Source: Alphaproteobacteria bacterium
GTDB lineage: Bacteria; Pseudomonadota; Alphaproteobacteria; Micavibrionales; UBA2020
Length of the DNA stretch: 38,124 bases
NCBI GenBank assembly: GCA_030682495.1
Contig: JAUXOC010000069.1
Span: 1-38,124, forward strand
Reading direction: 5' to 3'
The position numbers were made by a program, and so were the translations under genes. Each line of letters begins with the position of its first letter. Positions within the stretch are counted from its first letter, which is position 1. Positions 1 through 38,124 of the stretch are shown here, piece after piece. The notes below the pieces were generated by a model. The model saw nothing but the letters and a program-made list of their open reading frames with translations. It was not told the DNA's origin and ran no database searches.

Positions 1-31
1 ACCTGTTTTTTCAGGCAGAAATAAGGCTGTT

Positions 32-895
32 TTACTTGTTTTGCATACCGGTCAGATGCGCGACAACCGTGCCGTAGGAACTGGCGATTTCCATGCGCAC
101 GGGCACCATGGGGCCTTTTTCTTCAAGCTGCGCCATCCACAGGGTCGGGGGCTTTTTGCGTGCTTCGGTATGGTTCTGCACAGCCATCCAGCCGCGTTTG
201 GCGTCGTCTTTTTTGAAGCCCGCGACAGGCTCGACCTTCAAGGTGCAGCGCAGGGTGTCACCGCGATAGGCGGAATATTTGCTTTTGGTCAGCGTTTCCA
301 TGCCGTCGTCTTGCAGGGTGATATTGAACCGGCGCTTGCCGTCGAAAACGGGAAAGCTGCCTTCGCATTTCGACGTCTGCCCCGTGCGCTGGAACATTTG
401 CAGCGCGCCTGTCAGCATATCGACGGCGTTTTGTGTCAACTCCGGCTCAAAATCTTTTTTGATCTTGGTTGTATTGTTTTCATGCGTGGTGGTTTTCAGC
501 ACGTCGCCTTTGGGCGAAAACTGCATTTCAGTGACTTTTTCGTCTTTTTTCCAGCTACTGCGGGAGGTGTGCAGCGTTGGCACAGGCGCGCCATCGGTAG
601 CGCGACCGGACGTCGCATAGCTTGCTTCCCACGGGAAGAGGGAGCCGATGGTGCCTTGCGTTTTCGCTTTCAGTGACATGTCGTAAGCTTTGGGGTCAAG
701 ATCCATTTCCAGCGTAGCCGCCAGCGCTTTGAAACCGCCTGCATAGACGTCATAGTTCAGGCCGAGTTTCTTGGGCGCTTCGATGTCATAGCGCAGGCTG
801 GCCTTTTCAAACCCCGCATGCGCGGCAATGCTGTGCAGGCTGAGGACAGCCGCAAAAGACAAAGAGGTCAGGGATTTGATAAAAAAGATGTTCAT
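32..895 (-). CDS. Secreted DUF3108 domain protein
   Basis: Predicted 287-aa exported protein. The first 28 residues are a clear signal peptide: MNIFFIKS, a hydrophobic core and an AHA|G cleavage site. The mature part begins FEKASLRYDIEA and has the DUF3108 pattern: a beta-rich start with a Y-x-Y/GG stretch, then K-T-x-G near the front and VFDGKRRFNI in the middle. DUF3108 proteins are periplasmic or outer-membrane-associated, with a lipocalin- or LolA-like beta fold of unknown function. The open frame extends upstream to 1042, but I chose the ATG at 895 because the signal peptide starts there and the longer form would overlap the divergent permease gene. The Shine-Dalgarno sequence is weak (AGCGAAAA). 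Two cysteines lie in the second half and could form a disulfide in the periplasm. The family call is good; the function is unknown. Confidence 0.8.
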   Translation of the reverse strand: MNIFFIKSLTSLSFAAVLSLHSIAAHAGFEKASLRYDIEAPKKLGLNYDVYAGGFKALAATLEMDLDPKAYDMSLKAKTQGTIGSLFPWEASYATSGRATDGAPVPTLHTSRSSWKKDEKVTEMQFSPKGDVLKTTTHENNTTKIKKDFEPELTQNAVDMLTGALQMFQRTGQTSKCEGSFPVFDGKRRFNITLQDDGMETLTKSKYSAYRGDTLRCTLKVEPVAGFKKDDAKRGWMAVQNHTEARKKPPTLWMAQLEEKGPMVPVRMEIASSYGTVVAHLTGMQNK

Positions 896-949
896 TTTTC
901 GCTTTTGCTGAGGTCTGTGCGGCATTTTGCTGGCATCCCTTGCATCCGA

Positions 950-962
950 GGCTATATTAGCC
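950..962. promoter_or_regulatory. Palindrome in divergent promoter region
   Basis: GGCTATATTAGCC is a perfect inverted repeat (5-bp arms, 3-bp centre) in the 132-bp gap between the divergent DUF3108 and permease genes. It contains a -10-like TATATT (953-958). A TTGCTG at 927-932 lies 20 bp upstream, a long spacer of the kind used at MerR-family metal-sensing promoters. This would suit a metal or metalloid permease, but no regulator is encoded nearby, so the regulatory role is only an inference. Confidence 0.3.
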
Positions 963-1027
963 CAAAGAAAAGAAGTAGTGTCCAGTTCCGTGCAAAGCAA
1001 CTCAATGGGCGGTAAAGTAGCAAATTT

Positions 1028-2194
1028 ATGAAAACTGGTCAACCCGAAAATCCAGAAACCGTTCTTTCCGTGCGCCCGTCTTGCTGCGGCGGAGAACCCG
1101 CGCCCGTGCAGGCGAAAGCCGTTCCCTCATGCTGTGACACGGACGAAAACGCAAAACCCCGCGCCGATTGGCTGTTTTGGGTTGGTTTATCTGTTGTTTC
1201 AATAGGTTACCTCTCCCATTTGGCGGCGGGCATAGACCCGCATGCGGCGCACGGGGGCAGCGGCGGGCTTGCAGGCGCGGCCTACGCCTTTGGCGCAGGT
1301 GTTTTCGACCTCATGAACATCATGTGGATTGGCGTCGTGGCGGGGATCATCGCCATGGGCTTCCTCAGCCGCGTGCCGCGCGATTTCGTGATGGCCGCGC
1401 TTGGCTCCGGCCGCGGGGTGCAGGGCATTTTCCGCGCCGCTTTCGCCGGTGTGTTGCTGGATTTGTGCAGTCACGGGATTTTGATGGTGGGCGCGAAGTT
1501 CTATGAACGCGGTGCGACCATCGGGCAGGTCATGGCTTTTCTGATCGCCAGCCCGTGGAACTCTTTGTCGCTGACATTGGTGTTGATCGCGCTGATCGGT
1601 CTGAAATGGACGCTCGCCTTTATTGTCCTCTCGATGGTGATCGGGATTGTGACGGGTATGTTGTTTGACCATCTGGTCGCGCGCGGCGTTCTGCCGCAAA
1701 ACCCCAACCACCGCCCGCTGACGACAGGATTTCAGTTCTGGCCAGCCGCGAAAAAGGGCTTGGCGGGTGTCAAATGGACGCCGCGTTTTATCTGGGACAC
1801 GCTGGTAACAGGCGTCAAGGAATCCAAGATGATTGTGCGCTGGCTGTTTGTAGGCGTTATTATCGCGGCAGGTTTGCGCGCGGGCGTTTCTGCCGATATG
1901 TTCGCGCAGTGGTTTGGCCCGACGATGCTGGGGCTCGGCGCAACGCTGGTGGCGGCAACGATTATCGAAGTTTGCTCCGAAGGCGCCGCGCCGATTGCAG
2001 GCGACCTATTTGGCCGCGCGGGCGCCATCGGCAATAGTTTTACCTTTTTGATGGCGGGCGTGGCAACGGATTACACCGAAATCATGGTGCTGCGCGAAGC
2101 CACAAGATCATGGAAAATCGCGCTCTTCCTGCCACTGCTCACCGTGCCGCAGGTGCTGGTGATCGGGTATATTATGAACCAGTTTGGCGGTTGA
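1028..2194 (+). CDS. ArsP/YraQ-family permease (DUF318), putative metal or metalloid exporter
   Basis: Predicted 388-aa inner-membrane permease of the PF03773 (DUF318, ArsP/YraQ) type, a family that includes methylarsenite exporters and SO_0444-type Cu/Zn efflux proteins. A soluble N-terminus carries two Cys pairs (C19-C20 in PSCCGG and C35-C36 in PSCCDT). About eight hydrophobic segments follow, in two halves separated by a basic loop near residues 225-265. Signature motifs are LLDLCSHG (C147, H149), ASPWNSL, and in the second half IIEVCSEGAAPIAGDL (C316). The repeated CS motifs in the membrane and the N-terminal CC pairs fit handling of a soft metal or arsenical. The start at ATG 1028 has only a weak upstream purine stretch. 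It is divergent from the DUF3108 gene and convergent with the GFA gene, leaving 2 bp between stop codons. The substrate cannot be decided from sequence. Confidence 0.8.
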   Translation: MKTGQPENPETVLSVRPSCCGGEPAPVQAKAVPSCCDTDENAKPRADWLFWVGLSVVSIGYLSHLAAGIDPHAAHGGSGGLAGAAYAFGAGVFDLMNIMWIGVVAGIIAMGFLSRVPRDFVMAALGSGRGVQGIFRAAFAGVLLDLCSHGILMVGAKFYERGATIGQVMAFLIASPWNSLSLTLVLIALIGLKWTLAFIVLSMVIGIVTGMLFDHLVARGVLPQNPNHRPLTTGFQFWPAAKKGLAGVKWTPRFIWDTLVTGVKESKMIVRWLFVGVIIAAGLRAGVSADMFAQWFGPTMLGLGATLVAATIIEVCSEGAAPIAGDLFGRAGAIGNSFTFLMAGVATDYTEIMVLREATRSWKIALFLPLLTVPQVLVIGYIMNQFGG

Positions 2195-2196
2195 TA

Positions 2197-2604
2197 TCAG
2201 GACGCAAACTTCGCGTAAAATTCTTCTGATGTCAGGTCGTCCGTTTCCTCGGCAAAGCTATAGCCCGGATGTTTTTTGTCGATAAAGCTCTGGCCATGAA
2301 AGGTCAAGCTTTCCGTTCCCTTAAAAAGCCCCAGCGGCAGGTAATAGTGCCGGTTTTCTTTCAGACGGTAAAACAGATGCGTGCCGCAGGTTTTGCAAAA
2401 GCCGCGCTCCGCCCATTCGGATGAATTGTAAACGCCGATGTTGTCATCCCCTTGCAAGGTGACGTTTGCGCCCGCCTCGAAGGCCATCATCGGCCCGCCA
2501 CCCCATGTGCGGCATATATCGCAATGGCAGGCATGGAAAACGCCACCCTGCGCTTCGGCAGAAAGAGTCACCTTACCGCAGAGACATTGGCCGGAGAGCT
2601 GCAT
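2197..2604 (-). CDS. GFA-family zinc protein (CENP-V/GFA fold)
   Basis: A 135-aa protein with the full cysteine set of the GFA (glutathione-dependent formaldehyde-activating) family: CLC at 7-9, CHCDIC at 26-31 and CKTC at 70-73, which bind two zinc ions. The closing residues AEERGFCKTCG-like and LFYRL...YYLPLGLF also fit. Most bacterial members have no proven role, and formaldehyde chemistry should not be assumed. It starts 2 bp after the purA stop codon on the same strand, so it is probably co-transcribed and translationally coupled. Length is normal for the family. Confidence 0.85.
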   Translation of the reverse strand: MQLSGQCLCGKVTLSAEAQGGVFHACHCDICRTWGGGPMMAFEAGANVTLQGDDNIGVYNSSEWAERGFCKTCGTHLFYRLKENRHYYLPLGLFKGTESLTFHGQSFIDKKHPGYSFAEETDDLTSEEFYAKFAS

Positions 2605-2606
2605 GC

Positions 2607-3926
2607 TCAGGCCACCTTCGCCGTGCTGACTTTCAATCCGCTTTTGAACATGTCGATGATGCGGATGGTGTCTTCGCGTTCGGGGCTGGTGGAAATGACC
2701 GCGGCGGGCACTCCGATCAGCTCTTCAATGCGTTTGATATAGGCACGGGCATTGGGCGGCAGGTCTTCCAGCTTGCGCACGCCGGCCAGCTTCGTTTGCC
2801 AGCCGGGCAGGGTTTCATAGACCGGCTCCAGCTTTGCCTGCAAGTCCTGCGAGGCGGGGATGTAGTCGTAGAGTTTGCCGTCTGCTTTGTAGCCGGTGCA
2901 GATGTTGATGTCGGCCAGCGTGTCCATGACGTCAAGCTTCATCAGCGCGATGCCTTGAATACCCGCGACTTTTACGGCCTGACGTACCTGTACGGCATCG
3001 AACCAGCCACAGCGGCGCTTGCGCCCCGTGGTGGTGCCGAATTCGTGGCCGATACGCCCCAGCGTCTCGCCCGTCTCGTCAAACAATTCGGTGGGGAAGG
3101 GGCCGGAGCCGACGCGCGTTGAATAAGCCTTGGTGATGCCCAGCACATAGCCCAGCTGATCCGGCCCGACGCCCGTGCCGAGCGCCGCCTGCGCCGCCGA
3201 TGTATTCGACGACGTAACAAAAGGATAAGTACCATGATCGACGTCGAGCATCACGCCCTGCGCGCCTTCGAACAAAATCGTTTTGCCGCTCTGGCGCGCT
3301 TCGTCCAGCACTTTCCAGCTCGGGCGAATAAAGGGCAGCAGTTTTTGCGCGATGTCTTTCAGGTAGGTGACGAATTCGGCGGCGTCCAGTTCGGGCGCGC
3401 CAAGGCCGCGCAGCAGCGCGTTGTGATAGAAAATCTGCTTGTCGAGCTTTGCGGGCAGGGTATCAGGATGCGCCAGATCGCACATGCGCAAGCCGCGCCG
3501 TCCAGTCTGGTCTTCGTAGGCGGGGCCGATGCCGCGGCCGGTGGTGCCGATCTTGGAGGCTCCGCGCGCTTCCTCGAAGGCTTTGTCGAGCGCACTGTGC
3601 AGCGGCAAAATGACCGGTGCATGTTCGGAAATAATCAGGTTGTCGGGGGTGATATGCACGCCCTGATCTTTCAGGCGCTCGATTTCCTCAAGCAGCGCGG
3701 TCGGGTCAACAACCACGCCGTTGCCGATGACGGAGAGCTTGCCGCGCACCACGCCCGAGGGCAGCAGGTGAAGCTTATAGACTTTCTCGCCGATCACGAG
3801 CGTATGGCCGGCGTTATGCCCGCCCTGATAGCGCACGACAATATCGGCTTCGGCGGCCAGCCAGTCGACAATCTTGCCTTTGCCTTCGTCGCCCCATTGA
3901 GAGCCGATCACGGTAATATTTCCCAT
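2607..3926 (-). CDS. purA: Adenylosuccinate synthetase
   Basis: PurA joins IMP and aspartate with GTP to make adenylosuccinate, the first committed step to AMP; it is cytoplasmic. The 439-aa product has all signature elements: the GTP-binding GDEGKGK loop (12-18), NAGHT (38-42), [14 protein letters not shown] near 126-139, then [36 protein letters not shown] and the C-terminal STSPERED guanine-recognition region. I chose ATG 3926 rather than the further upstream start because it gives the conserved [15 protein letters not shown] start and has AAGGA 8 nt upstream. The additional upstream 31 codons have no homology signature. The GFA gene follows 2 bp downstream. The 232-bp gap to lysC is shared by the two divergent genes. 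Confidence 0.97.
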
Positions 3927-4158
3927 ATCCCATATCCTTTTCTGCGGTTTGACGGTAGCCCTCTCTGGATAGCACCCAAAGCCACCTAAAAACACGAAAA
4001 TATTTAATAAAATCAGCAAAAAGACTCTTCGGAATCATACCCCCTTCGGGCTATTCTGGTGGGAATACAAGCCGCGCGGCGAAAACAGGGGCAGGGGGTT
4101 GAGAAAACCACCCGTGACGACTACTCTCGCGGCGGTACAGAAGAGGCTTTGAAAGTCC

Positions 4159-5406
4159 ATGGGATTACTCGTTCTTAAATTCGGCGGCACATCGGTCGCC
4201 ACGGTTCCGGCCATTGAAAACGTCGCCAACAAGGTTGCCGCCGAAATCGGCCGCGGGCACAAGGTTGCTGTGGTGGTATCGGCGATGTCCGGCGTGACCA
4301 ACCAGCTGGTGAAATACTGCACCGAAATTTCCGAGATTTACGATCCGCGCGAATACGATGCGATTGTGTCATCGGGTGAACAGGTGACATCCGGCCTTTT
4401 GGCGCTGGCGCTGCAAAAGCGCGGCGTGCCTGCGCGCTCGTGGCAGGGTTGGCAGGTGCCGATCATGACCAACGACATTCACGCGAAGGCGCGCATCAAA
4501 AGTATCGAGACCGGTCTTCTGCGCGAAAGCCTTGATCGCGGCGAGGTTGCGGTCATTGCGGGCTTTCAAGGCTTGGCACCGGACGGGCGCGTCTCCACGC
4601 TGGGGCGTGGCGGGTCTGATACTTCGGCGGTGGCCGTTGCGGCGGCTTTGAAGGCAGAGCGCTGCGACATCTATACCGATGTTGATGGCGTTTATACGGC
4701 CGATCCGCGTATCGTCAACCACGCGCGCAAAATCGCCCGTATTTCCTACGAAGAAATGCTTGAAATGGCCAGCGTCGGGGCAAAGGTTTTGCAGACCCGC
4801 TCGGTCGAGCTGGCGATGAAAGAAAAAGTGCCGGTACAGGTACTGTCGAGTTTTGAAACGGCGCTGGGCAGCGACCTGCCCGGCACTCTGGTTGAAGATG
4901 AGGAGAATATCGTGGAACAGGAAGTCGTCAGCGGCGTCACGCATAGCCGCGATGAAGCAAAAGTCACCCTGCGTAATCTGCCCGATGTGCCCGGTGTGGC
5001 GGCCAAGCTCTTTGGCCCGCTGGCCGATGCGGCAGTCAACGTGGATATGATCGTGCAAAACGTCTCGCCGGGCGGGGAGCGCACCGATCTGACCTTTACC
5101 GTGCCGCGCGCCGATCTGCCCAAGACGATTGAAGTTTTGAAAGAGTCGATCAAATCGCTTGACGGCGCGCAGTTTGAATCCAGTGCCGATGTCGCTAAAA
5201 TTTCCATCATCGGCATCGGTATGCGCAGCTATGCGGGTGTGGCATCGAAAATGTTCAAGACGCTGGCCGAAAAAGGCATCAACATTCAGGTCATCACAAC
5301 GTCTGAAATCAAAGTCAGCGTGCTGATCTCCGAAGAATACACCGAACTTGCCGTACGCTCCCTGCACACAGCCTACGGTCTGGACGGGGAGGACGGGAAG
5401 GCCTGA
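4159..5406 (+). CDS. lysC: Aspartate kinase
   Basis: Phosphorylates aspartate, the first step to lysine, threonine, methionine and diaminopimelate. The 415-aa protein is the monofunctional LysC type. Its kinase domain has KFGGTSV (7-13), GRGGSDTSA (149-157) and YTDVDGVYTADPR (172-184). Two ACT domains follow (about 270-340 and 347-410), with the usual VSGVTHSRDEAKVT entry and the DMIVQN and INIQVITTSEIKVSVLI motifs that form the lysine/threonine feedback site. A stronger Shine-Dalgarno than GAAAG is not visible, but the N-terminal motif fixes the start. Its TGA overlaps the ptsP ATG (TGATG), so the two are translationally coupled. It is the first gene of a run of six closely spaced genes ending with prmC. 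Confidence 0.97.
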   Translation: MGLLVLKFGGTSVATVPAIENVANKVAAEIGRGHKVAVVVSAMSGVTNQLVKYCTEISEIYDPREYDAIVSSGEQVTSGLLALALQKRGVPARSWQGWQVPIMTNDIHAKARIKSIETGLLRESLDRGEVAVIAGFQGLAPDGRVSTLGRGGSDTSAVAVAAALKAERCDIYTDVDGVYTADPRIVNHARKIARISYEEMLEMASVGAKVLQTRSVELAMKEKVPVQVLSSFETALGSDLPGTLVEDEENIVEQEVVSGVTHSRDEAKVTLRNLPDVPGVAAKLFGPLADAAVNVDMIVQNVSPGGERTDLTFTVPRADLPKTIEVLKESIKSLDGAQFESSADVAKISIIGIGMRSYAGVASKMFKTLAEKGINIQVITTSEIKVSVLISEEYTELAVRSLHTAYGLDGEDGKA

Positions 5407-7778
5407 TGGCGGCGGACCCGCACAGCTGGACGCCGGGTCCCTCCAATCCCTCGCGCACGCGGGAAGAAACTGAATCCGACTTTGTCGAAGCGCAAATGGC
5501 GCTGGCCGGTCCGCGCCAGATCATGCTGCGCCTGCGCGCCATCATGGCCGAAGACCTGCCGGCAGAACGCCGGCTTGACCGTATCGTCACCCTTGTCGCG
5601 CGGGAGCTGCGCGCGGATGTCTGTTCCTGCTTTATCCAGCGGGCGGGCGAAGTCATCGAGCTTTTTTCAACCGTCGGCCTGCCTGCCGATGTCGCGCATA
5701 GCGCCAAGCTGCGTGTGGGCGAAGGCTTTATCGGCGATATCGCCGCAGGGGCTGTGCCGCTGGTGCTCAGCGATGTGACGACGCATCCGCAATTTGCGCT
5801 GCGGCCTGAAACGGGCGGTGCGGATTACCGCGGTTTTTGCGGTGTGCCGGTTTTGCGCGGCGGGCATGTGCGCGGCGTCCTCGTGATCCAGAACAAACTG
5901 CCACGCAGCTATGGCCCCGAAGTTATCGATATCCTTGAAACCATCGCCATGGTGGTGGCCGAGCTGATTGTGGCCGGCGGTATTATCTCGCGTCAGGAGC
6001 TTAGCTCCGGCACCGCCGGCGGCGAGCGTCCCAATCTGGTCGAAGGCGTCACGCTGGGCCGTGGCCTGGCGATGGGCACGGTTGTGCTTTATGATGCGGG
6101 TCATGGTCTTCAGCATATCATTGCCGAAGATGTGCGGGCAGAGAAAGCACGTCTGGCAGACGCGCTCGGCAGTATGAATGATGCCATCGACCGCATGCTC
6201 AACCGCAGCGCCGTTGCGGCGGGCACCGAAAGCCGTGATATCCTCGAAGCCTATCAGATGTTCGCACGTGACCGCGGCTGGCTGGCCAAAATCGAAGCGG
6301 CGATTGACAAAGGTCTTTCTGCCGAAGCCGCCGTGATGCGCGTGCAAAACGAAACCCGCGTGCGCATGATGAAGGTCAGCGATGCCTATATCCGCGACCG
6401 CATGGCCGATATCGAAGACCTCAGCAACCGTTTGATGGGGCACCTGACGCGCCTGTCACACGCGGCAACAGGGGATGCGCGGGAGGAAACCCTGCCGGAT
6501 AGTTTCATCCTTGCCGCGCGTGCGCTCGGCCCTGCTGCCCTGCTCGATTACGATCCGGCGCGGCTGAAGGGTGTGATCCTTGAAAAAGGTAGCTATTCAA
6601 ACCATGTCGCGATTGTTGCGCGCGCGCTGGGGATTCCGGTCGTCGGGCAGTGCCGCGATATCCTGAATTTTATCAATGCGGGTGATCTTGCGCTGGTCGA
6701 TGGCGATCACGGTACGGTTTATATCAACCCGTCCGAATATTTGCAGGACATCTACGCCAAAAGCATCGAGACGCGGCGTCTGCGCACATCTGAATACCGC
6801 CGGCATATGCCGCAGCAAACCGTCACGCGCGATGGCATTCGTGTCGGTGTTATGATGAACGCAGGATTGATGCCCGAAGTGGATGCGGCGCTGGCGCTGG
6901 GGGCGGAGGGGATTGGTTTGTTCCGCACCGAACTGTCTTTTATGGGCTGGCAGAAATATCCGCTGGTGGTGACGCAGGCGGAACTTTATGGCCGCATCAT
7001 GGACAAGATGGATGGCAAGCCCGTGGTCTTTCGCACGCTCGATATCGGCGGTGACAAACCGCTGCCGTATTTCAAGGCACCGGACGAAGAAAACCCCGCG
7101 CTGGGCTGGCGCGCCGTGCGCATTGGTATGGACCGCCCTGCCGTTTTGCGTACGCAGTTCCGTGCCTTTATTCGCGGGTCAAAAGGCAGGCCGCTGCATA
7201 TCCTGCTGCCCTTTGTGACCGAAGCGGCGGAGCTTGACCGCGCCTGCGCGCTTCTGGAGATGGAAAAACTGCGCGCGCATAAAAACGGCATCGCCGTGCC
7301 GGAGAAAATCGCGCTCGGTGTGATGCTGGAAGTGCCTGCATTGCTCTTCCAGCTGGACCAGATCTTGAAAACCGTCGATTTTATCGCCGTTGGTACAAAT
7401 GACCTGATGCAGTATTTGTATGCAGCTGACCGCAGCAATCATGCCATTCGTGGACGCTATGACCCGCTGTCACCGGCAATGCTGCGGGTGCTAAAAACCA
7501 TTGCAGATCAATGCCGCGCGGCAAATGTGCCGGTCAGCGTCTGCGGTGAAATGGCGGGTCATCCGCTCGAGGCGATGGTGCTGATCGCGCTGGGTTTCGG
7601 CACGCTGTCGGTACCCGCGCAGTCGATTGAAGCGATCAAGACCATGATCCCTACGCTTGATACGCGGCGGCTGGTGCCTTATCTTGAACATCTCATGGCT
7701 TCGCGCGAGCATTCATTGCGCGAAAGATTGCTGTCCTTCGCCCGCGACCATGACATCCAGATTATCTCTGTAAACTAG
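5406..7778 (+). CDS. ptsP: Phosphoenolpyruvate-protein phosphotransferase PtsP (EI-Ntr, GAF + enzyme I)
   Basis: First enzyme of the nitrogen PTS: it takes phosphate from PEP onto a histidine and passes it to NPr, a regulatory rather than sugar-transport relay. The 790-aa product has an N-terminal GAF domain (about 55-185), which in the family senses glutamine or 2-oxoglutarate, and then a complete enzyme I. The phospho-His is H400 in GSYSNHVAIVAR; the usual TSH reads SNH here. The PEP-binding barrel has GIGLFRTELSF (502-512), RTLDIGGDKPLPYF (543-556), VGTNDLMQY (662-670) and VCGEMAGHP with C713. It overlaps lysC by 1 nt and lies 9 nt before the rodZ-like gene. NPr and EIIA-Ntr are not in the window. 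Confidence 0.95.
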   Translation: MAADPHSWTPGPSNPSRTREETESDFVEAQMALAGPRQIMLRLRAIMAEDLPAERRLDRIVTLVARELRADVCSCFIQRAGEVIELFSTVGLPADVAHSAKLRVGEGFIGDIAAGAVPLVLSDVTTHPQFALRPETGGADYRGFCGVPVLRGGHVRGVLVIQNKLPRSYGPEVIDILETIAMVVAELIVAGGIISRQELSSGTAGGERPNLVEGVTLGRGLAMGTVVLYDAGHGLQHIIAEDVRAEKARLADALGSMNDAIDRMLNRSAVAAGTESRDILEAYQMFARDRGWLAKIEAAIDKGLSAEAAVMRVQNETRVRMMKVSDAYIRDRMADIEDLSNRLMGHLTRLSHAATGDAREETLPDSFILAARALGPAALLDYDPARLKGVILEKGSYSNHVAIVARALGIPVVGQCRDILNFINAGDLALVDGDHGTVYINPSEYLQDIYAKSIETRRLRTSEYRRHMPQQTVTRDGIRVGVMMNAGLMPEVDAALALGAEGIGLFRTELSFMGWQKYPLVVTQAELYGRIMDKMDGKPVVFRTLDIGGDKPLPYFKAPDEENPALGWRAVRIGMDRPAVLRTQFRAFIRGSKGRPLHILLPFVTEAAELDRACALLEMEKLRAHKNGIAVPEKIALGVMLEVPALLFQLDQILKTVDFIAVGTNDLMQYLYAADRSNHAIRGRYDPLSPAMLRVLKTIADQCRAANVPVSVCGEMAGHPLEAMVLIALGFGTLSVPAQSIEAIKTMIPTLDTRRLVPYLEHLMASREHSLRERLLSFARDHDIQIISVN

Positions 7779-7787
7779 GAAATTCCG

Positions 7788-8864
7788 ATGACCGACGAGC
7801 ATACCGAGCACCAAAAGAAGAAAAAAGCGCGCCGCAGCGGCAAGCCCGAAAGTGGCCCCGCGCAGCATGCCGCACCAGGTACGCAAGAAGAAACCGATGC
7901 GCCCACCCATACGGTCGGTACAATCCTGCGTACCGCGCGGGAAAAGATGGGGCTGCCGCTCGAAGATGTTTCCGCATCGATCAATGTGCGCGTTGTGCAG
8001 CTTCACGCCATTGAAGACGACCGCATCGACCAGTTGCCCGGCATGACCTATGCCGTAGGTTTTGTGCGCAGCTATGCGCAGTTCCTCAAACTCGATGCAA
8101 AAGAAATCGTGGAGACTTTCAAGCGCGAGCATGAAGGGGAGCCTGCAGCCAAGACCTCGCTTCATTTTTCCGATCCGATTTCCGAAGACAAGCTGCCCGG
8201 TCCCGTGCTGATCGGCGCAGCCGTTTTCGGCATTGTCGTGCTGTTTGTGGCATGGTCGCTTTTGTCTTCTGACGATGACGGAGTGCAGCTTGCCGAAAAC
8301 ATCCCGCCCGCGCCGGTCGTGGGTACGGCATCGGGGCAGCCGACGCTGGCCGACGCGCAGCCGCTGACGGGCTATACAACTGGCATGATTACGCCTGCCG
8401 AAACTGCAGCAGAAACAACGGCCGCAGCAGCGGGTACAGCTGAAACGCCCCCCGTATCAACCGCTGCCGCGCCTGTAGCGCCCTCCTCACAAGGGGCACC
8501 GGAAACGGAAATGGTGGTACGACCCACGCGGGCCAGCGAAGAGCGCCCCGCTGTCGCGCCGCCGCAGGTTATCAACGTCAAACGTGGCAAAACGCGTGTT
8601 GTGATCGAAGCCAGCCAGAAAAGCTGGGTGCAGATCAGTGACAGCAGCGGTAAGGTCGTTTATAAAAAAGTTATGGCGCAAGGCGAACAGTTTTTCGTCC
8701 CCGACCAGCCAGGCATGACGCTGGTAACATCGAATGCGGGCGGGCTAAACATTGTCGTTGACGGTGTGCAGGCGCAAAGTCTGGGTCGTTCCGGCGAAAT
8801 TTTGCGCGGCGTCGCATTAAACCCCGAGGAACTGAAAAAAAGGAAAATCCGCGTCCGTAACTGA
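7788..8864 (+). CDS. rodZ: RodZ-like HTH/DUF4115 membrane protein
   Basis: A 358-aa bitopic inner-membrane protein with RodZ architecture. It has a basic, low-complexity N-terminus, a Cro/CI-type helix-turn-helix (about 43-112, VGTILRTAREKMGLPLEDVS ... MTYAVGFVRSYAQFL), one transmembrane helix (139-160), and a Pro/Ala/Thr-rich periplasmic linker of about 100 residues. The C-terminus is a DUF4115 beta domain (about 265-335, KSWVQISDSSGKVVYKKVM). RodZ links MreB filaments to the wall-elongation machinery. The cytoplasmic HTH normally binds MreB, not DNA. It starts at ATG 7788 after AGGA with 8-nt spacing. The adjacent ispG gene is the standard neighbour of this family in alphaproteobacteria. 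The domain call is firm; the exact role here is inferred. Confidence 0.88.
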   Translation: MTDEHTEHQKKKKARRSGKPESGPAQHAAPGTQEETDAPTHTVGTILRTAREKMGLPLEDVSASINVRVVQLHAIEDDRIDQLPGMTYAVGFVRSYAQFLKLDAKEIVETFKREHEGEPAAKTSLHFSDPISEDKLPGPVLIGAAVFGIVVLFVAWSLLSSDDDGVQLAENIPPAPVVGTASGQPTLADAQPLTGYTTGMITPAETAAETTAAAAGTAETPPVSTAAAPVAPSSQGAPETEMVVRPTRASEERPAVAPPQVINVKRGKTRVVIEASQKSWVQISDSSGKVVYKKVMAQGEQFFVPDQPGMTLVTSNAGGLNIVVDGVQAQSLGRSGEILRGVALNPEELKKRKIRVRN

Positions 8865-8899
8865 TAGACAGTTGTGGCTGCGCATAAGGTGTGTGAGTT

Positions 8900-10039
8900 G
8901 TGAGTAACATGTCAGGTGACATCAGGCCGTATAGGCAAATCTATCGGCGCAAATCGCGCCAGATTTTTGTGGGCAAGGTTCCGGTGGGTGGCGATGCGCC
9001 TATCACGGTGCAGTCCATGACCAATGCCCCGACGCCGGATGTGGCGGCAACGGTTGCGCAAATTCACGCGCTGGAAAAAGCGGGTGCGGATATTGTGCGC
9101 GTATCCTGCCCCGACGAAGCATCGACAGCGGCGCTCAAAGACATCATCGCGCAGGTGTCCGTGCCGATCGTTGCGGATATTCATTTTCATTACAAACGCG
9201 CAATCGAAGCCGCGGCGGCGGGCGCGGCCTGTTTGCGGATCAATCCGGGCAATATCGGCTCCGACGAGCGTGTGCGCGAGGTGATTAAGGCCGCGAAAGA
9301 TCATAACTGCTCCATCCGCATCGGTGTGAATGCAGGGTCGCTTGAAAAAGACTTGCTGGAACAATTCGGCGAGCCCTGCCCCGAAGCAATGGTGCAATCC
9401 GCGCTGCGCCATATCCAGATTCTTGAAGACCATGATTTTTTCAACTTCAAGATTTCCTGCAAGGCGTCGGATGTCTTCCTCGCCGTTGCCGCTTACCAGC
9501 AGCTGGCGGATGCCTGCGATTATCCGCTGCATGTCGGCGTGACCGAAGCGGGCGGCCTGCGCACGGGCACGATCAAATCGTCGATTGGTATCGGCAGCCT
9601 TTTGTGGGCGGGTATCGGTGATACCATCCGCGTCTCGCTGACGGCGGATCCGGTCGAAGAGATCAAGGTCGGCTTTGATATCCTCAAATCCATGGGGCTG
9701 CGCCACCGTGGTGTCAACGTTATTTCCTGCCCGTCCTGTTCGCGCCAGCAATTCGACGTGATCGAAACGGTCAGGGTGCTGGAAGAACGTCTGGCGCATA
9801 TCACCACGCCCATGACGGTCTCTGTCATCGGCTGTATCGTCAATGGCCCGGGCGAGGCCTTGATGACCGATATCGGCTTTACCGGCGGCGGGCGCGGTAC
9901 GCATCAGGTTTACCTCAAAGGCCAGCCCGCGCACCGTTTGAAAGACGAAAGCATCGTCGACCATCTGGTGCATCTGGTTGAAGAAAAAGCGGCGGAGATC
10001 GAAAAGAAAATCGCCGCGCAGCAAGAAACGGCGGCCTAA
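8900..10039 (+). CDS. ispG: 4-hydroxy-3-methylbut-2-enyl-diphosphate synthase
   Basis: IspG (GcpE) carries out the penultimate step of the MEP isoprenoid pathway: reductive ring opening of MEcPP to HMBPP with a [4Fe-4S] cluster. The 379-aa product has the TIM-barrel N-terminus ([19 protein letters not shown]) and the cluster ligands CPSCSRQ (C277, C280) and [10 protein letters not shown] (C312, E319). The GTG at 8900 is chosen because AAGGTG sits 8 nt upstream; the in-frame ATG at 8909 would be too far from it. The short form without the extra plant-type domain uses flavodoxin or ferredoxin as electron donor. It is mid-operon, 35 nt after the RodZ-like gene and 9 nt before prfA. Confidence 0.96.
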
Positions 10040-10048
10040 GGGAAAGCC

Positions 10049-11125
10049 ATGTCGCTGGAGCGCAAACTGGATCAGGTGCTGAGCCGCTTTCACGAGGTCG
10101 AGGCGTTATTGTCTTCGGGCACGCTCGCGTCCGATGTTTTTATCAATCTGTCGCGTGAATATGCAGAACTGACGCCGCTGGCCACGACGATCCGCCAGTA
10201 CAAAAAAGCCCGCGCCGAATATGCCGATCTGGAAGGCCTCATGCGCGATGCCAGCGCCGACAAAGATATGCGCGCGATGGCGGAAGAAGAATTTTTCCGG
10301 CTCAAGGAAGAATTGCCGTCATTCGAAAAGAAAATCCAGATTGCCCTGCTGCCGCGCGATGCCGCTGACGACAAAAGCGCTATTCTGGAGATCCGCGCCG
10401 GCACGGGCGGGGACGAGGCGGCGCTTTTTGCCTTTGACCTTCTGGATATGTACAGGCGCTACGCAGGCGATCACAGCTGGCGGTTCGAGGTCATGGAAAT
10501 GGCCGAAAGCGACCTTGGCGGCATCAAACAGGCCGTGGTGGCGGTTTCCGGTCACGGGGTTTTTGCGCGGTTGAAATATGAATCCGGCGTCCACCGCGTG
10601 CAGCGCGTACCGGCGACCGAAGCCAGCGGACGCATCCACACATCCGCCGCCACTGTCGCCGTGCTGCCCGAAGCCGAAGAAGTCGATATCGACATCAAAG
10701 ACGGTGATTTACGTATCGATGTTATGCGCTCCGGCGGGGCGGGCGGACAGCACGTCAACAAGACTGAATCCGCCGTACGGATTACCCATATTCCAAGTGG
10801 TATCGCCGTGGTGCAACAGAGCGAAAAATCGCAGCACAAGAACAAAGACAAGGCGATGAAAATTCTGCGCGCGAGGCTCTATGATATGGAGCGCCAGAAA
10901 CTCGATGATGCCCGCGCGGCCGAGCGGCGGGATCAGGTCGGCTCCGGCGACCGATCAGAGCGCATCCGCACCTATAACTTTCCGCAGGGCCGCGTGACCG
11001 ACCACCGCATCAATCTGACGCTCTACAAGCTCGACCGCGTTATCACCGGTGAATGTCTGGACGAAATTATCGAGCCGCTGATCTCCGAAGATCAGGCCGC
11101 CAAGCTGACAGAGATGTCATGGTGA
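10049..11125 (+). CDS. prfA: Peptide chain release factor 1
   Basis: RF1 recognises UAA and UAG at the ribosomal A site and triggers peptide release. The 358-aa protein has the codon-reading tripeptide PAT (188-190, in [18 protein letters not shown]), the catalytic GGQ (232-234, in [17 protein letters not shown]), and the conserved [23 protein letters not shown]-type tail. The PAT tripeptide separates it from RF2 (SPF). AGGGAA lies upstream of ATG 10049. It overlaps prmC by 7 nt, fitting the partner relationship, since PrmC methylates the GGQ glutamine. Confidence 0.97.
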
Positions 11126-12018
11126 GCGGGCAGGGGCTTGATATCAGCTTCGAGCAAACCGGCAGTTCCTACGGGGATATCCTGCGTGAATTTAAACAAA
11201 CGCTTGAAGATGCGGGTATGGATACGCCTGATCTGGATGCGCGGCTGTTGGTGCAGGGGCTTTTGGAAATCAGTCATGAAGAATTATTGTTAAATTACGA
11301 TAGGTTACTGGCAAAAACCGAAGAAGCTTCTTTAAGAAAGGCGCTTGCCCGTCGTTTGAAGCACGAGCCGGTATCACGCATCGTCGGCATGCGCGGTTTT
11401 TGGAAGTCGGATTTTAAGATAACATCACAAACTCTTGATCCAAGGCCAGATTCCGAAACGTTGATCGAGGCTGCGCTCCACTGGGTGCCCAAAGAAGGCA
11501 ACGAAAAACCGCGCGTGCTGGATATGGGCACGGGCAGCGGCTGTCTTCTCCTGTCCTTGCTGCTGGAATGGCCGCAGGCGGTGGGCATCGGCATCGATAT
11601 CAATCCGGGGGCGGTGCGCGCGGCGATTGCCAACGAGCGTCTGCTGGGGCTGCGCAAACGTGTTGCCTTTCAGGCGATGGACTGGGCAGATTACAAGCCC
11701 AAGGGGCGCTGCGACGTGCTGATCAGCAACCCGCCCTATATCGCCGAGCATGAGCGTGACAGTCTTGCGCCCGAGGTGCTGGACTACGATCCGCCCGAAG
11801 CTTTGTTTGCCGGCGACGATGGTCTGGATGCCTACCGCGCGCTGGCACGGCTGGCGCCCCGGTGGTTGAAATCCGGCGGGCTGGCCTTCTATGAAATCGG
11901 CCATACGCAGGCTGCGGCGGTCAAAGAGCTGCTTGCCGCTCATGGCCAGACTGTGCTAGAAACGCGACAGGATTTGGCGGGGCGTGATCGTGTGATTGTC
12001 GCCCGACTGGCGAAATAG
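11119..12018 (+). CDS. prmC: Peptide chain release factor N5-glutamine methyltransferase
   Basis: SAM-dependent methyltransferase that modifies the Gln of the GGQ motif in release factors. The 299-aa product has a helical N-terminal domain (about 18-90) that grips the release factor. The Rossmann methyltransferase has SAM motif [10 protein letters not shown] (134-142), the acidic motif [11 protein letters not shown], and the catalytic NPPY (204-207). I place the start at ATG 11119, overlapping the prfA stop (ATGGTGA). The frame is open further upstream but lies inside prfA. GTG 11122 is a close alternative. It is the last gene of the lysC-to-prmC run. Confidence 0.93.
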
Positions 12019-12097
12019 CCAGAAAAAGCATTCAAATCAATATTTTGCGAAAAAACAGCTTTTCAAGCGACTCGGGCTTGAGTAACATGAACTTGTG

Positions 12098-12175
12098 CGT
12101 TCTGTGGAAAAATAGCGTCCCGCAGGGCAGAACGTCACCAAACAGGGGGTTCCCGCGTGCCAATTGGCCGGGAAC
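12098..12175 (+). promoter_or_regulatory. Structured leader ahead of the DUF4167 gene
   Basis: Two inverted repeats lie in the 198-bp gap after prmC. The first pairs CGTTCTG (12098-12104) with CAGAACG (12128-12134). The second is compact: GTTCCCG (12150-12156) and CGGGAAC (12169-12175) flank a nested perfect palindrome GCCAATTGGC (12159-12168). Neither is followed by a T-run, so they are not simple terminators. A leader hairpin or operator is possible. Nothing known was recognised. Confidence 0.4.
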
Positions 12176-12216
12176 AGGGGAAATCGGGGCAGCGTATCAA
12201 ATACGAAGTGGGTCAT

Positions 12217-12918
12217 ATGAGACATAATCAAAACGGAAGACGCTTTCGCGGCCGCAACAACAGCAGTGGCGGCGGCAATGGCAACAGCGGCGGCAACGGT
12301 AACGGTAATGGCAATGGCAACGTGAGTGGCCAGAGCCATCATCACAGCAGTGGCAGCAGCAATCATCGCCGCGTCAATCCGCGCGTACAGACTTTCGACA
12401 GCAACGGCCCCGATGTGCGCATTCGCGGCAATGCCCTCCAGATCAATGAAAAATACCTGACGCTGGCGCGCGATGCGCAGGGCGCAGGCGACCGCGTTCT
12501 GGCCGAAAGCTATCTGCAACACGCCGAGCATTATCAGCGCATGCTGAACGAAATGACCGAAGAATATAACCGCCAGCAGGCGCAATTCCAGCCGCAAGGG
12601 CAACCGCAAGGGCAGCCGCAGCACGGCCATCATCACCGCGGTTCTCAAGGACAAGATGACATGAACGGTGACGTTGCCGGTGCGGGCGAACAGCCCGATG
12701 TCGCGCTCGACGATCTCGATCAGGGATTTCTTGTCGGCCGCCGCAATTCAACACCCGCGCCGGCCCGTTCGTCCGGCGAAGTCAACGGCAACCTGAATGC
12801 TGCCGCGCCCGATGACGGCGTTGAAGACCTCGGCGCAGCCGAAGCCGCCGCCGCACCGGTCGAACAGGCCCGCACCCGCCGCGTTTCGGGCCGGGTCAAG
12901 GAAACCGAAGCGGTCTGA
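12217..12918 (+). CDS. DUF4167 domain protein (RNA-binding-like, alphaproteobacterial)
   Basis: A 233-aa protein that opens MRHNQNGRRFRGRNN, the typical start of alphaproteobacterial DUF4167 proteins. An Asn/Gly/Ser-rich stretch follows, then the conserved core VQTFDSNGPDVRIRGNALQINEKYLTLARDAQ... with AESYLQHAEHYQRML (about 50-112). After that come Gln/Pro/Gly repeats (QPQG, three times) and a low-complexity acidic tail ending RRVSGRVKETEAV. The disordered, basic, glycine-rich ends suggest nucleic-acid binding, but no function is established. An in-frame GTG at 12157 with AGGGGG upstream is a possible longer start; I prefer ATG 12217 because it matches the family N-terminus. It sits between prmC and clpB, the usual order in this class. 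A strong terminator follows. Confidence 0.85.
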   Translation: MRHNQNGRRFRGRNNSSGGGNGNSGGNGNGNGNGNVSGQSHHHSSGSSNHRRVNPRVQTFDSNGPDVRIRGNALQINEKYLTLARDAQGAGDRVLAESYLQHAEHYQRMLNEMTEEYNRQQAQFQPQGQPQGQPQHGHHHRGSQGQDDMNGDVAGAGEQPDVALDDLDQGFLVGRRNSTPAPARSSGEVNGNLNAAAPDDGVEDLGAAEAAAAPVEQARTRRVSGRVKETEAV

Positions 12919-12947
12919 GTGATGCCCTGACTTTTTAGCAAGAGAAT

Positions 12948-12982
12948 AAAAAAAGAGGCGCTCTCGACAGCGCCTCTTTTTT
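12948..12982. terminator. Bidirectional rho-independent terminator
   Basis: A perfect stem, AAAAGAGGCGCT (12951-12962) with AGCGCCTCTTTT (12969-12980), and a 6-nt loop, flanked by A-runs and T-runs on both sides. It lies between the convergent DUF4167 gene and the 178-aa minus-strand gene and can stop transcription from either side. Confidence 0.92.
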
Positions 12983-13000
12983 AATGCTCTTTTCTTCTCA

Positions 13001-13537
13001 TCAAGGCGCGGCGCTGGGTGACGGCACTTTCCGAACGTCGTTTTTAAGCGTCTGATAGTTTGTTTTTGCTGCGACGGCTTCGGGATTGAAGCTTTCCTCC
13101 AGTTTTCTGCGGAAGAGGGGGGACTGAATTGCCTCAGGCAAAGAGTCTTCAAGGATCGCGCTGATTTCCGAGTCTATCTTTGTCAGGATACTTTTTTTAT
13201 TGGTTTTGATTTGGCCTTCGTCAAGGCTGTTCGAAATGATAATGCTCGTACCGCCTGCTATCAGCAGGACACCGAGAGCCGGCACGGCGAGAGGTGCCGA
13301 GAAAATCAGACCTGTCCAGATAGCGGTCAGAGAACCTATGGTCGACAGCCACATGCCGGTCTGAATTTTGTCCTGAACCGTCATGTCCAGTGCAGCGAAG
13401 CCCGCTTCGGCTATGTTTCGTGTGACCAGAAGTTGTTCGGTTCTTTCCGTGATGTTCGGGATTTCCAATGCCGTTTCGACTCGGTTGACGAGATTTTGCA
13501 GCAGGGGGATCATTTTTTCTTTATAAAATTCAGCCAT
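13001..13537 (-). CDS. Hypothetical membrane protein with two helices
   Basis: Predicted 178-aa protein of unknown family. It has an amphipathic helical N-terminus (about 1-58), a pair of hydrophobic segments (about 62-80 and 84-103) with a short APLAVPALG turn, and a charged helical C-terminus ending in a Pro/Ser/Ala tail. There is no signal peptide, so both ends are probably cytoplasmic with a membrane hairpin between. AGAGATG lies upstream of the ATG at 13537 and a consensus-like promoter is present at 13584-13612. Its codon use is slightly more AT-rich than its neighbours, and it sits alone between DUF4167 and clpB, so it may be a lineage-specific insertion. I do not recognise a function. 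Confidence 0.75.
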   Translation of the reverse strand: MAEFYKEKMIPLLQNLVNRVETALEIPNITERTEQLLVTRNIAEAGFAALDMTVQDKIQTGMWLSTIGSLTAIWTGLIFSAPLAVPALGVLLIAGGTSIIISNSLDEGQIKTNKKSILTKIDSEISAILEDSLPEAIQSPLFRRKLEESFNPEAVAAKTNYQTLKNDVRKVPSPSAAP

Positions 13538-13583
13538 TTAGGCATCTCTTTCCGGCGCGCTTCGCGGTTTTTGTGATTATGAA

Positions 13584-13612
13584 AATGTACGCCTGTCATA
13601 AAATACTGTCAA
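13584..13612 (-). promoter_or_regulatory. Sigma-70-type promoter for the 178-aa gene
   Basis: On the minus strand TTGACA (13607-13612) is followed by a 17-bp spacer and TACATT (13584-13589). This is a near-consensus promoter about 50 bp upstream of the ATG at 13537. Confidence 0.75.
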
Positions 13613-13769
13613 GGGAATTCAATCCGACCCCTTCGGTATTGGTAAATCGCCCGATGCCGAACTTTTTAGTAAAGGCATAGCCAAAGTGCCACGGGGTGAC
13701 GGATATCGGCCTTTGGACAAACCGCTTTCAGCGCGTCTTCTTTTTGCATCCGCTTCCGAATTTCGAGCG

Positions 13770-13803
13770 TATAATGGACAAAGGTGCCTATTCAGGGCCT
13801 TTG
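13770..13803 (+). promoter_or_regulatory. clpB -10 element and leader hairpin
   Basis: A perfect -10 hexamer TATAAT (13770-13775) lies 52 bp before the clpB start. No -35 is convincing at 16-18 bp, and a clear sigma-32 site is not visible. A stem CAAAGG (13779-13784) with CCTTTG (13798-13803) would lie right at the 5' end of the transcript, just ahead of the AAGGAG ribosome site (13812-13817). A heat-responsive leader is a guess. Confidence 0.4.
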
Positions 13804-13827
13804 CCACAGACAAGGAGTGCCGCAACA

Positions 13828-16458
<2,631 letters not shown>

Positions 16459-16505
16459 AGATTTTATTGCGGGATATAGCGACCTCTAAAAACACAGTTT
16501 CTTGT

Positions 16506-16594
16506 TGTCATCCCGACAGAGCGCTTTAGCGCGACGAGGGATCCAGCATGCTGCCAATGAAAAGATCCCTCGCATGTGCGCGCTCGGGATGACA
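16506..16594. repeat. Large intergenic palindromic element
   Basis: An 89-bp imperfect palindrome in the 159-bp gap between the convergent clpB and NlpC/P60 genes. The outer arms are TGTCATCCCGA (16506-16516) and TCGGGATGACA (16584-16594), perfectly complementary. The inner arms are CGAGGGATC (16535-16543) and GATCCCTCG (16564-16572). The GTCATCCCGA...GAGGGATC style matches intergenic palindromic repeats seen in many alphaproteobacterial genomes. It may act as a transcript-end hairpin for both genes or be a non-autonomous mobile repeat. Copy number cannot be judged from one window. Confidence 0.8.
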
Positions 16595-16617
16595 TTTATA
16601 AAGCTGTGGAGGGTATT

Positions 16618-17364
16618 CTAAACCCGCCGCACCGCCGTCACAATGCCGTCACTGCGTTTGGTGACCACGTCCAGCGGCTCGACGCAGGTTTTCATGTGGG
16701 TGGCGTTGGCGTGGAGGATGTTTTTATCATCAACCATGATGCCGACGTGGCCGGGGAAATAGACGATATCGCCGCGCTGGCGCGGTTTGTCTGACGCGTC
16801 CTGCCCGACAGTTTTTTCCTGATCTTCGGTATCGCGCGGGGCGTTGATGCCGGCACGGGCGAGGGCGATTTGCACAAGGCCGGAGCAGTCAATGCCCAGC
16901 CCGCCGCGTCCGCCCCAGACATAGGGCGTTTCGATGAGTTTTTCGGCGGCGGCAACGAAATCTTCCTTGGCCGAAATATCGGACAGGTGGCGGGCATAGA
17001 TATGCGTGCCGTCATCAAGCTTGGCGAATTTCTCGCCCATCTCGGCCACCGTTACTTGCGATCCGAAGCCGAGCGTCGCGCGGATCGGCGATTTGATGCT
17101 GGCGTCGCGGTAACCATCGGTGCGCTGCGCCGTGACCACATGGGTTGCATTGGCGAATTCACGCGTCAGGTATTTTTTCTCGACATATCCGGCATAACCG
17201 TCATGTTCGCAGCGGCCTTTCAGCCACTCTGCCGTTTCTTCCTCGGCGATAAAAATCTCGCCGTGCAGCAGCTGCGATTCCATCTTGCCGCGCAGGGCCT
17301 CGTTATCCGGCACTTCGCGGACACAGGCGGCGGGGGCGGTGACTTTCCAGCGCGCCCCCGTCAT
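16618..17364 (-). CDS. NlpC/P60-family peptidase with SH3-like N-domain
   Basis: A 248-aa C40 cysteine peptidase. The N-terminal 130 residues form SH3-like beta domains (WKVTAPAACVREVPDNEA ... GEIFIAEEETAEWLKGRC). The C-terminal NlpC/P60 domain has the catalytic Cys in GIDCSGL (C160), His in PGHVGIM (H206) and a third polar residue near H218 (ILHANATH). The family cleaves D-gamma-glutamyl-meso-DAP bonds in peptidoglycan peptides. No signal peptide is visible, so it probably works on recycled muropeptides in the cytoplasm. Its ATG overlaps the stop of the M17 aminopeptidase by 4 nt (ATGA). The pair is common in alphaproteobacteria and suggests joint turnover of peptides. Confidence 0.9.
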   Translation of the reverse strand: MTGARWKVTAPAACVREVPDNEALRGKMESQLLHGEIFIAEEETAEWLKGRCEHDGYAGYVEKKYLTREFANATHVVTAQRTDGYRDASIKSPIRATLGFGSQVTVAEMGEKFAKLDDGTHIYARHLSDISAKEDFVAAAEKLIETPYVWGGRGGLGIDCSGLVQIALARAGINAPRDTEDQEKTVGQDASDKPRQRGDIVYFPGHVGIMVDDKNILHANATHMKTCVEPLDVVTKRSDGIVTAVRRV

Positions 17365-18800
17365 GCGCGGGGCGCTTTCGGCTTTTTCGCGGGCGTCTTC
17401 GGGGCTTGGCCAAATTTTTCCTTGATCATGTCATAGCTGGCGCGCATGCCGAGCGCTTCGCCGCCTTCGGGGCGGCCCGGTTTGCTGCCGGGGTTCCAGG
17501 CGAAGGTGTCGATATGCACCCACGGCACGTCCTTGTCGACGAATTTGTCGAGGAACAGCGCGGCGGTAATCGCCCCCGCATGACCGCCGGAGCCGGAATT
17601 TTTCAGATCGGCGATTTTGCTGCCGAGCATATCGATATAGGGCTTCCACAGCGGCAGACGCCACAGCGGGTCTTGTACTTTCTCGGCAGATTTCATCAGC
17701 GCATCGGCAATGCCGTCGTTGTTGGAGAACATGGCGGGCAGATCGGGGCCGAGCGCCACACGCGCAGCACCGGTCAGCGTCGCGAAATCGATAATCAGGT
17801 CGGGTTTTTCGCGGCAGGCTTCGGCGATGGCATCGCAGAGCACAAGGCGGCCTTCGGCATCGGTATTGTCGATCTCGACGCTCAGGCCCTTGCGGGTTTT
17901 AATCACGTCACCGGGGCGGAAGCTATGGCCGTCGACCGAGTTTTCAACGGCGGGGATCAGCACACGCAAACGCACGGGCAGATTTTCCGACATAATCATA
18001 TGTGCAAGACCCAGCACATGCGCCGCGCCGCCCATGTCTTTTTTCATCAAGCCCATCGCGCTCGACGGTTTGAGGTCTAGGCCGCCGGTGTCGAACACAA
18101 CCCCTTTGCCGATCAGCGTGATGAGCGGGTGTTTTTCATTGCCCCAGCGAATGTCGATCAGGCGCGGCTCGCGCGGGCTGCCTTTGCCGACTTCGTGGAT
18201 GGCGGGATAGTTTTGTTTGATAAGCTGTTCGCCGAGGATAATTTTGACGCTGGCTTTGTTAAACGCCTTGGCGACTTTCTTGCTGGCATCGGCCAGTTCT
18301 TTGGGGCCGAGATCGTTGGCGGGAAGGTTAACAAGATCGCGCACAAGGAATGTGGCTTCGGCAGTTGCCTTCACCGCCTTGCGGTCGGCGTTCTGTGGCC
18401 AGACGAGCGCGGCGAAGTCGCGTTTTTTCGACGGCTTGTATTCGGTGAACTGGTAAGACCCCAGCGCCCAGCCGAGCGCCGCCTGCGTGGCGCGGTCGTC
18501 GGACATTTTTTTGTCGATGTAATAGCCCGCCGCATTTTTGGGCAGTTTGGAGGGCAGGTCGGCATAGGTATAAAGGCTGTCGTCTTTGCCGACGCCGAAC
18601 AGCACACGGGCAATCCCGCCCTTGTCGTCTGGCAGAGAGAGCAGGGAGCCATCAGCCGCCTTAAAGCCGCTGGCAGCCACCCAGTTGCGGGTTCTTTCGT
18701 CCTGCTGCTTCAGCCACGCTGCAAAGCCTTCGGCATTGACGGGGGTGATGGGCGTGCTTTTGGCGGTCTTTTTATCGACGAAGGGGAAAGGGGATGTCAT
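17361..18800 (-). CDS. M17 leucyl aminopeptidase family protein
   Basis: A 479-aa two-metal aminopeptidase of the PepA family. All catalytic residues are visible in the C-terminal domain: K232 and D237 (GKGVVFDTGG), K244 (LDLKPS), D255 (KKDMGG), and D314, E316 and R318 within the family signature NTDAEGRL (312-319). The N-terminal domain (1-150) is the usual variable macro-like domain. The C-terminus is a basic AP-rich tail. It is cytoplasmic and removes N-terminal residues from peptides. It is the first gene of a pair with the NlpC/P60 gene, which overlaps its stop. It is probably a paralogue distinct from classical PepA, so no symbol is assigned. Confidence 0.93.
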   Translation of the reverse strand: MTSPFPFVDKKTAKSTPITPVNAEGFAAWLKQQDERTRNWVAASGFKAADGSLLSLPDDKGGIARVLFGVGKDDSLYTYADLPSKLPKNAAGYYIDKKMSDDRATQAALGWALGSYQFTEYKPSKKRDFAALVWPQNADRKAVKATAEATFLVRDLVNLPANDLGPKELADASKKVAKAFNKASVKIILGEQLIKQNYPAIHEVGKGSPREPRLIDIRWGNEKHPLITLIGKGVVFDTGGLDLKPSSAMGLMKKDMGGAAHVLGLAHMIMSENLPVRLRVLIPAVENSVDGHSFRPGDVIKTRKGLSVEIDNTDAEGRLVLCDAIAEACREKPDLIIDFATLTGAARVALGPDLPAMFSNNDGIADALMKSAEKVQDPLWRLPLWKPYIDMLGSKIADLKNSGSGGHAGAITAALFLDKFVDKDVPWVHIDTFAWNPGSKPGRPEGGEALGMRASYDMIKEKFGQAPKTPAKKPKAPRA

Positions 18801-18936
18801 GGCGCTTTACGCGGCTCCTCTGGGCTGTGGGGGTGCCTTGTTATACCTTTTACCGAACAAAAGGTCAAAAACCGTTGTGAATATGATTATGAAAATTAAA
18901 TAAGCGCGATTTACGGGCAAAACAGGCTTAAAATTC

Positions 18937-18966
18937 TTGACGGCGGGGCGGTGCTTAACATATCTT
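18937..18966 (+). promoter_or_regulatory. Likely rpmB promoter
   Basis: TTGACG (18937-18942), an 18-bp spacer and TATCTT (18961-18966), about 80 bp upstream of the rpmB ATG. The 246-bp gap between the M17 gene and rpmB holds no other clear feature. Confidence 0.55.
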
Positions 18967-19046
18967 TCGCGTCTGTAAAGATTCTCGTCCGCGCGGCAGA
19001 ACTGCGCCTGCGGGGCAATATATAAAGCGAAACAAGGATAAATACC

Positions 19047-19394
19047 ATGACCAGACGTTGCGAAATCACGGGCAAAGGGCCGATGGTCGGCAATAACGTG
19101 TCCCACGCGAACAACAGAACCAAGCGCCGTTTCCTGCCCAACCTGCAGGACGCATCGTTCTACAGCGTTGCGCTGGCCCGTAACGTCAAGATCAAGACGA
19201 GCACGCACGGCATCCGCACGGTAGAACACAAAGGCGGCCTCGACGCTTACCTGCTGTCGATCGCGCCGACGAAACTGCCGGCAGAACTGCGCAAAGTCCG
19301 CAAGGCTATCGTGGCAAAAGTCGGCGAGTTGCCGAAGCCCGAGCCGAAGCCGCGCCGCAACCTGACCAAAAAGGCCGCCGCGAAAGCCGCCTGA
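19047..19394 (+). CDS. rpmB: 50S ribosomal protein L28
   Basis: A 115-aa ribosomal protein L28. The conserved N-terminus [34 protein letters not shown] is followed by the usual basic core ([26 protein letters not shown]). The C-terminal 25 residues ([20 protein letters not shown]) form a basic Lys/Ala tail longer than the E. coli protein and typical of alphaproteobacterial L28. AAGGA lies 8 nt before the ATG. The gene is monocistronic, with its own promoter and terminator. The N-terminus lacks the zinc Cys pairs, so this is the zinc-independent form. Confidence 0.97.
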
Positions 19395-19410
19395 TGGTGC
19401 TGAAAATTTA

Positions 19411-20644
<1,234 letters not shown>

Positions 20645-20716
20645 AATCTTCCCCGTCTGGCCGTTGTTAAAAACCCGTGCTTACGATATTTTAATAAAGT
20701 AAGATTATTTTAAAGA

Positions 20717-20750
20717 GGGAAGATAAAGATCTTTTTTCTATAATCTTCCC
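20717..20750 (+). promoter_or_regulatory. Hairpin ahead of the GGDEF-like gene
   Basis: GGGAAGAT (20717-20724) and ATCTTCCC (20743-20750) form a perfect 8-bp stem with an 18-nt AT-rich loop that contains a T-run. It ends 21 nt before the likely GTG start at 20772. It could end transcripts from tgt or act in the leader of the next gene. Confidence 0.5.
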
Positions 20751-20771
20751 GTGGGTTTCAAGAGGGTTATC

Positions 20772-21689
20772 GTGGCTGTTTCATACGCCCAGGTTATTTC
20801 AACAGACATGATTGTTTCGGAGATCGAAACAATCCTCGACTGGCGTAACGAAGTCATCCGCCAATCTTTCTTTCCGGGATCTCAACCGCGGCCCGCGGAA
20901 GCAAGCGCACCTTCGGCGATGCTGATCTGGTGCCGCCGCGAAGCCGACCGCGGTACGGTTGACCGTGCGGTCGTTGAACGTCTGGTGCACGCACATGAAG
21001 AAATGTGCAAGGCCGCGCGCCTGATGCTGGACCATTGTGCAGGTGGTGCGACGCCAACGCTGGCGCTGTATGACGGGCTTGAGCACCAATGCGACAGCTT
21101 CATCAACCATATTCGCCGATTGCAGCAAGATCTTGCCGATTCATCGACCGCTGTCGATCCGGTCACCGGCCTGCGCACCGTGGCGGGGATGCGCAACGAC
21201 ATCAAGCGCGAACAAGACCGTTTCGACCGCAAGGGCACATCGTTCAGCATCGCGAATATCGAGATCGATGGCCTTGAAGACTTGCAAAAAAAACACGACC
21301 GCCGCGGCATGGATCTGGTCTATGCCTCTGTCGCGCAGGTGATTGCACGTACCGTGCGGTCTTTTGACGATGCCTATTACCTTGGCAAAGGCGAATATAT
21401 TCTGGTGCTGAAGCACGTCGAATTCATGGATGCCTGTTCGGTCATGGATCGCCTGCGCGCCGAGATTGAAACCAACCCGATTTTTATGCAGTCGGGCGAG
21501 AAGCTGAAAGTCACCGCCTCCTTCGGCATTGCCGAGGCGATCCAGCGTGAAAAACCCGATGTCTGCGTCGGTTACGCCAAAACGGCGCTGGAAGAATCCA
21601 AACGCGCAGGCGGCAACCGCATTTCCGAATATCGCGAAATGTCAGCACTGGCGCAATTCGCGCGCGAACGCACCAAAGACGACGTTTGA
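20772..21689 (+). CDS. Degenerate GGDEF-domain protein
   Basis: A 305-aa soluble protein. The C-terminal half (about 126-288) has the GGDEF fold: DPVTGLRTVAGM opens it, IANIEIDGLEDLQKKHDRRGMDLVYASVAQVI is the I/D region, and KVTASFGIAEA and ALEESKRAGGNRI close it. The active-site signature reads GKGEY (205-209) instead of GGDEF, so the metal- and GTP-binding residues are changed and cyclase activity is doubtful. It may bind GTP or c-di-GMP, or act through partners. The N-terminal half (12-122) is helical with many His/Cys residues (HAHEEMC, DHC, EHQCDSFINH), which could bind metal. GTG 20772 is chosen because AGAGGG lies 5 nt upstream; a GTG at 20751 is in frame but lacks a site. Confidence 0.8.
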   Translation: MAVSYAQVISTDMIVSEIETILDWRNEVIRQSFFPGSQPRPAEASAPSAMLIWCRREADRGTVDRAVVERLVHAHEEMCKAARLMLDHCAGGATPTLALYDGLEHQCDSFINHIRRLQQDLADSSTAVDPVTGLRTVAGMRNDIKREQDRFDRKGTSFSIANIEIDGLEDLQKKHDRRGMDLVYASVAQVIARTVRSFDDAYYLGKGEYILVLKHVEFMDACSVMDRLRAEIETNPIFMQSGEKLKVTASFGIAEAIQREKPDVCVGYAKTALEESKRAGGNRISEYREMSALAQFARERTKDDV

Positions 21690-21718
21690 TTTTTATCCCA
21701 GCCTTTCGCACAAAACAA

Positions 21719-21749
21719 AACCGCCCACGATTGAAGCCGTTGGGCGGTT
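21719..21749 (-). terminator. Terminator for the 64-aa gene (possibly bidirectional)
   Basis: Stem AACCGCCCA (21719-21727) with TGGGCGGTT (21741-21749), about 13-nt loop. Read on the minus strand it is followed by a T-rich tract (TTTTGTTTTG), so it best terminates the small gene at 21831-22025. It may also stop the GGDEF-like gene from the other side. Confidence 0.75.
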
Positions 21750-21830
21750 AAGCAGTTATTTTATTGTCTTTTTATTGGTATGACCTTACCGACGTTATCC
21801 GGTGGCCTGTCGAATAGAAAGAGCAGAAGC

Positions 21831-22025
21831 CTAGCGCGGTTTGGGCGCGGGGGCTTTTTTCTCGCATTTGGTGCCGTTGTCGTTCTTGGGCTTTTGGTCA
21901 GCGGCGGTTTGCTGCTTTTGCTCAAGCTCGCGTTGGCGGCGGAATTCAGCCATGCGGTCGAACTCTGCTTTTCTGAAGATCAGTTCGAGACGCTGTTGGA
22001 AGTGGCGGTCGAATGAGTAACTCAT
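21831..22025 (-). CDS. Small charged protein, 64 aa, unknown
   Basis: A short gene with strong expression signals. The ATG at 22025 has AAGGAG 8 nt upstream, a near-consensus promoter lies at 22091-22119, and a terminator lies downstream. The product begins MSYSFDRHFQQRLELIF, continues with an amphipathic helix (RKAEFDRMAEFRRQRELEQKQQ) and ends in a disordered Lys/Pro tail (EKKAPAPKPR). It is soluble, highly charged and has one cysteine. I do not recognise it. Its own promoter with an operator-like palindrome suggests conditional expression of a small regulator or adaptor protein. Confidence 0.7.
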   Translation of the reverse strand: MSYSFDRHFQQRLELIFRKAEFDRMAEFRRQRELEQKQQTAADQKPKNDNGTKCEKKAPAPKPR

Positions 22026-22090
22026 GTATGTCGCTCCTTTTTTCAAGTGAGTGCAGTGTTGAGTGTGTTTTGCGAACCATTCGCAGGCTC

Positions 22091-22119
22091 TTTATATGGT
22101 ACTAATGTACCTCAGTCAA
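22091..22119 (-). promoter_or_regulatory. Promoter with operator-like palindrome
   Basis: On the minus strand TTGACT (22114-22119), a 17-bp spacer and TATAAA (22091-22096). The spacer contains GGTACTAATGTACC (22098-22111), a perfect 5-bp inverted repeat with a 4-bp centre lying between -35 and -10, an ideal place for a repressor. It drives the 64-aa gene; the leader would be about 60 nt. Confidence 0.75.
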
Positions 22120-22280
22120 ATGCATTATGTCAAGAAAATGATCTTTTTTTGCGATTTATTTTTAGTCGGCTGTTTAAGTATCTGCTTTTTCTTGAAAAAT
22201 TGTGTTTTTGGGGCGGGCTTGGAAAGGTTTTGTTAACCAGTTTTTTGTTATTTACGTGCTACCAAAAAGGTAGGTGTTTC

Positions 22281-23849
22281 ATGTATTCCACTGCAGCCCG
22301 GCGTTTTATGACCGTTTCCGAACAAAACAGCAATATTGCGGGATTCGTTTCCGACAGCGACTTCCGGCAGTTCTTCCTGCTCTCGCCGGTGGCGCGCATG
22401 GCGATGTCTGTGGAAACCGATGGCCGTTTTGTTTTTGCCGAGGTGAACGCCGCCGCCGCGCAATATTTTGAAATGAAGCGCGAAGACATGCTGGGGCGCA
22501 CCGCGCGCGAGCTGTTTTCCAGCACCGTTGCCGACCAGATCGAACAGTCATTCCTGTCGTGTCTCAAAGTACGCCGCGCCGTGACCTTCAACGCGCTGCC
22601 GCGCACCGCGGCGGGCATCAAGATGCAGGCCTTTATTTTCAATCCCGTGCTGGATGCCGAAGGGCGCGTGCGTTATATCGACGTCACCGCACGTCCCGAT
22701 GTGCTGGACAGCGCGCAGTTGCAGCGCGAACGCGACGACGCGATCATGCTGCTGACGTCGCTGTTTGACGCCAGCGGTCTTGGCATCCTCGTCACCGACC
22801 ATCACGGCCGTATCGTGCGTGTGAATGATACGTTTTTGGCCGATTACGACTGGTCGCGCGAAGATTTGCTCGGCGAAGACTTCACCCTGCTGATCCCTGA
22901 AAACGACCAGCCGATTTCGCGCAAGCTTTATACGGCTTTTATGGAGCGGGGACGTCATGGCACGCGCGAAGTGCGTATCCTTAAAAAAGACGGCACCGTT
23001 GCCGATGTGCTGGTGACGACGGCGCTGATGGAGCTGACGCAGAAACGCCGTTTCATGGTCTCCACCATCCGCGATGTAACCGAGCGCAAAAATATGATGC
23101 GCAAACTGCGCCGTGCCAAAGAAGACGCCGATGTCGCCAACCGCGCCAAATCGTCTTTCCTTGCCAATATGAGCCACGAACTGCGCACCCCGCTCAATGC
23201 CATTATCGGCTTTTCAGAGATGATTAAAAATCAGACCTTCGGCCCCGTCAACAACCCGAAGTATGAAGAATACGTCGGCGACATCCATTTCAGCGCGCGG
23301 CACCTGCTGGACATTATCAACGACGTGCTGGATATGTCCAAAATCGAGGCGGGCAAAGTCAACCTGATGGAAACCGAGGTCGAGGTCGAAGACGTCATGC
23401 GCTCTGTAGGGCGTATCATGCAGACGCGCGCGCAGGCCGCGCAGGTCAGCCTGCGCACCGATATTCCCCAAGGTTTGCCGCATATGAAGGCTGACCAGCG
23501 GCTGCTGCGCCAGATCCTTATCAACCTTGTCTCGAATGCCGTGAAATTCTCGCCGCCCGGCGCGGATGTGTATATCCGGGCGCGCGTCGGCAACGACAAT
23601 GGCCTTTTGATCGAGGTTTCCGATCAAGGCAGCGGCATCCCCGCCGATAAGCTGCGCTATGTCATGGAGCCTTTCGGTCAGGTCGGCGATCCGCGCAGCT
23701 TCAAGGGGCAGGGCACGGGGCTCGGTCTGCCACTCGCCAAGGCGATGGTCGAACTGCACGATGGCCACATGGATTTGCAATCGCGCGAAGGTTCGGGTAC
23801 CACGGTCACGATGTCCTTTCCGGCCGCGCGGGTTATCCCCCTTAAATGA
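22281..23849 (+). CDS. PAS/PAS sensor histidine kinase (cytoplasmic)
   Basis: A 522-aa histidine kinase. Two PAS-like domains come first (about 30-140 and 152-268; the second has the classical GLGILVTDHHGRIVRVNDTF and FMVSTIRDVTERK). A HisKA dimerisation domain follows with phospho-acceptor H299 in ANMSHELRTPLNAIIGFSEMI. The HATPase domain has an N-box NLVSNAVKFS (N415, N419), G1 DQGSGIP (D448) and G2 GQGTGLGLPLAKAMVE. With start ATG 22281 (AGGTAGGTG upstream) there is no transmembrane segment, so it senses something inside the cell. The frame is open 78 codons further upstream but in sequence of different composition. No response regulator is adjacent, so it is an orphan kinase. It resembles the PleC/DivJ type in its catalytic core. 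Confidence 0.92.
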   Translation: MYSTAARRFMTVSEQNSNIAGFVSDSDFRQFFLLSPVARMAMSVETDGRFVFAEVNAAAAQYFEMKREDMLGRTARELFSSTVADQIEQSFLSCLKVRRAVTFNALPRTAAGIKMQAFIFNPVLDAEGRVRYIDVTARPDVLDSAQLQRERDDAIMLLTSLFDASGLGILVTDHHGRIVRVNDTFLADYDWSREDLLGEDFTLLIPENDQPISRKLYTAFMERGRHGTREVRILKKDGTVADVLVTTALMELTQKRRFMVSTIRDVTERKNMMRKLRRAKEDADVANRAKSSFLANMSHELRTPLNAIIGFSEMIKNQTFGPVNNPKYEEYVGDIHFSARHLLDIINDVLDMSKIEAGKVNLMETEVEVEDVMRSVGRIMQTRAQAAQVSLRTDIPQGLPHMKADQRLLRQILINLVSNAVKFSPPGADVYIRARVGNDNGLLIEVSDQGSGIPADKLRYVMEPFGQVGDPRSFKGQGTGLGLPLAKAMVELHDGHMDLQSREGSGTTVTMSFPAARVIPLK

Positions 23850-23873
23850 CAGGGGAAAATCCGGAAATGGGGT

Positions 23874-24314
23874 ATGGTCAAGCCGGACCGGATCGGTTAT
23901 AAATTAAGCATGTCAATGTTATTGCAAAAATGTACCGAAGCTGGCCTCAAAATCACCGATCAACGCAAGGTGATTTTGAAAGTGCTGGAAGAATCCGAAG
24001 ATCATCCCTCGGTAGAGACGCTCTGCGAACGTGCACGGCAGGTCGACAGCTCTATCAGCATCGCCACGGTATATCGTACACTGGGGCTGCTCAACGAACT
24101 GGGGCTGGTGCTCAAACACGATTTTAAAGACACCTCCGCCCGTTTCGAAGTTGACCACGGCCATCATTATCATCTGGTCGATACCGAGACCGGCAAGGTG
24201 GTCGAGTTTCAGAGCGAGGAACTCGTCGCGCTGATTAACAAAATCGCCGCCGATATCGGCTATAAAATGGTCGACCATACATTTGAAATGTTTGGCCAAA
24301 AGATCAAGAAATAA
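23874..24314 (+). CDS. Fur-family metalloregulator (Mur/Fur-like)
   Basis: A 146-aa winged-helix repressor of the Fur family. DNA-binding domain: GLKITDQRKVILKVL ... SISIATVYRTLGLLNELGLV. Dimer/metal domain: RFEVDHGHHYHLVDTETGKVVEF supplies H95, H97, H98, H100 and E111, and VDHTFEMFG supplies H135. The structural CxxC pairs of E. coli Fur are absent, as in alphaproteobacterial Fur/Mur proteins that respond to manganese or iron. There is no Irr heme motif. The start is uncertain: ATG 23874 gives 146 aa, ATG 23910 gives 134 aa (MSMLLQKCTEAG), which is also close to family length. It starts 24 nt after the histidine kinase and lies 5 nt before DUF1491, so the three may be co-transcribed. Confidence 0.88.
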   Translation: MVKPDRIGYKLSMSMLLQKCTEAGLKITDQRKVILKVLEESEDHPSVETLCERARQVDSSISIATVYRTLGLLNELGLVLKHDFKDTSARFEVDHGHHYHLVDTETGKVVEFQSEELVALINKIAADIGYKMVDHTFEMFGQKIKK

Positions 24315-24319
24315 TTCCC

Positions 24320-24670
24320 ATGACAGCGCCCGCCGAAGACGACCGCCTGCCCACCGGACTTTGGGTGGATGCGCATTTACGCCGCTGTATGACGGCGGCG
24401 ATCCCGGTCTATGTCGTGCACAAGGGCGCCTATGCCAGCGGTACGGTCATGGTGAAAATCGTTATACGCGGGGCGGGCTGTACCTTGCTTAACCAGATGC
24501 GCGATGTGGACGGCAATATGGGCTGGCTGCAGGTTTTTGACGATGCGCCGGTCGAAGAGCGCCGCGCCGATGACTACATCAAACGCACCATCACCCGCGA
24601 TCCCGATGTCTGGGTGATCGAAGTCGAAGATGCCGAGGGCAAAAATCCGTTCGATGGAAAAATTTTCTAA
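24320..24670 (+). CDS. DUF1491 family protein
   Basis: A 116-aa cytoplasmic protein with the DUF1491 pattern: RLPTGLWVDAHLRRC at the start, VYVVHKGAYASGTVMVKI in the middle, and a C-terminal block DDYIKRTITRDPDVWVIEVED. The family is almost restricted to alphaproteobacteria and has no known function. It follows the Fur-family gene by 5 nt and a terminator lies directly after its stop. The Shine-Dalgarno is poor, fitting translational coupling with the gene before. Confidence 0.88.
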   Translation: MTAPAEDDRLPTGLWVDAHLRRCMTAAIPVYVVHKGAYASGTVMVKIVIRGAGCTLLNQMRDVDGNMGWLQVFDDAPVEERRADDYIKRTITRDPDVWVIEVEDAEGKNPFDGKIF

Positions 24671-24672
24671 AC

Positions 24673-24710
24673 AATAAAGAAGCCGGCTACACGCGCCGGC
24701 TTCTTTATTT
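24673..24710. terminator. Bidirectional rho-independent terminator
   Basis: A long perfect stem, AATAAAGAAGCCGGC ending at 24687 with GCCGGCTTCTTTATT starting at 24695, small loop, A-rich and T-rich flanks on both sides. It separates the convergent DUF1491 and Sel1-like genes. Confidence 0.93.
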
Positions 24711-24725
24711 GGTATCGGGTAACGC

Positions 24726-25799
24726 TTACGGTGTGGGGCAGAGTTTGACGCCCGACAAAATCGCTTTGGCGTCAAAGGCGACGCGTTCGGTGATTTTGTC
24801 CGCGCCGCCCCATTGCTGCACAAACATTTCGGCGCGCGGGGTGCCGATATCGCTCATGGCAGAAATAGCGGCAGACGGGTTGGCCGTGACGCCGCCCAGA
24901 CCGTGGTATTGCATGTAAAGCAAATCGACTTTCGCCTGCACGTTGCCGGCTTCGGCGGCTTGCTGGAACAGGCCGGCTGCGACGCTCGGGTCTTTGGGCA
25001 CACCGTCAAAACCGTTGAAGGCGAAGAAGGCAAGGTCTTTGGCGCCTTGCGCGGCAACGCGGGCATTTTCAGATCCTGCACGGGCGATAGCATCCGTCAC
25101 GCGGTCAGAAACCGTATGGCCGTCGATCAGCGTGCTGAAAGATTCCATCGGTGTCGGGCAGGGCGCGGCGATGGGGGCAACGACAGCTTCTTCAGGGGCA
25201 GGCTCCGGCATCGGCTCGGGCGCGGTCACAATTGGCTCCGGCTTGACTTCTACCGGTGCGGGCGTGGCCTCGGGCGACGGGCCAAAGAACTTATCCATCA
25301 GGGCATCGCCAAAACCCATAAACAACGCGCCACCGATCAGGGCGAAGCCGCTGGATTTCAAAAAGGTGTTGCGGTTCTGCTTGGTCCAGAATTTCGGACC
25401 TTCAGCGCCTTTTTTCTTCGCGCTATACGTCTGACCCGCATGGCACATGACAGTCATGGCCGCGCCGACAGCGATGGAAGAGACCAGCAAGGTTGCAACA
25501 GCCGGCGCGGACATCAGCGCCATGGGCACGGCGACGATGGCTTTGGCAGCGGCGGCTGCGGCGGCACCGGCGGCGATGTTAAAGGTAATGCTGAGCGCTT
25601 TTTTGCCCCAGCCATATTTTTTGTTAGGCGCTTCCTCTTCCGCCAGCTGCGTGCGCAGGGCGTCGACACGGTGCGGGTGATGGTTTTTCGCAACCGGCGT
25701 CAGCGCTTCGTTGCTGTTGGCGGGCGGGCGGCTCGGCGCATCGGGCGAGCTTTCGGGCAAAGGTTTGATGTCGTCAGGATTTTTTTCGGGTTCGCTCAT
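24726..25799 (-). CDS. Membrane protein with Sel1-like repeat domain
   Basis: A 357-aa protein, start ATG 25799 with AAGGA 8 nt upstream. The N-terminus is Pro/Glu-rich and cytoplasmic (1-65). An alanine/glycine-rich hydrophobic region (68-118) probably forms two helices, and a third helix lies at 148-168 (GFALIGGALFMGFGDAL). A Pro/Glu-rich linker (174-214) leads to a C-terminal domain (about 240-320) with the Sel1-like repeat pattern GAKDLAFFAFNGFDGVPKDPSVAAGLFQQAAEAGNVQAK. Sel1-like repeats bind proteins and are frequent in wall- and envelope-related functions. The last 30 residues carry one Cys. Partner and topology are unknown; the periplasmic side is probably the C-terminus. Confidence 0.75.
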   Translation of the reverse strand: MSEPEKNPDDIKPLPESSPDAPSRPPANSNEALTPVAKNHHPHRVDALRTQLAEEEAPNKKYGWGKKALSITFNIAAGAAAAAAAKAIVAVPMALMSAPAVATLLVSSIAVGAAMTVMCHAGQTYSAKKKGAEGPKFWTKQNRNTFLKSSGFALIGGALFMGFGDALMDKFFGPSPEATPAPVEVKPEPIVTAPEPMPEPAPEEAVVAPIAAPCPTPMESFSTLIDGHTVSDRVTDAIARAGSENARVAAQGAKDLAFFAFNGFDGVPKDPSVAAGLFQQAAEAGNVQAKVDLLYMQYHGLGGVTANPSAAISAMSDIGTPRAEMFVQQWGGADKITERVAFDAKAILSGVKLCPTP

Positions 25800-25991
25800 G
25801 GCATGGGTCCTTCGGCTGCGGGCGGGCAGGCAAAACCTGTCACGCTCATATGTTTTCATAAAAATATAAAAAGGCGATGGGTCAAAAAACCACAGGGGGC
25901 TTATTCTGTCAAGCCATGAAATCCTGCATTTGCCCCCGCAAAGGCAGCGCCAAGGCCGCCGTGGCTGGCGGGCTTGGATAGGATCCCATAG

Positions 25992-26043
25992 AGCAGGGCG
26001 ACAAATCTAATAAAGCAGGGCGACAAATCTATATATGGTCGCC
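25992..26043. repeat. Short direct repeat and hairpin at the end of the DUF6356 gene
   Basis: The 18-bp unit AGCAGGGCGACAAATCTA occurs twice, at 25992-26009 and 26014-26031, 22 bp apart. The second copy covers the stop codon of the DUF6356 gene. GGCGAC (26019-26024) and GTCGCC (26038-26043) also form a small hairpin. It looks like a local tandem duplication and a weak minus-strand transcript end. The rest of the 229-bp gap up to the Sel1-like gene shows nothing more. Confidence 0.7.
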
Positions 26044-26490
26044 ATAGGGCATCGGCGACTCATCGGCCATTTGCGCGGTTTTGGCGCGCTCGGACAGGAT
26101 TTTATTACATTTTTTCAAATGCTTGCTGCCCGTATAGGTCAGGGCAAAGGGCAAAATACCGTGCAGCAGGATGACAAATCCCGCAAACATCAGCCGCGCC
26201 CCCATGCCAAGGGTAAACAGCAGGTGCTGCCAATAGGTCTCTCCGGCAGCCGCAGGATGCTCCGTAAAGGCTCTGTGCGCCGTTTCCAGCAGGGGCTTCA
26301 GCCGTGCCTTGAGGCGGGCAAGCGAGCTGTCTTCGGCCTGTTCGGCGCGCGGCGCGGCGGCGGGGCCGGTTGCCTCTTCGACAACCTCGGCATCAACCAC
26401 CGGCGGCGCGCGGCGGGCGGCAAGACTGCTGTCTCCGTCTGCACCGTCCGTATGTATGTCCGGCTGGCTCTGCTGGTGCGGCTGTGTCAT
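26029..26490 (-). CDS. DUF6356 family membrane protein
   Basis: A 153-aa protein, start ATG 26490 with an excellent GGAGG site 7-8 nt upstream. The first 60 residues are disordered (Gln, Asp and Ala/Pro-rich). The C-terminal part has the DUF6356 pattern: HRAFTEHPAAAGETYWQHLLFTLGMGARLMFAGFVILLHGILPFALTYTGSKHL, with one or two membrane helices (about 89-119). Family members are small alphaproteobacterial membrane proteins of unknown role. A plausible promoter precedes it at 26536-26564. Confidence 0.78.
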   Translation of the reverse strand: MTQPHQQSQPDIHTDGADGDSSLAARRAPPVVDAEVVEEATGPAAAPRAEQAEDSSLARLKARLKPLLETAHRAFTEHPAAAGETYWQHLLFTLGMGARLMFAGFVILLHGILPFALTYTGSKHLKKCNKILSERAKTAQMADESPMPYGDHI

Positions 26491-26535
26491 GTCGTTTCCT
26501 CCGAGGCAAAATCGTTTCTGAAACCCTGTGTTCGT

Positions 26536-26564
26536 TTTTAAACGGTTATGCATAAAAAATGCAA
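26536..26564 (-). promoter_or_regulatory. Likely promoter for the DUF6356 gene
   Basis: Minus strand: TTGCAT (26559-26564), a 17-bp spacer, TTAAAA (26536-26541). It lies about 45 bp upstream of the ATG in the 200-bp divergent gap shared with the alpha-2-macroglobulin gene. Confidence 0.5.
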
Positions 26565-26690
26565 GAAAAAGGGAAGCGCCAAAACCGTACCGCCCGTTCC
26601 TCTAAATCGAGGGATTGCTCGCATCTTTACAGCTTTTTCACTATGATCTGCGAGACTCACCCACCGATGTTTTTTAGCCGAGGTTTCCAC

Positions 26691-29600
26691 ATGCGGAATT
26701 TTTCTCTTGTTCTGATTGCTGCGTTTTTTGTTTTTGCCGCAGGGGCGGCGCAGGCGCAGGAGAGCGGGGTATCGCAACCTCTCGAAATCACGCGCATCAC
26801 GCCGGAGGGGGCGGATGTGCCTGCCGGACGGCAGATCGTCATCACCTTCAACCGCGCCGTGGTACCGCTCGGGCGGATGGAGCGCAGCGCCGAAGAAATC
26901 CCCGTGAGCATCACACCCGCGCTGGACTGCGAATGGCGCTGGATCAACCCGTCGTCGCTGGCGTGCCAATTGGGCGAGCAAACAGCGATGAAGCAATCGA
27001 CGGCCTATAAACTGACGGTCAATCCCGGCATCACGGCGGAAGATGCCGCTACGATTGCCGCACCTTTTGAGCACAGCTTCATCACCCAGCGCGCCGATGT
27101 GCGCCATAGCTGGTTCCAGACCTGGCGCTCACCCGCAACGCCGGTCATTCGCGTGACGTTCAACCAGCCGGTGACGCTGAAATCCGCTGAGAAAGCCCTT
27201 TCTTTTGAGGCTGGCGGCAAGAACACGAAAATCAAGCTCAGCGTGCCCGAATATGCGCATGATCCGATCGAGAAAAACGGCGTAATCTATCACCGTGTTT
27301 TGATCGCAGAGCCTGCAAAAGAATTGCCGCTGGATACCAGCGTAACGCTGAAGCTTTCGGCAGGGCTGATCTCGTCCGAAGGCGATGCGCCTGCGATTGC
27401 CGCGCGTGATGTAACCGTCTTTGATACCTTTCCGGCTTTCTCTTTTGTGGGGCTGCGCTGCAGCGACAATAGCGATGCCGAAATCAATATCGCCCCCGGT
27501 CAAAAAAGCGATGCGAAATGTAACCCGATGGCGCCCGTGGCACTGCGTTTTTCCGTGCCGGTCATGCGCGGTCAGGTCAAACAGCACGTGACGTTTAACC
27601 CTGCATTCGGTGCGGCAGCGGCGGCGGATGACGTCTGGGGCGATCTGTCAGACGAATATTCACGCCTTGGTCGTGCGCATCAAAAAGGCCAGACATACGA
27701 TGTCTTTTTGCCGCAAGGGCTGAAGGCTGTGCAGGTTTATACCGTCAGTCTTGGCGAGATCAAGCGCGGTTTCTGGGCGCGTATCGGCGCATGGTTCCGC
27801 AGCCTGTTTGGCAAAACCGCGCCCGCAACCGCGCTACAAGACGAATTTGGCCGCGCCCTGCCGCAAGGCTTCATGACGGCGTTTGCGACGGATAACCGCC
27901 GCCCGAATTTCGAGCTGATCCACAATACCGCCGTGCTGGAGCGGCAGACCGACAGCGACGTGCCGCTCTATGTCACCAATTTGCAAAAAACCATTTTCAA
28001 TTTCCGCGGTGTGACGTCGGCGGGCATGAAAGACGGACAAAAGCATGAAACCGCGCTGCCCGATGTACGCAATATCCAATACGCCATCCCCTTCGGCGTA
28101 CGCGAAGCTTTGGGCGGCAAAAGCGGTGCGGTTTTCGGCCATCTGTCAACCGAGCCGGACGTACCCAACAAGTCGCCCTATGAGCGCAAACTTTTTGCAC
28201 AGGTCACGCCCTGGCAGGTGCATGTCAAAATCGGACATTTCTCGTCTCTCGTCTGGGTGACGGATATGGCGAGCGGCGCGCCGGTTGAAGGTGCAAAGGT
28301 CACCTTTTACCGTGACGCCCTGTCATCGATGAGCGTGCCGACAAATGACAACACGCTGGCGAACGCCCGCACTGACGCGCGCGGTCTGGCAAGGCTTTCG
28401 GGCACCGAAACCATCGACCCGATGCTGGAGCTGGCGCGCGGCTATGGCGATGATACGCCGCGCGTTTTTGTGCGCGTGGACAAGGGCGAAGATATGGCGC
28501 TACTGCCTGCGGCATGGGAATTTGGCATTGATATCTGGCGCGCGTCGAACGAAAGCATCTATGCCGAAAGCCGCCGTAAATTTGGACATATCCGCGCCTG
28601 GGGCGCAACCGCGCAGGGCATTTACCGCGCGGGCGATACTATCGATTATAAAATCTATGTCCGAAACGAAAATGACCGCACGCTGGAGCCCGCGCCGCGT
28701 ACCGGATACAAACTGGAAATCGTCGATCCGATGGACAATGTGGTATCTACCACCGAAGACGTCAGGCTCAATAATTTTGGCAGCTTCGCGGGGCAGTATA
28801 CCGTGGCCGCAAACGCACCGGTGGGCTGGTATAAATTCCGCCTCAGCGGTGAATTTTCGCCTGAACAGAAAAGTCTCAACGAATATCAACGCGGCCATTA
28901 CACATGGACGCCGATCAATGTGCTGGTCAGCGATTTCACGCCTGCGCCTTTCCGCGCGGCGACATCGCTGAACGGCGATCTTTTTGCGGATGGTCAGGAC
29001 GTGACAGTGCAAAGCACGGCGCGTCTGCACTCCGGCGGACCCTATACGGATGCGAATGCCCGCGTGACCGCGATGCTGGAGCCGCGGGGCTTTACGCCCA
29101 AAAACCCCGCCACGGCCGGTTTTTACTTCGCCGCCAGTGAAGACGAACAGGCGCGACAGCTGTATCAGACAACCGCGCCGCTGAATGCACAGGGCGATCT
29201 TGAATCTGTCTTTAAAATCGAGGCAAACAATGTCGTTTATGGCCGCCTGACGGTGGAAACCGCCGTGCAGGATGACCGCGGCAAATATATCGCTTCTCAG
29301 GCGCAGGCGGATTTTGTCGGGCGTGACCGTTTTGTCGGTGTGCGCGGCACCCAATGGGTCTATAACGCGAAGACGGAAGCAAAGATCGAATACATCGTCG
29401 CCGATCCGCGCGGCGACATCACCGAAGGCGTACCCGTCAAGGTACAGATCGAAAAACAGGTAACTAAATCCGCGAAAGTCAAAGGCGCAGGCAATGCCTA
29501 TCTGACGCAGTATAGCGTCGAGTGGGAAGTCGCCGCCGCCTGCGAAGGTGTTTCGGCCAAGGGGGCAGAAACCTGTGCTTTCACGCCGGACAGTGCCGGA

Positions 29601-32570
29601 TATTACCGCGCCATCGCCACCATCGAGGATACACAAAAACGTGCGCATAGCAGCACGCAATACCTGTGGGTGGCAGGGCGTGACTATGTGATGTGGCATA
29701 ATGAAAGCGATGTGCTGCTGCCCATCGTGCCGGAAAAAGCCGAATATAACGTCGGCGATACCGCGCGCTATCTGGTGAAAAATCCCTGGCCGGGCGCAGA
29801 GGCTCTGGTGACGGTGGAACGCTACGGCGTCATCGACAGCTTTACCATGAAACTGGAAGGCAGCACGCCGGTCATCGAAATTCCCGTCAAGCCGGATTAC
29901 CTGCCGGGCTTTTATCTGTCTATCGTCGTGACCTCGCCGCGCGCGGCAGAGGCGCCGATTGAAGGCGGCGTTGATCTGGGTAAACCGTCTTTCCGCATGG
30001 GCTATGTCACTGTGCCGGTCAAAGATCCACATAAACAAATGGTGGTCAGCATCAAAACCGATGCCGAAGTCTATCGTCCGCGCGACAAGGTGACGGTGAC
30101 GCTCAACGCCCAGCCGAAACACCCGGAGGGGCGCGAGCCGGTGGAAATCGCCGTGGCGGTGCTGGACGAAGCGGTGTTCGATCTGATTGCAGGCGGTGCG
30201 AAAGCCTATGACCCCTATAGCGGTTTTTACAAACTTGAAGGCCTCGACCTTAAAAACTACAACCTGCTGACGCGCCTGATCGGCCGCCAGAAGTTCGAGA
30301 AAAAAGGCGCCAATCCGGGCGGCGATGGCGGGTCTGATTTCGCCATGCGCGATTTGTTTAAATTCGTCGCCTATTGGAATCCTGCCCTGCATGCCGACAG
30401 CAATGGCAATGCCAGCTTTACGTTTGATCTGCCGGATAATCTGACAGGCTGGCGTGTGCTGGCCATGGCGGTGACGCCAACGGATCGCCTCGGCTTGGGG
30501 CAGGGGACATTCAAGGTCAACCGCCCGACCGAGGTGCGCCCTGTCATGCCCAATCAGGTGACGGAGCGCGACAGCTTCAAGGCCGGATTCAGCGTGATGA
30601 ACCGCACGGACAAAGCGCGCACGCTTGATGTGAATATCTCCGTCGAGGGGCCGGTCGATACGGCGCAAACTCCCGCCAAAATAACGCAGCAGGTAACGCT
30701 GGAGCCTTATAAACGCACCACAGTTTATATGCCCGTGCAAACGGCGGCCTTGCCGGAGACATCGGCGCAGGAGAAGGGCGAGCTGGTCTTTACCATCCGC
30801 GCGCAAGATGCGCTGGATGCAGACGGCATGGTGCACCGCATGCCGGTCGGCAAGATGCGGTCGCTTGAAACTGCCGCCAGCTATGGCACGACAACCGGAG
30901 ACAAGGCCAGCGAAAGCATTCTTTTCCCCGAAGGCATCTATCCCGATGTCGGCGGCGTGAGCGTGGTGCTGGCACCCAGCGTCATTGCCCCGGTCGAGGG
31001 CGCGTTCAAATACATGCGCGATTACCCCTATCTGTGCTGGGAGCAAATCCTCAGCAAGGGTGTCATGGCAGCGCATTACCTGAACCTCAAATCCTATATG
31101 CCCGACAGCCTGACATGGGAGGGCAGTGATAAACTGCCGCAAACGACGCTCGACAGTGCGGCATCGTTTCAGGCGCCGAATGGCGGTATGAGCTATTTCA
31201 TCGCGCGCGATGAATATGTCAGCCCCTATCTCAGCGCCTATACCGCGCTGGCTTTTAACTGGATGCGCGCATCCGGCCACAAAGTGCCCGAAGCGGTCGA
31301 GAAGAAACTGCACGGTTACCTGCAAAATTTCCTGCGCAATGATACGGCGCCGGGGTTTTATACCGAAGGCATGAGATCGACCGTCCGCGCCGTGGCGCTG
31401 GCGGCACTATCCGCGCATGAAAAGGTGACGCTGGACGATATGCAGCGCTATCGCCCGCATGTGAAGGGGATGAGTTTGTTCGGTAAGGCACATTACATGC
31501 GTGCCGCGCTGAATTTCAAAGAAGGCGGCGATCTGGCGGCAGAAACAGCGAAAGATATTCTGTCCTATGCCAACCAGACCGGCGGAAAATTCATGTTCAG
31601 CGAGGAACTGGATGATAGCTATCGCCGCATTCTGGCCACGCCGCTGCGCGATAACTGCGCGATCCTTGATGCCTTTACGGTTTATGCCGGACGCGAAGAG
31701 GGGCATAAGCTGGCCGGCGATATGCCGTTCAAGCTTGTGCGCACCATCACCCAGACCCGTAAAAACCGCGACCATTGGGAGAACACACAGGAAAACATGT
31801 TCTGCATGAATGCCCTGACGTCCTATAGTCGCGTCTACGAAAAAGATCCGGTAGCGATGGAGGTGACAGCGAAGCTCGATGGTGCCACTTTTGGCGCAGC
31901 GGCTTTCACCGACCTGCGTGATGCGCCGGTAACGCTGGCGCGCGGTATGCAGGGCGATGACGCGGGCCACAAAACAACGCTGGATATTGAACGCAGCGGT
32001 AGCGGGCGGCTTTATTATGCCGCGCGTTTGCAATATGCGCCGAAATCGGATTTCAGCAAACCTGTCAATTCCGGCATCGAAATCCGCCGCGAATACAGCG
32101 TGGAGCGGGACGGTGCATGGCAACTGCTGAAACCCGAAGACAGCGTCAAACGCGGCGAGATTGTACGGGCGGATATTTACCTGTCGCTGCCTGCGGCGCG
32201 TAATTTCGTGGTCGTCGACGATCCGCTGCCGGGCGGGCTTGAATCCGTCAACCGCGATCTGGCGACGGCTTCGACTGTCGATGCGGCCAAGGGCGAACAG
32301 CCCATGGCAGGCGGCGCGTGGTGGTTCAAATTCCGCGATTGGGTATCGTACGGCGTATCCCGCTGGAGTTTCTATCACAAAGAACTCCGCCATGACCGCG
32401 CGGTATTCTATTCCGACTATCTGCCCGCCGGTAACTATCATCTGAGCTATACCGCGCAGGCGATTGCGGAGGGGGCTTTTGTGCATATGCCGGTGCATGC
32501 CGAAGAAATGTACGACCCCGATGTCTACGGCAAAGGGGTAAGGGGCAGGCTGGATGTGGCGGCGCCTTAA
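26691..32570 (+). CDS. Bacterial alpha-2-macroglobulin (thioester type)
   Basis: A 1959-aa periplasmic protease trap. The signal peptide MRNFSLVLIAAFFVFAAGAAQA is cleaved before QESG; there is no lipobox Cys, unlike E. coli YfhM. Macroglobulin-like beta domains make up the N-terminal half. The family core block appears at about 1215-1290 (AYWNPALHADSNGNASFTFDLPDNLTGWRVLAMAVT...). The thioester motif CWEQ is C1449-Q1452 within YPYLCWEQILSKG. The helical thioester domain follows and a C-terminal receptor-like beta domain ends the protein. CxEQ places it in the thioester-forming type, which covalently captures attacking proteases. ATG 26691 has CGAGG 8 nt upstream. It overlaps pbpC by 17 nt, the classic partner. 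It is about 300 residues longer than YfhM. Confidence 0.95.
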   Translation: MRNFSLVLIAAFFVFAAGAAQAQESGVSQPLEITRITPEGADVPAGRQIVITFNRAVVPLGRMERSAEEIPVSITPALDCEWRWINPSSLACQLGEQTAMKQSTAYKLTVNPGITAEDAATIAAPFEHSFITQRADVRHSWFQTWRSPATPVIRVTFNQPVTLKSAEKALSFEAGGKNTKIKLSVPEYAHDPIEKNGVIYHRVLIAEPAKELPLDTSVTLKLSAGLISSEGDAPAIAARDVTVFDTFPAFSFVGLRCSDNSDAEINIAPGQKSDAKCNPMAPVALRFSVPVMRGQVKQHVTFNPAFGAAAAADDVWGDLSDEYSRLGRAHQKGQTYDVFLPQGLKAVQVYTVSLGEIKRGFWARIGAWFRSLFGKTAPATALQDEFGRALPQGFMTAFATDNRRPNFELIHNTAVLERQTDSDVPLYVTNLQKTIFNFRGVTSAGMKDGQKHETALPDVRNIQYAIPFGVREALGGKSGAVFGHLSTEPDVPNKSPYERKLFAQVTPWQVHVKIGHFSSLVWVTDMASGAPVEGAKVTFYRDALSSMSVPTNDNTLANARTDARGLARLSGTETIDPMLELARGYGDDTPRVFVRVDKGEDMALLPAAWEFGIDIWRASNESIYAESRRKFGHIRAWGATAQGIYRAGDTIDYKIYVRNENDRTLEPAPRTGYKLEIVDPMDNVVSTTEDVRLNNFGSFAGQYTVAANAPVGWYKFRLSGEFSPEQKSLNEYQRGHYTWTPINVLVSDFTPAPFRAATSLNGDLFADGQDVTVQSTARLHSGGPYTDANARVTAMLEPRGFTPKNPATAGFYFAASEDEQARQLYQTTAPLNAQGDLESVFKIEANNVVYGRLTVETAVQDDRGKYIASQAQADFVGRDRFVGVRGTQWVYNAKTEAKIEYIVADPRGDITEGVPVKVQIEKQVTKSAKVKGAGNAYLTQYSVEWEVAAACEGVSAKGAETCAFTPDSAGYYRAIATIEDTQKRAHSSTQYLWVAGRDYVMWHNESDVLLPIVPEKAEYNVGDTARYLVKNPWPGAEALVTVERYGVIDSFTMKLEGSTPVIEIPVKPDYLPGFYLSIVVTSPRAAEAPIEGGVDLGKPSFRMGYVTVPVKDPHKQMVVSIKTDAEVYRPRDKVTVTLNAQPKHPEGREPVEIAVAVLDEAVFDLIAGGAKAYDPYSGFYKLEGLDLKNYNLLTRLIGRQKFEKKGANPGGDGGSDFAMRDLFKFVAYWNPALHADSNGNASFTFDLPDNLTGWRVLAMAVTPTDRLGLGQGTFKVNRPTEVRPVMPNQVTERDSFKAGFSVMNRTDKARTLDVNISVEGPVDTAQTPAKITQQVTLEPYKRTTVYMPVQTAALPETSAQEKGELVFTIRAQDALDADGMVHRMPVGKMRSLETAASYGTTTGDKASESILFPEGIYPDVGGVSVVLAPSVIAPVEGAFKYMRDYPYLCWEQILSKGVMAAHYLNLKSYMPDSLTWEGSDKLPQTTLDSAASFQAPNGGMSYFIARDEYVSPYLSAYTALAFNWMRASGHKVPEAVEKKLHGYLQNFLRNDTAPGFYTEGMRSTVRAVALAALSAHEKVTLDDMQRYRPHVKGMSLFGKAHYMRAALNFKEGGDLAAETAKDILSYANQTGGKFMFSEELDDSYRRILATPLRDNCAILDAFTVYAGREEGHKLAGDMPFKLVRTITQTRKNRDHWENTQENMFCMNALTSYSRVYEKDPVAMEVTAKLDGATFGAAAFTDLRDAPVTLARGMQGDDAGHKTTLDIERSGSGRLYYAARLQYAPKSDFSKPVNSGIEIRREYSVERDGAWQLLKPEDSVKRGEIVRADIYLSLPAARNFVVVDDPLPGGLESVNRDLATASTVDAAKGEQPMAGGAWWFKFRDWVSYGVSRWSFYHKELRHDRAVFYSDYLPAGNYHLSYTAQAIAEGAFVHMPVHAEEMYDPDVYGKGVRGRLDVAAP

Positions 32571-34743
32571 GTTCCTTAAATACGCGCTCGCCCTGCCGCT
32601 GCTGCTCGCGGCGGGGTTTGCGCTGGCCACGTTTCTGGCGCTAAACCCTGCCGAAGAAACATGGCGGCAAGCAGTGCGCGAAGCTGGCGTGCCGCGCGTG
32701 ACCGACCGCGGCGGCCAACCGCTCACGGCCAGTTATCATACTCGCTGGAACACCGCCGACCGCCGCGCCCTGCACGATATGCCGGATCTGCTGGTGCAGG
32801 CGTTTTTGCTCTCCGAAGACAAGCGCTTTTACACGCATGGCGGTATCGACTGGCGCGCACGAGGCAGCGCGCTTTGGCAAAACATGCGTGCGCGCGGCAC
32901 GGTGCGTGGTGCCAGCACCATCACCGAACAGGTCGTGCGCCAGCTGCACCCGCGCCCGCGCACACTCTGGTCGAAATGGGTCGAAGGCTTCGAGGCCGCA
33001 CGGCTGGAGCGGCATTTTAGCAAACCGCAAATTCTCGAATTTTACCTCAACCAAGTGCCCTATGCTTCGGGGCGGCGCGGGGTGGCGCAGGCGGCACGTT
33101 ACTATTTCAACCGCGATGTCGATACGCTGACGACCAAGGAAACGCTGGCGCTGGCCGTTCTGGTGCGCGCACCCAGCAGCTATGATCTTTACCGCGATCC
33201 GGCGCGGATTGATGGCGCTATTCTGCGTCTGGCGCGGCAGCTGCAGGCGGCGGGCACGCTGGATGACGCCGCCCTTGCACATCTCTTGGCGCAGGCGTTT
33301 GAACTGCAAAAACCGTCTTTGCCCGTCGATGCGGCGCATCTGGTGTCATATCTGCGCCGTCAGCCGGCGGCAGGCAGCGACGAAGACCTGCGCAGCACGA
33401 TTGATGCGGGGCTGCAGGCACGGGTGCAAAAAATCATCGATGACCGCATGCGCACGCTGAAGTCAAAAAATATTTATAATGCCGCCGCACTGGTGGCCGA
33501 TCATCAAACCGGCGAGGTTTTGGCTTGGGTCGTTGCAGGCGCGGGAAACGAACAGGCGCCTGGCGGGCAGATTGATGCCGTGACCGTGCCGCGCCAGCCG
33601 GGCTCTGCGCTCAAACCGTTTTTATATGCCGCCGCGCTTGATCGTGGCTGGACGGCCAGCACGATGATTGACGATAGCCCCTATGCGGGCGCTGTCGGCG
33701 CGGGGCTGCACCGTTTCCGCAATTACAGCAATACGTTTTACGGGCGCATGACGCTGCGCGAAGCGCTCGGTAATTCGCTGAACATTCCGGCGGTCAGAAC
33801 CATTCACCATGTCGGCGTCAAAAACTATCTGCAAACGCTGCACCGGCTGGGATTTCAGAGCCTCGGCCGCGCAGCGGAAATTTACGACGATGGTCTTGCG
33901 CTCGGCAATGGCGAGGTGACGCTGCTGGAACTGGTCTCCGGCTATGCGGCGCTGGCGGCGGGCGGCGTGCAAAACCCGCTGCATGTCATCATCGACGATC
34001 CGGCCCCGCGCGAACGGGACCGTATTTACAGCGAAGCCGCTGCAACGCTTGTCGGCAATATCCTGTCCGACCCGCATGCGCGGCGGCTTGAATTCGGCGC
34101 GGGCAGCGTGCTCAATTTTCCGCTTCAAACAGCGGTGAAAACCGGCACATCGACCGATTACCGCGATGCATGGGCGGTCGGCTATAACGACAGATATGTG
34201 GCAGGTATCTGGATGGGGAACCTCGACCACAAACCAACGGATGGCGTCACGGGTGGCACGGGGCCGGCACTGGCGCTCCGCAGTATTTTCAGCGAACTGA
34301 ACCGTGGCCGCGTGACGGAAAAACTCAAGATCAGCCCGCATCTGACCTTGCGCGATGTCTGCATCGAAGACAGCCGCGATCCTATGCGCTGCCATATGCG
34401 CAGCGAATGGTTTATGCCGCATGCCGCTGCGGAGGATGACAACGCCCCGCCGCACATCACGGCAAAGCCGCGTTTTGATATTGTGCAGCCGACCGAAGGT
34501 CTGCACATGGCCATCGACCCGCGCGTGCCGATGGATATGCAGCACTTCGCCTTTCGCCTGTCAGGGCTGGCTGCAGGGCAGGCAGTGGAATGGATTTTAA
34601 ATGGCGAGAGTCTGGGTGCGGCCTCGGCTTCGTCCTCGCACCTCTGGATGCTCCGGCGCGGGCAACATAAATTGCAGGCGCGTGTGGTGGCAGAAGGGGC
34701 GGAGATATATGCCTCGCCCGAAATCTCCTACATCGTCAAATAA
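32554..34743 (+). CDS. pbpC: Penicillin-binding protein 1C
   Basis: A 729-aa bifunctional peptidoglycan synthase, anchored by one N-terminal helix (8-30). Glycosyltransferase domain: SEDKRFYTHGGIDW (E88 catalytic), GASTITEQVVRQL, LEFYLNQVPYASGRRGVAQAA. Transpeptidase domain: active-site Ser in SALK (351-354), SLN (408-410) and KTGT (529-532). The C-terminal BiPBP_C beta domain ends the protein (about 640-729). PBP1C together with alpha-2-macroglobulin is thought to repair wall breaches while the trap blocks invading proteases. It starts inside the end of the macroglobulin gene at ATG 32554 with AGGGG upstream, so translation is coupled. All catalytic motifs are intact. Confidence 0.95.
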   Translation: MWRRLKFLKYALALPLLLAAGFALATFLALNPAEETWRQAVREAGVPRVTDRGGQPLTASYHTRWNTADRRALHDMPDLLVQAFLLSEDKRFYTHGGIDWRARGSALWQNMRARGTVRGASTITEQVVRQLHPRPRTLWSKWVEGFEAARLERHFSKPQILEFYLNQVPYASGRRGVAQAARYYFNRDVDTLTTKETLALAVLVRAPSSYDLYRDPARIDGAILRLARQLQAAGTLDDAALAHLLAQAFELQKPSLPVDAAHLVSYLRRQPAAGSDEDLRSTIDAGLQARVQKIIDDRMRTLKSKNIYNAAALVADHQTGEVLAWVVAGAGNEQAPGGQIDAVTVPRQPGSALKPFLYAAALDRGWTASTMIDDSPYAGAVGAGLHRFRNYSNTFYGRMTLREALGNSLNIPAVRTIHHVGVKNYLQTLHRLGFQSLGRAAEIYDDGLALGNGEVTLLELVSGYAALAAGGVQNPLHVIIDDPAPRERDRIYSEAAATLVGNILSDPHARRLEFGAGSVLNFPLQTAVKTGTSTDYRDAWAVGYNDRYVAGIWMGNLDHKPTDGVTGGTGPALALRSIFSELNRGRVTEKLKISPHLTLRDVCIEDSRDPMRCHMRSEWFMPHAAAEDDNAPPHITAKPRFDIVQPTEGLHMAIDPRVPMDMQHFAFRLSGLAAGQAVEWILNGESLGAASASSSHLWMLRRGQHKLQARVVAEGAEIYASPEISYIVK

Positions 34744-34762
34744 TCTGGGAAATAGATTTTGC

Positions 34763-34790
34763 TTGCGAATCTGATTTAATCGGGTATTAA
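34763..34790 (+). promoter_or_regulatory. Probable promoter of the fusion-protein operon
   Basis: TTGCGA (34763-34768), a 16-bp spacer and TATTAA (34785-34790). The -10 lies inside the first operator copy, so a bound repressor would block it. The next ATG with a good ribosome site is at 34842. Confidence 0.5.
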
Positions 34791-34825
34791 ATACCCTCAT
34801 TGGGGTAAAAAATACCCGATTAAAT
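34774..34825. promoter_or_regulatory. Tandem operator in a 15-bp inverted repeat
   Basis: ATTTAATCGGGTATT (34774-34788) and AATACCCGATTAAAT (34811-34825) are perfect inverted arms. Inside are two copies of GGGTA-N5-TACCC at 34782-34796 and 34803-34817. Their centres are 21 bp apart, two helical turns, so both would face the same side of DNA. This is the layout expected for cooperative binding by a dimeric HTH repressor. The adjacent gene starts with such an HTH domain. Confidence 0.8.
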
Positions 34826-34841
34826 GAAACGGAGATTCGCC

Positions 34842-36329
34842 ATGTCCAAAACGCCCGTCGCTACCGAGCCTGAAAAATCTGCCATCGAAGCCTCTGCCCT
34901 GCGCGCATGGCGCAACCGTATGGGCTGGTCGCGCGACGAAGCGGCGGCGCAGCTGAACCTCAAGCGCGATACCTACAAGAAGCTGGAAAACGGCCAGCGC
35001 CCCATTACGGCGCGGCTGGCGGGCGAGATTGAACGGCTGGAAAAACTCGGTGCGGGGAGGGTGCAGCCGCCCGTGGCCGATACGCGCGCAGCCATTCATG
35101 TGGTGGGCGGCGGCACGATTGTGCATGTGCGCAACCATCTGGCACTGGCTGCGCCGGCTTATGGATCAACTGCGCGGGAAATTGCGGGTATTTGCACGCG
35201 GCTTGGCCAGAGCGCCCGTTTGACGCTGACCCGCATGGCAGATGTATCATCGCCCTACGAAACCAACGAAGATATGGCGCTACTGGCGGAAGAGATCGTG
35301 GCCAATCCGCATACCAAAATCGTCTTCTGGAATCCGGCGATCTGTGATTTTAAAGGCGAAATTGGCGATGTGGCTGCGGGACGCAAGGCGCAGCGTTTGA
35401 AAACCGCCGAGGGGCAGACGATGATGGCGCTGACACCGGCAGATAAAATCGTCTCCGGCATCCGGCGCGAGCGCAAGGATATTTTCCTCGTCGCCTTTAA
35501 AACCACCACAGGCGCGACGGAAGATGAAATGTATCTGGCGGGTCTGAAACTGATGAAAGGCGCGCATATCAACCTTGTGCTGGTCAACGATGTGGTCACG
35601 CGCATGAACATGGTCGTCTGCCCAGAAGAAGCGCGATACCATGTGACATCCGAACGTGTCGAAGCACTGGAAGGATTGGTCGATATGGCGCTGATGCGCG
35701 CCCGCGCGACCTTCACCCGTTCGACCGTCGTCGAAGGATCGGAAGGTGTGACGTGGACGTCGGATATGATTAGCGATAACTTGCGCGCCGTGGTCGAGCA
35801 TTGCATCACCCGCGGTGCCTATAAACCCGTTAAAACCCGCACCCGAGGCGAAGTGACGGCAGGGCATTTCGCGGTGCGCGGACCGGACGGAAAAATCATC
35901 ACATCGCGCCGCTGGTCGAATTTCAACCAGTTGAAACAAAACGGTATGGTCTTGATTGAACCCAAAGGCCGCGACCGCGTGATGGCCTATGGCGGCAAAC
36001 CTTCGGTGGGCGGGCAGAGCCAGCGGATTATTTTCGAAGATCATCCGGATCTGGACAATATCGTGCATTTCCATTGCCCGCTGAAACCGGATGCGCCGGA
36101 TAAAATTCCGCTGCGCGACCAGCGTCCGTACGAATGCGGCAGCCACGAATGCGGCAAAAACACATCCGACGGCCTGCGCGAAATTGAAGACGGTATCTGG
36201 GCGGTGATGCTCGACCAGCACGGGCCGAATATTGTGTATCGCAGCGATGTGCCAGCCGCGCGGGTGATTGATGTGATCGAACGCAATTTCGATCTGGACG
36301 ACAAAACCGGCGGACATGTGGACGGTTGA
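34842..36329 (+). CDS. XRE-HTH / CoaB-like / class II aldolase-like fusion protein
   Basis: A 495-aa protein that appears to join three domains. 17-68: Cro/CI-type HTH (LRAWRNRMGWSRDEAAAQLNLKRDTYKKLENGQ). About 84-285: a domain resembling phosphopantothenoylcysteine synthetase (DFP/CoaB), with VFWNPAICDFKGEIG, LTPADKIVSGIRRERKDIFLVAFKTTTGATEDEM and LVLVNDVV (N249, D250), positions that bind nucleotide in CoaB. About 308-485: a class II aldolase/adducin-like fold with IVHFHCP (H409, H411) and LDQHGP (H460) as the likely metal ligands. ATG 34842 has GGAG 8 nt upstream; the in-frame ATG 34824 lies within the operator. The next gene overlaps its stop by 1 nt. The HTH and aldolase calls are firm; the CoaB-like call is by motif and moderate. 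Confidence 0.75.
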   Translation: MSKTPVATEPEKSAIEASALRAWRNRMGWSRDEAAAQLNLKRDTYKKLENGQRPITARLAGEIERLEKLGAGRVQPPVADTRAAIHVVGGGTIVHVRNHLALAAPAYGSTAREIAGICTRLGQSARLTLTRMADVSSPYETNEDMALLAEEIVANPHTKIVFWNPAICDFKGEIGDVAAGRKAQRLKTAEGQTMMALTPADKIVSGIRRERKDIFLVAFKTTTGATEDEMYLAGLKLMKGAHINLVLVNDVVTRMNMVVCPEEARYHVTSERVEALEGLVDMALMRARATFTRSTVVEGSEGVTWTSDMISDNLRAVVEHCITRGAYKPVKTRTRGEVTAGHFAVRGPDGKIITSRRWSNFNQLKQNGMVLIEPKGRDRVMAYGGKPSVGGQSQRIIFEDHPDLDNIVHFHCPLKPDAPDKIPLRDQRPYECGSHECGKNTSDGLREIEDGIWAVMLDQHGPNIVYRSDVPAARVIDVIERNFDLDDKTGGHVDG

Positions 36330-36868
36330 TGATGACAGCGGTCTGGAAAAATCCTCTGCCCTTGCGTCTGGTTTTGTCGGATGACAGCGAGTCTTTTCGC
36401 GATATGCCGCCGGATGCCACGGCTTTGCCGCTGGCGCCGCATCCGGGGGCGTATGGCGTGCAGCGGCAAAATCATGTGCATGAGGGAGTTGATCTTTATT
36501 GCCCAGCCAGCACACCGGTGCAGGCGGTAGAAGCGGGGGAGGTTGTCGCCATCATCCCTTTTACCGGTGCACAGGCGGGGTCGGATTGGTGGGAAGATAC
36601 CGATGCTGTACTGGTCGAAGGCGATAGCGGCGTTGTGGTTTACGGCGAAATCGCACCTACCTGCCATCTGGGGCAACAGGTGGCCGCGGGCGATACGATT
36701 GGTCATGTCGTCACGGTTTTGAAAAAAGACAAAGGCCGCCCCATGGCGATGCTGCATCTTGAGCTGCACGCACAGGGCACACGCGATGCGCCCGAATGGC
36801 CGTCGCTTGAGGCCAAACCCGAAACCTTGCGCGACCCCACGCCCTATTTGCGAGGACTGGCAGAGTGA
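36329..36868 (+). CDS. M23-fold protein, catalytic His replaced
   Basis: A 179-aa protein of the M23 (LytM/peptidase) fold. The first zinc motif is present (HVHEGVDLYCP, HxxxD), followed by the beta-hairpin TPVQAVEAGEVVAI. The second motif, normally HxH, reads MLHLELH, so the second His, a zinc ligand, is kept, but the first, catalytic one is Met. Zinc may bind without peptidase activity, as in LytM-domain regulators. There is no signal peptide, which is unusual for a wall-binding protein, so it may work in the cytoplasm or on another substrate. It overlaps the fusion gene by 1 nt (TGATG) and the next gene by 4 nt, so it is clearly co-transcribed with them. Confidence 0.72.
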   Translation: MMTAVWKNPLPLRLVLSDDSESFRDMPPDATALPLAPHPGAYGVQRQNHVHEGVDLYCPASTPVQAVEAGEVVAIIPFTGAQAGSDWWEDTDAVLVEGDSGVVVYGEIAPTCHLGQQVAAGDTIGHVVTVLKKDKGRPMAMLHLELHAQGTRDAPEWPSLEAKPETLRDPTPYLRGLAE

Positions 36869-37218
36869 AGCAGCGCGCTTTTATCAAAGCCGGCGATGTG
36901 ATTATCCCCATCGCCGCCGTAGAGCGGGTGGATATCGCACGCATCGAACAGGACGGCACGGTCGATATTGTGCATAGCGGCGGACAGCGCATGACCGCGC
37001 GTGATTTTGATGCCTTCGAGGCCGTGATGCTGTTGCACCCTGCCGCACTGGAGGGACGGCGGCTGCGCTGGGTGAAAAACGCCTGGGCGTTTCACAATCT
37101 GGTCGCGCATCCGCTGATGCAGGTGATGGTCTGGCTCGGCTTCAAACGCGCCGCCATCCGTCTGCACGACATGACCGTGCCCAAACCACTGGGGCTGCGG
37201 GTATCCAGACCCTCCTGA
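36865..37218 (+). CDS. Small conserved-looking protein of unknown function
   Basis: A 117-aa protein starting at GTG 36865, overlapping the previous stop (GTGA). The first half looks beta-rich and soluble (RAFIKAGDVIIPIAAVERVDIARIEQDGTVDIVHSG). The second half has a compact WAFHNLVAHPLMQVMVWLGFKRAAIRLHDMTVPKPLG block, with an amphipathic or membrane-touching helix (LVAHPLMQVMVWLGF) and ordered His/Asp residues. The FHNLVAHPL type of motif occurs in small uncharacterised phage and bacterial proteins, but I cannot name a family. Last gene of the three-gene operon. Confidence 0.65.
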   Translation: MKQRAFIKAGDVIIPIAAVERVDIARIEQDGTVDIVHSGGQRMTARDFDAFEAVMLLHPAALEGRRLRWVKNAWAFHNLVAHPLMQVMVWLGFKRAAIRLHDMTVPKPLGLRVSRPS

Positions 37219-37296
37219 CGTTATAAAATTGCCATAAATTAAGCCTTGAAAGGCGGCGGATCGCTTGCGCCCTGCGGCGTTCTGGGGCAGACTCAT

Positions 37297-37452
37297 GTCC
37301 TGAGATTTCAGGGACTTATTTGTGCGCCGCAATATAAAAACGATTGCGGTGGCAGAGCGAAGCCCGAGCAGGCCGGAGGCCTGCGACGACGGTTCGCTCT
37401 AAAAATATAAGCTTCTGGAGCATTCACGTCGATCGATTGAAGAGTGATGCTC
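37297..37452 (+). promoter_or_regulatory. Structured leader ahead of the GTP cyclohydrolase II-like gene
   Basis: The 258-bp gap holds several hairpins. GTCCTGA with TCAGGGAC at 37297-37314 may end the previous operon. A two-level structure has outer arms AGAGCGAA (37354-37361) and TTCGCTCT (37393-37400) and an inner perfect stem GCAGGCC (37368-37374)/GGCCTGC (37378-37384). A third stem pairs GAGCAT...CAC with GTGATGCTC (37418-37452). No T-run follows, so this is not a simple terminator. The FMN riboswitch consensus is not present. Possibly an unknown leader RNA. Confidence 0.5.
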
Positions 37453-37476
37453 TGGTGAACCATAGAAAGACCGCAC

Positions 37477-38124
37477 ATGAAAAAGAACCGTCCGAATTCG
37501 TCGTCGCATATCATCCTGACCTCGCACCCGCCCAAAGACAGCAAGGTGCCGAAAGTCAATTGGGGTGCGCAAACGCTGGAAGAACGCGGGCCGCTGATCG
37601 CCAGCATGGCCGACCATGCGGCATCGAATGTGATTGGCGCTTATTCTGGTGCGTATTCTGTTTACCGTGCCATGGCGGTGGCCATCGGCGTGCTCGACCC
37701 GCTGCATGTGCCGGACCTGACCAATACCTCGCCCGCGGAAAAAATCGGCCCGCATCCGCAATGGATGGATCCCGGTAAAATCGTCAGTCTTGACCCCTGG
37801 GGCCATATGGTCGGTGAGGCCTTTGACGATGTGCGCAAAAAAGGCCTCGATGTACGCCCGACGATTGCCGTGACCAAGGCGCATATCAATATGCCCGAGA
37901 TCAAGGATGCGATTGCTGCCGGACGCCTGAAGCCGGATGGCGATGTCCTGAAAGCGAATGGCGATGTGAAAGTCACCAAGGCTGCCATCGACCCCGTCTG
38001 GTATCTGCCCGGCATTGCCAAGCGTTTCGAGATCGAGGAAACCGACTTGCGCCGCGCGCTTTTCGAATATTCGGGCGGCATGTTCCCCGAACTGATTACG
38101 CGCAGCGACCTGAAAGTCTTGCTG
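37477..38124 (+). CDS. GTP cyclohydrolase II-like protein (N-terminal part)
   Basis: The first 216 codons of a gene that runs off the window. It matches the alphaproteobacterial RibA-like protein with an N-terminal GTP_CH_N domain: ILTSHPPKDSK, NWGAQTLEERGPLIAS, HAASNVIGAYSGAYSVYRAMAVA, DLTNTSPAEKIGPHPQWMDPGKIVSLDPWGHMVGEAF, RPTIAVTKAHINMPEIKDAI. This family contains the fungal Urc1 relatives of uracil catabolism, and it may not make riboflavin. The catalytic zinc-binding Cys cluster and GTP site would be beyond the window end, so activity cannot be judged. The start at ATG 37477 is weakly supported (AGAAAGA upstream). Confidence 0.85.
   Translation, partial: MKKNRPNSSSHIILTSHPPKDSKVPKVNWGAQTLEERGPLIASMADHAASNVIGAYSGAYSVYRAMAVAIGVLDPLHVPDLTNTSPAEKIGPHPQWMDPGKIVSLDPWGHMVGEAFDDVRKKGLDVRPTIAVTKAHINMPEIKDAIAAGRLKPDGDVLKANGDVKVTKAAIDPVWYLPGIAKRFEIEETDLRRALFEYSGGMFPELITRSDLKVLL

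Follow-up and report, generated by a model that had tools for sequence, protein, structure and literature searches.

The window, i.e., the whole stretch of 38,124 nt that was analyzed (contig JAUXOC010000069.1 of an Alphaproteobacteria bacterium, assembly GCA_030682495.1), carries near its 3' end a three-gene operon whose first gene encodes a protein with an HTH domain, a CoaB-like domain and a class II aldolase-like domain. The features of this locus are as follows.

34774 to 34825, no strand: composite inverted repeat enclosing both operator-like palindromes, with 23-nt arms (34774-34796 and 34803-34825) that are 87% complementary
34782 to 34796, no strand: operator-like palindrome 1, GGGTATTAAATACCC, a perfect palindrome
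34803 to 34817, no strand: operator-like palindrome 2, GGGTAAAAAATACCC, 21 nt from site 1
34831 to 34834, plus strand: likely ribosome binding site GGAG for the ATG at 34842, as read from the sequence
34842 to 36329, plus strand: HTH, CoaB-like and class II aldolase-like fusion protein (Pfam, PHROG, structure model, profile match)
34887 to 35057, plus strand: HTH domain of Cro/CI type, residues 22-78 (PF01381 and PF13560 above cutoffs)
35085 to 35723, plus strand: CoaB-like domain, residues 88-300 (match to PDB 2gk4 by structure and by HMM)
35751 to 36308, plus strand: class II aldolase-like metal domain, residues 310-495, with H415, H417 and H466 (PF00596, FucA fold)
36329 to 36868, plus strand: M23-like protein (PF01551) with an atypical metal site (HxGxDxY, YGE, MLH), from residue conservation in 66 relatives
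36865 to 37218, plus strand: small protein matching phrog_36447, with the motif HNLVxHPLMQ...HD.TVP.P
37298 to 37313, plus strand: terminator-like hairpin after the third gene, a consensus match only

The fusion gene is covered by one open frame (34824-36329, plus strand), from whose first position the residues of the fusion protein are numbered here, and the ATG at 34842 (residue 7) is the likelier start, with the GGAG sitting 7 nt upstream. The stop codon of the fusion gene overlaps the start codon of the M23-like gene (TGATG, 36327-36331) and the stop codon of the latter overlaps the start of the small gene (GTGA, 36865-36868). Upstream of the operon, positions 26559-34743 carry a large alpha-2-macroglobulin-like gene followed by a gene for a PbpC-type penicillin-binding protein, an ordinary pairing that places the locus in the chromosome. 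Beyond the terminator-like hairpin, positions 37477-38124 encode a URC1-like GTP cyclohydrolase II homologue.

The original prediction that HTH, CoaB-like and class II aldolase-like domains are joined in one polypeptide was borne out by Pfam, by profile comparison and by a structure model. HTH_3 (PF01381) matched residues 26-71 (E 1.9e-7, 31.4 bits against a Pfam cutoff of 23) and Aldolase_II (PF00596) matched residues 343-419 (E 1.9e-6, 28.3 bits against a cutoff of 22.2). Pfam DFP did not match the fusion protein when this was searched alone, and the NCBIfam CoaBC/CoaB matches were weak (E 3e-4), with TIGR00521 scoring 19.8 bits against a cutoff of 219.7. The CoaB-like part was matched by phrog_35624 (E 7e-35), and a profile of 76 family members matched Streptococcus pneumoniae CoaB (2gk4) with an E of 9e-14. 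An AlphaFold2 model of the fusion protein, built from the 76-member alignment, had a mean pLDDT of 91.7, and both enzyme folds were recovered when it was compared with known structures; residues 88-294 aligned with CoaB 2gk4 (VIA-align, Z 22.1, rmsd 2.2, 190 residues aligned) and residues 312-490 with Escherichia coli FucA 1dzz (VIA-align, Z 13.8, rmsd 3.1, 156 residues aligned), and matches were also found to a second CoaB structure, 1u7z (Z 19.7), and to pyruvic oxime dioxygenase (Z 12.4). A Foldseek search of the BFVD viral models gave matches mostly to the HTH. The three-domain protein is kept in related genomes at 75-89% identity, with a mean identity of 80% in the HTH domain. Moreover, Ka/Ks against the related locus L007 was ~0.06-0.08 in all three domains of the fusion protein and ~0.15 in the M23-like and small genes, so that all of these are under purifying selection.

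Approximately 40 residues are invariant across phage and bacterial copies of the family, including D175, K208, N255-D256, H415, H417 and H466. In CoaB, Asn210 is a neighbouring active-site residue with a role in acid binding. The KxKK loop and a cation-binding Asp of CoaB keep the triphosphate of CTP in place, and Arg206 functions in the cysteine step (PMC7794376, where M. smegmatis CoaB numbering is used, i.e., R207 and D281). With CoaB (PF04127, TIGR00521), the fusion protein shares the fold, the GGT nucleotide loop, the FK and ND motifs and the metal-binding Asp (D279 in E. coli, D281 in M. smegmatis), which is the invariant D175 here. Unlike CoaB, the fusion protein has L106 and A110 at the positions of Arg206 and Asn210 (R-x-x-x-N-x-S) when aligned with 2gk4 and true CoaBs, and R191-L-(K/S)-(T/S) in place of the KxKK loop, the first Lys being replaced by the invariant R191; both replacements are placed by sequence register, not by superposition. 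True phage CoaBs likewise diverge from KxKK after the first Lys. A further difference from CoaB is the partner domain, which is aldolase-like here and not CoaC.

The aldolase-like domain shares with class II aldolases such as FucA (PF00596) the fold and the metal-binding His triad (H415, H417 and H466, found in 76 of 76 sequences), and the HxH and HG ligands that had been read from the sequence correspond to H415/H417 and H466/G467, which are invariant in the 76 relatives. By comparison, the catalytic Glu73 of FucA is replaced by an invariant Gly396 according to two independent sequence alignments made without superposition, Asn29 of FucA is replaced by an invariant His348 in the same kind of sequence register, and a CGSxxCG motif with invariant C438 and C443 is new in the fusion family. 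In AraD, an Asp is found at the place of FucA Glu73. Pyruvic oxime dioxygenase, an enzyme with a class II aldolase fold that catalyzes Fe(II) dioxygenation, also has no Glu73 at its sequence position (PMC11841055). Since the hallmark residues of CoaB (Arg206, Asn210, KxKK) and of FucA (Glu73) are replaced, neither of the two known reactions is expected; the assignments to CoaB and class II aldolase therefore hold as folds but not as reactions. A main role as a paralogue in the CoA pathway was rejected, because a full canonical CoaBC is encoded separately in the same genome and the pantothenate residues are gone; no CoaC flavoprotein other than CoaBC was found in this genome.

Close relatives (75-89% identity) were found in several alphaproteobacterial metagenome assemblies, including Micavibrio sp. 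UBA2020, which belongs to the same genus as the window. Among 142 surveyed genomes of the order, 12 contained a CoaB-like relative, with an intact HTH fusion in 8 and a CoaB-like gene without HTH in 3, and among 398 surveyed genomes of the phylum, a relative was present in the window's own genome only. The sequences compared come mostly from metagenome assemblies, and the functional statements made here are computational. When viral contigs were scanned with the window protein alone, no match was obtained, whereas scans with CoaB-like and aldolase-like alignments identified 125 loci. Together with annotated phages these form 83 non-redundant phage groups, with both domains in one frame in 76 of the 83, and many of the phage contigs carrying this fusion family are large (200-600 kb), e.g., LR756511, a 595-kb phage with the CoaB-like/aldolase-like fusion. 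Caulobacter Bertelyvirus and Pseudomonas Otagovirus carry the CoaB-like part alone. None of the phage copies has an HTH, which is restricted to chromosomal copies. In the tree, the bacterial copies form a single clade (100% SH-aLRT) that is nested within a clade holding 55 phage copies (98%), with more phage lineages outside. The double enzyme was thus apparently acquired from very large phages, and because the root of the tree is weakly supported, a direction of transfer from phage to bacterium is likely but not proven.

The window proteins match both phrog_35624 (CoaB-like) and phrog_36447 (small protein); unlike the bacterial fusion, the phage copies lack the HTH, and both PHROGs are labeled as being of unknown function. 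In the literature searched, where absence is not proof, no paper on the phage CoaB-like/aldolase-like fusion was found, nor any description of the HTH/CoaB-like/aldolase-like combination, the phage family, the altered active sites or the operator.

In each of the eight loci compared, two palindromes of the GGGTATT(A/T)AATACCC type immediately precede the gene; those in the window sit ~25-60 nt ahead of the start codon of the fusion. When up to one mismatch to the pattern GGGTATTNAATACCC was allowed, the window's own genome showed a single occurrence, at this place, and the exact pattern was found once each in 9 of the 142 genomes of the order. Eight of these are the full set of genomes whose HTH fusion is intact at its 5' end, and the ninth site lies in an unrelated context; the three genomes with the HTH-less CoaB-like gene do not contain the exact pattern. 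In 230 kb of related sequence, GGGTAN5TACCC was found at this operator alone. No consensus match to a sigma-70-type promoter was found upstream of the fusion gene. The HTH domain is likely to bind at this palindrome pair, a reading that suggests autoregulation, a likely role to which the co-occurrence of the palindromes with the intact HTH fusion points. While the upstream inverted repeat could instead act as an RNA hairpin, loci L003, L004 and L006 retain two separate palindromes and no single long stem. A regulatory role, as put forward in the original prediction, is strongly indicated on sequence grounds by the operator-like pair before the gene, and the enzyme probably controls its own production, with a predicted target site before its own genes and almost nowhere else.

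The proteins encoded by the two downstream genes both also belong to phage families. In the M23-like protein, the HxGxD motif and the final metal His are invariant, as in peptidase M23, so that the metal ligands are kept; unlike in peptidase M23, every relative with these columns aligned (63-65 of 66) has Met in place of the first His of HxH and Glu in place of the His of the middle motif (YGE), and the protein thus lacks the catalytic His residues of this peptidase family. The M23-like family was found at 57 viral loci, some with CoaB-like genes next door. However, of the 17 large phage records that contain an M23-like gene, all of which may be fragments, 11 showed no CoaB-like match; an obligatory partnership of the two in phages was therefore rejected, and their link is a recurrent one. 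The small protein was found at full length in 25 phage loci in a collection-wide scan, 23 of which carried the CoaB-like/aldolase-like fusion in the fetched stretch, a count that is biased upward since the alignment had been seeded with neighbours of the fusion. A structure model of the small protein (pLDDT 84.6, from 18 sequences) showed no PDB match below an E of 0.3.

Taken together, we consider it reasonably probable that this locus encodes a phage-derived bifunctional enzyme turned into its own repressor, with the HTH acting on the two palindromes and the operon at 34842-37218 being repressed. The fold, the conservation, the phage family and its nesting, the operator co-occurrence and the operon layout were computed; DNA binding, repression, catalysis and effector release are what we infer. 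The HTH domain would bind the two tandem palindromes within 34782-34817 and thereby repress all three genes. The CoaB-like domain would bind a nucleoside triphosphate and a metal ion and would probably activate a carboxylate as an acyl-nucleotide, presumably a carboxylate other than phosphopantothenate because the residues for the latter are gone, and the three-histidine metal site of the aldolase-like domain may act on a linked metabolite through a chemistry other than sugar-phosphate aldol cleavage. The active site of CoaB lies where the two subunits of its dimer meet, so that occupancy by substrate or nucleotide could alter the spacing of the two HTH domains. An altered spacing could release the operator, as in BirA-type enzyme-repressors, the trigger being a substrate, nucleotide or product that occupies the dimeric CoaB-like core. 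Self-regulating HTH-enzyme fusions are a known kind, and the protein described here resembles the BirA type in that one chain contains an HTH together with a ligase-type domain and in that its own genes are preceded by an operator, which in this case is predicted from sequence alone; unlike in BirA, the HTH and enzyme classes are different ones and the autoregulation is a predicted one.

The replaced hallmark residues of CoaB and FucA could also indicate that catalysis has given way to ligand binding, and the locus would then encode a pure metabolite-sensing repressor, in which catalytically silent CoaB-like and aldolase-like domains control the HTH through a bound ligand. This reading, which would also fit the clearly conserved HTH and operator, seems unlikely, since the same replacements are found in the HTH-less phage copies, where they would mark a different reaction and not a bacterial switch to sensing, and since the residues of the metal and nucleotide sites are invariant. 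An enzyme acting as the repressor of its own operon is most likely, because the putative catalytic residues are invariant and shared with phage copies without HTH; a pure sensor in phages would not need them. Of the two options initially proposed, enzymes regulating their own synthesis are thus a better fit than an effector-sensor role of the enzyme folds.

The phage origin, the patchy distribution (12 of 142 genomes), the apparently tight autoregulation and a weak similarity of the HTH to control proteins would also be consistent with a module for defence or superinfection exclusion that stems from phages and is governed by an HTH of the control-protein kind. This is rather improbable, as PADLOC gave no match for the enzyme parts beyond chance level, with weak matches at the HTH level only, and as the cassette loci sit among housekeeping genes. 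The fusion protein could also regulate neighbouring uracil-catabolism-like genes, i.e., the URC1-like gene at 37477 and the URC4 and UPRT genes of relatives; URC1-like, URC4-like or uracil phosphoribosyltransferase (UPRT) genes adjoin the operon in several related genomes (L003:8628-11912; L009:4017-4649), and a UPRT gene follows the HTH-less CoaB-like/M23-like pair in one further genome. The operator sites, however, are found before the fusion operon only, a terminator-like hairpin separates the operon from the URC1-like gene, and the linkage is seen in part of the genomes, with no URC genes near the cassette in G124, G002 and G125, all of which makes such a function decidedly improbable. Although the sequences are from metagenome assemblies, an assembly artefact or a phage contig binned into the genome is hardly credible, because genomes from different studies show the same cassette beside PbpC/alpha-2-macroglobulin genes, as in the window, or beside polA-type or flagellar ones.

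More tentatively, and with somewhat less than even confidence, very large phages may encode a hitherto undescribed CoaB-derived pathway for a small molecule or cofactor, which a lineage of alphaproteobacteria would have captured, brought together in one operon and placed under its own repressor by fusion of an HTH to its first enzyme. Such a pathway, which would make or remove this compound, could consist of the CoaB-like/aldolase-like fusion, the small partner and the M23-like metalloprotein, and variants of it would include CoaC or ArgC-like reductases. What comes to light through this locus is a large and unannotated family of enzymes in very large phages, in which a cofactor-biosynthesis fold is combined with changed active sites. 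The bacterial operon, whose predicted operator is a defined single site and whose three genes are tightly linked, provides a handle on this family, as both its regulation (a substrate releasing the enzyme from the operator) and its chemistry become testable. If true, this would be a clear case of a bacterium adopting a phage metabolic enzyme and adding its own switch.

Several further gene arrangements were observed. In short phage proteins of 50-77 residues (L198-L252), the small protein is represented by its HNxxxHP part alone, with no CoaB-like fusion nearby. Phage clusters with a true CoaB (PF04127), a CoaC (PF02441) and an M23-like gene were found in L288:4548-6525, L293:4637-6498, L263:4726-6585 and L285:4543-6468; in L288 and L293 the CoaC flavoprotein domain and the M23-like domain share one frame beside the true CoaB, and in two other phage proteins (L287:5410-6579 and L298:5491-6456) the M23-like domain is fused to unidentified N-terminal domains. 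L314:1504-2592 encodes a CoaB-like protein that is very divergent (PF04127, E 2.5e-16); WH and GHG motifs in its C-terminal part recall the aldolase-like domain, and Pfam shows no second domain. A few phage groups (L046, L051, L089, L125) have NAMPT/nicotinate phosphoribosyltransferase-like and PRPP synthetase genes in the neighbourhood of the fusion; a link to NAD salvage was rejected, since NAMPT and PRPP synthetase were near the fusion in 5 groups each, which are too few and lack a background rate for comparison. In one phage clade (L085, L087, L095, L098, L102, L108, L117, L120, L141 and L143), a gene for a CYTH-type protein and one for a DraG-type ADP-ribosylglycohydrolase come after the fusion in similar order, with the small gene in between in several. 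In two genomes of the order and one Variovorax megaplasmid (L159:8701-10423, L160:2007-3757 and L163:9959-11531), a standalone CoaB-like gene adjoins an ArgC-type (semialdehyde dehydrogenase) reductase, which replaces the aldolase-like domain.
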